Below, piece by piece: positions 1-64,000 of a stretch of 64,000 nt of DNA. The stretch's first letter is position 1, and the number at the start of each line of letters is the position of its first letter. The translations under genes and the position numbers were made by a program. Source of the stretch: a virus; IMG/VR virus record IMGVR_UViG_3300005613_004097, positions 44,515 through 108,514 of that record; one strand, 5' to 3'. The notes under the pieces are model-generated. The model searched no databases. It was not told the origin of the DNA and worked only from the letters and a program-made list of their open reading frames with translations.

Positions 1-2
1 CA

Positions 3-596
3 TCTTTATTGAGTGGTGTTGAATTTTCAAATAAAAAATGGGTAACAGGATTAGATGAGGGTATCCAAATGCTAGAAGACTTTTTTAATGATTTCGAAAA
101 ACAAAGTTATTGGAAAATGAACCAACGAACATCAATTCACATAAATATTGGAATTGACAAAGAAGTAAAATGGAATCTTGTCAAAGGAGTTGTTATGTTA
201 AAGGATTTCAAAGATGATATACCTTTTGTTTTCAAGGGAATTGAATCAAGACAGGAAAGTTCATTCACCAGATCACTTTATGAAATAGTTGAAGAAACTT
301 TAAAAGAAACAGATTTTGAAAAGTTCAATAAAGAAGAGATAGAAGATTATCTTAACGCAAAGTTAAAACAAAGTTTTGAGATACAAGGATCAAAGTCATT
401 TGCTTTCAACTTGGAACAGATAATGAAAAATAATTATTGTGAATTCAGATATGTTGGTGGAAAAGTTAAAAAAGATGTTGTTATTGATAAATTAGTTTAT
501 TTTTGTTATATTGTTTTTCTTATGACATCTGATTGGAAGGAGAAAGATTATATAAAGAAACTTTACAAGATTTATACCCGATCAGGTATGAATTGA
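3..596 (+). CDS. Hypothetical protein, 5' end outside window (possible amidoligase-like)
   Basis: The reading frame is open to the left edge, so the true start lies upstream; the first possible internal start is a TTG at 9. About 195 C-terminal residues are visible. A stretch near residues 40-85 (RTSIHINIGI, later a KDF and an SRQ motif) loosely recalls the C-terminal half of phage amidoligase-like proteins, but this is weak. No signal peptide or membrane segment is visible. The last codons overlap one copy of a 19-bp repeat. The CDS is supported by its length and coding-like composition. Confidence 0.7.
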   Translation, partial: SLLSGVEFSNKKWVTGLDEGIQMLEDFFNDFEKQSYWKMNQRTSIHINIGIDKEVKWNLVKGVVMLKDFKDDIPFVFKGIESRQESSFTRSLYEIVEETLKETDFEKFNKEEIEDYLNAKLKQSFEIQGSKSFAFNLEQIMKNNYCEFRYVGGKVKKDVVIDKLVYFCYIVFLMTSDWKEKDYIKKLYKIYTRSGMN

Positions 597-629
597 CTGA
601 ATTTTTGATTTTTATACCCTATCAGGTAT
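571..629. repeat. Two 19-bp near-palindromic direct repeats, 40-bp period
   Basis: Copies at 571-589 and 611-629 match at 18 of 19 positions and start exactly 40 bp apart. Each contains ATACC-N5-AGGTAT-like arms with imperfect dyad symmetry. A partial third match of 14 bp (CTATCAGGTATATT) lies at 1152-1165, near the end of the next gene. The first copy overlaps the 3' end of the upstream CDS and the second lies in the leader of the CAP-domain gene. This could be an operator; no function is proven. Confidence 0.45.
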
Positions 630-681
630 ATTTTCAATGAATTTTTGTTTTATTCAACTTTAATCCTTATATTGTTTCACT

Positions 682-1188
682 ATGAGATACATCATCACAC
701 TAATCTTAATAATCACTACTTTTCTATCCTATTCACAGACAAAACTAGATAGTTTAATTCTAAATGAAATCAACGATTACAGATTATCTAAGGGTATTGG
801 AAGAGTTGATTTTGATACAATTGCTTTTAAATGTTCTTCAGTTCAATCAAATACTATGTCAGTGAAAGGATATATTGGTCATAACAACTATGGCGAATTC
901 AAAACACTATCTGATAGATTCAAATTCTTCGGTGGTGACATAAGAAATTATAAAATAGCTGAGGTTTGTAACTTTATTTCTATAAATGCTAAAAACGATA
1001 GTGTGTATCTAAAAAAAATAGCGATAAAAGTTGTAAATTCCTGGGCAAATAGTGAAGAACATAATAAAATATTACTTGATATCAAATATAATTTTGTTGG
1101 AGTGAGTAGTAAAGCTTTCAAGAACAAAACAGGGTTGAAAAACTTCACACACTATCAGGTATATTCTACTGCGGTTTTTGTAAAATAG
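682..1188 (+). CDS. Secreted CAP-domain (SCP/PR-1, YkwD-like) protein
   Basis: 168 residues. Residues 1-18 form a typical signal peptide (charged start, hydrophobic stretch, then SYSQ before a likely cleavage). The rest has the CAP pattern: LNEINDYR near residue 27, an H in GYIGHNN, an AEVC segment, and a WANSEEHNKILL signature followed by a final beta-strand region. CAP proteins are secreted and their function in bacteria is poorly known. A secreted phage protein could act on the host envelope or surroundings. No partner gene is evident. Family assignment rests on motif pattern only. Confidence 0.7.
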   Translation: MRYIITLILIITTFLSYSQTKLDSLILNEINDYRLSKGIGRVDFDTIAFKCSSVQSNTMSVKGYIGHNNYGEFKTLSDRFKFFGGDIRNYKIAEVCNFISINAKNDSVYLKKIAIKVVNSWANSEEHNKILLDIKYNFVGVSSKAFKNKTGLKNFTHYQVYSTAVFVK

Positions 1189-1197
1189 TATGGACTT

Positions 1198-1207
1198 TTA
1201 ATATATA
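1198..1207 (+). promoter_or_regulatory. Phage-type promoter motif TTAATATATA
   Basis: The motif lies 4 nt before the ATG at 1212, the same spacing seen before tail genes in this window. Confidence 0.55.
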
Positions 1208-1211
1208 CTTT

Positions 1212-1326
1212 ATGAAGTATTTAAAACGATATCAGGTTCATAACATTAATGAAACTATCATTTCTGAAAAGAATGAGGGATGTGGAAATAGTTTTTGATC
1301 CAAAAGATTACTTGAAAGAATCATAG
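1212..1326 (+). pseudogene. Small capsid-targeting-like ORF, probably frameshifted remnant
   Basis: From ATG 1212 the frame reads MKYLKRYQVHNINE and stops at 1298 (28 residues). A +1 frame with its own ATG at 1249 reads MKLSFLKRM and then a coding-like tail, EIVFDPKDYLKES, ending at 1326. The first part matches the MKxLxxFxxxxxNE start found on several neighbours and is preceded by a phage-type promoter. The simplest reading is one small gene broken by a frameshift, or two overlapping micro-ORFs. The 3' end meets the stop of the convergent gene. Confidence 0.4.
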
Positions 1327-1755
1327 ATATCCAACGAATGCCTTGATCTGATTCAAACCACACCTTTCAAGAGCATTTGCACGATGTATTCCATCAATTA
1401 TCGTAAGATCACTGAATCCTTCATCTTCACCGACAACAATGATAGGATAATCATTATGCTGTTTGTAATACTCAACGAAATCTTCTATCTTTCCCTCATC
1501 GAGTGAGTATTCATCAAGATCGATCTTATTGATATTGATCATTTCATATTTGAAATGATCATATTTTTCTATTCTTTCATCAAAATCAGTATCATCATAT
1601 CCTTCATCCCCGAAAATTGATTCGTGAAAACTTGACACCATCTCCATGACCTCATACTTTGGAACGATATCACCTAGCTTTCTCTTTGAATCGTCTTTCA
1701 TCCAATCAAGTTTCCATTTTGCAACCGATTCATTGAAGCTCATTATGTGTTTCAT
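1321..1755 (-). CDS. ParB/sulfiredoxin-like domain protein with capsid-targeting-like N-terminus
   Basis: 144 residues. The N-terminus MKHIMSFNES resembles the capsid-targeting peptides of T4 internal proteins. The C-terminal half carries a ParB/Srx-fold signature: PIIVVGEDE, then DLTIIDGIHRANALE with the DGxHR motif, then a hydrophobic end. This fold is found in DNA-segregation proteins, nucleases and phosphotransferases, so the reaction is uncertain. The start overlaps the stop of the upstream 2H phosphoesterase gene by 4 nt (ATGA), so the two are probably translated together. Confidence 0.7.
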   Translation of the reverse strand: MKHIMSFNESVAKWKLDWMKDDSKRKLGDIVPKYEVMEMVSSFHESIFGDEGYDDTDFDERIEKYDHFKYEMININKIDLDEYSLDEGKIEDFVEYYKQHNDYPIIVVGEDEGFSDLTIIDGIHRANALERCGLNQIKAFVGYL

Positions 1756-2285
1756 ATCTTATTTTTTATTTTTTCTCCATTTGTCTTTGAGTAAACAAAT
1801 TCAGTAGGTTTCACTTGAATTGAAACACCTTTGAGTAGTTCAATGTATTTATCCGAAGTTCCTGGTAAAAGGTAAGCAATTGTGCAGTGTGGGTGGTAAT
1901 CGGGGAAATCAGTTGTGTGTGGTAATTTTCTCAATTTTTCATTTGATTCATATAGCCAATCTGACTTTACATCAAATTTCAGAACATCATACATTTCATT
2001 TGAGAATTTAGATATATTGTGTAGTGTGATCTCTGTGATATCGCTATCAGGTATCTGATTTTCTATAACCTCATCGTCATTTACATCTGAGTGCAATCCG
2101 AAAAGTAGTGTGACATGTGGTTCAGTTTCAAGTCCGTATGTTGGGTCATTCGGATCCTCATAGATATCTTTCTCGTCAATTACTTTGTGTATAACTTCAC
2201 TGAACGGTAGTTCAAAATATATCATGGAACATCCATACTCATTCTTGTGACTTTCATTTATTTCTCGGAACTTCATTATCTTCAT
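1752..2285 (-). CDS. 2H phosphoesterase (LigT/cyclic phosphodiesterase-like)
   Basis: 177 residues. Two HxT motifs about 76 residues apart, PHVTLLFG (His57) and PHCTIAYLL (His133), define the 2H phosphoesterase superfamily, which acts on 2',3'-cyclic, 2'-5' or cyclic-oligonucleotide bonds. The N-terminus MKIMKFREINES resembles a capsid-targeting peptide, so the enzyme may be packaged and injected. T4 Acb1, which destroys CBASS cyclic-nucleotide signals, belongs to the same superfamily, which makes anti-defence a reasonable hypothesis; RNA-end processing is the alternative. A phage-type promoter lies 5 nt upstream. The gene is cotranscribed with the ParB-like gene. Confidence 0.78.
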   Translation of the reverse strand: MKIMKFREINESHKNEYGCSMIYFELPFSEVIHKVIDEKDIYEDPNDPTYGLETEPHVTLLFGLHSDVNDDEVIENQIPDSDITEITLHNISKFSNEMYDVLKFDVKSDWLYESNEKLRKLPHTTDFPDYHPHCTIAYLLPGTSDKYIELLKGVSIQVKPTEFVYSKTNGEKIKNKI

Positions 2286-2290
2286 ATCTA

Positions 2291-2314
2291 TTATATATTA
2301 TTTTCATATATTTG
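2291..2314. promoter_or_regulatory. Divergent promoter pair
   Basis: On the minus strand TAATATATAA (2291-2300) sits 5 nt before the ATG at 2285. On the plus strand TATATTTG (2307-2314) sits 5 nt before the ATG at 2320. One strand therefore carries the phage-type box and the other the Bacteroidota -7 box. Confidence 0.6.
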
Positions 2315-2319
2315 TGATC

Positions 2320-2655
2320 ATGAAATTCTTGATTTTCATTTCTGTTGTTATTTTCACACTCATAATCAGAGAAATGGTGATCCAGTTCATTGCACATTAC
2401 AAAGATTATAAAGAACATAAGAAAAAGCTTTCCGATTTCAATCTATTCATCGAGAAATACACGGAATATGCAAAATCCATAAAAGATCCATATACTAGCA
2501 CATTGATGTTACAGGACATGTCACAGTTGATCGTCAAGTTCGATTATGATCAAATAGATGAGATGGCTGAGATATTGGATAAAAAGTATCAGAATTATGT
2601 TCCTGATTTGAAAAAAAATATAAGAAAGAAAAAACTAAATCAGATTTTTCAATAA
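2320..2655 (+). CDS. Small single-pass membrane protein, unknown function
   Basis: 111 residues from ATG 2320; an upstream in-frame GTG at 2314 overlaps the promoter box and is rejected. Residues 1-22 form one membrane segment (MKFLIFISVVIFTLII), followed by a basic and acidic helical cytoplasmic domain with probable coiled coil. The start lies 5 nt after TATATTTG, suggesting a leaderless message. No family is recognised. Confidence 0.65.
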   Translation: MKFLIFISVVIFTLIIREMVIQFIAHYKDYKEHKKKLSDFNLFIEKYTEYAKSIKDPYTSTLMLQDMSQLIVKFDYDQIDEMAEILDKKYQNYVPDLKKNIRKKKLNQIFQ

Positions 2656-2684
2656 AAATTATATGGGATTATATGTGTTGGTGT

Positions 2685-3146
2685 TCAGATAACCTTTTTC
2701 AATCTTGTTATCAATTTTCTCATTTTAGGTTCCATTTTAGAGTATGCCTGATCAAGAGTGAAGAATTTTGATTTTTCAATTTCTTTTCTATCAAAGTTCT
2801 TTTTCTTGATATTCCATCCATCTAACAGATTTTCAATATCTGATTTCTCAACTCTTATAATGTAAGCTTTAAGATTTTTTTCGAATCCTCCTTTTTTATA
2901 TTTCAATTCAATCAAATCTTTTGGTTCTTTGCTGCTTAGAGTAATGCCGGTCTCTTCTTTGAGCTCTTTAAGAGCTGATCGGTAAGTATCTCCTTCGATG
3001 TGTCCTTTTGGTATTGACCAACGATTTCTGAATTTTCTGAACTTTCTTGGATTCACTAAGAGTATTCTATCCTCACACAGTAGGATGATGCCCGAAAGAT
3101 CATGCACTTTCTTCCTTTTCGATTCAAAATATCTCAAATATCTCAT
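2685..3146 (-). CDS. NUDIX hydrolase with capsid-targeting-like N-terminus
   Basis: About 153 residues. A NUDIX box variant is visible as PKGHIEGD followed by ALKELKEETGI (REUxEExGU with Lys for Arg); the spacing between the Gly and the Glu cluster is slightly short. NUDIX enzymes cleave nucleoside diphosphates linked to another group; the substrate is not predictable. The N-terminus MRYLRYFES fits the capsid-targeting pattern. I prefer ATG 3146 over ATG 3152 because the latter abuts the promoter box, while 3146 gives the usual 5-nt spacing. Confidence 0.75.
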   Translation of the reverse strand: MRYLRYFESKRKKVHDLSGIILLCEDRILLVNPRKFRKFRNRWSIPKGHIEGDTYRSALKELKEETGITLSSKEPKDLIELKYKKGGFEKNLKAYIIRVEKSDIENLLDGWNIKKKNFDRKEIEKSKFFTLDQAYSKMEPKMRKLITRLKKVI

Positions 3147-3152
3147 ATTCAT

Positions 3153-3175
3153 ATATATTAAAAATAATATATAAC
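3153..3175. promoter_or_regulatory. Divergent phage-type promoters
   Basis: TTAATATATA on the minus strand (3153-3162) faces the NUDIX gene; TAATATATAAC on the plus strand (3165-3175) lies 5 nt before ATG 3181. Both flanking genes encode capsid-targeting-like N-termini. Confidence 0.6.
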
Positions 3176-3180
3176 ATATT

Positions 3181-4623
3181 ATGAAGAAACTTTTAAATTA
3201 TTTCCAATTCATATCTGAGAGAAAATCAGACGATTCAAAGGTCAATTTAGAACAGGATCAGATCGAGGATATATTTCAAATGCTCCAAGATGATGATTAC
3301 GAAGTAAGTTTAGAAGAACATCATATAAGTAAATCAGATGTTGATGAGATAGTCAGGGATGGTGAGTTGGACGCAGATGCTGGTGAAAGAATATTCACTG
3401 ACAGAGATTATTATGATGTATATTCAATAAATATCAGATCAGGCAAATTTGACAATATAGAATCAGACATAACGGATGAATATACCATTGCAATGGATGT
3501 TATCAAGTCGATGGGATTCACTGTACTGGATCCACAAGGTGTGGATAAGGATCCACAATTGGAAATGTTCAAGAATCTGTCAGAAAGATGGTCATACAAA
3601 GATGTGTATCTGATAGATGGAAAGATTCACCTTTTCAAAGCAGTTACCGGAAGATCAATACAAGAAGTTTTGGATTCAGAAGTTGAAAAAGGCGAGATGC
3701 TTGATGCAGATGTTCAGGATATCACTATTTATATTTCTGATATGAAACCTCATAGATGGACATCAAAGGAACTTGCAGAAGAATTCAATTGGCATTATGA
3801 TGGTGTTATCGAGGAGATGCAATATAACGGTAAACCCCTAAAAGATGTGATATATTTCGATATTAACCGGGAAGATCTAAGTGATATTGTAATGAGTAGT
3901 AATTCATGGGGTAAAGAATATCTTGAATGGGATGGTTTGGATAAATTATATGACAATCATCTTGATAATGATTATATGCCGGATATCAGGTCAATGTTCT
4001 TGTATTCTCTTGATGATGAGAATGCAAAAATGTTGGTTAAATGTGTCATAATGGAACATGGTGGTCCAAAAGAATTGATAGAAGAATATGATATTGATAC
4101 TGAAGCTGAGACAATGGATGAGCTAATAGAATTCCTTCTTGGTGAGAGATATTATGAGAATTTAGAATCAATAGATTCTGAGATAATAGATGAGATAGGA
4201 AGAATCATAGAGGGTCACGAGAGGAATGCCCATGTAAATGAAATATATCAAGAAATTGAAAATGAATTTGATAAACTTTTGGATTCACAGGGTGTTGAAT
4301 ATATTAAAAAATTCAGAGCAACTGATACACACATATCTTACACAAGAACCTATGATGGTAAATCAAAAAGACAGGAAATAGAATATGAAACATGGATGTA
4401 TCGGATAATATATGAGGATAGGTATTTTGACGATTCACATAGTAGTATGAAAGATATGGAAGGTTGGTCACTCAGTGAGATATTCAATGAATATTACAGT
4501 GATAATTATCTAAGTGGGGATATATCCATTCGTGATGTTTATGGTGGTGATGTCGATAAAAAGGAAATGAACAGTGTGATCAGAGCTGAGTTAATTTCAT
4601 ATATCGAAAGAAATTCAAAGTGA
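3181..4623 (+). CDS. Large acidic protein with capsid-targeting-like N-terminus, unknown function
   Basis: 480 residues, strikingly rich in Asp and Glu. The N-terminus MKKLLNYFQFISE followed by Arg matches the MKxLxxFxxFxE pattern of T4 internal head proteins, with the Glu as a likely cleavage site. No catalytic motif, signal peptide or membrane segment is recognised. The phage-type promoter directly upstream suggests late expression. It may be an internal virion protein. The 3' end overlaps the convergent small gene by 9 nt. Confidence 0.75.
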   Translation: MKKLLNYFQFISERKSDDSKVNLEQDQIEDIFQMLQDDDYEVSLEEHHISKSDVDEIVRDGELDADAGERIFTDRDYYDVYSINIRSGKFDNIESDITDEYTIAMDVIKSMGFTVLDPQGVDKDPQLEMFKNLSERWSYKDVYLIDGKIHLFKAVTGRSIQEVLDSEVEKGEMLDADVQDITIYISDMKPHRWTSKELAEEFNWHYDGVIEEMQYNGKPLKDVIYFDINREDLSDIVMSSNSWGKEYLEWDGLDKLYDNHLDNDYMPDIRSMFLYSLDDENAKMLVKCVIMEHGGPKELIEEYDIDTEAETMDELIEFLLGERYYENLESIDSEIIDEIGRIIEGHERNAHVNEIYQEIENEFDKLLDSQGVEYIKKFRATDTHISYTRTYDGKSKRQEIEYETWMYRIIYEDRYFDDSHSSMKDMEGWSLSEIFNEYYSDNYLSGDISIRDVYGGDVDKKEMNSVIRAELISYIERNSK

Positions 4624-4797
4624 TAGTCTTGCAGCTTCGTATTGTTTATCGGTTAGAACTTTATAACTTTTGTTTCCAACCGTGACCTTCTCACACCATT
4701 TTGATCTGAGTTGTTTCTGTAAAGAAAGTAAAAACTGGTTGTCACCATCATACTTTCTCAATTGTTTGTTCAGTTCGAGTTTTTCGTTTATTTCCAT
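4615..4797 (-). CDS. Small hypothetical protein
   Basis: 60 residues, basic and helical. It starts 2 nt downstream of the stop of the next upstream gene (4800), so the pair is probably one transcript. No domain is recognised. Confidence 0.55.
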   Translation of the reverse strand: MEINEKLELNKQLRKYDGDNQFLLSLQKQLRSKWCEKVTVGNKSYKVLTDKQYEAARLSL

Positions 4798-4799
4798 TT

Positions 4800-5306
4800 T
4801 TAAACCTTTTTAAATCGTAGTGAATAATATTTGAATAGTCTGTCAAAATCTTTATCGATGTACATGTCATATACTGTGGTGTCATCGAATTGCTTTAAAA
4901 GACCAGTGTTATATCCAGTTCTTTCATATCCATTTTCTAGAAATAACTTATAAACAAGGTTCCATGCGACCGAGTCGAATTTTTTCTTTTTAAATTTCAA
5001 CTTATCCTGATCAGTTGTTGGAATTTCTACTTTCCAACTGAGTAAAATGTCATCGAATGCATCATATCCATTATCACGACCATCAAAATATGCTGTATCT
5101 GGTACATTGTTCTCTTTCATGAATGAAACAAGATCCATAGGATTTACATCCATTATACTGATACTCTTTGTGGTTTTTTTGGTTTTTGGAATCTGTCGCT
5201 GAAGTTTTTCGAATCCTAAGTCAAGTGCCTGTTCAATGAGTTCAACCATGTTACTGGGATTATTGTTCTCAGTGATGAAATCATTTATATGTTTGATGTG
5301 CGCCAT
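4800..5306 (-). CDS. Hypothetical protein with capsid-targeting-like N-terminus
   Basis: 168 residues. The N-terminus MAHIKHINDFITEN fits the capsid-targeting pattern with FITE in place of FIAE of T4 internal proteins. The remainder is charged, with no known motif. A weaker TA-rich element (AGTATATACT) lies about 20 nt upstream. Confidence 0.7.
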   Translation of the reverse strand: MAHIKHINDFITENNNPSNMVELIEQALDLGFEKLQRQIPKTKKTTKSISIMDVNPMDLVSFMKENNVPDTAYFDGRDNGYDAFDDILLSWKVEIPTTDQDKLKFKKKKFDSVAWNLVYKLFLENGYERTGYNTGLLKQFDDTTVYDMYIDKDFDRLFKYYSLRFKKV

Positions 5307-5331
5307 GTTGATATGATTTTTAAAGTATATA

Positions 5332-5793
5332 CTAAATTTTCATATTGATAACATCTGATAAATATTCACCTTCTTCAAGTTCTATTTTATTGCAATTTTC
5401 CTGTTCTTGTAATTGGTCTATCCACATATTCCAGTTTGTTTCTAACAATTTTACAAATTGCTCGTTGTTTCCTCGATCGACATACCTTTTGATATACTCA
5501 TCCTTTATACTTCTTTTTGGATAAATCAAGGTAAAATCTATATTGTTCTCAACAAGCGCATCTCTTACTTCCTTATGTGAGGATACTAAAATGATATCAA
5601 CCTTACCAACATTCTCCTTTATGTGTTCAATATAATTTCTAGGAAAATCAGATTTGTCAAATTTACTTGAATCTGAATCTAATATCACTTTGTTGCTTTG
5701 GTTTCGATACAGGTGTGATTTACCACATCCAGGAAATGCTGATATTACTAAGGTTTGTTTCATATTATGTTCATTGAATTTCTTTATTTTCAT
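5332..5793 (-). CDS. P-loop nucleoside/nucleotide kinase-like protein
   Basis: 153 residues. A Walker A motif, SAFPGCGKSHLYR, lies near residues 18-30, followed by a DSDSSKF region and a DIILVSSH strand, as in small phage P-loop kinases. The N-terminus MKIKKFNEHN could be a short capsid-targeting peptide; alternatively translation starts at the internal Met before KQTLVIS. The start overlaps the end of the upstream endonuclease gene by 23 nt. The substrate is unknown. Confidence 0.65.
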   Translation of the reverse strand: MKIKKFNEHNMKQTLVISAFPGCGKSHLYRNQSNKVILDSDSSKFDKSDFPRNYIEHIKENVGKVDIILVSSHKEVRDALVENNIDFTLIYPKRSIKDEYIKRYVDRGNNEQFVKLLETNWNMWIDQLQEQENCNKIELEEGEYLSDVINMKI

Positions 5794-6976
5794 TTTTCAG
5801 TATATATTTTCTTGTTCCACAATTCCATGTGTTGTATTGTCCAGATTCAACTATCACAGGTGATGTTGAATCTATCAGACAAGATCCTTCTACCAATCTA
5901 TCATCATACCAATCCAGTTCAATTGTCAGGATATTGTCTTTGATATCAAAATCATCAATATCAATTATATCGTTTACCAGATTGAAAAGTTTTCTTTTAA
6001 TAATGTCCTTTTGTGTGTTCCATTCAAATTCTCTTATCTGTAAGAGTTTGTATCCTTTTTCAAGACACATGTTTGTCTTGTTCAAGTGATAATTCATATC
6101 ATCATTCACTTTTGTGGAATGCCAATAATCACCATTGAATTCAATACATATTTTCATATCAGGTAATACAATGTCGATCTCATATGGGGATATCAACTTT
6201 CTGTCACTTCGATGTATCATACCATCATAAATTGAGCTGATATACTCATAAACTTCCTGCTCTCCCTGTGATCCGATATATTCATTACATAGGTTGCAAG
6301 GTTCTATATTATCCTTTTTTCTATTTGATAAAGTATATTTACTTATTTCGAAAGTGTGATTTGATTTACATTTTATAGTATAATAAAGTCCATTAACAGA
6401 TATTAATTTGTATTTTTCTGGCAAACCTTTCTGGATTTTGATAAATCCTCTTTCAGCATCTGATATTGTTTTTGACCTTATCTTATCCAATGATATAGGT
6501 TCTTTGACGCCCCACTTTTTCAAGTTATTTTTTTGTCTCTTTTCGATGATCTCTTTAGATTTAGTAGAGTTATCCACGCCATATTTTTCCAATAGTGTCT
6601 TTTTCGACTTCTCTTTCATGATATTGGTCTGTGTAATATACTCAACACCATATTTTTTCAAACATGTATCTCTTTTTTTCTTTTCACGAACAACATTCTG
6701 ACACGATTTTGATCCACATGTTGGTCTATATCCATAACAATGATATTTTCGTTTCTTACCGCATACACACTTTGGTATATCCTTGATTCTTTCTTTGAAA
6801 TGGTAGAGTAGTATCATTGGAGTTTCATTTAGTCCTGTTTCAGACTTTAAAAAATCCAATAGATATCCGTTATTCTTAATGTGATACGATATCTGATTGT
6901 TGTTTGAACATTCTTTCAAAAGAATATCAATATCCGAAACAGGATCACCAGTCAATTTAATAGTTGATTTTGCCAT
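5771..6976 (-). CDS. Free-standing EDxHD/Vsr-like homing endonuclease
   Basis: 401 residues. The N-terminal third has Cys-rich zinc-binding segments (CVCGKK, CGSKSC). The middle has repeated DNA-binding units of the LEKYGVDNxTKS type seen in phage homing enzymes. The C-terminal core near residues 235-330 reads GSQGEQEVYEY, then YEIDIVLPDMKICIEFNGDYWH, the pattern of Vsr/EDxHD nucleases such as I-Bth0305I. Such enzymes cut intron- or gene-less alleles and spread themselves. A phage-type promoter lies 4 nt before its ATG. Confidence 0.82.
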   Translation of the reverse strand: MAKSTIKLTGDPVSDIDILLKECSNNNQISYHIKNNGYLLDFLKSETGLNETPMILLYHFKERIKDIPKCVCGKKRKYHCYGYRPTCGSKSCQNVVREKKKRDTCLKKYGVEYITQTNIMKEKSKKTLLEKYGVDNSTKSKEIIEKRQKNNLKKWGVKEPISLDKIRSKTISDAERGFIKIQKGLPEKYKLISVNGLYYTIKCKSNHTFEISKYTLSNRKKDNIEPCNLCNEYIGSQGEQEVYEYISSIYDGMIHRSDRKLISPYEIDIVLPDMKICIEFNGDYWHSTKVNDDMNYHLNKTNMCLEKGYKLLQIREFEWNTQKDIIKRKLFNLVNDIIDIDDFDIKDNILTIELDWYDDRLVEGSCLIDSTSPVIVESGQYNTWNCGTRKYILKNENKEIQ

Positions 6977-6980
6977 AAAC

Positions 6981-6990
6981 TATATATTAA
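6981..6990 (-). promoter_or_regulatory. Phage-type promoter motif TTAATATATA
   Basis: It lies exactly 4 nt upstream of the ATG of the EDxHD endonuclease. Confidence 0.55.
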
Positions 6991-7024
6991 AAGATGAAAC
7001 CTCCGTTTCGGATATGAACATTGA

Positions 7025-7630
7025 TTAAGCATACATCTCTTCGAGAACATCAAATTCCTTCTCGGTTTCGGATATTAGCTTCAATCTTCCGTTTCTTATC
7101 TGACTTTTGATAGTGCTGAGATTTTTCCCTAATTTCGATGCAATATCCTTGTATGCCATTCCATTGAGTTCTCTCATAACAATAACTGTTTTGAAAGGTT
7201 CTTTGAGTTGATCGATATGTTTTTTCATGATGCTGGCTTTTTTCTGCCACATTTCATCAAGTAGGATATCATCAGAAATGTCATCTTGTATGAAATCTTT
7301 CATTGTTGTGCCATCTTCATCAACCGTTACATCCATTGATATCGTCTTGTTGTCATTTTTAATATCCTGTAGTGTGAGGTTTCTAGCTATTGTGAATAAC
7401 CATGTAGAGAATTGTGCTTTGTCTTTTTCGTATTTTTCAATCTTATTGAATGCTATCAGGAATGATTCTGTTGCTAGATCCTCAGCTCTTGGTTGGTCAT
7501 TACAAAGTTTTTGAATGTAATATATCAGTTTGGGTAGATATTTATCGTAGTAGAATTGAAAGTTGTTACCTGTTCTTTCGATAAAAAGTTTTTCTTGTTC
7601 GTTGAAATTGATCTTTACTGCTTTTTCCAT
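7025..7630 (-). CDS. RNA polymerase sigma factor (sigma-70 family, ECF-like)
   Basis: 201 residues. Region 2 is clear (AEDLATESFLIAFNKIEKY followed by FSTWLFTIARN, about residues 48-88) and region 4 is clear (LKEPFKTVIVMRELNGMAY, then DIASKLGKNLSTIKSQIRNG, about residues 143-182). This two-domain layout is that of ECF sigma factors. It should redirect host RNA polymerase to phage promoters, most likely the TTAATATATA motif found before tail genes. Upstream, 7631-7743 is non-coding and AT-rich with a TATATAATATATG stretch that could be its own promoter. Confidence 0.9.
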   Translation of the reverse strand: MEKAVKINFNEQEKLFIERTGNNFQFYYDKYLPKLIYYIQKLCNDQPRAEDLATESFLIAFNKIEKYEKDKAQFSTWLFTIARNLTLQDIKNDNKTISMDVTVDEDGTTMKDFIQDDISDDILLDEMWQKKASIMKKHIDQLKEPFKTVIVMRELNGMAYKDIASKLGKNLSTIKSQIRNGRLKLISETEKEFDVLEEMYA

Positions 7631-7743
7631 GCCGTTTAATTATTTTTTTATTGCCTTTTTTGCCGTTTATTGTACCATAATGATACATATATTATATATC
7701 ATATCAGATACTTTGTTTAGTTTATTTAAATAAAAAGTTTAAA

Positions 7744-8037
7744 TTATTTCTGTAACCACTTGTCTATCAACTCATTGCCTTTCATGAGTAGTGTGAAAAG
7801 GTTTGGTTCGCCTGTTACTTCGATATGATCGTAGTATTTGAAATCCTTGAATTTTTCACTGTCTGATACCATCATTTGTATGTACCACTGATCATTTGAT
7901 ATGGATTTTGCTTTGAATATCATTATTTCCTTATTGTTGATAATTCCCTTTATTTTTCTGGATAGATCATATGGTTTCATTCCATGTGGATTGAAGTGAT
8001 CGATGTTGAATATTATATCGAAAAATCTTTTAAACAT
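7744..8037 (-). CDS. Hypothetical protein
   Basis: 97 residues, mixed alpha/beta, no recognised family. A variant phage-type box (TTTATATATA) sits about 4 nt before its ATG. Confidence 0.6.
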   Translation of the reverse strand: MFKRFFDIIFNIDHFNPHGMKPYDLSRKIKGIINNKEIMIFKAKSISNDQWYIQMMVSDSEKFKDFKYYDHIEVTGEPNLFTLLMKGNELIDKWLQK

Positions 8038-8068
8038 GTCGTTATATATAAAATGAATCGTGTTCCTC

Positions 8069-8371
8069 TTATTTATCGATCACTTTTCTGATCCAAACCT
8101 CGTTCTTTCTCATTATCTCATTTTCGATATCATCGATCGAAAAACCGAATCTTGATGCAACCAATAAGAGGTTTTGAAAGGTATCTGCCATTTCTTCGAG
8201 TATATTGTCTCTTACTTGGCTTTCAGTTTCGTTATGTGTTTTCATACCGATCGATTTATTGACCTCTCGTGCGAATTCACCCACTTCTTCATGGAATTTA
8301 CACATTGCCTTTTCAAGTGATTTATAATCCATTTGGTCAATTCTTTTAATGTCTTCGAGTGCTTTTTTCAT
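8069..8371 (-). CDS. MazG-like nucleotide pyrophosphohydrolase
   Basis: 100 residues, all-alpha. It has the MazG/dUTPase-like metal-binding pattern: CKFHEEVGEFAREV (ExxE) and ILEEMADTFQNLL (ExxD). Such enzymes hydrolyse NTPs to NMP and PPi and can blunt (p)ppGpp-type starvation responses in phage-infected cells. A paralogue forms the C-terminal domain of the protein at 61615-62349. Confidence 0.8.
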   Translation of the reverse strand: MKKALEDIKRIDQMDYKSLEKAMCKFHEEVGEFAREVNKSIGMKTHNETESQVRDNILEEMADTFQNLLLVASRFGFSIDDIENEIMRKNEVWIRKVIDK

Positions 8372-8429
8372 AGTATGTGATTTTTTGTTTATATCTCTGT
8401 TATTGCTTTATAATATTCTTCTATTTTGT

Positions 8430-8657
8430 TCATTTTAATATTTCATTTATTTTTATCCTTCTATTTTCTTTTATCCAATTGTTTCTTTTATCCTCCAATA
8501 ACAGGAAAATATATCGGTCAAATCCTTTGCCATAATGGCCTGAGAATTGATACGATTTATAGACCGCCTCTGATGACCTACATTTTTCCAAAAATCTTAC
8601 ATTAGGGTTTTCAATGTTACCATCATATTCAATTAGTATGTGAACAAACTCATTCAT
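8430..8657 (-). CDS. Small hypothetical protein
   Basis: 75 residues; its start overlaps the end of the upstream gene by 8 nt, indicating coupling. No motif recognised. Confidence 0.55.
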   Translation of the reverse strand: MNEFVHILIEYDGNIENPNVRFLEKCRSSEAVYKSYQFSGHYGKGFDRYIFLLLEDKRNNWIKENRRIKINEILK

Positions 8658-9021
8658 GTAATATTTTGTTTAATCTATATCTTCTTATGACATCTTTATT
8701 GTTCGTAAATACTCTATATTTTGATTCTCCAATAATTCTACCATCTTTTAGATTTAAATGTTCATGATTATAAGATCCTCTTATTCCTTTAAGAGGTGTT
8801 ATAACTTGCCATCCTGTGAAAGCATATCCGAATATGGTTCCCTTTCCAACATAGGAATCATATTCATCTATTTGAAATTGATAACCACCACCATTTTTAT
8901 AGTATTCTCCATCGGGTAAGATTATTCTATCAAACTCAACATATCCATTTGATATCAATTCATTTACCAATTCTTCTTCAAACTTTGTCTCTTTCATCAA
9001 TTTTTTGATTTCTTTTTTCAA
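8650..9021 (-). CDS. Hypothetical protein (TTG start)
   Basis: 123 residues. Start is a TTG at 9021 whose bases overlap the TGA stop of the tiny upstream ORF. The sequence contains a Gly-rich core (NGGGYQFQID, GKGTIFGYAF). No family recognised. Confidence 0.6.
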   Translation of the reverse strand: MKKEIKKLMKETKFEEELVNELISNGYVEFDRIILPDGEYYKNGGGYQFQIDEYDSYVGKGTIFGYAFTGWQVITPLKGIRGSYNHEHLNLKDGRIIGESKYRVFTNNKDVIRRYRLNKILHE

Positions 9022-9110
9022 CGATTCACCAACTTACCATTATAACGTATGGGAACAAGTTTAAACTCTTCAAAATTTTTTAATTGAACTACCTTTGGTT
9101 TATAACTCAT
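9018..9110 (-). CDS. Small ORF coupled between ligA and the next gene
   Basis: 30 residues, beginning MSYKPKVVQLKNFEEFKLVP. Its ATG overlaps the ligA stop (ATGA) and its TGA overlaps the TTG start of the following gene, so all three are translationally coupled. The tight packing supports a real gene; function unknown. Confidence 0.5.
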   Translation of the reverse strand: MSYKPKVVQLKNFEEFKLVPIRYNGKLVNR

Positions 9111-10939
9111 TTCAGTAATGTTTCAAGTTCTTCAACGGTCAGAATTTCACATCCAAGTGATATTGCTTTCTTTTCTTTTGCACTTCCACTTCCTTTCACC
9201 TTCATAACAAGATGTGTGGTTGTTTTACTCACAGATGAACCAACCTTACCACCTTTGCTGAGAATAATTTCATTGAGATCATTTCTACGAACTCCAGTGA
9301 ATACAAATACCTTACCATCAAGATCATTACTGACAGATTCTACCTTTTCAGTTCTTTTCCAAGTTATAGGTAGATCTTTCACGAATTGATAGAATTTATC
9401 CCAACCATCAAGATATGATTTTGCAGATGTTTCAGCAAATCCTTCAATTTCAATAATTTGATCAATAGTCGGTTTTTCTTCAAAATGTTCTAAAAGTAGT
9501 AACTTCTTCGATCCAAGTCCTTTAAACAATCCAGTCGCGTGTTGAAGTTTTGAAAGTGTAACATCTTTCATTTTTGACTGAATTGAATTGAATACAATAA
9601 GTGATTTTCTTTTACCGAAGCCTTCCAATTCATTCAATTTATCCGGAGTTGCTTCAAGAATTGATTTGATAGAGTTGTATCCAGCATCCCAAAGTTGTCT
9701 GATAACTCCTTCTGATACATTTTCAACACCAAGAATTTCAAAGAAAGCAACTGTTTGTTTGAATCTTTGCTCATCAGTTTCTGTTAGTGTGATAAGTTCA
9801 ACACCGTTTTCATTCCAATCTATGTTCGGAACATCTGGTATTTGAAACTCAACAGTTTCCAATACATCGTAAATGATGGGAATAACCATTCCTGATCTTT
9901 TGATAACAACTTTTGCACCAACGCCTAATCCCATATCCTTAACGAATCTAGCATTATTACCAGTGACATTTGAAATTGTAACTCCATCAAGTTTTACCGG
10001 ATCAACGTGTAGAGTGGGTTTTAGGTAACCCTGTTTTGAGATATTATAAGAGATTCCAATAATTTCAGTTTCAGCAGTTTGTTCAAAGTTAGGTGATTTG
10101 TATGCTCTTGCCCATACAGGATTATTTGATGAAGTTTCTCTACCCAATTCTTCTTGTTCCTTTAAAAAATCCACCTCGATGATAAGTCCATCTATCTCGA
10201 ATTCTTTTGACCATTCATCGAAAAGAGATTGGAGATGGTCTTCTGTCAATTCATTTATGTTTTTTACTTCAAAGGGAACAGTTGTATCTTGTCCGTTATT
10301 CAGTTCAGTCAATAGTTCACTTTTTGTCATAAATGAATTTTCGAAATCTTTTTTGAATTTAGCTCCATATTTAATGTAGTGAATATCTTTCAATGGCTCT
10401 GTAACTTCTTTTGAGTTGAGAAGTCCAGCTACAAGGTTTCTTGGATTGGCAAAGTCAGCGGCATATTTTTCCAAAAAGGTTGATTTTTTCATCATTACCT
10501 CACCGTATGTGAATTCAAACATAGAATTCTGAGATAGTTTATTACCCATCAGTTGATAATGTTTATCGGATTTTTGTCCGAATTCACCATCACCTCTTGT
10601 GAATGCTTCTCCTGTAATTTCATTCACGCAAAGTGAAAGACCATCATATTTAGGTGTGATAACAACGGTTTGTGATGGATTGATTTCTTTGTTTCTACAC
10701 CAATCGAATATTTCATCGATTGTTTTTACTTTGTTCATTGAAGCCATTTCTATTGGAAGTTTGGCTTTTCTTGATTCGTCTTTTATCTCATGTCCTACTT
10801 TATCAAGTATAGGATTATGGGGATCCAATTCTTGCAGTTCTTCTATCAGAATATCATATTCTGAATCAGAGATTATTGGTTTTCCAAGACGGTAAGCCTT
10901 ATTGGCCTTATCGATTTTTTCTATTAGTTGTTCTATCAT
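9107..10939 (-). CDS. ligA: NAD+-dependent DNA ligase
   Basis: About 610 residues from the ATG at 10939 (MIEQLIEKID), which matches the usual LigA start; an upstream TTG at 10987 would add 16 residues overlapping the preceding ORF. Domain Ia carries the ISDSEYD NMN-binding motif. The adenylation domain carries PKYDGLSL with the nucleophilic Lys. An OB-fold, helix-hairpin-helix repeats (ELEGFGKRKS, KGLGSKK, EIEGFAETSA) and a C-terminal BRCT domain follow. The Cys4 zinc finger usually found between OB and HhH is not visible. It seals nicks in phage DNA replication and repair. Confidence 0.93.
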   Translation of the reverse strand: MIEQLIEKIDKANKAYRLGKPIISDSEYDILIEELQELDPHNPILDKVGHEIKDESRKAKLPIEMASMNKVKTIDEIFDWCRNKEINPSQTVVITPKYDGLSLCVNEITGEAFTRGDGEFGQKSDKHYQLMGNKLSQNSMFEFTYGEVMMKKSTFLEKYAADFANPRNLVAGLLNSKEVTEPLKDIHYIKYGAKFKKDFENSFMTKSELLTELNNGQDTTVPFEVKNINELTEDHLQSLFDEWSKEFEIDGLIIEVDFLKEQEELGRETSSNNPVWARAYKSPNFEQTAETEIIGISYNISKQGYLKPTLHVDPVKLDGVTISNVTGNNARFVKDMGLGVGAKVVIKRSGMVIPIIYDVLETVEFQIPDVPNIDWNENGVELITLTETDEQRFKQTVAFFEILGVENVSEGVIRQLWDAGYNSIKSILEATPDKLNELEGFGKRKSLIVFNSIQSKMKDVTLSKLQHATGLFKGLGSKKLLLLEHFEEKPTIDQIIEIEGFAETSAKSYLDGWDKFYQFVKDLPITWKRTEKVESVSNDLDGKVFVFTGVRRNDLNEIILSKGGKVGSSVSKTTTHLVMKVKGSGSAKEKKAISLGCEILTVEELETLLK

Positions 10940-10970
10940 TCGATTGTAATTTTGACAAAGATAATAAAGT

Positions 10971-11129
10971 TCAGTTAATAATACCAAGTTGTTTTAATTT
11001 ATATCTCCTATTTTCTTGTATATCTATTTGAAGATTGCTCGGATGTACTGATCTTGGTTTACCTCTATTGTCAAAGTTACTCACCAATAAACAACTTTCA
11101 AGTGATTTTGAAAGTACTACCACTTCCAT
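10971..11129 (-). CDS. Small hypothetical protein upstream of ligA
   Basis: 52 residues; ATG at 11129 overlaps the stop of the preceding ORF (TAATG). The C-terminus (RGKPRSVHPSNLQIDI, then KLKQLGIIN) is charged and coding-like. Part of the coupled chain leading into ligA. Confidence 0.55.
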   Translation of the reverse strand: MEVVVLSKSLESCLLVSNFDNRGKPRSVHPSNLQIDIQENRRYKLKQLGIIN

Positions 11130-11278
11130 TAAATTATTGTGATAGTATGTGCATTTTTTTCATTTTCAGCAAACCTCACCTTTGTTCCAACAGGAAAACA
11201 TTCACTCAGGTATTCATCAACCTCTTTTATATTACAAAGTGATTTATGTATCTCATAATCGTATTTCTTAAAATTCAT
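11129..11278 (-). CDS. Small hypothetical protein
   Basis: 49 residues beginning MNFKKYDYEIHKSL. It overlaps the end of the upstream gene by 11 nt and shares bases with the next start. No domain recognised. Confidence 0.5.
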   Translation of the reverse strand: MNFKKYDYEIHKSLCNIKEVDEYLSECFPVGTKVRFAENEKNAHTITII

Positions 11279-11561
11279 CAGGTGACATATAAAGATTCTC
11301 ACTTATCAGTTGTCTATCATCAGGATCAAATGAAGATACACCATAAATAATTTGTCCTTCACGATAAGCTATTTCATAAGCTTCTTTTCTTGAAACAAAC
11401 CTCTTATTCGATGTTAAGAATCCAAAATCTTTTCTATTGGTTGGCATCTCAGATTGGGGAACATTGAAGAATTCTAATGTTTCAATACAATCAGAATGTC
11501 TATAACCGGTGATTATTTTTCCTTTGAAAAGGACTGCTGAACAAAGTATTCTTTCTCTCAT
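11268..11561 (-). CDS. Conserved phage hypothetical protein
   Basis: 97 residues. The layout (ILCSAVLFKGKIITGYRHSD, then a GFLTSNKRFVSRKEAYEIA segment) resembles a small protein of unknown function common in phages. It is the first gene after tRNA-Arg in the leftward direction. Confidence 0.65.
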   Translation of the reverse strand: MRERILCSAVLFKGKIITGYRHSDCIETLEFFNVPQSEMPTNRKDFGFLTSNKRFVSRKEAYEIAYREGQIIYGVSSFDPDDRQLISENLYMSPDEF

Positions 11562-11576
11562 TTTAACTTTTTTGTG

Positions 11577-11640
<64 letters not shown>

Positions 11641-11650
<10 letters not shown>

Positions 11651-11763
11651 TTTAAATTACATTTAAAACAATCATAAGCTGAATCAACTCCTCCATCACA
11701 GTTACATACTTGATAAGAGAAAATATGATTCAACTTTGATATTATTTTATGTATCCTTTTCAT
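11641..11763 (-). CDS. Small Cys-rich (zinc-ribbon-like) protein
   Basis: 40 residues ending VCNCDGGVDSAYDCFKCNLK with CxC and CxxC pairs that could bind zinc. Its ATG shares one base with the stop of the upstream gene and its stop lies inside the 5' end of tRNA-Arg, so it overlaps the tRNA by 10 nt. Confidence 0.5.
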
Positions 11764-12044
11764 CAAGATTCTGTGACCTGAGAAGAACTCACTTCATCAT
11801 ATGCACAATTCGCAACAATGTAGGCATCGCTGAAAAGTGACCAATCAAGTTTGTTTTCATGGCAGAATTCAACAGAATCCATGTTGTATTTTTTGATGAG
11901 TCTCAGTTCAGGTTCATAATTTTTCAGCTCTTTACGAACTTGATCATCATCGAGAAAATCCGGTGAGTCCATGAATTCGACAATAGACATGTACTTATCT
12001 TCCAAACTGAGCTGTCTTAGGTTTTTAACTTTTTCTAGATTCAT
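11763..12044 (-). CDS. Hypothetical acidic protein
   Basis: 93 residues, helical and acidic, no recognised domain. A TATATTTG box lies 37 nt upstream of the start. Confidence 0.6.
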   Translation of the reverse strand: MNLEKVKNLRQLSLEDKYMSIVEFMDSPDFLDDDQVRKELKNYEPELRLIKKYNMDSVEFCHENKLDWSLFSDAYIVANCAYDEVSSSQVTES

Positions 12045-12081
12045 TTTTTTTTTGTTTTTATTGATTAATTATTAAGAAATA

Positions 12082-12089
12082 CAAATATA
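12082..12089 (-). promoter_or_regulatory. Bacteroidota-type -7 box TATATTTG
   Basis: It lies between two leftward genes and 37 nt upstream of ATG 12044. Confidence 0.5.
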
Positions 12090-12103
12090 AGGAATAATTT
12101 ACA

Positions 12104-12187
12104 TTATACCAAATGATCTGAAACCAGATCTTCAAATTCCTGTGGATGTGATTCCTTTACCTGTTTTTCTGTTAATTTAATTTTCAT
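12104..12187 (-). CDS. Possible 27-residue ORF
   Basis: Reads MKIKLTEKQVKESHPQEFED and ends DHLV. It lies in the gap between the membrane-protein gene and the next gene, with coding-like composition but no other support. Confidence 0.35.
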   Translation of the reverse strand: MKIKLTEKQVKESHPQEFEDLVSDHLV

Positions 12188-12207
12188 GTTATTGTTATTG
12201 ATTTATT

Positions 12208-12585
12208 TTAAAATATTTTTTCTAAAAGTTGAGTTGCTTTTTCAATATCAAGTGAATTGTTCCAAAGAAATGCGCCAATATAAGGTACACCGACATAAAC
12301 TATGGACAATGATATGGAGTGTAATAGTATGGATGTGAGAAAGAAAATGATCCAACTTGATTCTTTGATTTTTTGTATGGTCTTGTTATCCCGTATGAAA
12401 TCGTTGGTCAGTATTACTAACATTAAAAATGGGAAAACAAGACCAAGATGTAATGCAACAAAAAAGAAGTATGCAATTCCAATTAAAACGGCAAGTATTT
12501 TCAGTGAAAGTAAGAAATTGAATGCAATGAAAAGTAGTGATGCTATTCCAATAATTGATACGATTGTTTTATCTATTTTTTTCAT
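12208..12585 (-). CDS. Multi-pass membrane protein, unknown function
   Basis: 125 residues with three to four hydrophobic segments (about residues 8-28, 30-60 and 75-105). No family recognised. TACATTTG lies exactly 4 nt before the ATG. Confidence 0.6.
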   Translation of the reverse strand: MKKIDKTIVSIIGIASLLFIAFNFLLSLKILAVLIGIAYFFFVALHLGLVFPFLMLVILTNDFIRDNKTIQKIKESSWIIFFLTSILLHSISLSIVYVGVPYIGAFLWNNSLDIEKATQLLEKIF

Positions 12586-12589
12586 GCAA

Positions 12590-12597
12590 CAAATGTA
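12590..12597 (-). promoter_or_regulatory. TACATTTG promoter box, 4 nt from start
   Basis: Bacteroidota -7 element (TAnnTTTG) with 4 nt to ATG 12585, implying a leaderless message. Confidence 0.6.
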
Positions 12598-12609
12598 AGG
12601 AATTTTTTA

Positions 12610-12789
12610 TCAAAAAAATTGTAGCTCATACATTGAGGCATTGTGAGAGTAGAGTATATGTGGTTCTCTTACTGCAGACCCATATAGATTCCGATCAACA
12701 ACTTCTTTGACTGTCTCATAGGAGATTTGATAAGGCCATTCACTAATGCCCAATTCCCATAATTTAAGTTTTCTAAGTTGTTTTTTCAT
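12610..12789 (-). CDS. Small hypothetical protein
   Basis: 59 residues from ATG 12789 (MKKQLRKLKLWELG). The start overlaps the stop of the zinc-finger gene as ATGA. A longer in-frame extension upstream exists but only shadows that gene. Confidence 0.55.
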   Translation of the reverse strand: MKKQLRKLKLWELGISEWPYQISYETVKEVVDRNLYGSAVREPHILYSHNASMYELQFF

Positions 12790-13010
12790 ATTCCAAGTTG
12801 TCTGAGCTTTTTTCTTCTCAGTTCTTTTTTTCTTTCTGATGGATTGAGATATTTCATCTTTGTCCTGTAATTTGAGGCACATTTTTTTGAACAGGACAAA
12901 CCCCATCCTCGTTTAAGATTTCTATTATCAGGCTTGAATTTTTGATCACAGAAAATACAATTTCTCATACCATCATCACAATTTTTCAGAGCTTCCTCAA
13001 ATATGTTCAT
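12786..13010 (-). CDS. Zinc-finger protein
   Basis: 74 residues. CIFCDQKF, then LSCSKKCAS, give two Cys pairs forming a treble-clef-like finger typical of phage HNH-adjacent or regulatory proteins; the C-terminal half is very basic. Start chosen at ATG 13010 because TATATTTG lies 4 nt upstream. Confidence 0.65.
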   Translation of the reverse strand: MNIFEEALKNCDDGMRNCIFCDQKFKPDNRNLKRGWGLSCSKKCASNYRTKMKYLNPSERKKELRRKKLRQLGI

Positions 13011-13014
13011 TTTA

Positions 13015-13022
13015 CAAATATA
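13015..13022 (-). promoter_or_regulatory. TATATTTG promoter box, 4 nt from start
   Basis: TTTTTG about 18 nt further upstream could be the -33 element. Confidence 0.65.
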
Positions 13023-13048
13023 ATAAAATAAAGAGAAAATCAAAAATC

Positions 13049-13058
13049 TTAATATATA
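13049..13058 (+). promoter_or_regulatory. Phage-type (late) promoter TTAATATATA
   Basis: It lies 22 nt before ATG 13081 of the first tail gene and points rightward. Confidence 0.55.
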
Positions 13059-13080
13059 ACAAAAAACTAATAATAGCATC

Positions 13081-16000
13081 ATGCCAATTCAAAGTTCATT
13101 TGCAACAGTCGCAGAACAGATTCTAGCCTATAACAGCAATATTGTTGAAATACTCACAAAGATAAATTCGCTTTCGACCACGACCGATCCTTCGGTTGAT
13201 GTGAGAATATTCGATGCGACCGGACAACAGAACAGTTATTCATTGCCATCATTTTCATATTTGAAGAGTGAAATAGAAAGATTGAACAATTCGATAAACT
13301 CACTTTATTCGATAGACACGAACGGTGCATTGATACAGACATCAAATCGAAATAAATTCAAGAAAATAATAACAGTGGACCTCAATCGCGAACCCAATCC
13401 GATAGATCAATTGCCACCGGTGACCCAGTTCAGATCATCAAAGAATTGGATATTCGATGGACTTTTGAATCCTTTGTTATCGGTAGAGATTGATCTATCT
13501 GATAAGATCGAGAACAATGTCAGAAAATGTCTTACTAGAAGATACATAGTTGAATTCAATCGCGATTCTGCTGGTGAACTCACCACATTAGGTCAGGCAG
13601 CTTTATCAGAATTCAATCAATTGTTCAGAGGTAGAACAGATATTGATCTTCAGGAATTTGAGAATTGGCACAGAACCACATCTGGTGTTGTATCTCCCTT
13701 GAGCCCGAATTATGATGAGCAGATGTTCGATATAGAACCTAATAATCTACTTTGGGATGGTGTTTTCAATGTATTGGAAATTGAAGAAGATACTGTGAAT
13801 CGAAAATTATGGTATAGGATCAATACACTTGATTATATTGTGAATGATACTTTGGAAGTAAAGCAATTGGTCGTTGGTGATGAGGTGATAATAAATCAGA
13901 CCATCTCAAATACGCGATACAAGATAATTGAAGTTTCAACCACTGAGTCAAATCCAAGGATAAGACTCGAGCGAGTTGAAGGACTTCAACCAGTTCCTGT
14001 CGGTGTTGGCACACTCAAGATATATTCGCCAGTGATATACACGAAAAGATTGAGAGTTTCTATTGGTTACAATGAGAGAAACATAGTTTTTGTCAAGGCA
14101 ATGAATGCAGATAACAACTTAATTGCAAAAAGTTGGTCCAAAGGAATAGGTTTTTATACTGGAGATCTTACATTAAGGTCAAATGATTCATTCAATGGAC
14201 AGACACTTGAACAATATTATGTGAGTCAGGTGTATGACTATGGTAAAGTTCTTTCAGACCTTGTTGCAAAAAAGACACCGAACACATTGGCGGGTAATCC
14301 CAACCCAGTGACATTGAATCCCGACAATTTCAAAGTTGTTCAGATAAACAAACACTTGACCGATACACCTGATGCCAATATCGTTAAGAACAAACACAAT
14401 TATACAGTTTCTTTGAAAAATGAGATCAAACAGGTTCAAGAGGCAATATCTGATAGAAATAAGAAATTGAGAGTGACAAAATTTGCATCACAGGCAGCTA
14501 AAAAGAAGTTTGAGTTGGAAATTGATGAATTGAACAAAAAGAAAGTTTCAAAATCCAAGTTGCTTGCAACCACTGTCAATGAGATCCTTGATCTTACCAG
14601 AAACGACCAGACAAGGGTTGATCCGAAATACAGACTCAGAGGATTCTGGGAAATACCAGATGCAGTTGTTACAAGAGGAACAAAGCCACAGGAGATCATT
14701 CAGTTCAGAGTTCAATACAGATATGTCTCAAAGGATGGAAGAGAGCCGAATGTTGAATCATATAATATCAAAGAGCAGGGTCAGAATAAAACGGCAGCTT
14801 TTTCCAATTGGAATGAGTTCAAATCAGATGTTAGAAAAAGAACTTTCAACAAGGCAACTGGTGAATATCAGTGGCAGATCGAGAATGTTGAAGATGCAGA
14901 TACTCCAAATATCAATCAATTGGATATTCCCATAACTCAGAATGAGCGTGTTGAGATGAGAATAAAATCCATATCAGAGGTCGGTTATCCTGATTCACCG
15001 GTAGAATCTGAGTGGTCAGATATATTGACAGTTGATTTTCCTGATGATCTTAATGATGTTCTCACTGATAATCAATTCATATTACAGGAAGCATCAAAAG
15101 AGGATCTTAAAGTGAGTGTTGAATCTGAATTGAGTGCAAAAGGTCTTGATGAACACCTTGCAGAAACGACCATAATCAATAATAAGACATATTTACACGA
15201 TGCTTCTTCAATATTGAGTGGATTTCAAGATGCGAATGGTGTCTCTTTGGATCTTTTCCAATATTTGAACAGATTGGAAACAAGAATTAGACAGCTCGAA
15301 GAGCAAATAGCTAGAACGCGAGGTGAACTTGAAGTTGTTATTCTAAGGAACAATCAGGAATTTGTCATTGGATACAACTCTGAGACGGTATTCAATGTAG
15401 AGTGTGAAGATTATCTTGACTCTTTCTCAGGAACCGGTATACCATCTGGTAGAGTGTATGCAAATAACATTTATGTCATAAAGGACTTTGCAATTCGTAT
15501 AAAGAACCGTTCGGTTGAGTCCAATTTGGGACTTCTCAGTGATTCGTTATATAACAGTAATTCTGACTTTTACAATACACAGGTTCCTCAAGTTTTCTGG
15601 GTGAACCCACAGGATGAGCTTTTATTCTCAGATGTTTCAGGGGTTTCGAGAACTCAATTGAACAATCAGTTCTTATGGGCAGTGAATTATGAGACGATAA
15701 CATCACAATCCAATATTGTGAGTCGATTATCAGAGAATATCGGAAACAGTTTCGTTGCACAATCAAGTAATTCATTGACTGATTTCCTTTCTTTGGATGA
15801 GTATAATATTGGATACAGTGAGACACAGACATTGAATTTTGTTTCAAATAACTCATCACTTTTGGATAATTCAAAATGGGTTGATGATACTGTTTCAGTT
15901 GGATCCACAACCAAGTTCCTGACAACAATACATCCTGTCATAAATGAATTGGAAGATATTGTTGAAGACAATCAAGATAAGATCAAGACATTGGATGGTG

Positions 16001-16254
16001 GTGAGGAAATAATAATACCATTGAACATTTACTTCAAGATGAATGCTTTGGATAATACACTTACTGGTGCCAATTACGAATATGTTAATTTGAACAATCA
16101 AACAGAAACGGTCAAACATACTAAAAAATTGAAATTCCTATTGGAAGATGAATCTGAGAACAGACCTTTTAAATTCACAATAGTTTTCAATCTGAATAGA
16201 AATAAAGTAACTTTCGCAAGTCCAAGTAAAAATTACACAACAATAGTCAAGTAA
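13081..16254 (+). CDS. Large tail/baseplate structural protein with fibronectin-like domain
   Basis: 1057 residues, no signal peptide. The region near residues 525-660 reads as a fibronectin-III-like module (IQFRVQYRYVSKDG, then ERVEMRIKSISEVGYP and SEWSDILTVDFP), common in phage tail-tip proteins. A coiled coil follows near residue 740 (RLETRIRQLEEQIARTRGEL). The protein leads a rightward cluster of very large beta-rich proteins, consistent with a baseplate or tail fibre attachment component. Exact role not recognised. Confidence 0.7.
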   Translation: MPIQSSFATVAEQILAYNSNIVEILTKINSLSTTTDPSVDVRIFDATGQQNSYSLPSFSYLKSEIERLNNSINSLYSIDTNGALIQTSNRNKFKKIITVDLNREPNPIDQLPPVTQFRSSKNWIFDGLLNPLLSVEIDLSDKIENNVRKCLTRRYIVEFNRDSAGELTTLGQAALSEFNQLFRGRTDIDLQEFENWHRTTSGVVSPLSPNYDEQMFDIEPNNLLWDGVFNVLEIEEDTVNRKLWYRINTLDYIVNDTLEVKQLVVGDEVIINQTISNTRYKIIEVSTTESNPRIRLERVEGLQPVPVGVGTLKIYSPVIYTKRLRVSIGYNERNIVFVKAMNADNNLIAKSWSKGIGFYTGDLTLRSNDSFNGQTLEQYYVSQVYDYGKVLSDLVAKKTPNTLAGNPNPVTLNPDNFKVVQINKHLTDTPDANIVKNKHNYTVSLKNEIKQVQEAISDRNKKLRVTKFASQAAKKKFELEIDELNKKKVSKSKLLATTVNEILDLTRNDQTRVDPKYRLRGFWEIPDAVVTRGTKPQEIIQFRVQYRYVSKDGREPNVESYNIKEQGQNKTAAFSNWNEFKSDVRKRTFNKATGEYQWQIENVEDADTPNINQLDIPITQNERVEMRIKSISEVGYPDSPVESEWSDILTVDFPDDLNDVLTDNQFILQEASKEDLKVSVESELSAKGLDEHLAETTIINNKTYLHDASSILSGFQDANGVSLDLFQYLNRLETRIRQLEEQIARTRGELEVVILRNNQEFVIGYNSETVFNVECEDYLDSFSGTGIPSGRVYANNIYVIKDFAIRIKNRSVESNLGLLSDSLYNSNSDFYNTQVPQVFWVNPQDELLFSDVSGVSRTQLNNQFLWAVNYETITSQSNIVSRLSENIGNSFVAQSSNSLTDFLSLDEYNIGYSETQTLNFVSNNSSLLDNSKWVDDTVSVGSTTKFLTTIHPVINELEDIVEDNQDKIKTLDGGEEIIIPLNIYFKMNALDNTLTGANYEYVNLNNQTETVKHTKKLKFLLEDESENRPFKFTIVFNLNRNKVTFASPSKNYTTIVK

Positions 16255-16265
16255 GTTGTAACTTT

Positions 16266-16275
16266 TCAATATATA
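16266..16275 (+). promoter_or_regulatory. Phage-type promoter TCAATATATA
   Basis: It lies exactly 4 nt before ATG 16280. Confidence 0.55.
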
Positions 16276-16279
16276 ACCT

Positions 16280-19200
16280 ATGAAAAGTTTTTCTTTACTT
16301 AGAACAAATGTTGCCTTGACCACCAATGTTAAGTTGTTGGTCGACTCGAAATACAATCTTTATCTTGAATCGATCGAGTCTGCTGATGAATTGGCAGCGA
16401 GTAGATTGAAAAAATATCAATTCAATAAAGATAATTTTTATGATGAATTGGTACCTGATTTCTTCAAAAACTTTCCACCTGATATTGCATTCTCAGTGAA
16501 TTATGACAATGACAATGATAACATGTCAAATGATTATGCAAATCAATATGATGAGACATATGTTGCCGGTGCAAAGAACATAATCGATAATAAGAATTAT
16601 ACTGAAGAGTATGAATACTTTGCCCCGCTTTATGTATTCAAGCACCATTTACCCAAATACTTTGTAATATTCAGAATAGATGGTCCTGGACTTTTGGATC
16701 TGAATAAGGATAATTTCAGAGATGAGTTTCTGAACAATTTCAAGTGTGTCAAGTTGTTCGATATGACAAGAGAGACAGTTCTTGGTGAATTCATAGATAG
16801 GAACTTTAAGAACAATATAAGTTATCCACCCACTGGTCTGGATATTGATTTCAGAGAACTCGAATTCACAAAATGGATCGGTATTGATTACGAGTCAGGT
16901 GGATATACACAAAAGTCGCTTTATTTCGATGAGGAATTGCAAAGAGAATCAACCCTTTTCGATATGGAACAGCTCATAACAGATGGTTACAGGGTCAATA
17001 AGGTGATACATCCGAATATTATAAACTTTACATTCCTTTTTGATGATACACCAGCAACAAAAGATACATTAAGAAAGTGGTCACTGAACAGATATTCGGG
17101 TTTCTATCTAGATGACATGCAAATTTATGATAAGATACACCCTTTCAAACTACCAAGATTGCAAAGTGATGTTGTCATTTTATCGGGTAATGAGATCATA
17201 TCAACTTCAAAGACTGATCCATTTGTCGAAGGATTCAAAGTGGATGATACAATGTGGGTTGAGTATGATGGTGAGTTCTATCGAGTTGAAAGATTCGAGA
17301 AAACGCTTGCAAGAAAGGTGAATCCTGAAAAGCGAGGTGCAAGGAACAAACAGATCACAGTTGATGAGGTTGTTTCACCAAAAGTGACAAGATACAGAAT
17401 AATAAGTGACCGTGACCTTTCAGGACAGCAAGCACTATTGAACAGACAACATTGTTACATCGATGATATGAACAGGATAATCGATGCATCGACAGATTCT
17501 GCTTATGTGATACCCGATTTTGATTATGCAGATGTGAATCTCATATTGATAGATGGTATCTATCATAACATTGTATTTGATTCGGGATTTTATAGATTGA
17601 ATACAGATTATGGATTCACATATTCAGAGGATTATAGATTGACATATTTCACCAACTCAGGCATTGATGGATTTTCAAAGTTCATTGACCTTGATATCAC
17701 AACTTTGAATCAACCTGTGAATTTTCCTATATTCAGATTGAAATTCACCGACATCAAAGATTTTGATACAAGTATAATAGATACTGAATTTTCAAAATTC
17801 GAATATGAGAAAAGAAACGATATCACAAAAACTGAAGAACCAAAACTTTATTTCACAGACCTCAGATCAAATTCGAATCCAGCTCCTTTTGATGATTTCA
17901 CATTCAAAGGCAGAACAGAATTGATACCGGTTGCATCTGAGTACACAGCAAATCTAGAGACATTCAGAGAAGAGAATGGTCAACTCACAGAACTTTGGAG
18001 AAAAAGTCCAAATCATGTTCGTTGGGGATATCAGAATTCACTGTCTGCACATGATCATCAATATCTTTTGAACAATACTGATCTGTTGGGTAATTTCAAT
18101 CAAACAGTTGATACGAGAAATTTCATACCTAACAGATCATCAAGAAACTTGGATTACTTTTATACGATAAACTCTGGAACAACATCATATATACATCATA
18201 CATTGCATGTTGAGAAGAATGTTGCGCCTTTCATACAGGATCAGAATTACAGATTCGAATTGGATAAATATCTGAATTTGGCCACTTACTCCTATTTTGG
18301 TCTTACCTATTCGTATGATTTCAATTATTTTGAACATTTCTTTTCGCCTACCCAATCTTTCATGGATGGTGAGATCGTAAGAAATGTCAAGAAATGGTCC
18401 TATTTTGAAGAAGGTGACCGATCAATACCATCAATGACCGTTTTCAAGGGAATCAAGTTCAAGATATTTGAAGTGGATTCCATCATCAAGAACAATGTGA
18501 GTGTTGAGAATCTGAATCTTTTCACATCGAACAAATTCAATGATTATAAATTCTCAATATTACTTTCATCGAATGATAAGATGGTTGCAAATGATGGAAC
18601 ATTGTATGAACCTTATATCACGGATAGTTTCATTTCAGCAACTGATCTTGGTGGCGGAACAACATCCTTCTTAACTTCGATATCAGCATCACCATCGGTT
18701 GCCGTTGATGATATTATTGAAGTCGAATTTCCTCAATATCAAACGAATTTTGCAACTGTTAATTATGTTGGTGCTGTGACAGGTGGATTCGGATTCAATG
18801 CTGTTACGAATATCATTGGATCACAGAATTTCGGTGGTAATTATAGAATAAAGCTACAATGGAAAAGAATTTTCAATTTTGAACTTGATAGAGAATATAA
18901 GGTCGGTGACATTGTGATATGGAACTATCAGACATATGAATGTGTTTCTGATGTCACTTTGATACAACCAGCTGATAATCCAAGTACAAGTTCATCCTTT
19001 ATTACATTTACCACAACACCATCACAGGTTCATCCATTTTGGAGAGGTACTTCAAATTCATATTCACCAAATGAATGGGTTTATATCTATGGTGAGTATT
19101 ATACACCGGTCATACCGATTAACACAAATATATATATAAATAACTTCTGGGATGATACATTACTATATTCATCAGGTGATATAGTCATTTATAAGAACAG

Positions 19201-21220
19201 ATATTACAGAGTAAATACAGCTAATGTTCCTGTAGGAACACCACCTGTTGTTTCAAATAGAAAGATAAGTGTCAATTTTGATGGTGTCCCATATTGGCAA
19301 GAAATTCCTCAATCACAAGTGACAAACCCTATATGGGAAAGAATCCCGCTGTGGAATGTGAATGAGAATATATCATCACCATTGACCTATCGAGTGCATA
19401 ACAATGTATTATATGTGAATAATAGTCAACCCTTAACGGGTGAGGAAATTCCTGGTGAATCAACGCTTTGGGATAGAGTTTATTCGTTTGAACCGGATAC
19501 TGATTACACTTATGAGTTTTATGATAACCCTATTATCAATATTGATGGTTGGTTTTATTTGAACACATTCAATCCAGGTCAAAACTATAGTGATCCTGAA
19601 ACATACGAGGATGCTGATCTGACACTTGATTCGGGTATAACAATTTATATTCATAAACCGTTCAAGAATGTTTTTGTGAACATTGCAATAAATGACAATA
19701 CGCTTCAAGCCATCGAAGATGTCATCAATGAGACCAAGAACATTGAAAGAGACCAGCTTTATGTCAAACCCAATAAAAGATTGACTGCTGCCAATTTCAT
19801 AAGACAGATAAATGATCTTGATACAAAGTATGGATTTGCAGATTATACATCTTATGTTGTGATAGATGATGACTTTACTGTTTCAAAATATAAATTTGAT
19901 CATCAACTTGAAAGATTACCATACCTTTTGATCGCAGAAGAAGCAGATGAATTGAGTATAGATGAATCATCACTGAGATTTGAAAGACAGGATATTCCAA
20001 AGAATGTTCTGAGATCAAAAAGATATCTCGAAGATGGTAAAATAGACAATTTGGAAAAATTGAACTTTTACAATGAAAATCCAATATCATATCAGATCGA
20101 GCAAGTCAAGGATCAGGTCACTCCTGTTACCAATTACAATTCATTGTCAAACAATATACAGAAATCAATTTTCAGACATTCTGGATATTACATGCCATTG
20201 GTCTATGAGGTTGAACTTTTCAGAAACATCTCATTTTATGATTCTTTAGATTGTTCAGATATATGTCCTGTGATAACTTGGGATTGGAATCATCAAGACG
20301 ATTCAAATTCATTTTATGGAGTAAGTTATTCAACAACACCTATACCTTTGTTTTATATTGGTGAGGATGCAACACAAAGGCCAACATATCAGGGCATTCT
20401 TGTTGCCGCTGGTGGTGAAATAGATATAAATTTAAGTTTCAATTCAGGTTATTGGAATTTGAATTGGAGTTTTGGAACATCTTCATTTGATGTTATGTCA
20501 AGTGAATCTTTATTTGGAACATACTCGTATAATTCTGGAACTTTATTTACACCAGTTGATTTTTATGATTCAAAAATAGTATGTGGTGATTTCAGTGATG
20601 CATATTATGTTAGTCAGAAACAAGGAACATTCTCATATAATTTACCAGCTTATGCAACTCGTAATGAAATCACCAGTAATATTTCATATACTATATTTCC
20701 TGATGTTTACGGATTTGATTGGTCAACACAATCATCTCAATGGGATGTTCGATTGGTGGGACCTTGTACGTTCATTTTACCCGGTACTCAATCTTATCTG
20801 CCAGAAGGCACATTCAGTCAGTGTGGTGGAACAGTTTCGATATCAAAAGGAATTGATCCTAATATTTTCGGAATAAATGCAATTGATCCTTGTATATACA
20901 CAAAGGTTGAAAGATCAGGTAATTGGCTGTTCGACACTGATCTTAGTTTATTCGGTGTGAAGCGACAGCGTGTTATACAGAAAGTGAATTCGATAGATAA
21001 TGTTTTGAAATTAAGGAACAATGAAAGTTTCTCATCAATATATCCAATGCTGGATGAGTTCGGATATATGGTTGTTGATTTTTTCATTTTCAAATCAACA
21101 TGGGATTACCTTTATCATTATAAGACAAATGATCCTAAGATATCATCGGTTCCTTCTCAACAGAATATTTTCAGAACCTTATATCTTCAACAGATAATAA
21201 AAAATTACAATACGATATAA
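16280..21220 (+). CDS. Very large tail/baseplate protein with carbohydrate-binding-like modules
   Basis: 1646 residues, beta-rich. Around residues 870-1090 there are several modules of the pattern YKVGDIVIWNYQTYECV and YSSGDIVIYKNRYYRV, resembling CBM5/12-type chitin/carbohydrate-binding repeats. Many aromatic residues elsewhere also suggest surface binding. The stop TAA shares a base with the next ATG. Likely a peripheral baseplate or fibre protein; family not recognised. Confidence 0.7.
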   Translation: MKSFSLLRTNVALTTNVKLLVDSKYNLYLESIESADELAASRLKKYQFNKDNFYDELVPDFFKNFPPDIAFSVNYDNDNDNMSNDYANQYDETYVAGAKNIIDNKNYTEEYEYFAPLYVFKHHLPKYFVIFRIDGPGLLDLNKDNFRDEFLNNFKCVKLFDMTRETVLGEFIDRNFKNNISYPPTGLDIDFRELEFTKWIGIDYESGGYTQKSLYFDEELQRESTLFDMEQLITDGYRVNKVIHPNIINFTFLFDDTPATKDTLRKWSLNRYSGFYLDDMQIYDKIHPFKLPRLQSDVVILSGNEIISTSKTDPFVEGFKVDDTMWVEYDGEFYRVERFEKTLARKVNPEKRGARNKQITVDEVVSPKVTRYRIISDRDLSGQQALLNRQHCYIDDMNRIIDASTDSAYVIPDFDYADVNLILIDGIYHNIVFDSGFYRLNTDYGFTYSEDYRLTYFTNSGIDGFSKFIDLDITTLNQPVNFPIFRLKFTDIKDFDTSIIDTEFSKFEYEKRNDITKTEEPKLYFTDLRSNSNPAPFDDFTFKGRTELIPVASEYTANLETFREENGQLTELWRKSPNHVRWGYQNSLSAHDHQYLLNNTDLLGNFNQTVDTRNFIPNRSSRNLDYFYTINSGTTSYIHHTLHVEKNVAPFIQDQNYRFELDKYLNLATYSYFGLTYSYDFNYFEHFFSPTQSFMDGEIVRNVKKWSYFEEGDRSIPSMTVFKGIKFKIFEVDSIIKNNVSVENLNLFTSNKFNDYKFSILLSSNDKMVANDGTLYEPYITDSFISATDLGGGTTSFLTSISASPSVAVDDIIEVEFPQYQTNFATVNYVGAVTGGFGFNAVTNIIGSQNFGGNYRIKLQWKRIFNFELDREYKVGDIVIWNYQTYECVSDVTLIQPADNPSTSSSFITFTTTPSQVHPFWRGTSNSYSPNEWVYIYGEYYTPVIPINTNIYINNFWDDTLLYSSGDIVIYKNRYYRVNTANVPVGTPPVVSNRKISVNFDGVPYWQEIPQSQVTNPIWERIPLWNVNENISSPLTYRVHNNVLYVNNSQPLTGEEIPGESTLWDRVYSFEPDTDYTYEFYDNPIINIDGWFYLNTFNPGQNYSDPETYEDADLTLDSGITIYIHKPFKNVFVNIAINDNTLQAIEDVINETKNIERDQLYVKPNKRLTAANFIRQINDLDTKYGFADYTSYVVIDDDFTVSKYKFDHQLERLPYLLIAEEADELSIDESSLRFERQDIPKNVLRSKRYLEDGKIDNLEKLNFYNENPISYQIEQVKDQVTPVTNYNSLSNNIQKSIFRHSGYYMPLVYEVELFRNISFYDSLDCSDICPVITWDWNHQDDSNSFYGVSYSTTPIPLFYIGEDATQRPTYQGILVAAGGEIDINLSFNSGYWNLNWSFGTSSFDVMSSESLFGTYSYNSGTLFTPVDFYDSKIVCGDFSDAYYVSQKQGTFSYNLPAYATRNEITSNISYTIFPDVYGFDWSTQSSQWDVRLVGPCTFILPGTQSYLPEGTFSQCGGTVSISKGIDPNIFGINAIDPCIYTKVERSGNWLFDTDLSLFGVKRQRVIQKVNSIDNVLKLRNNESFSSIYPMLDEFGYMVVDFFIFKSTWDYLYHYKTNDPKISSVPSQQNIFRTLYLQQIIKNYNTI

Positions 21221-21951
21221 TGAGAAGAACTTACATATCACCTGAATTTGATTACACACAAGTTTGGGGAACATACAACATGAAGGAAGAATCCTCATTT
21301 CTATCGAGTAAAATGTTGGAAATTGAGGATCAACTTATCTTAGATGACCAAAGTCTTGTTTATTTTCAGAAGGCAAACAAAGAACAGATCGATCTTTCTA
21401 TTGAACAGTCATTGCCAAGTCAATCTTACTCGACCTCTGACAATAAAAGACAGAATCACACTTTATCGATCGATGAGTCGCAATCACAATTACAGAGAGA
21501 CACAAGGTGTCGATATATTCTGACAATAGACCTTGCAACCATCATCACAGAACATGTTTTTGCTTTATTGAAAAGATACAGAACATTCGAGGGTGTCAGA
21601 AACATTATGACCAGAACGGGTGATGTTGATTTTGCAATCAGAGAGTATGTGCAGAAAAATGTTCTTGATAGATATAGACTGAGAGAGGTAAGATTGTATT
21701 TGAAATACAATCAATTGAACAATCAGGCAATTTTGAAATATAACAATGTTTGGTCAGGATTCACAGATCCGACCACATCAAGAACTGCGATATTGCCTGC
21801 TGATATTGTGCAAGATCAGTTCAGATTGAGGAATGTTGAGACTGAAACAGAATTCGATCAATCAAGAACAACTTTGAAGTTTTCTCAGCAACAGGATGCG
21901 AGAAGTTTCAACTTTGATTATTATTTTATTATTGATATTGAAAAAATTTAA
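21220..21951 (+). CDS. Tail/baseplate-associated structural protein
   Basis: 243 residues, no recognised motif. It begins within the stop of the preceding giant tail gene, so it is translated with it and is probably a virion component. Confidence 0.6.
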   Translation: MRRTYISPEFDYTQVWGTYNMKEESSFLSSKMLEIEDQLILDDQSLVYFQKANKEQIDLSIEQSLPSQSYSTSDNKRQNHTLSIDESQSQLQRDTRCRYILTIDLATIITEHVFALLKRYRTFEGVRNIMTRTGDVDFAIREYVQKNVLDRYRLREVRLYLKYNQLNNQAILKYNNVWSGFTDPTTSRTAILPADIVQDQFRLRNVETETEFDQSRTTLKFSQQQDARSFNFDYYFIIDIEKI

Positions 21952-21954
21952 AAT

Positions 21955-22320
21955 ATGAAAGGTCAGGATCTAGAAAAATTGAAAAGGTTGATATCTGCTT
22001 TTGAAGGCAGACCAAATCATTTGGCAAAATTTCTCTCAGAGAAGAATGCTTTCAATGATGAGTTCATAGATAAATTATCGAAAAGTGAGGTCAATATAGA
22101 TGACATGCCCAATTTCAGAACAATCAAAGAAATGAAAAGATGGTTCAATGACCTTATTGATGATCTTGATCATTTGAAAAAGAAAAAGACGAAAAAACAG
22201 ATAATAAAAGAGTTGAATAAAAAGCTGCAAACTGCAATTGAGATGGAAGATTTCGAAGAGGCGTGTAGGATCCGAGATTATATGATAAAAAATAATTTCA
22301 GATCTAAACCAAACAAGTAA
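21955..22320 (+). CDS. UVR-motif protein
   Basis: 121 residues. The C-terminal segment near residues 85-118 (LNKKLQTAIEMEDFEEACRI) matches the UVR motif of UvrB, UvrC and McsA, a helical hairpin used for protein contacts. The N-terminal part is helical and basic. It may recruit a UvrB-like or other partner; role unknown. Confidence 0.65.
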   Translation: MKGQDLEKLKRLISAFEGRPNHLAKFLSEKNAFNDEFIDKLSKSEVNIDDMPNFRTIKEMKRWFNDLIDDLDHLKKKKTKKQIIKELNKKLQTAIEMEDFEEACRIRDYMIKNNFRSKPNK

Positions 22321-22361
22321 TGATCGATATAAACATTCGTAACCTTTTAAAAATCAAATAA

Positions 22362-23486
22362 ATGACAGAAGAATTAGTTAAAGCAGAAAAAACAACAACA
22401 AGACAACCTATTTCAGACCAATCATGGTGGGATGAGATCGAGTATGAACAGAAGCGTTCATTGAGAAATGTCAAGCCAGTAACACAACAGGACATCGAAT
22501 TTTACAACATGGTCAAGAACATTCAGGTCATTGATCCAAGACCAGGAGCTGTCGTGAGTGGAAAATACATTGGGATGCAAGGACAGGATTATATTTTTTT
22601 CTTTGAGGGATTCAAAGACCACATTCGTGTAGAGAACAAACCAAATGAGGAAAAGTATATCGAGAACATTCAAAAAGGAGATTCAGTGGATATCCTTATC
22701 TATGATGTTGATAGAAAAAACTTTGAGATCAAAGGATCAATATCACAACTTTTCGAGACAATGGTTCATAAAGAACTGTCTGAGGACTCTGATGTTATTG
22801 TGATGGCCAAAGTGAATTCAATGAATCCAGCAGGATACGACATCACATTGGAGTATAATAATGTTGAGATGAGTGCATTCATGCCCAACACACTTGCAGG
22901 AATCAACAAATTACATGACCCTGAATCGATAGTAGGTCAAAAATTCGAGGTCATGGTCGAGTCCTATTCAGAGAGTGAGGGAACTTATATTGTGTCAAGG
23001 AGAAAGTATCTTAAAACATTGATGCCAAAAGAACTTGATAAACTTATGACCAACACTTTATATCAAGGTCATGTGACCGGTACAACACCGTTCGGAGTCT
23101 TTGTTGAGTTCAACAGATGTCTCACAGGAATGATACACAAGGCCAACATTGTTGAAGAATACAGAGACAAGATACAGGATATCAGACCTGGCCAAAAGAT
23201 CGAATTCTATGTGAAAGAGATCATCAAGAACAATAAGATAATTCTAACTCAGATATTGAGAGAGACGCTTTGGGATAACATTGAAGTCGGTCAATCACTT
23301 TCAGGTATCGTTAAAGATGTGAAGCCTTTCGGAGCATTGGTGGTCTTAGATTCAGAAACTATCGGACTTGTACATTCGTCTGAGATTGAGAAGAACAACT
23401 TGGATCTTTCAAATGGAAGTCAGGTCAGTGTGAAAGTGTTGAGAGTTGATAGAGGAAATAGAAAGATATTCCTCACCGTTGAGTAA
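22362..23486 (+). CDS. Ribosomal-protein-S1-like protein with four S1 domains
   Basis: 374 residues with four OB-fold S1 repeats at roughly 58-130, 135-218, 228-298 and 302-374. The third and fourth are most typical (GHVTGTTPFGVFVEFNRCLT, GIVKDVKPFGALVVLDSE). In cells S1 brings mRNA to the 30S subunit. Bacteroidota rely little on Shine-Dalgarno pairing, so a phage S1-like protein could favour phage messages or protect RNA. A hairpin follows the stop. Together with bS21 and an L12-like protein here, it suggests a translation-control set. Confidence 0.85.
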   Translation: MTEELVKAEKTTTRQPISDQSWWDEIEYEQKRSLRNVKPVTQQDIEFYNMVKNIQVIDPRPGAVVSGKYIGMQGQDYIFFFEGFKDHIRVENKPNEEKYIENIQKGDSVDILIYDVDRKNFEIKGSISQLFETMVHKELSEDSDVIVMAKVNSMNPAGYDITLEYNNVEMSAFMPNTLAGINKLHDPESIVGQKFEVMVESYSESEGTYIVSRRKYLKTLMPKELDKLMTNTLYQGHVTGTTPFGVFVEFNRCLTGMIHKANIVEEYRDKIQDIRPGQKIEFYVKEIIKNNKIILTQILRETLWDNIEVGQSLSGIVKDVKPFGALVVLDSETIGLVHSSEIEKNNLDLSNGSQVSVKVLRVDRGNRKIFLTVE

Positions 23487-23497
23487 GTTCATTTAAG

Positions 23498-23521
23498 AAG
23501 GGGATTCTTTTGAATTCCCTT
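23498..23521. other. Perfect hairpin between S1-like and QueF-like genes
   Basis: AAGGGGATTC and GAATTCCCTT form a 10-bp stem (one G-U) with loop TTTT. No strong U-run follows on the plus strand. It may be a weak terminator or an RNA-processing or stability element. Confidence 0.5.
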
Positions 23522-23548
23522 CATTTAAAAAAATTAAATATTCAGAGA

Positions 23549-23977
23549 ATGATTAAATTGCATGATAAGATAGATAGTAAAATTTTGAAATCTTTACCCA
23601 ATCCAACAAAGGAATCATATGAGGCAAAGATAAAAATTCCAGAATGTACATTCTTAGGTGTGAAAGAACAACCAGACTTTGCAACTATTTATCTTACATT
23701 CTATGCAGGTGACAAGATAATTGAATTGAAATCACTCAAACAATATATCTTCCAATTGAGGGATATTGTTGTATCGTATGAACGTTTGATAAATATTATC
23801 TATGATGATCTTATGAAAGTTTATGATCCTCAAAGATTAAGAATTGTTATGATATGTAATCCAAGAGGTGGTATATCATCAACACTTACGATCGACTCTG
23901 ATTGGTCTGTCAGAGGTGGTAAGGAAGTTTTCAAAGATTGGAATAATTCTGATGATACTTGGAGTGTTACTATGTAA
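23549..23977 (+). CDS. QueF-like T-fold protein lacking the catalytic cysteine
   Basis: 142 residues from ATG 23549. It closely follows QueF (7-cyano-7-deazaguanine reductase): the region FLGVKEQPDFATIY, then IELKSLKQYIFQLR, then DPQRLRIVMICNPRGGIS. In QueF the segment before QPDFATI carries SLC with the nucleophilic Cys; here it reads FLG, so the thioimide-forming residue is absent, while the Asp of QPDFAT remains. The protein may bind a deazapurine, act by another chemistry, or be a degenerate enzyme. No other queuosine-pathway genes are visible in the window. Confidence 0.72.
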   Translation: MIKLHDKIDSKILKSLPNPTKESYEAKIKIPECTFLGVKEQPDFATIYLTFYAGDKIIELKSLKQYIFQLRDIVVSYERLINIIYDDLMKVYDPQRLRIVMICNPRGGISSTLTIDSDWSVRGGKEVFKDWNNSDDTWSVTM

Positions 23978-24082
23978 AGTAACGCTCCAATATATCACTG
24001 AGTTTCATATTCATTATCTCGTTGAAATCCTCTCTTTTAAGGTCTAGATTCTTTTCAGATTTTTTTATATGAAATATTAAAA

Positions 24083-24105
24083 CACACAGGTCTTTAGCCT
24101 GTGTG
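24083..24105 (-). terminator. Hairpin/terminator in the 23978-24206 gap
   Basis: CACACAGG and CCTGTGTG form a perfect 8-bp stem with a 7-nt loop; on the minus strand TTTTAATATTT follows, fitting a terminator for the leftward operon ending at 24207. A TATATTTG box immediately precedes it on the same strand. The rest of the gap holds an open minus-strand frame (about 45 codons, ending near 23976) with coding-like sequence but no ATG/GTG/TTG at its 5' end, so it is not called. Confidence 0.5.
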
Positions 24106-24206
24106 ATGCAAATATATGAAAAAAAATTAAAAAAGTGATAAAAAAATCAAGAGGGAAGGTGAACGATCTAATATATAGATAAGACAAAAACCAAGTCTTA
24201 AAAAAA

Positions 24207-24905
24207 TTAAACAGTCTGGTCAGGGGACCTGTCAACGGACTTTAAACAAAAACACGGTGAGGCGTTCTCGTTGGAGAAGTCTGTGAAACGTGAAACACAA
24301 AAATCTTTAGTTTTTGTGTAGTTCATTGCCCAATCGATAGGATCATATACATGTCTTTTCTCATTCGTGGTGCTTTTACTGAGAATATCGAACAATTTTT
24401 TATTTTTATTATCAAATTGTTCGATCATTCTTTTTTTGAAATCAACTGTGAAGTTTTCTTTCTTATTGAATATATGAGATATCTTTATCTTTCTGGATTC
24501 CTTCTTACTTAATAATTTGAAGGTTTTATTGTTGTACCAAAGTTCTTTATCATATCCTTCAAGTTTTATCTTGTACAACGGATAGTAAGTGGTTCCACAT
24601 TTCTCTACACTGGATATCCTGTACTTACCACCTTTGATGAAATATCTGTAAGTTTTCACATTACATATTATGATCGAACCAACTTCGGGAAATGCATCTT
24701 TTTGTTCATTCATATAATCTTTTGTTGGATCTAGATCTTTTCCATCCATAAGAACAAACTTGTCTGCATAATACCAACCAAGTCGCTTACCACACTCGGT
24801 CTCAACAAGGTATTGTCTCCAATTGCCACTTCTTTTAACATCTATAAGTGAATAGATGTTTCCTTTTATCAGTACATCGGTATCATCCTTCGCTTTTACT
24901 CTCAT
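24207..24905 (-). CDS. Hypothetical protein
   Basis: 232 residues. The N-terminal half repeats a small beta-barrel-like pattern (KGNIYSLIDVKRSGNWRQYL; GGKYRISSVEKCGTTYY), suggesting two SH3/KOW-like folds. The start overlaps the L12-like gene by 23 nt. No family recognised. Confidence 0.6.
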   Translation of the reverse strand: MRVKAKDDTDVLIKGNIYSLIDVKRSGNWRQYLVETECGKRLGWYYADKFVLMDGKDLDPTKDYMNEQKDAFPEVGSIIICNVKTYRYFIKGGKYRISSVEKCGTTYYPLYKIKLEGYDKELWYNNKTFKLLSKKESRKIKISHIFNKKENFTVDFKKRMIEQFDNKNKKLFDILSKSTTNEKRHVYDPIDWAMNYTKTKDFCVSRFTDFSNENASPCFCLKSVDRSPDQTV

Positions 24906-25344
24906 TCAAATATTTTTCATATAGTTTGTCAATTGAATCATCATCGATATCTTTCATAAGTTGAGAAAAATGTTCTTTTATCAAAAGAAACATGTTCTCA
25001 GAATTCAGAATTTGAATATCTTGATATAGTTTTGATGCAACTTCATCAGTTAAAATATCAATTTTTGTTTGATTGGATCCTATTCCGATTGCAACAAGCT
25101 TTTTCATTCTTTGTCTTTTCGTATCATCGATGATGAACTCCCAATCTGTCATTTTTTCGAGGTTCATTCTCAGGTCCGATACACTTTTAACAACCAGAAA
25201 TCCGGAAGATATTTGTTCGAATCTGAATCTGTCACAGAATTCTTTGGCTTCTTTCAAACCAAGATCTGTAGAGAATTTTATTGCCTTTACAAGGCCAAGA
25301 TGTTGGCTACCTCTTTTTCTTAATGTGATCTTTACTAATTCCAT
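24883..25344 (-). CDS. Ribosomal protein L7/L12 C-terminal-domain-like protein
   Basis: 153 residues. The first 70 residues follow the bL12 C-terminal domain: KITLRKRGSQHLGLVKAIKF, then TDLGLKEAKEFCDRF, ending with FIIDD. That domain of bL12 recruits elongation factors to the ribosome. The remaining helical half is unfamiliar. There is no L10-binding N-terminal domain, so it is not a simple replacement. TACATTTG lies 4 nt before the ATG. Confidence 0.68.
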   Translation of the reverse strand: MELVKITLRKRGSQHLGLVKAIKFSTDLGLKEAKEFCDRFRFEQISSGFLVVKSVSDLRMNLEKMTDWEFIIDDTKRQRMKKLVAIGIGSNQTKIDILTDEVASKLYQDIQILNSENMFLLIKEHFSQLMKDIDDDSIDKLYEKYLNESKSEG

Positions 25345-25348
25345 TCAA

Positions 25349-25356
25349 CAAATGTA
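25349..25356 (-). promoter_or_regulatory. TACATTTG promoter box, 4 nt from start
   Basis: A TTTG lies 19 nt further upstream, matching the Bacteroidota -33/-7 arrangement. Confidence 0.7.
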
Positions 25357-25394
25357 AGCAAATTTCCTATAAATTCAAACTAAAACATCTTAAA

Positions 25395-26501
25395 ATGATC
25401 AAGAACATAAAATCACAGACAGAATTATCAGGACTTTACATAATCTATAATGGATCAACCTTACTGGAAAAACCAGGATGGTATGGTATATCACATCTTA
25501 TGGAACACCTTGTGTGTAAATCATTTGATGATCTCAATGATGATTTTGACCGTGATGGAATTTCTTGGAATGCTTATACTGAAACAAACTTGATAAATTT
25601 TCATTTCACAGGGTTGGAAGAGAATTTGAAAAAATATAGAAATAAGATATTCGACAGAATATTCAAATTCGATGTCACTAAAGAACAATTCGAGACAGAA
25701 AGAAATATTGTTCTTTCTGAGTATGAGGATTACTTCAATGATCAAGCTTACGCACATCACATGAATTTGAACAGAAAAATGTTCAATGATTTTGATCCTA
25801 TCGGTCTTAGAAGTGACCTTGAAAAAATGAGATTCATGGATGCCATTGAGTTCTTTGAACTTCAATATATGAGACCATCCATGGTAATAAATGTTTCCAA
25901 AGACTTTGAACTGCGTGATATCCCAGTTGAGTTCAGTGATGTTACAATAGATAGAAATCTTGTCATGGGTGAGAACCAAGTAGAACTTGAGTTGAATAAT
26001 GAATTCAAAGATAAATCATCGATAATATTCACGGCACCGTTGGTCGAATCGGATTTTGCAAAAGTTAATTTCATCACAAAGATGCTTTCAATGGGTCTCC
26101 AATCACCTTTATACAAAGAGATTCGTGAAAAAATGGGTCTTGTTTATTACATAAATTGTTATCAAGGAAGATTCAACAAACAAGGTGTTTTAAGAATTGA
26201 TACACTCACGAACAATAGGAATGTTGATAAGTTGATAAAGGGTGTTGAACAAGTTCTAAAAGATAAAGATAGTGTTCTCAATCAGGCGAGATTCGATGTT
26301 GTAAAGGCAAGTCTGAAAAACAAATACAAGAAACAGGAAATACTAAGGTTTCAGAGTGTTGATAAATTCTTCATACCTGAAGAATTTCAGATCGAGCAAA
26401 TAATTGACACACTCACTCTCGATGATCTTGCTCCGGTTTACGAGAAATATTTTGATTTTTCGAAATATCATATTTCCAATGATAAAAAAGAGTTCAGATG
26501 A
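25395..26501 (+). CDS. M16-family zinc metallopeptidase (pitrilysin-like)
   Basis: 368 residues. The inverted zinc motif HxxEH is present as HLMEH (His34-His38), with a downstream Glu in ERNIVLSEYEDY (about residue 109), and a C-terminal partner-like lobe containing GLVYYINCYQGRF. M16 enzymes degrade peptides or process precursors. In phages they are uncommon. It leads a short rightward operon with ATGA overlaps. Confidence 0.82.
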   Translation: MIKNIKSQTELSGLYIIYNGSTLLEKPGWYGISHLMEHLVCKSFDDLNDDFDRDGISWNAYTETNLINFHFTGLEENLKKYRNKIFDRIFKFDVTKEQFETERNIVLSEYEDYFNDQAYAHHMNLNRKMFNDFDPIGLRSDLEKMRFMDAIEFFELQYMRPSMVINVSKDFELRDIPVEFSDVTIDRNLVMGENQVELELNNEFKDKSSIIFTAPLVESDFAKVNFITKMLSMGLQSPLYKEIREKMGLVYYINCYQGRFNKQGVLRIDTLTNNRNVDKLIKGVEQVLKDKDSVLNQARFDVVKASLKNKYKKQEILRFQSVDKFFIPEEFQIEQIIDTLTLDDLAPVYEKYFDFSKYHISNDKKEFR

Positions 26502-26992
26502 AATATTTTCTCAAAAAACCTATTAAAAAGAAATGTTCGGATGAGATAAGACCTTTACTTGAGGTGATAAATGCTCTTCCGGCAATTGAGATACACTCTT
26601 ATTCTGAAATGGGTAACCATACTATAGTTTTTCTATATGTTGATAATAAACAGGAAAGAGATGACTTTGGTATTCAACAAACACCATTATCACAGGGTCT
26701 TTTCTTTTTGGCCAGGTCAATAGATCGTAGATATTTAAACTATTTTGTAGAGATATCGATAAGTGTAATGGATATTTATGAGGAAAAAGAAAATCTACCA
26801 ACAATCTATGAACTGCACATAATGGGTGATGATCAAGCAGATGTTTCTGGAAAGATCAATGCTATCATAGAGAGTATGGATCAACATCTTCATAATGAGA
26901 ATTTCATCAAATATTATAATATCGATCTTTCGCGGTTCAGTATAATGACCATAAAAGATGACAGGCGAGAAAAAATAAAACAAATACTATGA
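26498..26992 (+). CDS. Hypothetical protein in peptidase operon
   Basis: 164 residues, no recognised family. Its ATG overlaps the M16 stop by 4 nt, and its stop overlaps the next start likewise. Confidence 0.65.
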   Translation: MKYFLKKPIKKKCSDEIRPLLEVINALPAIEIHSYSEMGNHTIVFLYVDNKQERDDFGIQQTPLSQGLFFLARSIDRRYLNYFVEISISVMDIYEEKENLPTIYELHIMGDDQADVSGKINAIIESMDQHLHNENFIKYYNIDLSRFSIMTIKDDRREKIKQIL

Positions 26993-27171
26993 ACACAAAA
27001 GAATTCAGAGAAGAGATGATGCAAAAGTTGAATGATATTGCTATGAAATATCAATTTGAATTTGATACTCCGGAAATGCGAGATCAAATGCAACATGAAA
27101 TTGACATTGTTACCGGTGAGTATAAAAGAAAAGAAAGAACCAGAAAGATCAAACAGATTCTTGACCTTTGA
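26989..27171 (+). CDS. Small helical protein in peptidase operon
   Basis: 60 residues, strongly charged, probably all helix. Coupled to the preceding gene by ATGA. It converges on the HD hydrolase gene with a 23-nt 3' overlap. Confidence 0.6.
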   Translation: MNTKEFREEMMQKLNDIAMKYQFEFDTPEMRDQMQHEIDIVTGEYKRKERTRKIKQILDL

Positions 27172-27706
27172 TATGGTCGATCAACATTAAAAGGTTTTCT
27201 GAATTATTCGGATACCTGTTCATCATTTTTTCTAAAAACTCGAGTCTGGCTGGTCTGTACATCTCACCAAAAGATTCATATTCCTTTGATATACCATTCT
27301 CCCATTCCAATAATTTTTCATAATCACTTTCAACAATCGACATATCCATCTCACAGAACATTTTAGATAATTGATCCTCTGTTTCGTGTGTCTTGGTGTC
27401 CAATATCATCTGTTTGATGTGCTGAATATCCTCTCTTTTGACATCATAGCAAAGTTCTTCAAAGAACCTCACAGATTGTTCTTCATTGTCAGTTCTTTTC
27501 GGATCATATATGATATCGTGAAACAATGCAGTTATCATCAACTTTTCATATTCTTTTTGTGAAAGTTGATCTTTCCTTTCATTTATCATGTCGATAAGTT
27601 CGAGAAGATGATTCTGATTATGATAATATCTGTGTGATTCATTCCACATATCAAGAAGCATCGTGTAATTGCCTTTGATGCTCCATCTGTCTAAAAGTTC
27701 TTGCAT
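27149..27706 (-). CDS. HD-superfamily metal-dependent phosphohydrolase
   Basis: 185 residues. Motifs HRYYHNQNHLLELI, ALFHDIIYDP (the HD pair) and NEEQS match the predicted HD hydrolases of COG4339 type. Possible substrates include nucleotides or cyclic/alarmone signals. A TTAATATATA element lies about 18 nt upstream. Confidence 0.8.
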   Translation of the reverse strand: MQELLDRWSIKGNYTMLLDMWNESHRYYHNQNHLLELIDMINERKDQLSQKEYEKLMITALFHDIIYDPKRTDNEEQSVRFFEELCYDVKREDIQHIKQMILDTKTHETEDQLSKMFCEMDMSIVESDYEKLLEWENGISKEYESFGEMYRPARLEFLEKMMNRYPNNSENLLMLIDHIKGQESV

Positions 27707-27747
27707 TTGAAAAATAATATTTTATCTATATATTAAAAGTGTTTGCT

Positions 27748-29040
27748 TTAAAAGTCCCAAAAATCATCAGGTGATTCAACTTTTTCAACTTTATTTGGTT
27801 TCGGTTCTTTGAATATCATGTGATTTTTTTTACTTTTCGTGTCTATCAATCGTTTTCTCATGTTCAATTGAAAGAGTAAAAGTTCTTCATTTGTGTATTG
27901 GTCAATTTTATCCAACTTGAAATTGGGATGTTCAAGAACACATATTGCAACATATTTCTTTTCACCTTCATATCTTGATATCAACCTATTCACATAATTG
28001 ATCTGTTCACTTAATTTATATCCTCTCAGATTCGGTATTGTCTGTGGAGCTGTTTGTATGATATCATGTAAAAGTTCTATATCCTCTTTCGATGCATTCA
28101 TGTCGAAATAATCCTTTCTATCAATAACATGTCGCAATTTCGTATATAATCCTTTTTCAATATGTCTGAAATTTCTTACATAACTTTCAAATTCCTCACA
28201 TGTTGTGCAATTGAGACCGTTGAATTCATTATAATCCAGGTCAGGATTGAATTCATCACTTGAAGACATACGAAATATCATATTCTCATTTCTTTCCAAT
28301 TCATTTTTGAATATGAAATTCTTCATACTATCATCCTTTTGGATCATAAAATACTTTTTGAGTATGTTTGCATTTTCTCGGAACATATTTGCATATTTCA
28401 TGGTGAAATATCTTCTGTTGACTCCGATAAAGTTTTTGTGATTCACATAGGCGCATAACTTCAATTCATATTCATCAAGTTCAACATTCAACTCTTTGGC
28501 CTTTTTTGCAATTCTTATGGCAGAGTGTGATGGTGACATGAAATTGACGACATATAATTTACCGGTCTTCAAAAAGTTTATGAAATCATCTGTGTAATAG
28601 AATTTTTCACTTTCAAGACAATATGCGACTTGTGTACAATTTATGTCAAATGAATCCAATACCGTCTGAACATCATTGTCAGTTCCACCAATATCTATTT
28701 TATTTATGATACCATCCTGTTGTGTTGATATGATATAATAGAATTTATCTACATCGGATCTGAATGTGAGCCCAGAATATGTCTCAATATATTTGACATC
28801 TTTTACCTCATAGAAGTTCTTTTTCGGAAGTTGATATTTTCTCAGTTTATGATATTCCTCTTTGCTTGTTTTTTCTTTGAATTCAAAGATATCTACATCA
28901 TTGATGACGGCCTTGTTGCCAGATACGATCTCCCACATGATGTTTGCCAATGATCCACCGGCAAGTATTCCAGTTTTAGGTAGAGTGGTTATTTGTTTTA
29001 TTCGTTCAAGTGCTTCTTGTGATATTTTTTCAATGTTCAT
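27748..29040 (-). CDS. Nucleotidyltransferase-fold protein
   Basis: 430 residues. Near residues 24-52, GILAGGSLANIMWEIV followed by INDVDIFEF gives the GGS and DxD pattern of the pol-beta/nucleotidyltransferase superfamily. A long helical C-terminal part follows. Similar phage proteins are annotated as nucleotidyltransferases with unknown substrates; tRNA or protein could be the target. Confidence 0.6.
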   Translation of the reverse strand: MNIEKISQEALERIKQITTLPKTGILAGGSLANIMWEIVSGNKAVINDVDIFEFKEKTSKEEYHKLRKYQLPKKNFYEVKDVKYIETYSGLTFRSDVDKFYYIISTQQDGIINKIDIGGTDNDVQTVLDSFDINCTQVAYCLESEKFYYTDDFINFLKTGKLYVVNFMSPSHSAIRIAKKAKELNVELDEYELKLCAYVNHKNFIGVNRRYFTMKYANMFRENANILKKYFMIQKDDSMKNFIFKNELERNENMIFRMSSSDEFNPDLDYNEFNGLNCTTCEEFESYVRNFRHIEKGLYTKLRHVIDRKDYFDMNASKEDIELLHDIIQTAPQTIPNLRGYKLSEQINYVNRLISRYEGEKKYVAICVLEHPNFKLDKIDQYTNEELLLFQLNMRKRLIDTKSKKNHMIFKEPKPNKVEKVESPDDFWDF

Positions 29041-29091
29041 TTAATTATTATTAAAAGGTTCATTGATTATATCCTCTTATTTTTGATTTGT

Positions 29092-29178
29092 TTACTTCAA
29101 TTTCTGTTTACAAATTTCGTAATAGCTATCATCGTTCTGATAATTTTTATTTTGAAACTTTCGTATCAATTTCGACAT
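29092..29178 (-). CDS. Possible 28-residue ORF
   Basis: Reads MSKLIRKFQNKNYQNDDSYY onward; overlaps the end of the upstream gene by 32 nt. Composition is coding-like but support is weak. Confidence 0.35.
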   Translation of the reverse strand: MSKLIRKFQNKNYQNDDSYYEICKQKLK

Positions 29179-29332
29179 ATGTTTCCAAATACTTTTTACC
29201 GCCGAATTTTGTGTGAAAATATACTCTATTTTTGCCTCCGAATATATCTTTTATGAATTTGATATTCTTTGCGTCTTTAGGTAATTTCACACAGAATTCG
29301 TTGCCATCTTGATCCTCTAATATATGTTTCAT
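29147..29332 (-). CDS. Small hypothetical protein
   Basis: 61 residues from ATG 29332 (MKHILEDQDG), 4 nt after the RNA ligase stop; an earlier GTG would overlap the ligase. Basic, no motif. Confidence 0.5.
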   Translation of the reverse strand: MKHILEDQDGNEFCVKLPKDAKNIKFIKDIFGGKNRVYFHTKFGGKKYLETYVEIDTKVSK

Positions 29333-29336
29333 TTGA

Positions 29337-30425
29337 TCAATTGATTTCTTCACCCGTCTCTTTGTATTTAGGGTTGATGATCTTCAATCTCAATTTAGTA
29401 CCATCTTTCGCATTCCTGTCAATGTATGGTCTGAGAACAACACCTTCTCTGATGTGTCTTTGTTTACCGGATACTTGTTCCATTCCTTTACAAAGATTCA
29501 CAATGTCTTTTGGAAGACTTAGCACTTTCTTTGTTTTGTGGACACCAATGGTTGGATCAGAGAATATGACAACTTCACTTTCGTCAAGATCGATGTTACC
29601 ATCAAAGATGATAGGAACCCAAAGTTCTTTGAAATCATCTGAAACCTTATCGTAGGGGATTGAAACACCATCATGTCTGATGTCGAACAACCTTACAGTT
29701 GGCTTTGTCTGTCCGTAATCATATCCTTTCTGAACAGGAATTACCTCACCGAATACTTGAACTACACCACTGGTGAAACTATTTCTGATCTTTTCAACGA
29801 GATTGTCATTCTTTGAGGCGATCCAGTAAGTATTATCATCAGATTCTTCCAAGATGAGACCTTTCTTCAACATGCCTTTTGATGAGATGATGGTTTCATC
29901 CTTTTCAATATCATGTCCAAGGATAAACTGAGATCCATGCACCTTCTCGGTGAGTACAACTCTCTCGCCTTGAACAAGTTCATTTGCATATACACCAACA
30001 TGTTCACAATCATGTGATCCGATGTGATCCATCTGAAAGCTCTTCACTTTACCGGCAAGTTGTGTAGGGATTGGTGGTTCGTAGTGTGTGATGCCAAGTT
30101 TTTCAGAAATATCCTCGCCCAACTCATATTGGTCCATATCTTCAACCAAGAATGGTGGAATGATAACACCACTTGAGATTTCACCTCTCAATCTCACTGC
30201 CTTGACACGATCCTTGTTAGGTCCTACGAGATATTTTTCAAACTCGGTTTTGATGAGTCCGCTCAGAACTGATTTTTCAGGAGCGAATATTACCTCATCA
30301 CCATCATTGTACAATCCTTTCTGAACTACAACTTGGTATGATCCAACTTTGCCGATGACAAGTGCATTGGCATCTGGGTGTGTGAATAATTCGATTTTTT
30401 CTTTACTTACTTTCCACTGTGACAT
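29337..30425 (-). CDS. RNA ligase (DRB0094/Rnl5-like)
   Basis: 362 residues. An N-terminal OB-like domain is followed by a nucleotidyltransferase domain with motif I KVHG (Lys161), motif III-like VFGEVIPVQKGYDYG, and motif IV EGVVLRPY with KLRLKIINPKY as motif V. This layout, OB domain first, matches the Deinococcus DraRnl family (TIGR02306). It joins RNA 3'-OH and 5'-phosphate ends and could repair tRNAs cut by host defence nucleases, together with the kinase-like gene at 51786. TATATTTG lies about 20 nt upstream of the start. Confidence 0.85.
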   Translation of the reverse strand: MSQWKVSKEKIELFTHPDANALVIGKVGSYQVVVQKGLYNDGDEVIFAPEKSVLSGLIKTEFEKYLVGPNKDRVKAVRLRGEISSGVIIPPFLVEDMDQYELGEDISEKLGITHYEPPIPTQLAGKVKSFQMDHIGSHDCEHVGVYANELVQGERVVLTEKVHGSQFILGHDIEKDETIISSKGMLKKGLILEESDDNTYWIASKNDNLVEKIRNSFTSGVVQVFGEVIPVQKGYDYGQTKPTVRLFDIRHDGVSIPYDKVSDDFKELWVPIIFDGNIDLDESEVVIFSDPTIGVHKTKKVLSLPKDIVNLCKGMEQVSGKQRHIREGVVLRPYIDRNAKDGTKLRLKIINPKYKETGEEIN

Positions 30426-30461
30426 AATTTATCTTTTTTTAATTTGATACAAATATATGGA

Positions 30462-30929
30462 TTATTTTATCAGTTCCAATAATTTGATCTTTCTTTCTAT
30501 TATTTTCCTGTCGTATTTGGATCTTGATAACCAATCCCCTAAGACAATTGATACACCATTTGAACTTCCTAAAATCTCCACAAACTTATCAAAATTATCA
30601 TAACATTCATCTATCACCTTTTTTTCCTGTGACTCTTCAATTCCATACATTCTCAGTTCGTAATTGACTTCTTTGAATATATCATAGAAAATATCTATTA
30701 TACCAATTATATTTTTGTGTTCAAAAATGTCGTTACTATCGGGTTCAGGATAATCTCTGAGAGAGGTTTTCAACATTTCCCATTGACTTTTTTCGATGTA
30801 TTTGTTGAGATATCGAATTGATTTCTCATTCACATAATCTTCAATATTAACCCAATCAGTGTCATATTTCTTCTTTTTATTAAAGAATATGACTGTGTAA
30901 AAAAATAAAATCCCTATGAATTTGTCCAT
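30462..30929 (-). CDS. Hypothetical protein with N-terminal hydrophobic segment
   Basis: 155 residues. Residues 1-18 form a hydrophobic segment that may be a membrane anchor; the rest is charged and helical. TATATTTG lies exactly 4 nt before the ATG. Confidence 0.6.
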   Translation of the reverse strand: MDKFIGILFFYTVIFFNKKKKYDTDWVNIEDYVNEKSIRYLNKYIEKSQWEMLKTSLRDYPEPDSNDIFEHKNIIGIIDIFYDIFKEVNYELRMYGIEESQEKKVIDECYDNFDKFVEILGSSNGVSIVLGDWLSRSKYDRKIIERKIKLLELIK

Positions 30930-30933
30930 TTCA

Positions 30934-30941
30934 CAAATATA
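30934..30941 (-). promoter_or_regulatory. TATATTTG promoter box, 4 nt from start
   Basis: Bacteroidota -7 element adjacent to the start codon at 30929. Confidence 0.65.
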
Positions 30942-30969
30942 ATAAAAAATGCAAGATATAAATCGGACT

Positions 30970-30979
30970 TTTATATATA
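30970..30979 (+). promoter_or_regulatory. Phage-type promoter TTTATATATA
   Basis: It lies 4 nt before GTG 30984 and 7 nt before ATG 30987. Confidence 0.55.
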
Positions 30980-30983
30980 CCCT

Positions 30984-33900
30984 GTGATGAAATTACCTAA
31001 CAGGCTAGCCATAAATACAATATACAAGGGTTTGAATGGTCTCAACGATGATCAGTTCAATATTCTTAACGATTCAATATCAGCTTCACCGCAGAATGTG
31101 GTGAAACTTGATACTAAAAAGATACTTAAAGAATCAACAGATAGAACATTCTCAGTTCGTCTTATGAAATGGGTCGAGCCATATAACATAGGAGGTATTG
31201 AATATTCTCTTTTCTACACTGAGGTAGATCACAATTTGAAAGTTGGTGACCGTGTTTTCATCATCGGTGGGTATTATGATTCAGATGACATACTTGAAAA
31301 TTCAACTGATCCTTACTTTGCAGGTGTTGATGGATACCGTGTTCTTTATGTTGATAGAACGAAAATAGTTCTTGATATCGAATATGTTGGAATTGATCCT
31401 ACAAATGAAGAACCAATTGATAATTTCATTAAAGTTTATGTTGCATCAACTCAATATGAATTTGATTACTTTCTACAGGCTCTTTCGATGAGAGATGATA
31501 ACGGTAATATTGAAAGTAAATTTTTACAAGGATATAACAACTTTTTATATCTAAATGGTCAATTCACGATAAATAATCCTGGTGACTATAATGGCCTTTT
31601 AAGTTTTCTTTTAGAGGATTTATCAACACCAAACACTGCTGGTAATGGATTCTTTATAAGAAATAATTCAGAACTTGAAGAGATAACCAGTGATGTTCTT
31701 AGTAACACTAACATAACAGCATATTTGAACACAGGATATAATGATCCACTATCAGGGTTTTTCAATATACTTAAGATCAGAGTCATGAATGGAAGATTTT
31801 TTGCTGGATCAACAGAGTGGAAAAGAGATTTCATCTACTACTACAATGCAACACATCAAAAGTGGATGGTTGATCGTTCATATACACCTACCATACTTAC
31901 AAAATCGAATTTCCGTGGTGGTCTTTTCCACTCAGGTGAATTCAATCAAGGTCTTTATGGTCATTATGATGAGCGTCTTGATTATGATGGTACAGATATA
32001 AAATGGACGCTCGGAACAACTTTGAATGTGAATTGGAAAGCAGGAACACTTGGTTCTGATCATTACTTCAAAGATTCAAATTTCACTGTGTTCGATAGAA
32101 CAGGACTTCCACAGATAAGGGCAAATGCAGAGAATAACGGAGGTGCAGGTTACAATTATGTATTCGATACTGATTTCGAAGGTGGTGATGTGATAAATGG
32201 AAATATCTTTAATCTTTCAACATTCTATGGTACAATGTCATCTGAATCTGCTTTGGATAATTACTACACAGGAACACAGACAACTTATTCTGTTACACTT
32301 TCTGGTGGTGTTTATTACAATTCTGATATTTTATTTGCAGACATCTCAAATGTTACTTTGATAAGTTCATATGTCGTTAACTCTATAATAAGAAACTCAA
32401 AGGCTGTTAACTCAGAGATTGTTGCAACTGCATTTTTGAACTCACTTTATCTTGGTGACAATGTGATAAAGATACAAGCATATGAAGAATCAAACATTCT
32501 TTGGTATGATGTTGATACACCACTCACTCCTGGTGTGAATTATAAAATGTATAAGTTCTATGTGACTGAATCTTCATTCTTGAGACTCAGAGAACTTCAA
32601 TATTTTTACTTCAAGGATATTATTGTGAATCTTCCGAATACAGATCTTTTGAATTTCTTTGATGATAAGTTTCAAATAGGACATTGGACTCAGACATTTG
32701 ATACAATAGGTCAAAAGCAAGGAAGACAGGTTCTTGTTCAATTGTCAACAAAAGAAGAGAATAGGAACTCACCAGGTCAGATCACAACTGAAACCGATCT
32801 ACAACCGAATTTCGATAATACTTTACCATCTATTGATGTTTTCATTGCAGGCGGTGAAGATTTCAATTTTGCTTCAGCTTCAACATATCCAAGACCGTTC
32901 ATTGCTGAAACTGTTGATATCACAAATGCCTACATATTGGAGGGAGATTTTGTATCAGGTCTGTTCAAGGATTCTATTTGGGTGAGTGGAAATTACATCA
33001 ACTATAATAAAGATTATCATTTTGAACAGGACAGTGGTCTTTATCAAGGACAATCATCATTTGGTCCACATGAGATCGACACAACATCAAATCTTTTAAA
33101 GATAAAAACCCCACTTGCGTTCAGACCGAACATAATAGGAACACAATCTTACGAATCGAATATTGTCTATATAAACTCGGTATATTATGATTCAACATTG
33201 AATACATCCGATCCTGGTCAGAATTTGGTAAGAATGCCAGATACATTTAGAATATTGAGCGCCAATGATATTTCACCAACTCAAAGAGATTTTGTTTTAC
33301 AGGATGTATCAACTCAATCAACATTGAGTGGATTCAACTCTGTAACAAATGGTGGTAATTATTTCACTTCAAGACAGGCAAGAAACAGATATAATTATAT
33401 ACATCCGGTCAAGTTTGAGAACTCGCAGATCAGGTCAGGACTTTTCAGAGGTGCTTATTTTGAGAATTGTACATTCACCAACTTTGATTTTGATGTGCTG
33501 GATAAGGACCTTGAAAAGGTGATAGAGAAAAGGAATTTCCTTGTCAGTGATGTCATTTTGGATGATAACTCGAATTCGATAAATTCCGGTATTTTCCAAT
33601 ATTCACATTTCCTTGCTGGGTCTGACCAGTGGAATTCAGCTATTTTCCATAAAGGCATATGGTCAGAATCAACTTTCACATATTCGTTCTCACCAAGCTT
33701 CTCAACAATTTTCACAAGAGAGCCAAGTAAATTCAAAAATGGTGTTTTCAGAGAAAGTGAATGGCAGGACGGTATATTTGAAAATGGCATATTCTATAAG
33801 AACAGATCAAATCAAGCAGGTACTTCACAGGTACTCAGTGGAACAACACCTGTCTATTACGCTGATACACTTGATACTAAATGGTCATGGCAACAAGGAA

Positions 33901-36900
33901 CATTTGAAAATGGTGATTTCGAAAAGTCAAACTTTGAAACTGGAACATTTGAAGATGGTAACTTTTTCAATTCTGATTTCCTCACAGGAGAAGCAACTGG
34001 CGGAAACTTCGGTAAAAAGAACATACCATTTGATCGTTCAAGAGTATGGACAGGAACATTCTCAAATGTGAATGTGATAAATGCTGAGTTCAGAACCGAG
34101 TATCCTGAGGGAACTTACCAAACATCATCGATCGTTTGGAATTCAGGTATATTCAACTCAGGTATATTCGGAGTTCAAATGAATGGATTATCACCTCAAT
34201 ATGTTCCTGCAACATTCCAATTGAGCAATACATGGTATGATGGAACATTCAATGGTGGTGATTTCACAGATGTTGCAGAATGGAAATCGGGGATATTCAA
34301 TGGTGGTAGATTCCGTTCATTCTATTGGTATGAAGGGCAGACACCTTATGAACTAAGTTTGGCAACAGGTGGTTCATTCAGTTGGCAATCGGGTAAATTC
34401 AATAATGGTGAGTTCGGAAGAGCTGATAGAGCAACAAACTCAACATGGTTCTCAGGTGAGTTCAATGGTGGTAAGTTCAATGGAAGATATTGGAGAGATG
34501 GTGTGTTCACACGAGGCAACTTTGAAGGACATGCAGCAAGTTTCTCAACTGATATAGACAATTACAATGATTTCATTGCAAGTTACACGACAGAATATTA
34601 TGGATATTGGCAGACAGGTTGGGTATCAGAGGTCAAGGATAAATTCTTGAAGGATCAAAAGATATGGACAGAAGTTGTAAGAGAATCCACAAAGAAAAGA
34701 AAAAGAAAAACGGTCGAGTTCAAAGACATGTTATGGTATTCTGGAACTTTCTCACATACTGATGGTGATATGATAAATTCTGTATGGCTTGATGGATCAC
34801 ATCAGAAAGGATTGTTCTATGAATCTGTGTTCAATCCATATATAAATCTTGCACTTCCTATTTTTATTGATAGTCAGCCATCTCAAAATTGGGTCATTAC
34901 AGGATCAGTTTCATCTGGACAGAATGGAAGTATTCTTGTTCAGAATATTTCCACACTTGATTTGATTGATGTTCTGCAACCAGGTGTTGAATATACATTC
35001 AATATTTATGTGAATGAGAACACAACAGGATCTGATGTTTTATTGAGTGATGGAACAATATTTGCTCCTGATCTACATCAAGGTTTTTATCAGGGTAATT
35101 TTATATCACAATTTGCAGATTTTGGATTCTCAACAGGACCTGGAACATTCAGTTTTTCTGATCTTGTACTTTATCCTGGAACGGTATCAGGATTCAGAAC
35201 AACAGATTCGTGTATTTGGGAAAATGGAAAAGCTTTTTCATCTGACTTTTATTTCTCTAAATGGAAGCAAGGTAAATTCTCTTCATATGCAAACTCACCA
35301 CAGGGAAATGCATGGGGTCTGATATTTCAGGATGGTATATCTGATTATATGAATGCGTATAATGTGTTCTGGGGTAAAGGTATTTGGAAAAACGGTAACT
35401 GGAATGGGTCACCTTTCAATAAGCGACTTTCACCAATATGTGAGGATGTATTGATAAATGGTGATTTCGAGACAGATGATTCTGGAACTGGAAATGGTGG
35501 TTCAAATTGGCAAGTTACCAATGATCCTGATGTACAAACATTCATACAAAATGGCATCTTAGAGACAACTTTCGGTGCAGCAGGTACATCAACAATTGTT
35601 CAGGATTCTGTGCTTAATTCAGGTACAACATATAATGTCTCTATCACGGTACAAAGCAATTCAAATGTCTCAGTAAATGCAGGTGAAACCGGTAACTGGG
35701 CAATTCAATCATCGGTTGGTCAAACAGGATTCATAACAGGAACATTCACTGCTGGTGGGTCAGATTTTGAGATTTTGTTAGAAACAACTATTACACCAGT
35801 GAGTTGGTTTGATGGTACGATCACAGGACCCAATGGGACTATTCCGGTACCACCTTCTTCTGCTCTATTTAATGGGTATTATGATATAAGTCCATATGAT
35901 CCAGATCCTTCTACAGGCACTTCTTATGGGCAATATGGTTGTCTCACATATAATCCACCACCTGGTCTTGTGATACTCGATCCACAAGATTTTATTTGGT
36001 CAATCGATAATATGACAATTCCTCCGTCAATCGTAAATAACTTTGATGCAAACTCATCACAATATTGTGGTGTTTACCAAAATGTCAACCAAAACTTCTT
36101 ACAAGTTGGATCATACAGAGTGCAATACAACGGTGATGTTTCAGGATCACAGGCAAATATTGTTATTCTTGATGTACAGGTTACTATTTGTAACACAAAT
36201 GATCAACTAGTTTACCCAGGATTCTCATCTGATATTATAAACAATATTGCATCTTACGCAACTCAATCAGAATATCAAGATTGGGAATCAATTCATATGA
36301 ATCACACATTCACACTGAATGTGCCATTAGAGATACTTGATGATCCTGAGCTGGATAATGGATTCGGTTCAGGTGGGTCGGTTACTGCTAGTTTACCACT
36401 GAATTGGATCCCTTCCCCAAACTCAACTCCATATCCTACTTATAATAATTTTCAAAATACTTGGAACGTACTTTCTACTATACCCACAAGTTCGATTTTT
36501 ACAAATTCAACAGACTTTGTGACAATTTTGAATGCCGTTGATGGTCAGTTCATATTCAATGATATTGGACTCTATGAAATAGAGATAGATTACTTTGTTG
36601 TTGTTGGACAAACTATTAATTCTGGTCCTGTGGATGTAAACATACAGATAATAGCAGGTGACACACAAAATAATGGGATTGATCAAACAATTACCGAGAC
36701 AGTCAATCTAAATCAAGAACTAGTTGGATCATTAGTTCCTATAAATAGTTATTATGGTGTGAGTCCACAGAAAACTGCGACCTTCACATACAATTCACTT
36801 CAACCGTTCACTGACGATAGAGCAAAGCTCAGAATCAGAAAACAAACTACAGACCCAAATACATTTTTGTTCATCACAAATATAAGTGTAAAGTCATCTT

Positions 36901-39227
36901 TGAGTGAATATGATGAGCCAACAAACAATGAACTTTGGCAGCCAAGTAACTGGACACCTTCGATCGGTGCTACTATTTCATTGCCAAATACAATATCATA
37001 CCAGACAGGCGCTGCTTTGACCAAATTCGGAAATGGTTCATTCAGATCTGGTATTTGGGAAAATGGAGTTTGGAATGAAGGATGGCGCGATGATCAGACG
37101 GTTTTATATGCAGATGACCTTTTTGTTTTCCCTGGTGGTAAGAATCATGCATTCAGAACTGAACGGTCTGTTTGGACAATAAAATTGAATATATTGCGTG
37201 GTGGTGAAAGTCCAGCTTCAATAGAAGATACACTTTATCCATACCAAGTTGGTGATAGGGTTTCGGTTGGTAATGTGGTTGCAATAGATGTCAATGATAG
37301 GAGAAGATTGATCAGAAATTATATGACCATAACAGCGATAAATATCAATAACATCAATAATACGGCTGATATGACATTGACTTTCGAAACAACATTCCCT
37401 ATAAGAAGAATTGAAAAAGATTCAGAAGAACACATAATTCATATTTCAAAGAATGTTTGGTTGAATGGTGTTTTCTTGAATGGTAAATTCTTGAATGGTG
37501 TTTGGTCAAATGGTCTGTTCCAAGGATTCCCTTATGTCACTGAGATGGAGGATTCTCAATGGATAGATGGTCAGTTCAAAGGTGGGGCTTTCCGTGGATT
37601 CACTGCAAGCTATGTTAATTCACAATCTGATAATATTGAATATCATACTGGTGTGATACAGAAATTCGTGTTCTCAGATGAGAATGTTTCATATCAGCCT
37701 AAAAAATTCAAATTCAATTCATGGATCGATGTGAATTACTTTGAAGACTCTGGTGTGAATATCAATAAGATAAATGAAACATATGCTCAGACACCATTGA
37801 ATTTCACTACTGATTTCATTGAGAATAACTTCTATGGATATCCAACCAAAGATGTACTCGAATCAGTATCAAGTATAAGAAATGGATTTGATCTGAACTC
37901 AAGAACATACAAACTTGGTTGGAAGTTCAAGGAATATCAAGATTGGATACCGTATAGAGAAGACCAAGACCAATTCACAGAGATAAATGATCTGAGATAT
38001 TTCAATAATCCACCAGAATTCCCAGTTCAAGGTCTTACTGATATTAGCTCATATTCTCCAACTTTAGGAGTGGAACCAATCAACAATCAGACATTTAACT
38101 TTCCAAATGGTGTTGTGATAGATTCATATGGTATTGGTAATCTTACAGATAATGGTTGGATATTCAAATATGGTTCAAACTTTTTAACACAATCAGGTAG
38201 CACATCACTATATGGTCAAGGATTCAGTGATGTTGGACTTGGACTTTGGGTGATATTTTATGCACTGACAGGAGGTGTGTTGGATTTCACACAACTTGAC
38301 TTTTTAGTTAATGGCAACTATTTGAATCCGGTCGGTAACCGTATCAGATCAAATTATTTCCCAATTGCACCTCCAACATTGGAAATGGAAAGAAAATTGA
38401 TAATCGGTGGTGGAAAAGCCGAGGTTGGTAGTGGAACTGATGATAAAACGAATTTCACACTTGATTACATAGACAATTCAAATGTAGAGATGGATCGTCT
38501 GAGATACTCTTTCGTTGAAATAACAGGACAACACTACACATTCACACAATCAAGTGTGATATCAAATCCAATTGTATTCTATAATAATTATCCGGCCACA
38601 TACTCAGCGGTTGTTAGTAGTATAAACTTCAATGGGTCTCAGATATCTGTTCCTGTGAATCAGATAAGAAGTGAGACTTTCAACAAACAAAGAGAATACT
38701 TCTTCAATAAGAAAGGACTTGAAATGACAATATTCTCAGGATCGAATCCATCGACAGATGGTAGATATCAATTAGGATTTGATTCAATAAGAGTTGTTGA
38801 GACAGATATGATACCATTCTTCCTTTTTGCAACAGATTGTATCCAAAGAGTAAATTTCACAACTTGGGGAGAAGCTGATATAAATTGGGAGGTTGCTGAG
38901 CTTGATCCACCCGGTGATATTGAATTCTTACCATCATCAGGAATTCCGACTTGGGATAATTTCTATCTGTTCCAATCCAGCACTGCAGATTGTATATCAT
39001 ATGTGAATCAGGATGTTCAGGTTCCTTATATAGGAAAGGCGCCTGATATAGATTTTTCAAATCAGAATTTTGATTATGTGAGTTCTGCAAACATACAGAC
39101 AGTAGAGATACAATCAACTCAATTGTCAGGAACATCGCCGATAGAGATCATAAGTGAATTCTCACAGATCCAGACACCACAGGTCATTGATGATGTTATA
39201 TCAATAAGTTACGCAAGAAGAGTTTAA
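30984..39227 (+). CDS. Giant tail fibre with F-type pentapeptide-like beta-helix
   Basis: 2747 residues. Several blocks consist of five-residue repeats with a central Phe or Trp and Gly or Ser two before it, for example GTFENGDFEKSNFETGTF near residue 970 and VWLNGVFLNGKFLNG near residue 2160. This is the spacing of pentapeptide-repeat right-handed beta-helices, here in a Phe/Trp form. Between blocks lie beta-sandwich-like domains, including two possible carbohydrate-binding ones around residues 1490-1620 and 1710-1980. It probably forms a long fibre or spike shaft. Start: GTG 30984 fits promoter spacing; ATG 30987 is the alternative. Confidence 0.78.
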   Translation: MMKLPNRLAINTIYKGLNGLNDDQFNILNDSISASPQNVVKLDTKKILKESTDRTFSVRLMKWVEPYNIGGIEYSLFYTEVDHNLKVGDRVFIIGGYYDSDDILENSTDPYFAGVDGYRVLYVDRTKIVLDIEYVGIDPTNEEPIDNFIKVYVASTQYEFDYFLQALSMRDDNGNIESKFLQGYNNFLYLNGQFTINNPGDYNGLLSFLLEDLSTPNTAGNGFFIRNNSELEEITSDVLSNTNITAYLNTGYNDPLSGFFNILKIRVMNGRFFAGSTEWKRDFIYYYNATHQKWMVDRSYTPTILTKSNFRGGLFHSGEFNQGLYGHYDERLDYDGTDIKWTLGTTLNVNWKAGTLGSDHYFKDSNFTVFDRTGLPQIRANAENNGGAGYNYVFDTDFEGGDVINGNIFNLSTFYGTMSSESALDNYYTGTQTTYSVTLSGGVYYNSDILFADISNVTLISSYVVNSIIRNSKAVNSEIVATAFLNSLYLGDNVIKIQAYEESNILWYDVDTPLTPGVNYKMYKFYVTESSFLRLRELQYFYFKDIIVNLPNTDLLNFFDDKFQIGHWTQTFDTIGQKQGRQVLVQLSTKEENRNSPGQITTETDLQPNFDNTLPSIDVFIAGGEDFNFASASTYPRPFIAETVDITNAYILEGDFVSGLFKDSIWVSGNYINYNKDYHFEQDSGLYQGQSSFGPHEIDTTSNLLKIKTPLAFRPNIIGTQSYESNIVYINSVYYDSTLNTSDPGQNLVRMPDTFRILSANDISPTQRDFVLQDVSTQSTLSGFNSVTNGGNYFTSRQARNRYNYIHPVKFENSQIRSGLFRGAYFENCTFTNFDFDVLDKDLEKVIEKRNFLVSDVILDDNSNSINSGIFQYSHFLAGSDQWNSAIFHKGIWSESTFTYSFSPSFSTIFTREPSKFKNGVFRESEWQDGIFENGIFYKNRSNQAGTSQVLSGTTPVYYADTLDTKWSWQQGTFENGDFEKSNFETGTFEDGNFFNSDFLTGEATGGNFGKKNIPFDRSRVWTGTFSNVNVINAEFRTEYPEGTYQTSSIVWNSGIFNSGIFGVQMNGLSPQYVPATFQLSNTWYDGTFNGGDFTDVAEWKSGIFNGGRFRSFYWYEGQTPYELSLATGGSFSWQSGKFNNGEFGRADRATNSTWFSGEFNGGKFNGRYWRDGVFTRGNFEGHAASFSTDIDNYNDFIASYTTEYYGYWQTGWVSEVKDKFLKDQKIWTEVVRESTKKRKRKTVEFKDMLWYSGTFSHTDGDMINSVWLDGSHQKGLFYESVFNPYINLALPIFIDSQPSQNWVITGSVSSGQNGSILVQNISTLDLIDVLQPGVEYTFNIYVNENTTGSDVLLSDGTIFAPDLHQGFYQGNFISQFADFGFSTGPGTFSFSDLVLYPGTVSGFRTTDSCIWENGKAFSSDFYFSKWKQGKFSSYANSPQGNAWGLIFQDGISDYMNAYNVFWGKGIWKNGNWNGSPFNKRLSPICEDVLINGDFETDDSGTGNGGSNWQVTNDPDVQTFIQNGILETTFGAAGTSTIVQDSVLNSGTTYNVSITVQSNSNVSVNAGETGNWAIQSSVGQTGFITGTFTAGGSDFEILLETTITPVSWFDGTITGPNGTIPVPPSSALFNGYYDISPYDPDPSTGTSYGQYGCLTYNPPPGLVILDPQDFIWSIDNMTIPPSIVNNFDANSSQYCGVYQNVNQNFLQVGSYRVQYNGDVSGSQANIVILDVQVTICNTNDQLVYPGFSSDIINNIASYATQSEYQDWESIHMNHTFTLNVPLEILDDPELDNGFGSGGSVTASLPLNWIPSPNSTPYPTYNNFQNTWNVLSTIPTSSIFTNSTDFVTILNAVDGQFIFNDIGLYEIEIDYFVVVGQTINSGPVDVNIQIIAGDTQNNGIDQTITETVNLNQELVGSLVPINSYYGVSPQKTATFTYNSLQPFTDDRAKLRIRKQTTDPNTFLFITNISVKSSLSEYDEPTNNELWQPSNWTPSIGATISLPNTISYQTGAALTKFGNGSFRSGIWENGVWNEGWRDDQTVLYADDLFVFPGGKNHAFRTERSVWTIKLNILRGGESPASIEDTLYPYQVGDRVSVGNVVAIDVNDRRRLIRNYMTITAININNINNTADMTLTFETTFPIRRIEKDSEEHIIHISKNVWLNGVFLNGKFLNGVWSNGLFQGFPYVTEMEDSQWIDGQFKGGAFRGFTASYVNSQSDNIEYHTGVIQKFVFSDENVSYQPKKFKFNSWIDVNYFEDSGVNINKINETYAQTPLNFTTDFIENNFYGYPTKDVLESVSSIRNGFDLNSRTYKLGWKFKEYQDWIPYREDQDQFTEINDLRYFNNPPEFPVQGLTDISSYSPTLGVEPINNQTFNFPNGVVIDSYGIGNLTDNGWIFKYGSNFLTQSGSTSLYGQGFSDVGLGLWVIFYALTGGVLDFTQLDFLVNGNYLNPVGNRIRSNYFPIAPPTLEMERKLIIGGGKAEVGSGTDDKTNFTLDYIDNSNVEMDRLRYSFVEITGQHYTFTQSSVISNPIVFYNNYPATYSAVVSSINFNGSQISVPVNQIRSETFNKQREYFFNKKGLEMTIFSGSNPSTDGRYQLGFDSIRVVETDMIPFFLFATDCIQRVNFTTWGEADINWEVAELDPPGDIEFLPSSGIPTWDNFYLFQSSTADCISYVNQDVQVPYIGKAPDIDFSNQNFDYVSSANIQTVEIQSTQLSGTSPIEIISEFSQIQTPQVIDDVISISYARRV

Positions 39228-39233
39228 TATATA
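39224..39233 (+). promoter_or_regulatory. Phage-type promoter TTAATATATA
   Basis: It overlaps the stop of the giant fibre gene and lies exactly 4 nt before ATG 39238. Confidence 0.6.
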
Positions 39234-39237
39234 TCAT

Positions 39238-40635
39238 ATGGCACTTGACTTGACAAATGAATATATTGCACTGACCTTTCAAAGGCTCTTACAGATAGAT
39301 CCAAATGAGGCGGCAGCAGGGTTCAAACCTTTTTCTCTTTCAAATGCAATAAACTCTGATTCTGCTACTCTTATAAATGGTGTTGGTGAGAAGATAAATG
39401 GTGTTGTGATAGAGCAGTTTGATCAGGCAGGATTGTTTTTAAAGAATACAAGTGATGTATTTCAGATATATTCCGGTGAGGATTTTTATGGAAATCAAGG
39501 TATATCAATATCAAAATACGATCCGACACAACCAGTAACAACTGGTATATTCGTGAAAGATAATGGTGACCTTGTGGTAGGATTTCCATTTCCTCAATCT
39601 TTTTCATATTACTCACTTTATGTTGATAAGGGAATTCATATCATAAGCCAAAATGGAAAATCCATATTGAAAGGTAAAGGATTCACCTCATCAAATCCAT
39701 ATCAAGAATCATCAGAAATAAGATTTTATGCCAAGAATGTGAGAGATTTAAGTTACACATCAACATCTGGAAGTATTGGTCAAGGAATATCAGAGTTAGT
39801 TGCAACGCCTGGTGGTGTTGGGTTGTTATCTGGTCTGAGTTATCAAGATTATCCACTAAGGGTAGAAATAGTTATAGCGGATTTAGTTGCCGGAATGCAA
39901 ATAGATTTTTACTTTCAAATACGAACTTTACCCGATCTTACTAATGCTCTTGAGGTAGTAGATATATTTTATGAAGTTACACTTGCAGATGCACAGAATC
40001 CTGCTACTTTCAAAACAAATTTTGAAACTTTTTTTAACAACGAAGTGAGTAACGCTACAGCAGTAGTTGATATAAATTCAAATGAAATCATCGTTACTTT
40101 AAGTGGTAATAGAGTAATACCAGGACCACCAAGTCCCCCTTATCCACATATTTGGCAATTAATAAATCCTTCACCAACCGGCAATAATCAAAGTGGGGTT
40201 CAAGTAGTTGTTGATCTTGATAAGGATATCATGGACTCAGGAATATTCAAAAGGATTGATACTAATGGTAATGTAAAATGTTCTATGATATGGAGAAGAG
40301 TCGGTAATGTGATTCATGTGACTGGTTATAGACAGCCAATAAGTTATGCTACCGGTGATGTTGATGCAGTTGAGTTATTACCTGTTGTGCCACAAAGTCA
40401 TGTCGATGATGGAAGTGATGTTTATAATTCTTTGTTTGGTAATGGTGTTCTCAGAGATGGAGATGATGCAAGTAATCCAGTTCCTATAATATGTAAGGCA
40501 AACGATCAGAGTGGAACTATTGCAAGTCAAAATTGTGCTGTTCAATTTTTCGAATATGATGATCTATCTAATCCGATAAAGGATGTAGGTGAAGGTGACA
40601 TAAGATTTTCATTTTCTTATGATCTGAAAAATTAA
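39238..40635 (+). CDS. Distal tail fibre / receptor-binding candidate, paralogue 1
   Basis: 465 residues. The N-terminal 60 residues (TNEYIALTFQRLLQID, then LINGVGEKINGVVIEQFDQA) are shared with the next two proteins; the C-terminus ends IRFSFSYDLKN, similar to the others. It has an inserted central region the other two lack. The position after the giant fibre suggests a distal fibre or receptor-binding subunit. Confidence 0.68.
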   Translation: MALDLTNEYIALTFQRLLQIDPNEAAAGFKPFSLSNAINSDSATLINGVGEKINGVVIEQFDQAGLFLKNTSDVFQIYSGEDFYGNQGISISKYDPTQPVTTGIFVKDNGDLVVGFPFPQSFSYYSLYVDKGIHIISQNGKSILKGKGFTSSNPYQESSEIRFYAKNVRDLSYTSTSGSIGQGISELVATPGGVGLLSGLSYQDYPLRVEIVIADLVAGMQIDFYFQIRTLPDLTNALEVVDIFYEVTLADAQNPATFKTNFETFFNNEVSNATAVVDINSNEIIVTLSGNRVIPGPPSPPYPHIWQLINPSPTGNNQSGVQVVVDLDKDIMDSGIFKRIDTNGNVKCSMIWRRVGNVIHVTGYRQPISYATGDVDAVELLPVVPQSHVDDGSDVYNSLFGNGVLRDGDDASNPVPIICKANDQSGTIASQNCAVQFFEYDDLSNPIKDVGEGDIRFSFSYDLKN

Positions 40636-40641
40636 TATATA
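40632..40641 (+). promoter_or_regulatory. Phage-type promoter TTAATATATA
   Basis: It lies exactly 4 nt before ATG 40646. Confidence 0.6.
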
Positions 40642-40645
40642 ACAC

Positions 40646-41590
40646 ATGTCATCAAGCTTTTCAGGGAAATTTGTTCCTAATACATATGTGAATTTACTTC
40701 AAACAGGCCAGAATAACCAAGTGCAAGGTCAGATATCCTTCACTGATCCAAATGGTGATACACACACGGTGGTTGATGCATTCGGTAGAAAAGTTCAAGG
40801 TGTTGTAATAGACCAAGGTAATAATGCTGATGGTGGTCTATTGTTCAAACAATCAACAACAAATTTAAGGGGATTGAATGTTAAAAGTGAAATGGATATT
40901 ACAAATCAAGGACTTAGATTTTTGAAATACACATCAACTGAAAATACAAATTTGTTCTTGGATGAAAAGGGACTTGTTGTTGGACAAGATTATGATCCAA
41001 CAGGTACGTTTCCCAATTTTTCAAATACTTATGAATCTAACATAAAATTATATACAAAGAGAGGTGTATATCTAAGATTCTCAAATCAAGTTGGTAATCT
41101 GAAATCTGATCAGCATTTGGTGATATCAGCAGAGAATGATACTCAAATAAATGACACAGTTAATGTAATAAATTTGCGTGATGAGAATGTGATTTCATCA
41201 GGTGTTCAAATATACGAGAATAATGCGTTTGAAAAATATTTTGTTTGTATATGGTCAAGGTCTGGAAATGTCATAACTTGTGATGTTTGGATTAATCATG
41301 AAAAAACTATTGGTGGAAATCAGATATTACCTTTGCCTGTTTATCTAACAAGCCAAATAACAGACAATCAATTTGGTTCATTTGGATTTATCGGGCACGG
41401 TGTAAACTTCAGTGGAGGCCAAGGTAATAATGGTCAAATTCTTTCACAGGCAGTTGAATTTAAGTCCAGAGCAAATAACAGAGAATTCGAAGTAACAAAT
41501 ACTGGCCACACAAACAGTGGAGCACCGAATTTTAATAATGTTATTTTTCATGGTATAACAAGAGGTAGATTCTCATACAAATTAAATTAA
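40646..41590 (+). CDS. Distal tail fibre / receptor-binding candidate, paralogue 2
   Basis: 314 residues. It shares with its neighbours the pattern DAFGRKVQGVVIDQGNNADG and GLLFKQS, a C-terminal VIxxDVWINHE-type strand pair and the ending RFSYKLN. Gly- and Asn-rich and beta-rich. Probably a fibre tip variant. Confidence 0.66.
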   Translation: MSSSFSGKFVPNTYVNLLQTGQNNQVQGQISFTDPNGDTHTVVDAFGRKVQGVVIDQGNNADGGLLFKQSTTNLRGLNVKSEMDITNQGLRFLKYTSTENTNLFLDEKGLVVGQDYDPTGTFPNFSNTYESNIKLYTKRGVYLRFSNQVGNLKSDQHLVISAENDTQINDTVNVINLRDENVISSGVQIYENNAFEKYFVCIWSRSGNVITCDVWINHEKTIGGNQILPLPVYLTSQITDNQFGSFGFIGHGVNFSGGQGNNGQILSQAVEFKSRANNREFEVTNTGHTNSGAPNFNNVIFHGITRGRFSYKLN

Positions 41591-41594
41591 GAAA

Positions 41595-42518
41595 ATGGCA
41601 GATCTAACTGGAAATAACATATCACAAACATTCGAAAAGTTGATTCAGATCGATACATCTGTGCCGATCACTGGTGATTATATATTCAATTTGAATCAGG
41701 CTCGCACAACAGATGAATTTACTTTGTTGAACGGTGAAGGCGATCGACATCTTGGAATAGTAATAGACCAATCAGACAATGATGATGGAGGAATATTTAT
41801 TAAAAATAATGATACAATAGGAATTCAAAATCTTGGTAATGAATTAAAATTCACAAAGAATAATAATCAGATCGCCTTTTTAAGAAATACCGGAACACTA
41901 CATATAACAGATGATCAAAGTGTGCAAGATAATTCTGACTATTTTTTATACATAAAGGGTGGTATGTTATTGAATGGTGATTCTAAATTTATTGTCTCTG
42001 ATGGTTTCACAGAAACAAATATACAAAGATTGAGAATAGATGCAAGAAATCATTTTTTCACAGAGAACCAACCATATGAGTTTGAAGATCAAGATTCTGC
42101 CATGGTTGATAAAAGTCAGGATATATTCATATCTGGTAGGTATGTTGACGAGGGAATAGAAATAATTTGGCAAAGATCTGGTTCTGTTGTTACATGTAAC
42201 GGTAGAATAGACCATGATATTGCTCCGCAAAATGATAGCAATTCAGTTCCTTCAAATAATCCTTCATACAATATAGGATATCCATTACCTTGTCGATCAG
42301 ATCAAACTACTGAACAGTATTATGTGTCTGGTAGTCCAAACCTTGCGCCTGGACTCATTGGTAACGGAACTCATACAGATAAGGGTGAGATAATAGTGAT
42401 ACCTGAACCTCAAGGGGAGGAATTTCAACTGAGATGGTGGAATAGTAGTCAGGAACTTGAAGCTGATCTATTCAGTGGTATATCCTATTTCAGTTTTTCT
42501 TATCGATTTGTTTTTTGA
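41595..42518 (+). CDS. Distal tail fibre / receptor-binding candidate, paralogue 3
   Basis: 307 residues. N-terminus DLTGNNISQTFEKLIQID and LLNGEGDRHLGIVIDQSDND match paralogues 1 and 2; the end reads SYFSFSYRF. No own promoter box is seen, so it is likely cotranscribed with paralogue 2. The 3' end overlaps the convergent dnaJ gene by 29 nt. Confidence 0.66.
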   Translation: MADLTGNNISQTFEKLIQIDTSVPITGDYIFNLNQARTTDEFTLLNGEGDRHLGIVIDQSDNDDGGIFIKNNDTIGIQNLGNELKFTKNNNQIAFLRNTGTLHITDDQSVQDNSDYFLYIKGGMLLNGDSKFIVSDGFTETNIQRLRIDARNHFFTENQPYEFEDQDSAMVDKSQDIFISGRYVDEGIEIIWQRSGSVVTCNGRIDHDIAPQNDSNSVPSNNPSYNIGYPLPCRSDQTTEQYYVSGSPNLAPGLIGNGTHTDKGEIIVIPEPQGEEFQLRWWNSSQELEADLFSGISYFSFSYRFVF

Positions 42519-43215
42519 TGATAACCAACGAACCACTTCGTGTAGTATCATAATATGAAATATGACCCATTGATTTTATAACGGTTTCTTCACCTTCAAG
42601 TTTTATATCCTTCACACGTTGTTTTCCTAAGATTCTCCTTTCACCATCACATGTTTTACAAGGATTCAATCCAACCTTTCCTTTTCCCTTACAGAAACCA
42701 CATTCATTGCCTCTGAAATCTTTACCAGATCCATCGCAAAAATCACATCCTTCGTCACCATCAAAATATTTAACTTCACCTCGATCGTTCTTGATTGCGA
42801 TCCTTGTTGAGTTATCTTTACCGGTTCCTTGACATTTCTTACACATGACATATCTTGCAAATTCCAATGTTCCATCGAAATTGCCACCATCAACTTCAAT
42901 TATGATATCAAGAACCTCCTTTTCTTTGAACTTCTGATACTTTGATTTTTCAGAGACATGATCAAAATCAATGTCTATATTGAAGAATTCAATGAATTCG
43001 TTGTAATTTGCACCATACCTTGACTTTTTATCATACGCTTCTCTGTCATTTGTGAGTGTCTTATATGCCTGACAGATATCATCGAATACCTTTTCATCAC
43101 CTCCTTTATCAGGATGATGTTTCATGCTGAGTGCATAATATTGTTTCTTTATCTGTTTTGTATCGGCATCCTTTTCTATTTGAAGTATGCCATAGTAGTT
43201 CTTATTGAGATTCAT
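42490..43215 (-). CDS. dnaJ: DnaJ-like co-chaperone
   Basis: 241 residues from ATG 43215. An N-terminal J domain has HHPDKGGDEK (HPD motif) and is followed directly by a zinc-finger domain with four Cys pairs (CKKCQGTG, CDFCDGSG, CGFCKGKG, CKTCDGE), then a shortened C-terminal domain. It would recruit host DnaK to fold or remodel phage proteins. Last gene of the leftward operon starting at 46070; its start overlaps the upstream stop region. Confidence 0.88.
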   Translation of the reverse strand: MNLNKNYYGILQIEKDADTKQIKKQYYALSMKHHPDKGGDEKVFDDICQAYKTLTNDREAYDKKSRYGANYNEFIEFFNIDIDFDHVSEKSKYQKFKEKEVLDIIIEVDGGNFDGTLEFARYVMCKKCQGTGKDNSTRIAIKNDRGEVKYFDGDEGCDFCDGSGKDFRGNECGFCKGKGKVGLNPCKTCDGERRILGKQRVKDIKLEGEETVIKSMGHISYYDTTRSGSLVIIKKQIDKKN

Positions 43216-43597
43216 TTTCAAAATAGTTAATTATTGCCTCGATTGATTTCTGTCGTTGTATCTCAAAGTTTCCCATTTCTTCAAGTGTGAGTTCAAATCC
43301 TAATCGATCTTTCACAAAATGTACATCCAACCAATTGGGATCTGTCATAAGTGATATGAGACATTCAGAGAATGAAACAAGTTTATCATATCCATGATGT
43401 TTGTCAGCGCATCCACCATCTTCGAACATTTTTCGTTTTATCTCATCTCTCAGATCTCTTTCATCTGGGTTCATATCCTCGTAAAAGTTTGATGACCAAC
43501 TATCGAATATGAGAGCATCTGCTCTCAGATAGTCATCAATGTTATGAATATTGTCTATGATGTGTTGTTTTGTTATGAATCTTTTATGAAATCCCAT
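43202..43597 (-). CDS. Hypothetical protein
   Basis: 131 residues, helical, with a CADKHHG segment but no recognised domain. It overlaps bS21 at its start (14 nt) and dnaJ at its end (14 nt), so it belongs to a tightly coupled operon. Confidence 0.6.
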   Translation of the reverse strand: MGFHKRFITKQHIIDNIHNIDDYLRADALIFDSWSSNFYEDMNPDERDLRDEIKRKMFEDGGCADKHHGYDKLVSFSECLISLMTDPNWLDVHFVKDRLGFELTLEEMGNFEIQRQKSIEAIINYFENESQ

Positions 43598-43781
43598 CGT
43601 TTTTGAATTTTTTCTCTACATGAATTGCATGTCGCTTTTGATTTCTTTTCTTTATAGAAGGCTTTTCAAACTCTTTCCTTTTTCTGAGTTCTTTTTTCAT
43701 ACCTGTTCTATCAAATTTTCGTTTGAGTTCTTTCAAAGCTTTCTCGATACTTCCTGAACTTGTGACATCTATTATTATCAT
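43584..43781 (-). CDS. rpsU: Ribosomal protein bS21 homologue
   Basis: 65 residues, very basic. It follows bS21 closely: a short strand, then IEKALKELKRKFDRTGMKKE, then LRKRKEFEKPSIKKRN and a basic helix. bS21 sits next to the anti-Shine-Dalgarno end of 16S rRNA; phage copies are known and can replace the host protein on ribosomes. In Flavobacterium ribosomes bS21 helps hide the anti-SD, so a phage version could change message choice. Its ATG overlaps the upstream stop (ATGA). Confidence 0.85.
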   Translation of the reverse strand: MIIIDVTSSGSIEKALKELKRKFDRTGMKKELRKRKEFEKPSIKKRNQKRHAIHVEKKFKNDGIS

Positions 43782-44092
43782 AGTATTTTCTTTAATTTTA
43801 GTTTTCTCAATACCTTTTTTTTCTCAGCCGCATCCATCGTGCAGAATTTCTCGAAACTCATATCTATACCCATGATCTCAAATGCAAACTCAATATAATC
43901 TTTCATAAGTTCCATATCACTCGATACGGTCCATATTTGATTGTTCCAGTTCGGATTTGTTCCAGTGGTCGTTATAGTACTGGGATATCCCCATATGTTT
44001 GAACATCCATTCGGGTAATTTCCAAGGGTTGAACATGCTCCAAATTGATTGGTATGTGCTGCTTGTTTTGTTGATGTGCTTAAAAGTGACAT
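43778..44092 (-). CDS. Hypothetical protein
   Basis: 104 residues. The N-terminal half is rich in Thr, Asn, Gly and Trp; the C-terminal half is helical and basic. Overlaps neighbours at both ends. No family recognised. Confidence 0.55.
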   Translation of the reverse strand: MSLLSTSTKQAAHTNQFGACSTLGNYPNGCSNIWGYPSTITTTGTNPNWNNQIWTVSSDMELMKDYIEFAFEIMGIDMSFEKFCTMDAAEKKKVLRKLKLKKIL

Positions 44093-44376
44093 AATAGTTT
44101 CTTTAATTTTTCTGCTCTTTTGAATTTGAGTGTATCAAATTGAAATATTGGCATGCCATCTGCTCTGCTCTTACCTCTGTATCTCAATTTAAGTATATAT
44201 TTATCCAACGATATCATCTCCTGTTTTTTATGTTCTGTTTGGTTCCAACTAACACCATCGAAATCATGTGAAATATCGGGAATCACTCGATCGATTTTAT
44301 CTTTATCAAATCGGATATTATAATACTGGTTTTCGATCCAATCACCTTTTTCTTTATATATGAATGTAATTATCAT
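44080..44376 (-). CDS. Hypothetical protein
   Basis: 98 residues, mixed alpha/beta, no recognised motif. Its start overlaps the stop of the Rad50-like gene (ATGA). Confidence 0.55.
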   Translation of the reverse strand: MIITFIYKEKGDWIENQYYNIRFDKDKIDRVIPDISHDFDGVSWNQTEHKKQEMISLDKYILKLRYRGKSRADGMPIFQFDTLKFKRAEKLKKLLCHF

Positions 44377-46070
44377 TGTTCAAATTCGATTTCATTTATT
44401 GTTGTGAAAATGTTCTTATCGATCTGTATTATTCTATCGAAGTATTCATTGTTCATAATGGCATGATGCACAACAAAAATATTTATATTGTAATCATTTG
44501 CAAACGATTTCAGTAATATCAGTATCTCCTGTATTCCTCTCAGGTCGATCGATGAGAATATCTCATCAAGGAAAAGAATGTTGATATGTTTTTTTGTTCG
44601 TATCATTTTAAGGTATGCAATGAGTATTGCAATGTTTATTCTTCTTGTTTCACCGGTACTGAGCGTATCAGGTTCAATTTCATTACCAAGTTGTAATATT
44701 TTTGCAGTGAACGAATCATCCAACCTGACCTCAAAATTCAACCCCATTTTCTTGATGTTCTCTTTAATGAAAACATTTATTGGTTTGACTATTGATCTGA
44801 TTATTGACCTTTTAACACCTTCTTCTGAAAAAACATTTGCAAGTTCATTGTAATAAAGTTGCTTTTCTTTTTCCAATGTGATGTGTTCCTGTGATGTTTC
44901 TTTTTTCTCACTGAGTTCCTTTATGGACTCTTTGAACTCTTCAACATCGACCGAGTTTTTTTCATTCAATATCCTTTGTTTTTCAATTTTCTCAATGTCT
45001 ATCTTACACTGTTTAAGAAAATAAGTGACATCATTATAAGCTTTATTTGCTTTCAATGATATTTCATTGAGTTTTCTCTGTTTTTCCTTTACATTATTGA
45101 TATTCGATTCGACCTCATCTTTGAGTTGATTTGTCTTGCTGAGCTTTTCAACCAATGTTTGTCTGAGTGAAATAAAGTGTTCCGAATCAAATGAAGTTGT
45201 GCAAGTAGGACACTTTCCTGAATCATAAAGTGCAATCTCCTTTTCTGTCTTTTTCACATCCTGACCAAGTATGATGTATTGTTTTTTCTCATCATCTATC
45301 TGTTGTTTAAGTTCATTCTCCTTTTGCTTTATCTTTTCCACTTTCGATTTTAGTTCAGTGTATTCGGATTTTTTTTCTTGCATCGATTTTTTTATCTTCT
45401 CGATCTCGTTATCACTGTCAACTATTTTTCTGGCCTTTGATCGTTCTATTGACCTGTTTATCGAATCGATCGAACTTTCAAGTGTGTCCATTTCACTTTG
45501 AAGTGATGCCATTCTCATTTTATTGTTCTTGACAAGCTCTTTCAATATCTTACTCATGATATTGATCACTTCAAGATTGAATAATTTATCAAGTAATAGT
45601 TTTTTCTCTTCAGCGGTCAGTGATATGAAATTTTTAAAGTCATTGATCGACATTGAGATGAATGATTTGAATGTCTCTATATCAAGTCCTACATAATCTT
45701 CGATCACGGTGTTGATATTTGACTTACCAGCTCTATCGTTCAGAACTCCGTTCTCATAAAGTTCCAATTTATTTGGTGATATGCCTCGTTTGATCTCTAC
45801 ATCGGTTGAGTTTGAGATGAATTTTATCCTTGTGAGTAGTTCATTGTTGATCCTGTTGGGTAATGTTGATAATTTTGCCCACTTTTTGACCTTTGCGGAC
45901 TTTACTTTTCCGTAGAGTGTAAATTCAAAAGTTTCAATTAGGGCCGATTTACCATTCCCATTTTCTCCGCTCAGTAGTATTAACTGACCTTTTTCGGTAT
46001 TGAGTTTTAAAGTTTGTTCGTTATTTCCAAAAGATTTGTATCCTTTTATACCTATTTCATTGATAATCAT
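44373..46070 (-). CDS. Rad50/SbcC-like ATPase (T4 gp46-like recombination nuclease subunit)
   Basis: 565 residues. Walker A SGENGNGKS (residues 34-42), long coiled coils, a zinc hook CPTC near residue 288, signature LSTGETRRINIAIL, and Walker B INILFLDEIFSSID near residue 508. In T4 the gp46/gp47 pair processes DNA ends for recombination-dependent replication. The nuclease partner (gp47/Mre11-like) is not in the window. First gene of the overlapping leftward operon that includes bS21 and dnaJ. Confidence 0.9.
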   Translation of the reverse strand: MIINEIGIKGYKSFGNNEQTLKLNTEKGQLILLSGENGNGKSALIETFEFTLYGKVKSAKVKKWAKLSTLPNRINNELLTRIKFISNSTDVEIKRGISPNKLELYENGVLNDRAGKSNINTVIEDYVGLDIETFKSFISMSINDFKNFISLTAEEKKLLLDKLFNLEVINIMSKILKELVKNNKMRMASLQSEMDTLESSIDSINRSIERSKARKIVDSDNEIEKIKKSMQEKKSEYTELKSKVEKIKQKENELKQQIDDEKKQYIILGQDVKKTEKEIALYDSGKCPTCTTSFDSEHFISLRQTLVEKLSKTNQLKDEVESNINNVKEKQRKLNEISLKANKAYNDVTYFLKQCKIDIEKIEKQRILNEKNSVDVEEFKESIKELSEKKETSQEHITLEKEKQLYYNELANVFSEEGVKRSIIRSIVKPINVFIKENIKKMGLNFEVRLDDSFTAKILQLGNEIEPDTLSTGETRRINIAILIAYLKMIRTKKHINILFLDEIFSSIDLRGIQEILILLKSFANDYNINIFVVHHAIMNNEYFDRIIQIDKNIFTTINEIEFEQ

Positions 46071-46116
46071 ATAATTAAGATGATTTTTAACTTATATGAT
46101 GTTGGGTAAATTAAGT

Positions 46117-47952
46117 TTAATCAGTTCTGTAAATGTAATAATCCGTTCCGGCATACGTCACTGACCTTTCCTCACCATCATAACCACTCAGTGTATTTCC
46201 TCTACCATCCTCTTCTATAATTACTTCGAACATTCTTTGTTTGTCAATGTGTCCTTCTATGATATCTCCTATGGTTCTTGTTGTCCTGCCCCATTGGTTT
46301 TGAGTTCTGTGTGATGTGTATCCGAGTCCTTTAAGATATTCAACAGGGTCATTGATAACTTCCTGTCTTCTATCGTCATATAACTCTTTTACCTTTTCAT
46401 CAACAAGGTACTCATCGATATCCCAATTGTCTTGATCTTCCAATTCATCTATCCTATCTTGTATATTTTCTATTTCTTCTTCGAGTTCATTCTCTTTATC
46501 AACATCCCAATCATCTGAATCATTGAGTTGATCCAGCTTTTGTTCAAGTTGATATTTTTTCTCTTCCAACTCTTCGAGTTCTGTTCGTTGGTCATCTGTC
46601 ATTGCTTTGACATCATAAAAGTCAGGATCTTCTGTTATCAAATCCCTGAGATAATATTCTTCATCTGCTAAAAGTTCATCTGCAAGACTTTCACCATCAA
46701 TGAATCTTTCAATAAAGCTTGGATTGAATGCCTCTGTACCCAACTCATCCCAGAGATTTTCTTGATACTGATAAGCTGCATCATCACACTCACTATCTGT
46801 TCCAATTGCAAATTGCATCTCTTCTTCTGGAAGATCTATATTGAATTGTTTGAGTCCGTAATGATCATACGATTCAGGAATAAGATCGTAGATATCATAA
46901 GCATCTATCCACATGTTTTCATTTTCTAAATACGACTGTAACGATTCTGCATAAACAACAAGATCTGGATCCTCTTCATAAAGACGCTTTGCTTCCTCTC
47001 TTTTATCATCCCTTATTGATTTTCGTCTTTCTAAGAATTCCTCAGATGTCATTCCTTTCAATTCAAGTTCCTTTATGAAAGTGGGTATATTTTTCATAAG
47101 GTCGCGGTCATTCATATCGTGAATGTTCATTATCCTATCATTTGTTCCTACGGTCACACCGATCATAAAAAGTGGATCGGCCGGTGATAGTGAGTAATTC
47201 CAAACGAAGTATTGATAAGCTTGTTTATTATAAACATAGGATGACCAAGATGTGATACCGGTTGATATACACCAACTTGATGAGCCTAATTTCTTGGATG
47301 CTGCAAAGTTATCTATCCTTGCTGCAATGATACCATTATCTTCTTCAACTTTGAATATGTTTGCACCATCTATCGATTCGATCTCATTAATTTTCTCTTG
47401 AAATGATTTTATATCAAGGTTCTGCTGTACGAATTTTGAAATATAATCTATAAGTTCATCAAAGGTTCTTATCTGTGATATCTTGTCAAAGAAAGGCTTC
47501 TTGTATTTGATATCGAACATCTTTACTGACCATCCATCGAATATCTCTTTTTCATTTTCTGATGCATTTCTATAAATATCTTTCTGTTGTCTTGGTAATT
47601 CATCGATCACCAACTTGATCTTCCTTCTCATGTCGATCTGAATGATCTCATCTTTCAGTTCTTCAAAGAACTTATATTGCATCAGCGGTTTTTTAAGTAA
47701 TTTTGCACCCTTGTTATCATGTAACCATTTTATGAGATCCTTTATCTCATCCTGTGATGTTCCTTGTGTGAATCTATACTTTGTGAGAAGTCCTAAAAAA
47801 TTAAGATTATTGAACTTGTCTTCGAGTAGTTCTGATATTTCCAAGAAATTCTTATCTTTTTTTGAAATGTTCTTCTTTCTCAATATGCTCAGTGCCTGTT
47901 CCTTATTTTCAAGTATAAGTTTAAAATTATTATATTTCTTTAGAAATCTCAT
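46117..47952 (-). CDS. Large acidic protein with capsid-targeting-like N-terminus
   Basis: 611 residues from ATG 47952; the upstream TTG adds only MNK. The N-terminus MRFLKKYNNFKLILEN fits the capsid-targeting pattern. A central motif SSSWCISTGITSWSSYV near residues 228-245 recalls the WCxxxG motif of a widespread phage/plasmid protein family of unknown function. The C-terminal third is highly acidic coiled coil (EELEEKKYQLEQKLDQL). Possibly an injected virion protein. TTAATATATA on this strand lies about 21 nt upstream. Confidence 0.72.
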   Translation of the reverse strand: MRFLKKYNNFKLILENKEQALSILRKKNISKKDKNFLEISELLEDKFNNLNFLGLLTKYRFTQGTSQDEIKDLIKWLHDNKGAKLLKKPLMQYKFFEELKDEIIQIDMRRKIKLVIDELPRQQKDIYRNASENEKEIFDGWSVKMFDIKYKKPFFDKISQIRTFDELIDYISKFVQQNLDIKSFQEKINEIESIDGANIFKVEEDNGIIAARIDNFAASKKLGSSSWCISTGITSWSSYVYNKQAYQYFVWNYSLSPADPLFMIGVTVGTNDRIMNIHDMNDRDLMKNIPTFIKELELKGMTSEEFLERRKSIRDDKREEAKRLYEEDPDLVVYAESLQSYLENENMWIDAYDIYDLIPESYDHYGLKQFNIDLPEEEMQFAIGTDSECDDAAYQYQENLWDELGTEAFNPSFIERFIDGESLADELLADEEYYLRDLITEDPDFYDVKAMTDDQRTELEELEEKKYQLEQKLDQLNDSDDWDVDKENELEEEIENIQDRIDELEDQDNWDIDEYLVDEKVKELYDDRRQEVINDPVEYLKGLGYTSHRTQNQWGRTTRTIGDIIEGHIDKQRMFEVIIEEDGRGNTLSGYDGEERSVTYAGTDYYIYRTD

Positions 47953-47972
47953 TTTGTTCAAATTTATTTGTT

Positions 47973-47992
47973 GTTCTATATATTAATATATA
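47973..47992. promoter_or_regulatory. Divergent phage-type promoters
   Basis: TTAATATATA occurs on both strands in partly overlapping positions, serving the acidic protein gene to the left and the gene at 48001 to the right. Confidence 0.55.
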
Positions 47993-48000
47993 TAATTGAT

Positions 48001-49371
48001 ATGTATCAAGAAATACAGGAAAAGCATAAGGAAAGACTGAAAAAGTTCATTGTTGATAATGATCTTGATTATCAGGTAGTTGAAAATGGTATTTCTCGTT
48101 TTCACATAAGATCATATGATGGTAAGACATTGACCTTCTATGAAAGTCAAGGCAAATTCATACTTGTCGAATATGATAAGGATCTTGATGATGCTGAGAA
48201 GCCGGCTTTCAAATATCATAACTTTCCAACACTCAGTAAAATGATGGAATCACTTTCTCAATATGATCATCAATTGAACAAAGTTTATTGGCAGCCCATA
48301 ATGGATATCACTTTATATGGTATCAAGGATGTTGAGGAAAATTGGTACGAGAATATTGTTGAGGGATCAATATATGATGATCAGTCAAAGACGATAATAT
48401 ATGAGGACAGGAGTTATTCGCCTGTTCTAAGGTCACCATTCAATACTTTACATGAAGTAAGTCCTATCAATACGATGCACTTAGAAAAGTTGAACAAGCT
48501 TTATTTTGAGATACATCCTATAAGTTGTAATGAAGAAAGGTATCTTGCCAGGATATTATGTAACAGTGATGAAAAATTCAAAGAATATATCAATTTTTAT
48601 ATTTGGAGTAAGAAAGGATTGAAAAAATTCGTTGAAAAACTGTTCAATGATATGCAGCAATTCAAAGATGTCGAAAAAATCAATGAGGTATTTTTCAAAG
48701 ACAAAGGTGTGGTCAAGTTTGATAGAGACTATTATGATAAATTGAAAACCGAATACTCTGAAACTTATAATGAAAAGGACCTCGAAAAAGTATGGCATCT
48801 TTTAAAAAAAGATTGCCACAGATTCTTGAAAGAGATAAAAGGAAGTGATCTACTTTTCAGAGGTATGCATAATGAGTTGAAAAATGAGCCAGTGTATGGA
48901 CTTGAAAGAAAAAAGGTTAGGAAATCAAGAGCTCCGAAAGATATGGATATTGATGTACATAAAGAGTTTGATAGACAATTCAAGGAAAAATTAGGTATCA
49001 AGTTGAGAAGTGAAGGTGTTTTTGTAACAAAGGATCCGAAAGATGCTAAAGTATATTCAGGATATGATAATATTAGAAAACGAAGACAGCCATATCTTTT
49101 CTTTCCGATCGGTGATTATCAGTATTTTTATAATCTCGATGTTTATGATCTTTATTGGGAAATAAGAGATCAGGACTGGTATTTGAATTATCTCACAAAT
49201 GATAATATTGAGTTGGATATAGAACAGATAGAAGATCTGGTCAACGGTTACAAAAAAGGCGATTTCAAAGATATCACATATCAGGAGATCACATTCATCT
49301 GTGACGAATATTATCTTGTTGATGATGTGTTCCTGTTCAAGATATTAGAAAAAATCGAAAAAGAAATATAA
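48001..49371 (+). CDS. ADP-ribosyltransferase-like phage protein
   Basis: 456 residues from ATG 48001, 8 nt after a phage-type box; an upstream in-frame start overlaps the promoter. The C-terminal half has LLFRGMHNE, then a basic linker, then RSEGVFVTKDPKDAKVY and PYLFFPIGDYQYFYN, ending in an acidic strand YQEITFI. This resembles a phage family whose R, S/T and E positions recall ADP-ribosyltransferases. T4 Alt is such an enzyme packaged in the head. Activity here is a hypothesis. Confidence 0.5.
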   Translation: MYQEIQEKHKERLKKFIVDNDLDYQVVENGISRFHIRSYDGKTLTFYESQGKFILVEYDKDLDDAEKPAFKYHNFPTLSKMMESLSQYDHQLNKVYWQPIMDITLYGIKDVEENWYENIVEGSIYDDQSKTIIYEDRSYSPVLRSPFNTLHEVSPINTMHLEKLNKLYFEIHPISCNEERYLARILCNSDEKFKEYINFYIWSKKGLKKFVEKLFNDMQQFKDVEKINEVFFKDKGVVKFDRDYYDKLKTEYSETYNEKDLEKVWHLLKKDCHRFLKEIKGSDLLFRGMHNELKNEPVYGLERKKVRKSRAPKDMDIDVHKEFDRQFKEKLGIKLRSEGVFVTKDPKDAKVYSGYDNIRKRRQPYLFFPIGDYQYFYNLDVYDLYWEIRDQDWYLNYLTNDNIELDIEQIEDLVNGYKKGDFKDITYQEITFICDEYYLVDDVFLFKILEKIEKEI

Positions 49372-49378
49372 TATATAG
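49369..49378 (+). promoter_or_regulatory. Phage-type promoter TAATATATAG
   Basis: It lies 4 nt before ATG 49383, overlapping the previous stop. Confidence 0.5.
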
Positions 49379-49382
49379 TAAT

Positions 49383-49715
49383 ATGAAGATAAAGATATAC
49401 AAAGACAGCACTTATAACATTTTCTTTGAAAAAGGAGATCATGTTAAGATACAAAGTAACGAGAAATATTCAGATCCAACATCGAAAGAAGGAACTTTCG
49501 GTCAGGTTGTGAGTGTATCAGGTGCAAGATTGAATGCAAAAGTAAAGTTCAAAGACAAAGAAGGTGAAACCCACGAGGAATTTGCTTGGAATCTTGTTCC
49601 GGTCGATGAATCTGGTAAAAAGATACCTGAAAACAAATTGTTCAAATTGGTTCCTACAACCGAGAGTTTCATTGCACTTAAATATCAAGAATTCAAGTTC
49701 AAACGAAATTATTGA
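49383..49715 (+). CDS. KOW/SH3-like small protein
   Basis: 110 residues. GDHVKIQSNEKY, then EGTFGQVVSVSGARL, fit a KOW-like beta-barrel that often binds RNA or ribosomes. The start MKIKIYKDSTYNIFFEKG could also be a divergent capsid-targeting peptide. Assignment is tentative. Confidence 0.55.
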   Translation: MKIKIYKDSTYNIFFEKGDHVKIQSNEKYSDPTSKEGTFGQVVSVSGARLNAKVKFKDKEGETHEEFAWNLVPVDESGKKIPENKLFKLVPTTESFIALKYQEFKFKRNY

Positions 49716-50302
49716 TCAAATATCTGTTTTATTTTATTTCGTCTGACAACCTGTTTTGGGCCCAAGTAGTCAGGAAATACATGTAACCTATTCAATATTT
49801 CAATATCATATACTCTATCGAATAATATATAACTACCTGCGATATCATTTGATTCATATATCAGTTTGTTCTTATATTGATAATAATATCGATTATTTTC
49901 CTTGTATGTTTTTATCAGATGCAGTTTTGATCTGACTCGACATTTATCAACTCCTATTTCAAAATCACCAGATGCAATGACAACGATATGAGCTATTACA
50001 GATGCTATAAGATATACCGATAATATCACAGAGGGAATACTTGGTGTCCAAACACTGATTGTTTTTTCATCAGCGCTTAACTTATGAAATTCGTCAGCGA
50101 GTGTCATTGTAAGTCCATTCTCACCATTGTAAATAATGTGTCGTTTTCCATTATTCTCGATAATGGACAGAACATCACTTTCAATATATCTGAAATCACC
50201 ACTGAATAAGATGATCGGTATCACAATAAATGGTATCAACCCGAATGTGATCCAAATTTTGTTTTCTTTGAGAAATTCTTTTATGAAATAAAATCCTGTC
50301 AT
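49709..50302 (-). CDS. Membrane protein with two transmembrane segments
   Basis: 197 residues. Hydrophobic spans at about residues 16-34 and 90-112 flank a soluble loop of about 55 residues; a basic C-terminal domain follows. No family recognised. It overlaps the next upstream gene by 4 nt. Confidence 0.6.
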   Translation of the reverse strand: MTGFYFIKEFLKENKIWITFGLIPFIVIPIILFSGDFRYIESDVLSIIENNGKRHIIYNGENGLTMTLADEFHKLSADEKTISVWTPSIPSVILSVYLIASVIAHIVVIASGDFEIGVDKCRVRSKLHLIKTYKENNRYYYQYKNKLIYESNDIAGSYILFDRVYDIEILNRLHVFPDYLGPKQVVRRNKIKQIFDQ

Positions 50303-50475
50303 ATTGATTCTGTATCTTGTTTTCTTACTGCAAAGGCATGTGATGTGTGATCATGTTCGATCCTACATACTATGAAAATGTCATCGAACTCATAATTCAC
50401 AATACATATATCCCCTATTTTACCAATAGAGAATTGATATTGATCTGACTCACTTTTTATCCTTATCTTTTTCAT
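50299..50475 (-). CDS. Small hypothetical protein
   Basis: 58 residues from ATG 50475 (MKKIRIKSES); an earlier ATG at 50511 is also in frame but lies deeper inside the preceding ORF. Beta-rich, no motif. Confidence 0.5.
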   Translation of the reverse strand: MKKIRIKSESDQYQFSIGKIGDICIVNYEFDDIFIVCRIEHDHTSHAFAVRKQDTESI

Positions 50476-50569
50476 CGATGTAATTTTTGATGTCTTGATC
50501 AGTGACCTCATTGAATGGCTTGTTCAACTTTTCTGCCACTTCTTCTATGATTCTTTTGATTCTGCTCAT
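50450..50569 (-). CDS. Small charged helical protein
   Basis: 39 residues reading MSRIKRIIEEVAEKLNKPFN and ending KDKDKK. It overlaps the start of the following gene and has TATATTTG 15 nt upstream of its ATG, so it is likely real. Confidence 0.55.
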   Translation of the reverse strand: MSRIKRIIEEVAEKLNKPFNEVTDQDIKNYIDEKDKDKK

Positions 50570-50584
50570 TTTTATTTCTTTTTA

Positions 50585-50592
50585 CAAATATA
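50585..50592 (-). promoter_or_regulatory. TATATTTG promoter box
   Basis: It lies 15 nt upstream of ATG 50569, just after the stop of the DUF3228 gene. Confidence 0.5.
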
Positions 50593-50600
50593 ATGATAAT

Positions 50601-51203
50601 TTACTTTACGATGGCATTTTCTGACCAGAATTTAACAGATGCTTCATAAGATTTTCTGTCAATTGAAACACCACTTCCACCCTCACTCTCACCGAGTGCA
50701 TTTCTCATCATCGTTATCGGTGTCATGGGTTCTTCATCATCTGACATTTGCGCGAGAATTGCAACAATTCCGAATTCACAATCCTCGGACAACTCGAACT
50801 CACTCTTTTGCTTATTTGGATTTTTAAGCCATTCATTGTAAAGTTGCTCTCTTGTGTAAAGAACAATGTTCAGAAATTTTGCCTTTGGAATGAATTGATA
50901 TGGTATCTCGAACCATCGTGTGAGAACGGCAAGTTCTTCTTTTCTTCTCGATGAATATCCTGTTCTGAGGTAGTTGAAATTCTCTAATGTGATCGGTAAA
51001 GTGCCAGTTTTTGTTTCTGTAAAGTTCTCAACAAAGAAAAGCTTACAAAAATCAGCATATCCATAATTTAACTTTCCCTCAGATAGATTGAACTTTTCAT
51101 TTATCACTTCAACGAATCGGTCCATTGAAACATCAAGTATCTTTGTACCATTGAAACTTTTATTGAAGTGTCTCTCTGCAAATTTTGTAAGTTCTATTTT
51201 CAT
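50601..51203 (-). CDS. DUF3228-family protein
   Basis: 200 residues. The sequence follows the conserved DUF3228 family over its full length: TKFAERHFNKS, YADFCKLFFVENFT, YSSRRKEELAVLTRWFEIP, then EEPMTPITMMRNALGESEGG and GVSIDRKSYEASVKFW. The family is found in bacteria and phages with no known function. Overlaps its upstream neighbour by 4 nt. Confidence 0.78.
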   Translation of the reverse strand: MKIELTKFAERHFNKSFNGTKILDVSMDRFVEVINEKFNLSEGKLNYGYADFCKLFFVENFTETKTGTLPITLENFNYLRTGYSSRRKEELAVLTRWFEIPYQFIPKAKFLNIVLYTREQLYNEWLKNPNKQKSEFELSEDCEFGIVAILAQMSDDEEPMTPITMMRNALGESEGGSGVSIDRKSYEASVKFWSENAIVK

Positions 51204-51511
51204 AAATTGAATTCTATTATTTTTTTGTAATATTCGATATCTTGATCAGTTGTTTCGACAACATCTTCACCTATCATGACCTCTTTGATATCAACTTCGA
51301 CCGAATTTATTGTGAAGTGTGAATCAGGTGGTGTGAAATAATCTCCACTTGATTGATAAACACTTGCATCAACAGTGAGATCAAAAGTGATGGTGTGTTC
51401 TTTATCACCTATCAGAAATGTGATCCATTGGTCAGTTTCTATGAAATAATCTGATTCAAACACCTTCTCTGAGATATCTACAACATCCTGGAGTATTATT
51501 TTTTCGTTCAT
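51200..51511 (-). CDS. Hypothetical protein
   Basis: 103 residues, acidic, beta-rich; no recognised family. Coupled to the DUF3228 gene by a 4-nt overlap. Confidence 0.55.
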   Translation of the reverse strand: MNEKIILQDVVDISEKVFESDYFIETDQWITFLIGDKEHTITFDLTVDASVYQSSGDYFTPPDSHFTINSVEVDIKEVMIGEDVVETTDQDIEYYKKIIEFNL

Positions 51512-51512
51512 T

Positions 51513-51785
51513 TTAAATTAATATGATAGTTAAGAATATGATTCCGATAATGAAAATCGCACTTACCGCACCGGTCCATTTTCCAATTTGATTTATATTG
51601 TAAAGGATTTTTGAGTGGTTCAAAATCTCATCATAATTCATCTTGGTGAAAAGTGATATTATGAATGTCAAAATGGTTATTGCAAGACATCCGTATGCCA
51701 GAATGATAAGAAATGGTAATGATATTATGAATAACCAAATACCAATTCCGATTATCGATTCGATAGTATTTTTGATAGCGTCCAT
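51513..51785 (-). CDS. Small membrane protein (two to three segments)
   Basis: 90 residues with hydrophobic stretches at about 8-42 and 66-90. It directly follows the kinase-like gene. No family recognised. Confidence 0.55.
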   Translation of the reverse strand: MDAIKNTIESIIGIGIWLFIISLPFLIILAYGCLAITILTFIISLFTKMNYDEILNHSKILYNINQIGKWTGAVSAIFIIGIIFLTIILI

Positions 51786-52289
51786 TTAAAGTGTGATTAT
51801 TTTGTCAAATCCCTCTTCGTGTCTGATATCTTGAAATTGTGATATCATTCTTTTTATGACATGATCAGGTATTGATTTCTTTTCTTCGATCAGTCTTTTC
51901 TCATTTCTCCTTTTATATTCATCGTCTGAAAGAATCGGAAAAACAATTGCAACTTTTGTGTGGTTTTTGAAATTGCTCAAATTGGTGCGTCTTCTCTTAC
52001 TTGTCATGTTGGTCATATTGATGATAACATTGTTTTCCGAGTTGGCATTTTCAACTATCATTTCTTTAAGCAGCCTATCAACCTTTTTTTGGTCAGCCAC
52101 TTCGAATGCCATATTATAATCATCTGTTGCGGCAACCTCCATTAGAATATCATCTCTCGATACAACATTGAAAGGAACATCAAGTTTTCGGATCAGCGTA
52201 TCTTTTCCACTCAATGGGGGACCTATGAGAACAGCAACAAAAGGTTTTTTCAAACCTTTCAATATAGTATTTACATGCTTAATGTTCAT
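51786..52289 (-). CDS. Polynucleotide-kinase-like P-loop protein
   Basis: 167 residues. Walker A IGPPLSGKDT (about residues 22-31), then SRDDILMEVA, INMTNMTSKRRR and a lid with RRNEKRLIEEKKSIP. This is the layout of the 5'-kinase domain of phage polynucleotide kinases (AAA_33). It lacks a fused phosphatase. With the RNA ligase it could form an RNA-repair pair. A TATATTTA box lies 4 nt before the ATG. Confidence 0.75.
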   Translation of the reverse strand: MNIKHVNTILKGLKKPFVAVLIGPPLSGKDTLIRKLDVPFNVVSRDDILMEVAATDDYNMAFEVADQKKVDRLLKEMIVENANSENNVIINMTNMTSKRRRTNLSNFKNHTKVAIVFPILSDDEYKRRNEKRLIEEKKSIPDHVIKRMISQFQDIRHEEGFDKIITL

Positions 52290-52818
52290 ATCGTAAATAT
52301 ATGGAAGATTTTTTTACCAACCAATTTATTGCAATTATTGTTTTTGCGTCCATGAAGTTCTCAGATAACATTTCATCATAACTGAATTCAACGATATCAA
52401 TATCTTCATTTTCGGATTCAAGACCACCACCTTGTCCTGTCTTCTTTGATACTTCACAATAGAAAAGTGATATTTTCTCAGAAGAGATTCCCGGTGATAC
52501 GAAAAACTCACTTATCATCTCGATATGATCTGTTTCATACCCGATCTCCTCGAAAATTTCACGGTTGATGGCATCTTCTTTATCCTCATTTGGCTTGTCA
52601 AGCGTTCCAGCAACCACTTCAAGTATGTCACTGTTTGATCCACATCTGAACTGATTTACGAAAATGAATTTCTTTTTGAGTGTGTCATAAACAAGTGCAG
52701 CAACTGCATTTTTAGGTGTCAATACCTCACGCGATACAACATTGCCAGAATCGGTCATGACGAACTGTTCTTCAATTCTGAGATATCCTTGGTATTTAAT
52801 GTTGGTTTTTTCTGTCAT
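52279..52818 (-). CDS. NUDIX hydrolase (ADP-ribose pyrophosphatase-like)
   Basis: 179 residues. A NUDIX box is clear: AGTLDKPNEDKEDAINRE followed by IFEEIGY, preceded by the strand FVNQFR typical of ADP-ribose/ADP-sugar pyrophosphatases and followed by FVSPGISSEKISLFYCE. It would hydrolyse ADP-ribose or NADH-like compounds. Its 3' end overlaps the kinase gene by 11 nt. Confidence 0.83.
   Translation of the reverse strand: MTEKTNIKYQGYLRIEEQFVMTDSGNVVSREVLTPKNAVAALVYDTLKKKFIFVNQFRCGSNSDILEVVAGTLDKPNEDKEDAINREIFEEIGYETDHIEMISEFFVSPGISSEKISLFYCEVSKKTGQGGGLESENEDIDIVEFSYDEMLSENFMDAKTIIAINWLVKKSSIYLRYEH
52294..52301 (-). promoter_or_regulatory. TATATTTA promoter box, 4 nt from start
   Basis: A one-base variant of TAnnTTTG inside the 3' end of the NUDIX gene, 4 nt before ATG 52289. 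Confidence 0.5.
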
Positions 52819-52820
52819 TT

Positions 52821-53534
52821 TTATTTATTTTTTATTTTGAAAACTGTGAATTTGTCGTTTTTATCCAATGCGAATATTCTATGATATCCATCAATGATGT
52901 GATATCCAACTTCGGTCTGTCTTACAATCCCACGAGGAATATCACTTCCATACTTTTTAAGTGAATGAAACCACATTGGATCTGATTTAATATTGTTCAT
53001 GTGATTTTTGTTGATGTTCAACATATCAATATCATTCTGTGTGATGGTGATCATTTCATACTCGGTTTCATCATTTATATGTCTGTCATATCTTTTGTAT
53101 TCTTTCAAAAGACAGAAGTTCAACTTTTCTGTGAGTGTCTGCATTGAAACACACAAATTGATATTATATTCAAGTTCTGACGAGTTGATATAAACTTTAT
53201 CCATCTCATCCCCATAATACCCACCACGCCATTCAAATTCAACATAGTCAATCGCTTTATATGAACTCAATAATCTTGTTATACAATAGATATCAATTGA
53301 AACCCCACCATATAACAGATCAGATAACTTTGCTTTTCTAGTATCTGCGAACATCTCGGCATATATCTTTTCAGCAACCGATCTGTAATCGATTGACTCA
53401 ATGTAAGGAGATTCTATTGTGTAGCATCTGCATATACCCTCATCATTACATCCATGATAGGCACAATCAGTGAATCCATTTTCATTGTAATCCACATGGT
53501 ATTTTATATCTACTTTATCGAGTGTTTTTCTCAT
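52821..53534 (-). CDS. Protein with ParB/Srx-like C-terminal motif
   Basis: 237 residues. The C-terminus has VRQTEVGYHIIDGYHRIFAL, matching the DGxHR signature of the ParB/sulfiredoxin fold and resembling the C-terminus of the protein at 1321-1755. The N-terminal part has several Cys and His residues (CAYHGCNDEGICRC). Function unknown. Confidence 0.55.
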   Translation of the reverse strand: MRKTLDKVDIKYHVDYNENGFTDCAYHGCNDEGICRCYTIESPYIESIDYRSVAEKIYAEMFADTRKAKLSDLLYGGVSIDIYCITRLLSSYKAIDYVEFEWRGGYYGDEMDKVYINSSELEYNINLCVSMQTLTEKLNFCLLKEYKRYDRHINDETEYEMITITQNDIDMLNINKNHMNNIKSDPMWFHSLKKYGSDIPRGIVRQTEVGYHIIDGYHRIFALDKNDKFTVFKIKNK

Positions 53535-53566
53535 TTTTTCATTTTTTCATTTTTTGATGACTGAGC

Positions 53567-53749
53567 TTACCCACGATTCTGTTTTAGAATATCATTTATC
53601 TTTGCCTCTACCCGATCATCATTGAAGAACCGACATTCTAGATCTGTTCGAGTTGCTGCTTCGGTGGTAATAGCGAATTTTAAATTCTCCCACCTTAGGT
53701 TCTGCAGTCGTGAAGTTCCTCTGTTACCAGCGATATTCTCTCTTGTCAT
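53567..53749 (-). CDS. Small hypothetical protein
   Basis: 60 residues from ATG 53749, overlapping the upstream stop. It begins MTRENIAGNRGTSRLQNLRW. Basic first half, acidic second half; no family recognised. Confidence 0.5.
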   Translation of the reverse strand: MTRENIAGNRGTSRLQNLRWENLKFAITTEAATRTDLECRFFNDDRVEAKINDILKQNRG

Positions 53750-54135
53750 CAAATAAATTCTCCACCTATATAACCTCTTTGATATCCACTGTATTTTGAT
53801 ACATCCCTATCTTCAACTATTTTCATGTAGTTTATCAACTTCACAATAATGTTCTCTCTACCGGAAGTGTTGTCGGAATGAACATACCAATTCGGAAGTG
53901 AAATGTTTTTATCCATACATACTTCGATAAGATGATTTGCACAATCAAGTCCGGTTCTTTCAAATGCTTCTGAGAAATCTGCAAGGTCATGATCAAATGA
54001 AATGAATTCAATGTTTCGAATGTTCTTATCGATCAATTCACAGAACTCGGCATATGTTCTCACGATCACAAATTCACAGGTATATCCTTTGAAGGACATG
54101 TCTGGAACTCTTTTATCATCTAAGTAAATATTCAT
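53749..54135 (-). CDS. Receiver-like cyclic-phosphate processing domain protein
   Basis: 128 residues. The start MNIYLDDKRVPD, then SFDHDLADF and a WYVHSDN segment, match the small receiver-like domains (cREC type) associated in comparative genomics with cyclic-phosphate and RNA-end processing. It has the paired acidic residues of a receiver but no evident sensor kinase partner. Near other RNA-repair candidates. TATATTTG lies exactly 4 nt before the ATG. Confidence 0.62.
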   Translation of the reverse strand: MNIYLDDKRVPDMSFKGYTCEFVIVRTYAEFCELIDKNIRNIEFISFDHDLADFSEAFERTGLDCANHLIEVCMDKNISLPNWYVHSDNTSGRENIIVKLINYMKIVEDRDVSKYSGYQRGYIGGEFI

Positions 54136-54139
54136 ATCA

Positions 54140-54147
54140 CAAATATA
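54140..54147 (-). promoter_or_regulatory. TATATTTG promoter box, 4 nt from start
   Basis: It lies just downstream of the GlnRS stop and 4 nt before ATG 54135. Confidence 0.65.
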
Positions 54148-54175
54148 ATGAAAAAAATGAAAAGGTTAAAAAATA

Positions 54176-55780
54176 TTAACCTTTCCAACCCGCTTTCAAT
54201 GATACCGTTCTGTTAAGTGATATACCATCCTTATCAAGAACATAATATCCTTTTCTCATCATTTGAACCACTACTCCTTCTTTTAGGTTTTTAATTTCTG
54301 GTTCAAATATTGCATCATTATTTATTGTCAATGAATCTTTGTTTACCTCATTTATAAAATCATCACTTGGTGTTTCAACATCGAAAAGTCTATCATACTC
54401 GTTTACTCTCATTTTGATACCATACTTACAAGAAACCCAATGAATTGTTCCTTTTATCTTTCTATCAAGTTCTTTACCAGATTCAGACTCAGGATCAAAA
54501 GTACAATGTATTTCAGTTATGTTTCCCAATGAATCTTTTAATACTTCATTTGCTTTTATAACAAATGCTCCTTTCAATCTTACCTCTCCACCTAATTTCA
54601 ATCTGTGATATTTACGATTGGCTTCCTCTCTGAAATCTTCTTTTTCAATAAATATCTCTCTTGTGAAAGGAACCAATCTTTTACCTGATTTCTCATTCTC
54701 TGGATTATTCTCAACCTCACACCATTTAACATCATATTCATTCCAATTTGTAATAACAACCTTTACAGGATCAAAAACACCCATCAATCTATTTGATGTT
54801 TTATTCAATTCTGTTCTTAGAATTTCTTCTAAAAGTGTGTAAGAAACAACTGATTCTCTTTTTGTTACTCCAACTCGATCACAGAATTCTCTAATGCCCG
54901 ATGGTGTGAATCCCCTTCTTCTGAGTCCAGCAATTGTTGGTAACCTTGGATCATCAATACCTTTTACTATACCATTATCAATAAGAGCATTGATCTTTCT
55001 TTTTGACATGATAGTTGAATCAATATTCAAACGAGCAAACTCAGTTTCTTCTGGAAGATTTCCTGACAAATTACAACTTCTAAGAATCCAATTATAAAGT
55101 GGTCTATGTACTTCAAATTCCAATGTGCAAAGTGAATCGGTTACTCCTTCTATATAATCACTCAGAGGATGAGCAAAATCATACATAGGATATATCTTCC
55201 AATTATCACCAGTTCTGTGATGTGGTATTTCAATTATTCTGTAAATAACAGGATCTCTTAATATCATATTTGAATGTGACATATCAATTTTGACTCTCAA
55301 AGTCATTGACCCTTCTTTGAATTCACCTGATCTCATTCTTTCGAAAAGATTCAAATTTTCTTCAATGGTTCTATTTCTGAATGGTGAGTTGATACCAGGT
55401 TTGGTTGGAGTTCCTTTCATTTTAGCAATCTCTTCTGATGTTGAATCATCAACATAAGCCATTCCCTTTTTTATTAAAGTGATTGCACATTCATAAATAA
55501 AATCAAAATAATCCGAAGTGAATTTAATATCACTTGGTTTAAATCCAAGCCATTCAACATCTTTAATGATGGATTCAACATATTCTGTTTTTTCAGTTGT
55601 TGGGTTCGTATCATCAAACCTGAGTGTACAAGGAGCATTGTACTTTTCTGCCAATCCAAAATTCAAACAAATTGATTTTGCATGACCAATATGGAGTCCT
55701 GAGTTTGGTTCAGGTGGAAAACGAAGTTTCAATTTATCTAAGTTTCCTTTTTCTAATATTTTTTCTTCTATAAAATTCAT
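54176..55780 (-). CDS. glnS: Glutaminyl-tRNA synthetase
   Basis: 534 residues, close to the full bacterial GlnRS length. Class I motifs: PPEPNSGLHIGHAKS (HIGH at 30-33) and STIMSKRKI (MSK, near residue 257). FRNRTIEENLNLFERM, GDNWKIYPMYDFAHP and two C-terminal anticodon-binding beta-barrels are present. The SICLNFGLAEKY segment is typical of GlnRS rather than GluRS. It charges tRNA-Gln. The gene sits downstream of three tRNA-Gln genes and a Gln-rich leader with a terminator, so its expression is probably attenuation-controlled. A 22-residue ORF overlaps its start. Confidence 0.92.
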   Translation of the reverse strand: MNFIEEKILEKGNLDKLKLRFPPEPNSGLHIGHAKSICLNFGLAEKYNAPCTLRFDDTNPTTEKTEYVESIIKDVEWLGFKPSDIKFTSDYFDFIYECAITLIKKGMAYVDDSTSEEIAKMKGTPTKPGINSPFRNRTIEENLNLFERMRSGEFKEGSMTLRVKIDMSHSNMILRDPVIYRIIEIPHHRTGDNWKIYPMYDFAHPLSDYIEGVTDSLCTLEFEVHRPLYNWILRSCNLSGNLPEETEFARLNIDSTIMSKRKINALIDNGIVKGIDDPRLPTIAGLRRRGFTPSGIREFCDRVGVTKRESVVSYTLLEEILRTELNKTSNRLMGVFDPVKVVITNWNEYDVKWCEVENNPENEKSGKRLVPFTREIFIEKEDFREEANRKYHRLKLGGEVRLKGAFVIKANEVLKDSLGNITEIHCTFDPESESGKELDRKIKGTIHWVSCKYGIKMRVNEYDRLFDVETPSDDFINEVNKDSLTINNDAIFEPEIKNLKEGVVVQMMRKGYYVLDKDGISLNRTVSLKAGWKG

Positions 55781-55845
55781 TTTTTTAATATTTTAATTGC
55801 TATTTCTGTTTTTTCTTTATTCAATCCTAATAATATTGTTTTCAT
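55777..55845 (-). CDS. 22-residue ORF coupled to glnS
   Basis: Reads MKTILLGLNKEKTEIAIKIL and ends KK; its TGA overlaps the glnS ATG and its ATG lies 1 nt after the preceding stop. It has no Gln codons, so it is not a codon sensor; it may set glnS translation by coupling. Confidence 0.5.
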   Translation of the reverse strand: MKTILLGLNKEKTEIAIKILKK

Positions 55846-55846
55846 T

Positions 55847-56209
55847 TTAAAAATCAAAATCTTTTGTTAGTTTTTTAATTATGTAACTTTTTGCACAATC
55901 AGCCAATATTACCGACTCACTCATTCCTTTATTCATCTTTTTATAATATCCGGTTCCTTTACACACTTCACAGTCAAAATCCGCAGTATCAGAATCATTT
56001 GTATCACATTCCCAACACATTTCATTTGATTCATAAGGTTCCAATCTTGTACAACCCGACATATTAGAGTGGTTGAATGAGATCCAATCTACCACTTCAT
56101 AACTTTTTTCATTCCCATAACTTACGGTTACGGTTCTATACTTATTGATGATAACTAAACCGATATCATCTATCTTAACTATATTTCCTGTGTTGAATCT
56201 TCTTACCAT
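55847..56209 (-). CDS. Small zinc-finger protein
   Basis: 120 residues. MCWECDTND, then FDCEVCKGTGYY, form a DnaJ-type zinc finger (CxxC...CxxCxGxG). The N-terminal half is a small beta-rich domain. It lies between the tRNA-Gln genes and glnS in one transcription unit. Confidence 0.6.
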   Translation of the reverse strand: MVRRFNTGNIVKIDDIGLVIINKYRTVTVSYGNEKSYEVVDWISFNHSNMSGCTRLEPYESNEMCWECDTNDSDTADFDCEVCKGTGYYKKMNKGMSESVILADCAKSYIIKKLTKDFDF

Positions 56210-56445
56210 TTTATTGTGTCATTTTTATAAGCTTCTACAAAATCTTCAAATTTAAACTCTCTTTTTTCGGTTGAACTACCACCCCAATATATATCCTCCC
56301 AAACATATTCAACTGAATCATCATTCACATAAACAATATCTCTTATGCAATTTGCATAATCAACTTCCAAGTAATAATCTCCAATGAATCCTTTTGAGAA
56401 TATTGTATTCTCATCCATCCATTTTATAAATTCTTCTCTTTTCAT
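56203..56445 (-). CDS. Hypothetical acidic protein
   Basis: 80 residues beginning MKREEFIKWMDEN, rich in acidic and aromatic residues. It overlaps the zinc-finger gene by 7 nt and follows the tRNA-Gln genes. No family recognised. Confidence 0.55.
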   Translation of the reverse strand: MKREEFIKWMDENTIFSKGFIGDYYLEVDYANCIRDIVYVNDDSVEYVWEDIYWGGSSTEKREFKFEDFVEAYKNDTIKW

Positions 56446-56462
56446 TTCATTTAGTTTTTTAG

Positions 56463-56530
56463 TTGTCCTGGTAGGATTCGAACCTACATAAACTTCTCGT
56501 CTCCTGATTCAAAGTCAGGGACACAGGACA
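56463..56530 (-). tRNA. tRNA-Gln(TTG), D-arm missing, long variable loop
   Basis: 68 nt. Acceptor TGTCCTG/CAGGACA (7 bp), anticodon arm CCTGA-CTTTGAA-TCAGG with anticodon TTG, T-arm GTAGG-TTCGAAT-CCTAC, discriminator A. Only 4 nt (TGTC) connect the acceptor and anticodon stems, so there is no D-arm; the variable region is 15 nt instead of about 5. All remaining stems are perfect. It could be functional in a mitochondria-like form, a decoy, or a decayed tRNA. Confidence 0.75.
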
Positions 56531-56537
56531 ATTTTAG

Positions 56538-56611
56538 ATGGGATGCTCAGAATCGAACTGAGATAAATGGGACCAAAACCCATTGTAATAAAACCGTTAT
56601 ACGACATCCCA
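56538..56611 (-). tRNA. tRNA-Gln(TTG)
   Basis: 74 nt. Acceptor TGGGATG/CATCCCA, D-arm with AACGG, anticodon arm ATGGG-TTTTGGT-CCCAT (anticodon TTG, G37), T-arm CTCAG-TTCGATT-CTGAG. The discriminator appears to be U, which is unusual. Second of three Gln tRNAs in one transcript. Confidence 0.85.
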
Positions 56612-56621
56612 ATATTTTCAG

Positions 56622-56692
56622 TTGCCTTGCCAGGATTCGAACCTGAACTACGAAGGCCAAAACTTCGTGTGCTGCCGTTACACTACAAGGCA
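56622..56692 (-). tRNA. tRNA-Gln(TTG)
   Basis: 71 nt. Acceptor TGCCTTG/CAAGGCA, D-arm with GTGTAACGGCAGCAC, anticodon arm CGAAG-TTTTGGC-CTTCG (anticodon TTG), T-arm TCAGG-TTCGAAT-CCTGG, discriminator A. First tRNA after the attenuator hairpin; its 5' end lies 6 nt beyond the hairpin stem, within or just after the U-run. Confidence 0.9.
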
Positions 56693-56698
56693 ATAAAA

Positions 56699-56727
56699 AA
56701 CCCGTTCAATTTGAGATTGAACGGGTT
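56699..56727 (-). terminator. Intrinsic terminator (attenuator) before tRNA-Gln cluster
   Basis: AACCCGTTCAA pairs with TTGAACGGGTT in a perfect 11-bp stem with a 7-nt loop, followed on the minus strand by a run of U residues. It stands between the Gln-rich leader and three tRNA-Gln genes. A leader segment (56760-56769, GATTGACTGG) can pair 9/10 with 56715-56724 (CCGTTCAATC) of the 5' arm and loop, giving an alternative antiterminator. Confidence 0.85.
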
Positions 56728-56756
56728 TGTATCTTTACTTTTTATCAGACAATACT

Positions 56757-56816
56757 CTACCAGTCAATCTCTCGATCGATTTGCTGTTGTTGGTATTGTT
56801 GAGTAAAAGTTGTCAT
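56757..56816 (-). CDS. Gln-rich attenuator leader peptide
   Basis: 19 residues, MTTFTQQYQQQQIDREIDW, with Gln at codons 6, 7, 9, 10, 11 and 12 (five CAA, one CAG). The antiterminator strand covers its last four codons (from the third base of codon 16 to the end of codon 19). A ribosome held at the Gln codons would leave that strand free, whereas one reaching the UAG stop would cover it and let the terminator form. Phage-type box TAATATATAA lies 4 nt upstream; host-type TACATTTG lies 35 nt upstream. Confidence 0.85.
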   Translation of the reverse strand: MTTFTQQYQQQQIDREIDW

Positions 56817-56820
56817 TTCT

Positions 56821-56883
56821 TTATATATTATATTTTTATTTCTTTGTTTTACAAATGTAAGGATTATTTTTTAATTGACAAAA
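56821..56883 (-). promoter_or_regulatory. Dual promoters of the tRNA-Gln/glnS operon
   Basis: Host-type: TTTG (56879-56882), 19 nt, TACATTTG (56852-56859), a very good Bacteroidota -33/-7 pair. Phage-type: TAATATATAA (56821-56830) adjacent to the leader ATG. The same order of promoters occurs before the tRNA-Asp leader. Confidence 0.75.
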
Positions 56884-56970
56884 TAATTAGTGACTTTCCT
56901 AGTAAAATACCCAATAAAATGTGTTTGGACAGGAGAAAGCGTTAGTATTAAAAAGTCCAATTGACTTAAC

Positions 56971-57207
56971 TTAGGGGTAATTTGAGATCCAAAGTTCAAC
57001 TTCCATGTTACCCATCCTTTTAATATTATCGGATGATATGCTCCAGTTGTGCATAGATCCTCCATCACCCCAAAACAAACCAGCATCAAGAACACACCCG
57101 GTTTTATTAAGTCTCTCTAAATATTCGATAGACTCTTCTAAACTTTCGAAATCCGCCATCTTTTCATATTCACTATCATAAACAACTACTGATATATACT
57201 CAATCAT
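56971..57207 (-). CDS. Hypothetical protein
   Basis: 78 residues beginning MIEYISVVVYDSEYEKMADF, with a LDAGLFWGDGG segment. Small alpha/beta protein, no family recognised. The 88 bp between it and the glnS-operon promoter (56884-56970) holds no evident gene. Confidence 0.6.
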   Translation of the reverse strand: MIEYISVVVYDSEYEKMADFESLEESIEYLERLNKTGCVLDAGLFWGDGGSMHNWSISSDNIKRMGNMEVELWISNYP

Positions 57208-57221
57208 TTTTTTTGTTTTAG

Positions 57222-57308
57222 TGTGAGTGGGTGGAGTCGAACCACCATTTACCTCACAGGAATCGAACCCATACGGATGCCTCCGTTAGTCACCAAGACT
57301 TCACTCAC
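57222..57308 (-). tRNA. Aberrant class-II-length tRNA-like element, isotype unclear
   Basis: 87 nt. The ends form a perfect 7-bp acceptor (GTGAGTG/CACTCAC) with discriminator A, and a proper T-arm GGTGG-TTCGACT-CCACC. A D-like arm AGTC-TTGGT-GACT follows the acceptor. Between them lie a short hairpin ACGG-AGGCAT-CCGT and a second T-arm-like hairpin ATGGG-TTCGATT-CCTGT. No arm has a normal 5-7-5 anticodon with U33 and a purine at 37. It may be a chimera of two tRNAs or a non-canonical tRNA. Confidence 0.5.
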
Positions 57309-57492
57309 TTTTGTAAAGGTAATTGAAAAAAATTAATTTTTCAAAAAATATATACAATAAAATAAAAATAAAAATTATCATCCTGTATTATATCATCGTT
57401 ATGATAGGTGCAAGCTGGAAAGTAATAAAAAAAGAAATCTAAAATGATACTACTTTCATGTAGGTGTAATGATGACGCACATATCATCAAAA
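57309..57492. other. Non-coding AT-rich gap
   Basis: About 184 bp without a convincing gene. It contains an AT-rich inverted repeat at about 57323-57344 just upstream of the aberrant tRNA. Minus-strand frames here are short and phenylalanine/tyrosine-rich and look like AT-rich noise. Confidence 0.4.
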
Positions 57493-57618
57493 TCACTGAA
57501 TGAATAATGTGATAACTATTATCAAAAATAAAAATGAAAATATTCCCAATACAGCTAGAAATGTTCTTAGCGTTGGTCCAGTAAAAAAATTGGCAATTTT
57601 AGATTTAAGTTTATTCAT
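57493..57618 (-). CDS. 41-residue single-pass membrane protein
   Basis: Starts MNKLKSKIANFFTGPTLR and then has one strongly hydrophobic segment (about residues 20-40). TTAATATATA lies 5 nt before the ATG, supporting expression. Function unknown; it could act at the host membrane. Confidence 0.6.
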   Translation of the reverse strand: MNKLKSKIANFFTGPTLRTFLAVLGIFSFLFLIIVITLFIQ

Positions 57619-57644
57619 GTATGTATATATTAAAAAATTAAGGA

Positions 57645-58478
57645 TTATTTTTCATATAAATCTATGAAATTCTTACCATACTTATTTTTTACATAATTCA
57701 AAAATGGCTTTATAGTGTCCTTGTAATAAACTTTTATGTGAAATGGAAAATGATTAATTTTCGCATCTGTTAAATCTGAACGGAAGTTCTTAATTTCAAC
57801 AAACTCACCATTCACAATAAAATCTGGATAAAATTTGTGCCTCTCATTCTCATAAACATAATTATAACCTTTCTTATTCCTTATTATGTCTATTTTATTT
57901 TCCAAACAATATATTAAGAAAGCCAACTCATAACTACTATCACACCAAAATCCTTTATACCAACCACATTTTCCTCTTGATGATCCTTTTTGTGGTCCAC
58001 CACATACTTTCATCCAACATTCTTTGTGATATTTTCTGTCCTTTTTATACTTCTTTTCAATTATCTCTTCCCCACACAGTTTACAATTGAATTTCAGAAC
58101 TTTTTTTGATCTTCTATTCTCTGGTATTTCTACTCTACCTTCGTCAATTGCTAACTTAATGGATTTTGAGATTTTTTTCTTAGTATCTTCTGTATGTGTT
58201 TTAGAATTTGCACACTTTCTTGAGCAGTAATTTTTTACTTTATTTCTCCTGATTTCTGATTCAGTTGCCGTTACCTCGAACTCAGTTGAACACTTAGGAC
58301 ATTCTTTCTTTAATGTGATTCTTTCAACTTTTTGAACTCCTTTAAACCTCTCAGAAGCTCTTCGTTTCCTTTCTTCTAATTTTGGATTAAATTCACAACT
58401 CGACACATGAGATGCAAAATGTGGTTGTTTCTCAACCTCTATGATTTCATTACACCATTTACATTCCTTTCTATACAT
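57645..58478 (-). CDS. Zinc-finger PD-(D/E)xK homing endonuclease-like protein
   Basis: 277 residues. The N-terminal two thirds carry several zinc-finger Cys pairs (CKWC, CPKC, CSRKCAN, CKLC). The C-terminal part has GWYKGFWCDSSYELAFLIY, then YPDFIVNGEFVEIK, the E, PD and ExK positions of PD-(D/E)xK homing nucleases found in phages. It lies between two tRNA clusters, a usual habitat of such elements. A phage-type box is about 24 nt upstream. Confidence 0.75.
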   Translation of the reverse strand: MYRKECKWCNEIIEVEKQPHFASHVSSCEFNPKLEERKRRASERFKGVQKVERITLKKECPKCSTEFEVTATESEIRRNKVKNYCSRKCANSKTHTEDTKKKISKSIKLAIDEGRVEIPENRRSKKVLKFNCKLCGEEIIEKKYKKDRKYHKECWMKVCGGPQKGSSRGKCGWYKGFWCDSSYELAFLIYCLENKIDIIRNKKGYNYVYENERHKFYPDFIVNGEFVEIKNFRSDLTDAKINHFPFHIKVYYKDTIKPFLNYVKNKYGKNFIDLYEK

Positions 58479-58513
58479 AATAAAAACTCTATTTTTAGTA
58501 TATATTAAAAAGT

Positions 58514-58544
58514 TGGCGGCTCGTTTGAGAATTGAACCTATTAT
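58514..58544 (-). pseudogene. Possible 3' tRNA remnant
   Basis: On the minus strand a T-loop-like GGTTCAATTCTC is followed by an acceptor-like tail, with no matching 5' half. It directly follows the class-II tRNA and may be a decayed tRNA. Confidence 0.3.
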
Positions 58545-58545
58545 G

Positions 58546-58641
58546 TCAGGGAAGGGGGATTCGAACCCCCGGAAGACGCACCCCTTGCGCCTTCACCAGA
58601 TTCCAAGTCTGGCCGCTTCAACCTAACTCGCGCATTCCCTG
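58546..58641 (-). tRNA. Serine-type (class II) tRNA with anticodon TGG (Pro codon CCA)
   Basis: 96 nt. Acceptor CAGGGAA/TTCCCTG, a serine-like D-region (CGAGTTAGGTTGAAG), anticodon arm CCAGA-CTTGGAA-TCTGG giving anticodon TGG, a 25-nt variable region with a 9-bp stem (GAAGGCGCA/TGCGTCTTC), and T-arm GGGGG-TTCGAAT-CCCCC; discriminator A. A normal tRNA-Ser(UGA) loop would read CTTGAAA; one base change at position 36 gives UGG. Since SerRS reads the long arm, not the anticodon, mischarging is conceivable. Charging is unknown. Confidence 0.8.
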
Positions 58642-58649
58642 ATATTTAG

Positions 58650-58726
58650 CGGTCCTAGTCGGATTCGAACCGACCTGTTATTCTCCTGTGACAGAGGAGT
58701 AGCCACACCAAGCAGCCCCTAGGACC
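58650..58726 (-). tRNA. tRNA-Asp(GTC)
   Basis: 77 nt. Acceptor GGTCCTA/TAGGACC, anticodon arm CTCCT-CTGTCAC-AGGAG (anticodon GTC), T-arm GTCGG-TTCGAAT-CCGAC, discriminator G as expected for Asp. It is the first gene after the Asp-codon leader and terminator; its 5' end is 7 nt past the hairpin stem. Confidence 0.92.
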
Positions 58727-58733
58727 ATAAAAA

Positions 58734-58763
58734 AACCCAGTTAATCTTTTGACTAACTGGGTT
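58734..58763 (-). terminator. Intrinsic terminator (attenuator) before tRNA-Asp
   Basis: AACCCAGTTA pairs with TAACTGGGTT in a perfect 10-bp stem with a 10-nt loop, followed by seven U on the minus strand. The leader segment at 58809-58818 (TGACTAACTG) pairs 10/10 with 58750-58759 (CAGTTAGTCA) of the 5' arm and loop, giving an antiterminator. An earlier segment, 58861-58869 (CAGTTAATC), can pair 8/9 with the same leader strand, completing a 1-2-3-4 layout. Confidence 0.88.
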
Positions 58764-58789
58764 TGTTTCATTGGGTTATATTTTCAATA

Positions 58790-58891
58790 TCAACTCATAA
58801 AAACAAAGCAGTTAGTCACTATACGATCCGGATCGAGATCGTTCAAGCCTTTCGGTTGAGGATTAACTGATATGTTTTTAATTGTTTTCAT
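58790..58891 (-). CDS. Asp-codon attenuator leader peptide
   Basis: 33 residues; the key part is PKGLNDLDPDRIV with Asp at codons 18, 20 and 22 and Pro at codons 11, 13 and 21. The antiterminator strand begins 8 nt after the last Asp codon. TTAATATATA lies 6 nt before the ATG, and a host-type -33/-7 pair (58939-58968) lies further upstream. The downstream tRNAs decode Asp and, by anticodon, Pro CCA, matching both enriched residues. Confidence 0.8.
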   Translation of the reverse strand: MKTIKNISVNPQPKGLNDLDPDRIVTNCFVFMS

Positions 58892-58897
58892 TATTAC

Positions 58898-58978
58898 TAT
58901 ATATTAAAATATTTTTCTTCCTTTTTTATTTTAGACTACAAAGATACAAAAGTTTTTTAATTGCCAAAATTTATTTTA
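58898..58978 (-). repeat. Duplicated promoter cassette, copy 1
   Basis: An 81-bp segment nearly identical to 59400-59481 (one extra T there). In transcription order it holds TTTG (58965-58968), 18 nt, TATCTTTG (58939-58946), and about 33 nt later TTAATATATA (58898-58907). It drives the Asp leader/tRNA operon. Confidence 0.8.
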
Positions 58979-59033
58979 GTTAATTCCTAAAATATTTAAT
59001 GCCCTTTCTCTTACGTTAAGTAAGGTTATTATA

Positions 59034-59378
59034 TTATTTCTGATAAGAAACCCGAAGCTCCGCGTTTTTCATTTCTTCTTTTAAAACAGAGTTCATCTCT
59101 TCAACAATGTTAGATTTTGGATCTAAACCACCAGAACGTAGTTTTATAGAATCATCAAATGTTATATAAATACCTATTACGTTTTTCAGTGCACCGGCAA
59201 TCTCAACCTTGGCATCGTGTCCACTTTCGTCCTCTACTTTTATATAATCTTTACCATAATGAAATTTTAAAGCATTAATAGCATCTAAAACATCAACTAA
59301 ATTATCACCTATTAGTTCATATTTACTTTGCAATTCTTCTGATTCGTTAAATCTTTTAAGGTGTTTCAAATTTTTCAT
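59034..59378 (-). CDS. Hypothetical protein with capsid-targeting-like N-terminus
   Basis: 114 residues. The N-terminus MKNLKHLKRFNESEE fits the MKxLxxFxE pattern with NE before Ser. The rest is an alpha/beta domain of unknown type. It is driven by copy 2 of the duplicated promoter cassette. Confidence 0.72.
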   Translation of the reverse strand: MKNLKHLKRFNESEELQSKYELIGDNLVDVLDAINALKFHYGKDYIKVEDESGHDAKVEIAGALKNVIGIYITFDDSIKLRSGGLDPKSNIVEEMNSVLKEEMKNAELRVSYQK

Positions 59379-59399
59379 CTTTCTTTAATTATTTTTTAG

Positions 59400-59481
59400 T
59401 ATATATTAAAATATTTTTCTTCCTTTTTTATTTTAGACTACAAAGATACAAAAGTTTTTTTAATTGCCAAAATTTATTTTT
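59400..59481 (-). repeat. Duplicated promoter cassette, copy 2
   Basis: 82 bp, nearly identical to 58898-58978. It holds TTTG (59468-59471), 19 nt, TATCTTTG (59441-59448), then TTAATATATA (59400-59409), 21 nt before ATG 59378. Confidence 0.8.
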
Positions 59482-59560
59482 TATTATTGAGATATTCTAA
59501 CCCGAACCACAGCAGGAATCTGAAATATGCCAACATTCCGAGTATGAATAGTGTTTTCAT
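59474..59560 (-). CDS. 28-residue membrane peptide
   Basis: Reads MKTLFILGMLAYFRFLLWFG onward, ending NNKK: one hydrophobic segment with a basic tail. Its ATG overlaps the stop of the preceding gene (ATGA), supporting translation. Confidence 0.55.
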   Translation of the reverse strand: MKTLFILGMLAYFRFLLWFGLEYLNNKK

Positions 59561-59844
59561 GATTTTAGGATATTCATTATTTCATCTAAATCTTTATTGA
59601 GAGATGATCTTTTTTCTTCTATCAGTGATTTAAGTTCAACCCATTCATTGTGTTCAAGTTCAACTTGTGTGTTATTATATTTCAATGATTTGGACCATAT
59701 CATTTGGTTCAATTCAAACTTATCAAATTTATAATATGAGTATCCGCCAAAGTATGTGTATCGTGAGTATTCAACGCTTATATCATCATAATTATCGATT
59801 TTTGATAATTTTTTCTTGAATGCTAATATCATTTCTGTTTTCAT
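59557..59844 (-). CDS. Hypothetical protein
   Basis: 95 residues, helical ends around an aromatic-rich centre (YSRYTYFGGYSYYKF). No family recognised; coupled to the membrane peptide. Confidence 0.6.
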   Translation of the reverse strand: MKTEMILAFKKKLSKIDNYDDISVEYSRYTYFGGYSYYKFDKFELNQMIWSKSLKYNNTQVELEHNEWVELKSLIEEKRSSLNKDLDEIMNILKS

Positions 59845-59849
59845 TACTT

Positions 59850-60164
59850 TTATTTTATTGTTACTACCTCATGATGATTGAATCCAACCATTAAACACAT
59901 TTCAGTATTTACTTCACTCTCTTCTCCACTAGGACTAATAAACTTAAAGCTATAATCTACTATTTGACCATCATCCCGATGATCACCGTCCATCGTTAAT
60001 TCAACTCTATATCCAATAAGCTCTTTTAGCATTGGATGCGGATCTTTTCCCCATTTTTTAGTAGTGGCAAAAGATTCAGTTATCACCATCGAATCTCCAT
60101 CATACAAATCATCTGACAAAGATCCCATTATACTATTAATTTGTCCTGGAAGTAAATCAATCAT
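59850..60164 (-). CDS. Hypothetical protein
   Basis: 104 residues, beta-rich, with KDPHPMLKELIGYRV; a similar HPMLNKKF segment occurs in the protein at 60325-60681, so the two may share a small domain. No family recognised. Confidence 0.6.
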   Translation of the reverse strand: MIDLLPGQINSIMGSLSDDLYDGDSMVITESFATTKKWGKDPHPMLKELIGYRVELTMDGDHRDDGQIVDYSFKFISPSGEESEVNTEMCLMVGFNHHEVVTIK

Positions 60165-60187
60165 TATTTTTTAGTTTTTAGTTTATT

Positions 60188-60343
60188 TTAATTATTTTTC
60201 ATTTTCATCATTGTTTTAGTTGCAGCTTCCGAAGAAATTGATCTGATTATATTGGCAATATTATCAAGATTGCCTTCTGCAACTTCATCATCAATGTAAT
60301 CATTGAAGTATTCAACTACTTCTTTTATACAATTATCAACCAT
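60188..60343 (-). CDS. Small acidic helical protein
   Basis: 51 residues beginning MVDNCIKEVVEYFNDYIDDE. It overlaps the end of the upstream gene by 19 nt. Helical, no motif. Confidence 0.5.
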   Translation of the reverse strand: MVDNCIKEVVEYFNDYIDDEVAEGNLDNIANIIRSISSEAATKTMMKMKNN

Positions 60344-60681
60344 TCTATGTCTTCTAATACAGATTCATCTTGACAATTGATATTTTCAATGAATCTAACA
60401 GCGTGTGAGTTGTTTTCGTCTCTTAGTGTGGCGATATAATAATATCCCATCCACCAATGGATATTGACAGAATCCATTATAAATACTTTATCATCTTTCA
60501 ATCGTTTGAACTTTTTATTCAACATTGGATGGTTATCGATCTTGCCGTTGTCACCTAACCATTGTTTAGTTGCGAAACAATATTTTCCATTAGGAAACCT
60601 TTTTACATCCCAAATGCCATCTTTTTCATCTTTTCCGGCTTTTCTCCTATATTCTTTGTAAAGTTCTAAGTTGAAGTTCAT
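60325..60681 (-). CDS. Hypothetical protein
   Basis: 118 residues, beta-rich, with FATKQWLGDNGKID and HPMLNKKFKRL segments related to the protein at 59850-60164. TATATTTG lies exactly 4 nt before the ATG. Confidence 0.6.
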   Translation of the reverse strand: MNFNLELYKEYRRKAGKDEKDGIWDVKRFPNGKYCFATKQWLGDNGKIDNHPMLNKKFKRLKDDKVFIMDSVNIHWWMGYYYIATLRDENNSHAVRFIENINCQDESVLEDIEWLIIV

Positions 60682-60685
60682 TTTA

Positions 60686-60693
60686 CAAATATA
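60686..60693 (-). promoter_or_regulatory. TATATTTG promoter box, 4 nt from start
   Basis: A TTG lies about 20 nt further upstream as a possible -33 element. Confidence 0.65.
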
Positions 60694-60699
60694 AGGAAA

Positions 60700-61194
60700 T
60701 CAAATTGATTTTTCAAGAGTTTTAATCATTTTATGAAGTTCATCATCATCATCGGATCCGTAATAAGGTTTGATAGTTAGTATTTTATCATTCGGTTTAG
60801 AATCTATTTGATGTGGCTTATCATCTATCATTATGATGTTCTCTTGTAGTGTGTTGATAGGTTTCAACCATGTTTTTATGTCTGGTCTATATAAACAATC
60901 TGTTCTAGTTTTTAAAAGGAAAATATCTTCTTTTTTAATTTTTATATTTTTCAAAACTTCGTGAGTATATTTTTCTTCGGCTATTGTCCATATACCTACA
61001 TTAAAATTTTCAAAACAAAAAATTAAAAAATCTTCTAAACCTGGTCTTTTTCTTGTTCGATATGAATCAAACATTGAAAAAACTTCTGGATGATCGGGTT
61101 TATAATAGGCATCTGGAAAATCGAATTTATATTGAGCTTCAAGATACATTGAGCAGATAAGCGTATTATCTATGTCAAGAATTAGATTTTTCAA
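60700..61194 (-). CDS. HAD-superfamily phosphatase (FCP1/NIF-like)
   Basis: 164 residues. Motif I LDIDNTLI (DxDxT), then RKRPGLEDFLIF, NVGIWTIAE (motif II region) and IIMIDDKPHQID (motif IV). The layout is that of small NLI-interacting-factor-like HAD phosphatases. Substrate unknown. Its start overlaps rpiB by 20 nt. Confidence 0.78.
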   Translation of the reverse strand: MKNLILDIDNTLICSMYLEAQYKFDFPDAYYKPDHPEVFSMFDSYRTRKRPGLEDFLIFCFENFNVGIWTIAEEKYTHEVLKNIKIKKEDIFLLKTRTDCLYRPDIKTWLKPINTLQENIIMIDDKPHQIDSKPNDKILTIKPYYGSDDDDELHKMIKTLEKSI

Positions 61195-61618
61195 GTTTGA
61201 TTTTGTTTATTTTATTGACTCTTTTTTCGTGTCTTCCTCCTTCAAATTGTGTACTTAAAAAAGTATCAACCATTAATTTTGCCATATCTACTGAGACGAA
61301 TCTTGCTGGAATAGCGATACAATTAGCATCATTATGTAATCTTGCTAGTTCAGATAATTCTTTGTTCCAAGTTATGGCACATCTTATATCTGAATATTTA
61401 TTGGATGTCATTGAAACTCCGTTGGCTGATCCACAGATTAGAATACCGAAATCGAAATCTTTTATTTTTTGGCAAAGTGGATGAACAAAGTCTGGGTAAT
61501 CACAAGAGTCGTCTGTTTTTGGACCAAAGTCTTTTATTTGATGATTCTCTTTGAGATGATCTATAAGAATTTTTCTTAGATTGAATCCGGCGTGATCTGA
61601 TGTTATTGCTATTTTCAT
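61175..61618 (-). CDS. rpiB: Ribose-5-phosphate isomerase B
   Basis: 147 residues from ATG 61618, which overlaps the stop of the MazG-fusion gene (ATGA). It follows RpiB: ITSDHAGF, DYPDFVHPLC, GILICGSANGVSM (with the conserved Cys), LHNDANCIAIPAR and FEGGRHEKRV. It interconverts ribulose- and ribose-5-phosphate and could raise ribose supply for nucleotides during infection. Confidence 0.87.
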   Translation of the reverse strand: MKIAITSDHAGFNLRKILIDHLKENHQIKDFGPKTDDSCDYPDFVHPLCQKIKDFDFGILICGSANGVSMTSNKYSDIRCAITWNKELSELARLHNDANCIAIPARFVSVDMAKLMVDTFLSTQFEGGRHEKRVNKINKIKLEKSNS

Positions 61619-62349
61619 AATTGTATATTTTGTTTTTTTCTTTCTGGAATTACTGATTTCCATTTTTTATTTTTTCTTTTAACTTCATTTAGAAGTTCTT
61701 CGGGTTTAATTTGGAGTCTATTACAAATAAGAAGTAGATTTTGCAATGAGTCTGCTGCTTCTTCTAAAACATTGGCTTTGATTTTTTCTTTTGTTTCTTT
61801 GGTTGTTTTTCTTCCAATAACTTTATTGATTTCGGTTGTAAGTTCTCCGAATTCTTCAACAAATTTACAAACGGCTTCTGATAGGTGGCAGTTATCTTCC
61901 TTATCTAATTGGGTTATTTCATCCCAAACTTCTTCAAATTGTGTCATGAGTAATTTATTTATTTTTTCATCTCTAGTTTCTTTTTTTCTCCAATTATCAT
62001 CAATTAAAAAATAAACTGAGTTATTCGTTATAAAAATATTTGGTGAAAGTATCTCTCTTATTATTGATGTTCTGATTCCGGAACTATGTTTACTTCTGAG
62101 TATTAGTTGATTTCCTAATGATATTTCAGTTAGTATTTCATCTCCTATGTTTATACTTCCTTCTGAATAAGTAAAACTTTTGACTGCTAATGGATTCTTT
62201 TCTATTACTTTGTGTTTATTTAGTAATAAGAATTCATTCCAAAGTTCTTTATATGAAAGTGAAGTATCTGTTGGAAAGATTATTTTTCCAACAGATGTGT
62301 CTTCAACTGTTCCTAGTTTTATTAAAATATATTTATGATCAAATAACAT
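61615..62349 (-). CDS. MazG-like pyrophosphohydrolase fused to an N-terminal domain
   Basis: 244 residues. The C-terminal 100 residues are a MazG-like domain (KFVEEFGELTTEINKVIGRK and VLEEAADSLQNLLLIC), clearly related to the stand-alone MazG at 8069-8371. The N-terminal 130 residues are beta-rich and unfamiliar. Likely substrates are nucleoside triphosphates. Overlaps coaD by 11 nt. Confidence 0.75.
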   Translation of the reverse strand: MLFDHKYILIKLGTVEDTSVGKIIFPTDTSLSYKELWNEFLLLNKHKVIEKNPLAVKSFTYSEGSINIGDEILTEISLGNQLILRSKHSSGIRTSIIREILSPNIFITNNSVYFLIDDNWRKKETRDEKINKLLMTQFEEVWDEITQLDKEDNCHLSEAVCKFVEEFGELTTEINKVIGRKTTKETKEKIKANVLEEAADSLQNLLLICNRLQIKPEELLNEVKRKNKKWKSVIPERKKQNIQL

Positions 62350-62839
62350 ATTTCTTTATTGCATTATCACCTCCGAATTGGTAAAGTTTTCTTATAGCAG
62401 AAGATGATATATGTTCATATTCTTTATCACAAACAATAAAGATTGTTTTAATTCCTTGTTTAAAATCTGAAATAAATCTTAATTGGTTTACTTCATAATT
62501 GAGATCATCACCATTTCTTAGTCCTCTTATAACAACAGGATCAAATCCTTTTTCTTCTAATTCGGTTACATATTCGTGTAAAAATCCTAAATAATATTTT
62601 ACAGGTGATCCTAATTTTTCTTCTAAGTTTTTAGCTTTTTGTTTAATAGGTTCTAAAAGACGTAAAGCTGGACTTTCTTTATTTTCAAAATTTATATTAT
62701 GTTTATCAGGATTTACTCCAAAACAAACGTGAACATTGCCTTTACCAAATATTTCTTCTGATTTTTGTAAAATGTTAAAATGACCCTTATGAAAAGGGTC
62801 AAATGATCCAACAAAAAGTGCTATTGTATTTTTTTTCAT
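62339..62839 (-). CDS. coaD: Phosphopantetheine adenylyltransferase
   Basis: 166 residues. GSFDPFHKGHFNIL has the HxGH nucleotidyltransferase motif; VIRGLRNGDDLNYE and ISSSAIRKL are conserved in PPAT. The enzyme makes dephospho-CoA. A CoA-pathway gene in a phage suggests cofactor or NAD/CoA-linked metabolism during infection. Coupled to the peptidase gene by a 4-nt overlap. Confidence 0.88.
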   Translation of the reverse strand: MKKNTIALFVGSFDPFHKGHFNILQKSEEIFGKGNVHVCFGVNPDKHNINFENKESPALRLLEPIKQKAKNLEEKLGSPVKYYLGFLHEYVTELEEKGFDPVVIRGLRNGDDLNYEVNQLRFISDFKQGIKTIFIVCDKEYEHISSSAIRKLYQFGGDNAIKKYVI

Positions 62840-64000
62840 TTTGATTTATTTGCTAATCTTTCAAGATCAAATTCTCCGAAAAAGTCCATCATATCCTCTC
62901 TTGTAGCTGAAGTTGATTCTCTATTATCGTCATAATTAACGGTTAGTTTAACACCATCCCAAGAGAATGAAGAATAATCGAGTTCAATATCTTCGAAGAA
63001 TTGACATATTACATCAATTTCCAAAGATCTTCTTTCTGGTGAAATATCAACTGATTTATACCTGTTAGTTGTTCCATCTTTTACGAAGTTACTCACATAG
63101 TTGAATTCTTCATCGTGGAACCACTCTTTCTTATCTTCTCTTTTATATTCTCTTCTTGGATAACCAATCCAATCATCCCAATCTTCATAAGCATAAGATT
63201 TTCTTGTAGATGTCGTGGAAGAACCTGATGTTCCATAACTTCCATATCCCCATGCTCCCCAACGTGAGTCACCCCAATCTTCTTCATTTTTATCTCTTTT
63301 TACTGGAAGTGATTCCCATTTTACTTTTGTACAAGCTTCAGCTAGTTTTTCCAAGTGTGTTATATCTTGTCTTTCTCTGTATGTATGTTCAGAGTAATAA
63401 CCAACAGAGATATTTGTGCACTCAGGGTAAACTCTGATAAATTGTGCTGAGTCAGTATAAACTCCTGTAGGATCCAAATCATATTTGAAAGTATCATTTA
63501 CTAAATTCAATTGATTTGAAAGTTCTTTTGCAAATTCATCAGAACAACATCTACCATTAGATTGATATGTTATAACAGAATCTAATCCTCGTCTATCAAA
63601 AGAAACTACCTTTTGAATTCCTGGAATTGGATCAGTTGTGTGTTTGTTAGCTACTTTCTTAGAACCAACACAACCTACTTCTTCACCAAGGAAAAAGTAA
63701 TAAAGTCCAGGAACTTTCTTTTCGATCATATAAAGCATGATTACAACACCTGCTTTACAATCAGCTCCAAGAATAGATTTACCATCTGTTTTTATCATAT
63801 CAACTCCATTTTCTTTTTCAAAGACATGTTTTACAGGACAATCGGCGGATGTTGCTGTATCAAGATGTGATGTAAACATAACATCAGACTTTCCTATTTG
63901 AAGAAATAAATTACCGAATTCATCGAATTGAAGTTCTTTTGGTAAAAAATCAAAAAGTTTATCCTCAGTTCCATGAGGATAAGTATGTGATGTTAATTGT
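62836..64000 (-). CDS. M20/M42-like zinc metallopeptidase, 5' end outside window
   Basis: The frame is open to the right edge, so the start lies beyond 64000; an internal ATG at 63879 is not the start. Metal-site motifs: FTSHLDTA (His, Asp), GADCKAGVVIML (Asp) and FLGEEVGCVGSK (Glu pair). A Gly/Ser/Tyr-rich linker follows near the middle and then a separate C-terminal domain with no known match. It resembles tripeptidase-like aminopeptidases; the fusion is unusual. Confidence 0.75.
   Translation of the reverse strand, partial: QLTSHTYPHGTEDKLFDFLPKELQFDEFGNLFLQIGKSDVMFTSHLDTATSADCPVKHVFEKENGVDMIKTDGKSILGADCKAGVVIMLYMIEKKVPGLYYFFLGEEVGCVGSKKVANKHTTDPIPGIQKVVSFDRRGLDSVITYQSNGRCCSDEFAKELSNQLNLVNDTFKYDLDPTGVYTDSAQFIRVYPECTNISVGYYSEHTYRERQDITHLEKLAEACTKVKWESLPVKRDKNEEDWGDSRWGAWGYGSYGTSGSSTTSTRKSYAYEDWDDWIGYPRREYKREDKKEWFHDEEFNYVSNFVKDGTTNRYKSVDISPERRSLEIDVICQFFEDIELDYSSFSWDGVKLTVNYDDNRESTSATREDMMDFFGEFDLERLANKSK

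What the first reader, a model, noticed from the sequence alone, without database searches (positions are those of the whole stretch)
54176..56883. Codon-sensing attenuator controlling a phage tRNA-Gln/GlnRS operon
Seen: a 19-codon leader with six Gln codons, then a perfect 11-bp hairpin with a U-run, then three tRNA-Gln(UUG), small ORFs and a complete GlnRS on the same strand. The last leader codons (GATTGACTGG) pair 9/10 (one G-U, one mismatch) with CCGTTCAATC in the terminator 5' arm and loop. Known: trp/his-type attenuation uses exactly this logic. Inferred: when charged tRNA-Gln runs low the ribosome stalls in the Gln run, the antiterminator forms, and the phage makes tRNA-Gln and GlnRS. 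I know of no phage operon described with this design.
Basis: partly seen in the sequence, partly recalled or inferred. Interest (0 to 1): 0.96.

Follow-up and report, generated by a model that had tools for sequence, protein, structure and literature searches.

The report
Phage tRNA operons with codon-sensing switches
Very large bacteriophages appear to place a tiny decoy gene plus a transcription stop signal in front of most of their tRNA arrays, and in front of several tRNA-charging-enzyme genes, so that these are made only when the ribosome runs short of that particular charged tRNA; the glutamine switch in this window is one of a whole panel covering most amino acids.

Summary
The window (part of a 108.5-kb IMG/VR virus) has a 19-codon leader with six Gln codons, an antiterminator/terminator pair, three tRNA-Gln(UUG) and a complete GlnRS.

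It is not a one-off. A second leader in the window (58891-58790; Pro/Gln/Asp codons) precedes tRNA-Asp and tRNA-Pro. In eight related phages and the 636- and 735-kb huge phages, most tRNA arrays follow a short ORF whose codons match the tRNAs downstream: no within-genome permutation of 20,000 did as well. Units set aside as background proved to be leaders of synthetase genes with matching codons (IIII-IleRS, VVVV-ValRS, LLLL-LeuRS, DD-AspRS, NNNN-AsnRS).

Each leader's 3' part pairs with its own terminator arm better than with shuffled or swapped arms, with compensatory changes. Ribosome-masked folding gives the antiterminator when stalled on cognate codons and, for Gln leaders, none at the stop codon.

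The mechanism class is known (trp/his/pheST). Its use by a virus, on tRNA arrays, with multi-amino-acid leaders tiled across a genome is, as far as I could find, undescribed. Nothing here was measured in cells.

The parts
56852..56881 (-). Bacteroidetes-type promoter (TTG, 19 nt, TACATTTG) of the Gln leader
   Evidence: Sequence; such a motif occurs within 170 nt upstream of 27/64 leaders vs 5.1% of random positions
56757..56816 (-). Gln leader ORF MTTFTQQYQQQQIDREIDW, six Gln codons
   Evidence: homologous leaders with 4-7 Gln codons in relatives
56760..56769 (-). Antiterminator 5' segment GATTGACTGG (last leader codons)
   Evidence: Duplex -14.7 kcal/mol vs mean -7.6 for shuffles, 0/300; forms when ribosome masks Gln codons, not when at stop
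56698..56728 (-). Intrinsic terminator hairpin of the Gln leader (followed by T-run to about 56693); its 5' arm 56724-56713 pairs with the antiterminator segment
56621..56692 (-). tRNA-Gln(UUG) 1
56537..56611 (-). tRNA-Gln(UUG) 2
56463..56530 (-). tRNA-Gln(UUG) 3, without D arm
   Evidence: Rfam tRNA 39.9 bits
56203..56445 (-). Small ORF of the operon, 80 aa, no family
55847..56209 (-). Small ORF of the operon, 120 aa, no family above cut-off
54176..55780 (-). Glutaminyl-tRNA synthetase, 534 aa
   Evidence: Pfam, NCBIfam glnS
58939..58967 (-). Bacteroidetes-type promoter (TTG, 18 nt, TATCTTTG) of the second leader
   Evidence: Sequence
58790..58891 (-). Second leader ORF MKTIKNISVNPQPKGLNDLDPDRIVTNCFVFMS, Pro/Gln/Asp codons
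   Evidence: conserved as NPQPQ..DQDP in relatives
58809..58818 (-). Antiterminator segment TGACTAACTG of the second leader, pairs with CAGTTAGTCA (58759-58750)
   Evidence: -14.3 kcal/mol, 0/300 shuffles as good
58733..58764 (-). Intrinsic terminator of the second leader
58649..58726 (-). tRNA-Asp(GUC)
58545..58642 (-). tRNA-Pro(UGG)

Best explanation
The locus is a ribosome-mediated (trp/his/pheST-type) transcription attenuator that gates a phage tRNA-Gln/GlnRS operon, and one of about seven or more such gates per genome in huge Bacteroidetes phages. RNA polymerase starts at the leader promoter and a ribosome begins the short leader ORF. If Gln-tRNA(Gln) is plentiful, the ribosome runs to the stop codon and covers the antiterminator segment; the terminator forms and transcription stops before the tRNAs. 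If charged tRNA-Gln is scarce, the ribosome stalls on the Gln run and leaves the segment free; it pairs with the terminator 5' arm, the terminator cannot form, and tRNA-Gln plus GlnRS are made, restoring supply. Sister leaders do the same for other amino acids, several at once. Shown here by sequence: leader, cognate codons, terminator, exclusive pairing, compensatory changes, recurrence. Inferred: translation of the leader, stalling, read-through and induction in the cell.
For: (1) Leader residues match downstream tRNA isotypes: 38.5% vs 16.5% expected over 65 leaders, 0/20000 within-genome permutations; in each of the seven genomes tested alone the true assignment is reached by only 3-7 of 20000 permutations. 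(2) Which synonymous codon is used also fits the array's anticodons: 125/171 vs 92.6 expected, z 5.4. (3) 14 leaders upstream of synthetase genes hold 60 cognate residues vs 15.5 expected, 0/100000 permutations; with one leader per synthetase kind the true pairing is the single best of 5040. (4) Antiterminator: 46/65 leaders z<-2 vs 15/69 other ORF+terminator units, p=1.8e-12, several of those 15 being the synthetase leaders; own terminator better than another type's in 1988/2146 swaps; within type 0/4000 permutations, z -5.9; Arg/Ser type 97.9% paired with double changes at 4 of 8 pairs. (5) Masked folding: 0.63 of the terminator arm held when stalled on cognate codons, 0.20 at stop (0.00 for Gln leaders), 0.00 with the ribosome on the segment. 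(6) Phages that divide the amino acids differently have leaders that follow their own division, e.g. LSLCLSLSLSL for Leu/Ser/Cys, IAIVEIAVIGGAEEG for Glu/Ala/Ile/Val/Gly.
Against: No expression, ribosome-profiling or charging data were available for these uncultured phages. In several longer leader types (Asn/Leu/Val/Thr, Phe/His/Trp, Glu/Tyr) the antiterminator segment lies upstream of a ribosome sitting at the stop codon and is not, or only partly, covered there, so shut-off would rely on timing or on the moving ribosome. Without any ribosome most leaders favour the antiterminator, so loss of translation should switch them on; the window copy is the one Gln leader with a clear protector hairpin. 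Within-type covariation is not seen for the Pro/Asp type. Some tRNA genes have no detected leader, notably 37 of 59 in the fetched regions of the 735-kb phage by the strict rule, though inspection found more leaders there.
Confidence: 0.91

Rival explanations
1. The leader ORFs encode functional small proteins and the terminators simply end upstream transcripts; the tRNA arrays have their own promoters downstream.
For: Terminators are normal at operon ends; in some phages the Gln leader follows directly after a tRNA-Pro array.
Against: Peptide composition tracks the tRNA isotypes and synthetase downstream and repartitions when arrays are repartitioned. The leader nucleotide sequence is complementary to its own terminator arm with compensatory changes. 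tRNA genes begin 7-23 nt after many of the terminators, leaving no room for a promoter.
Confidence: 0.03
2. A tRNA-binding leader RNA (T-box-like) that senses uncharged tRNA directly, without translation.
For: The regulated genes (tRNA synthetases) are typical T-box targets (general knowledge; PMC1262725).
Against: No T-box match in the window with Rfam at gathering score, nor at E<=0.1 around the leaders; runs of 4-6 cognate codons inside an ATG-started ORF ending at a near-constant distance from the terminator are not needed for a T-box, which uses a single specifier codon (general knowledge).
Confidence: 0.02
3. Leader translation matters, but as a general translation-failure sensor rather than an amino-acid-specific one: any stop in translation lets the antiterminator form.
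For: With no ribosome 44/64 leaders favour the antiterminator.
Against: Does not explain why each leader carries the codons of its own array, or the synonymous-codon match.
Confidence: 0.04

Closest known systems
Leader-peptide attenuators of bacterial synthetase genes (pheST in gamma-proteobacteria; trpS and leuS in Streptomyces; PMC1262725)
   Same: Short ORF with runs of cognate codons, antiterminator/terminator choice, synthetase gene downstream.
   Different: Here in viruses, for Gln, Ile, Leu, Val, Asp, Asn and probably His/Ser/Thr enzymes, and tied to tRNA arrays; 80 bacterial GlnRS loci checked had no such leader.
trp/his/thr/ilv biosynthetic attenuators (PMC1183508)
   Same: Same ribosome-versus-polymerase race; multi-amino-acid leaders as in thr and ilv (general knowledge).
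   Different: Controlled genes are tRNAs and synthetases rather than biosynthesis; many leaders lack a protector hairpin, so absence of translation should switch them on.
T-box riboswitches
   Same: Sense charging state and regulate synthetases by antitermination.
   Different: No T-box RNA here; sensing is through codons of a leader ORF.
tRNA arrays of phages T4 and T5
   Same: Clusters of phage tRNA genes.
   Different: No leader-ORF-plus-terminator unit found in the T4 or T5 array regions.
Huge (Mahaphage) tRNA and synthetase repertoires, PMC7162821
   Same: Genomes of the sizes reported there (634, 636, 642, 735 kb) are where the system was found; up to 67 tRNAs and 15 synthetases per genome reported for huge phages.
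   Different: The paper's main text does not contain the word leader; this control was not described there.

Membership tests
[quoted passage not shown]
Ribosome-mediated transcription attenuators | Intrinsic terminator between leader ORF and first regulated gene | tested here: met
Ribosome-mediated transcription attenuators | Mutually exclusive antiterminator that uses the terminator 5' arm | tested here: met
Ribosome-mediated transcription attenuators | Stalled ribosome favours antiterminator, ribosome at stop favours terminator | tested here: met
   In silico only: Gln leaders 0.66 vs 0.00; all types 0.63 vs 0.20. Not clear-cut in the longer leader types
Ribosome-mediated transcription attenuators | Protector hairpin that gives termination without translation (present in trp, not in every attenuator) | tested here: inconclusive
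   Present in the window copy; absent or weak in most relatives
Ribosome-mediated transcription attenuators | Leader is translated; read-through rises when the cognate charged tRNA falls | not testable with these tools
   No expression data available for these uncultured phages
T-box riboswitch | T-box RNA recognised by the Rfam model | tested here: not met
   No match
Mahaphage clade | Clade placement by conserved phage proteins | not tested
   Only GlnRS identity (71% and 65% to the 634- and 642-kb genomes) and shared leaders link the window to it; clade assignment of genomes of those sizes from PMC7162821

The most novel reading that the evidence does not exclude
These phages carry a genome-wide panel of ribosome-read sensors, each reporting the charged level of one or a few tRNAs, so that replacement tRNAs and synthetases are made only when that species is depleted, for example when a host anticodon nuclease cuts it or the host starves. 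The phage would thus detect and answer tRNA-cutting defences through the ribosome itself, amino acid by amino acid.
Probability: 0.5. Interest if true: 0.97.

Novelty: new variant of a known kind. Interest (0 to 1): 0.94.

Why it matters
Why large phages carry dozens of tRNAs is a standing question, usually answered by codon usage or by anticodon-nuclease defence. On-demand control through codon-sensing attenuators says that supply is matched to measured shortage, array by array, and gives a direct test of which explanation holds: find what triggers each switch. It also extends leader-peptide attenuation to viruses and to tRNA genes, and offers a simple signature (leader codons, terminator, tRNA array) for finding such control in other phages.

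Tried and rejected
One ORF+terminator+tRNA unit (L104, MSDEEYVDV.. before Arg/Trp) does not match and is taken as chance. T-box reading rejected. Host origin of the element: no leader or tRNA-Gln upstream of 80 bacterial GlnRS genes. MAFFT alignment A2 of Gln leaders contained one wrong interval (L086) and was not used for counts. The Tenacibaculum phage PTm1 stretch was uninformative as control (no tRNAs). Paper searches for phage tRNA attenuators found nothing; many subscription papers are not in that library.
Full report
What is in the window. All features are on the minus strand. From 56816 to 56757 runs a 19-codon ORF, MTTFTQQYQQQQIDREIDW, with six Gln codons; 28 nt after its stop begins a perfect hairpin followed by a T-run; seven nucleotides further on the first of three tRNA-Gln(UUG) genes starts, then two small ORFs and a complete GlnRS. 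The third tRNA lacks a D arm and is seen only by the Rfam model. A Bacteroidetes-type promoter lies directly upstream.

Conservation. Relatives with 61-71% identical GlnRS, including two huge phages (LR745206, 634 kb; LR756502, 642 kb), have a leader with 4-7 Gln codons and a terminator in the same place. Further Gln leaders were found in a 508-kb phage (MNNLVQQVQQQQINLMIDWTRIG), in a contig with a more distant GlnRS (MTYFYDIFQQQQQQSERSDRL..), and before tRNA-Gln in other contigs (MNNNISNMIQQQQQTYV, MKTIFVQQQQQQTLS..). In L004 the Gln leader stands before GlnRS without tRNAs. A relative that has GlnRS but no tRNAs (L008/L285) has no leader. None of 80 bacterial GlnRS loci, mostly Bacteroidota, has a Gln leader or tRNA-Gln upstream.

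A second leader, then a whole set. Upstream of tRNA-Asp and tRNA-Pro in the same window is MKTIKNISVNPQPKGLNDLDPDRIVTNCFVFMS, again followed by a terminator, and its relatives keep NPQPQ..DQDP. Scanning the tRNA clusters of eight related phages then showed a short ORF plus terminator before almost every cluster, with leader composition matching the cluster: Phe/His/Trp/Lys (THKHFSKSSKWF), Arg/Ser (SKSSSSRSS), Glu/Tyr (YYYEGE), Ile/Gly/Ala (SIAIIAGGAG), Asn/Leu/Val/Thr/Ile/Arg (NLNMNMNTLTVVNNTLCIR), Leu (NLLNLMETL), Pro/Asp/Gln and Gln. Of the tRNAs in the fetched stretches, 50/58, 43/46, 48/53, 22/22, 32/33, 41/46 and 38/39 lie behind a leader in W01, W02, G001, G002, G004, G005 and G006.

Statistics. 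Leaders were chosen by a composition-blind rule (longest ATG ORF ending 15-36 nt before the hairpin). Over 65 leaders, 38.5% of residues are cognate to the downstream tRNAs against 16.5% expected; none of 20,000 within-genome permutations reached the observed excess, and in the seven genomes tested alone only 3 to 7 of 20,000 did, i.e. the true assignment is the best or among the best few of 5040 possible. Where synonymous codons differ in whether an array tRNA reads them, the leader uses the readable ones more than phage codon usage predicts, 125 of 171 against 92.6. The 636-kb and 735-kb phages divide amino acids differently, and their leaders follow: LSLCLSLSLSL before Leu/Ser/Cys, IAIVEIAVIGGAEEG before Glu/Ala/Ile/Val/Gly, KQQYKQYQPQYK before Tyr/Gln/Lys, TPAPAVAFRRGTGTGTGTCVPAG before Arg/Thr/Val/Ala/Gly/Pro (the last found by inspection, not by the rule).

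Synthetases: an unplanned confirmation. When ORF+terminator units without tRNAs were used as background, those with the strongest antiterminator pairing proved mostly to lie before synthetase genes. NCBIfam identifies these as IleRS, LeuRS, AspRS, AsnRS, ValRS and short HisRS. Their leaders read ..IIII....LLLL....DD....NNNN....VVVV....HFHFHF... Fourteen such leaders hold 60 cognate residues against 15.5 expected, 0/100,000 permutations; with one leader per synthetase kind the true pairing is the single best of 5040. Not every synthetase has its own leader; many sit inside tRNA operons or show none by my rule.

Antiterminator. The leader's 3' part pairs with its terminator 5' arm at a mean of -12.6 kcal/mol; 37 of the first 50 beat 95% of shuffles, and the arm belonging to another leader type is worse in 1988 of 2146 swaps. 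Leaders have a median z of -2.66 against -0.09 for other ORF+terminator units. Within a leader type, own arms pair better than arms swapped between phages (combined z -5.9, 0/4000), strongly for Gln and Arg/Ser, not for Pro/Asp. In the Arg/Ser type, four of eight pairs show changes on both sides, 97.9% of cells pair, and sliding the partner by one base lowers this to 60% or less.

How it would work. With a footprint masked at Gln codons, the window leader forms the antiterminator before the terminator's 3' arm is made; with the ribosome at the stop codon it cannot, and only the terminator remains; with no ribosome the window copy forms a protector hairpin and the terminator. Across 64 leaders the antiterminator holds 0.63 of the terminator arm when stalled at a cognate codon, 0.00 with the ribosome on the segment, 0.20 at the stop (0.00 in Gln leaders), and 0.49 with no ribosome. 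So the stalled/finished contrast is general, but most leaders, unlike trp, should read through when there is no translation at all. In several long leaders the segment is exposed again once the ribosome is at the stop; there, termination would depend on timing. That is an open weakness.

What it is for. Shown: cis-acting anatomy that couples tRNA and synthetase genes to the reading of their own codons. Inferred: feedback supply of charged tRNA during infection. Two triggers are plausible, general amino acid shortage in a cell making much phage protein, and loss of specific tRNAs to host anticodon nucleases, which phage tRNAs are known to counter (abstract of PMC12409363). Choosing between them needs experiments.

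Known or new. Classical attenuators before synthetase genes are known in bacteria (pheST; trpS and leuS in Streptomyces, PMC1262725), and the kinetic principle is modelled in PMC1183508. Papers describing the huge phages and jumbo phages report tRNAs and synthetases; their main texts do not contain the word leader (PMC7162821; PMC7824862, which also lacks attenuat-). Searches for phage or tRNA-array attenuators gave nothing. I therefore class it as a new variant of a known kind: same working principle, new kind of genome, new kind of target, multi-amino-acid and tiled genome-wide.

Noticed in passing
window 58478-57645 (-): 277-aa protein with a Cys-rich N-terminus sits between the two tRNA operons; a similar protein sits at the same place in L009. 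Perhaps a homing endonuclease (guess); no Pfam match above cut-off.
   Followed up: partly
window about 57310-57222 (-): tRNA-like sequence (GTGAGTG...CACTCAC with a TTCGA loop) not called by ARAGORN or Rfam; upstream of a 78-aa ORF.
   Followed up: no
window 56530-56463 (-): D-armless tRNA-Gln(UUG) with a long variable stretch.
   Followed up: partly
window 11650-11576 (-): Isolated tRNA-Arg(UCU) with no leader detected.
   Followed up: no
window 54135-53749 (-): Protein downstream of GlnRS with a cyclic-phosphate processing receiver domain (cREC, 73 bits); near it NUDIX and P-loop (AAA_33) proteins, possibly RNA-repair related.
   Followed up: no
L034 12658-13836 (LR756502): Leader-like ORF MKTLHTYKNVIDWM with strong antiterminator pairing (z -4.7) upstream of a 217-aa protein containing KLDGSN, an RNA-ligase-like motif by eye; no NCBIfam match.
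   Followed up: partly
L031 9831-11099; L321 2085-3365; L028 10425-11057; L323 8717-9349: Phage LeuRS (about 422-427 aa) and HisRS (211 aa) are far shorter than the family models and score below the NCBIfam cut-offs: minimal synthetases.
   Followed up: no
L187 from 7585 (735-kb phage LR756501): Two tRNAs with CUA anticodon (called Pyl by ARAGORN), possible amber suppressors.
   Followed up: no
L001 5244, L014 5211, L054: tRNAs with two- or four-base anticodon calls (gt, gtag, acat) among several tRNA-Asp and other copies.
   Followed up: no
upstream of leaders, e.g. window about 58910-58897, L001 about 4768-4780: Recurrent TTTAATATATA just upstream of leader start codons, perhaps a translation-initiation or transcription signal.
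   Followed up: no
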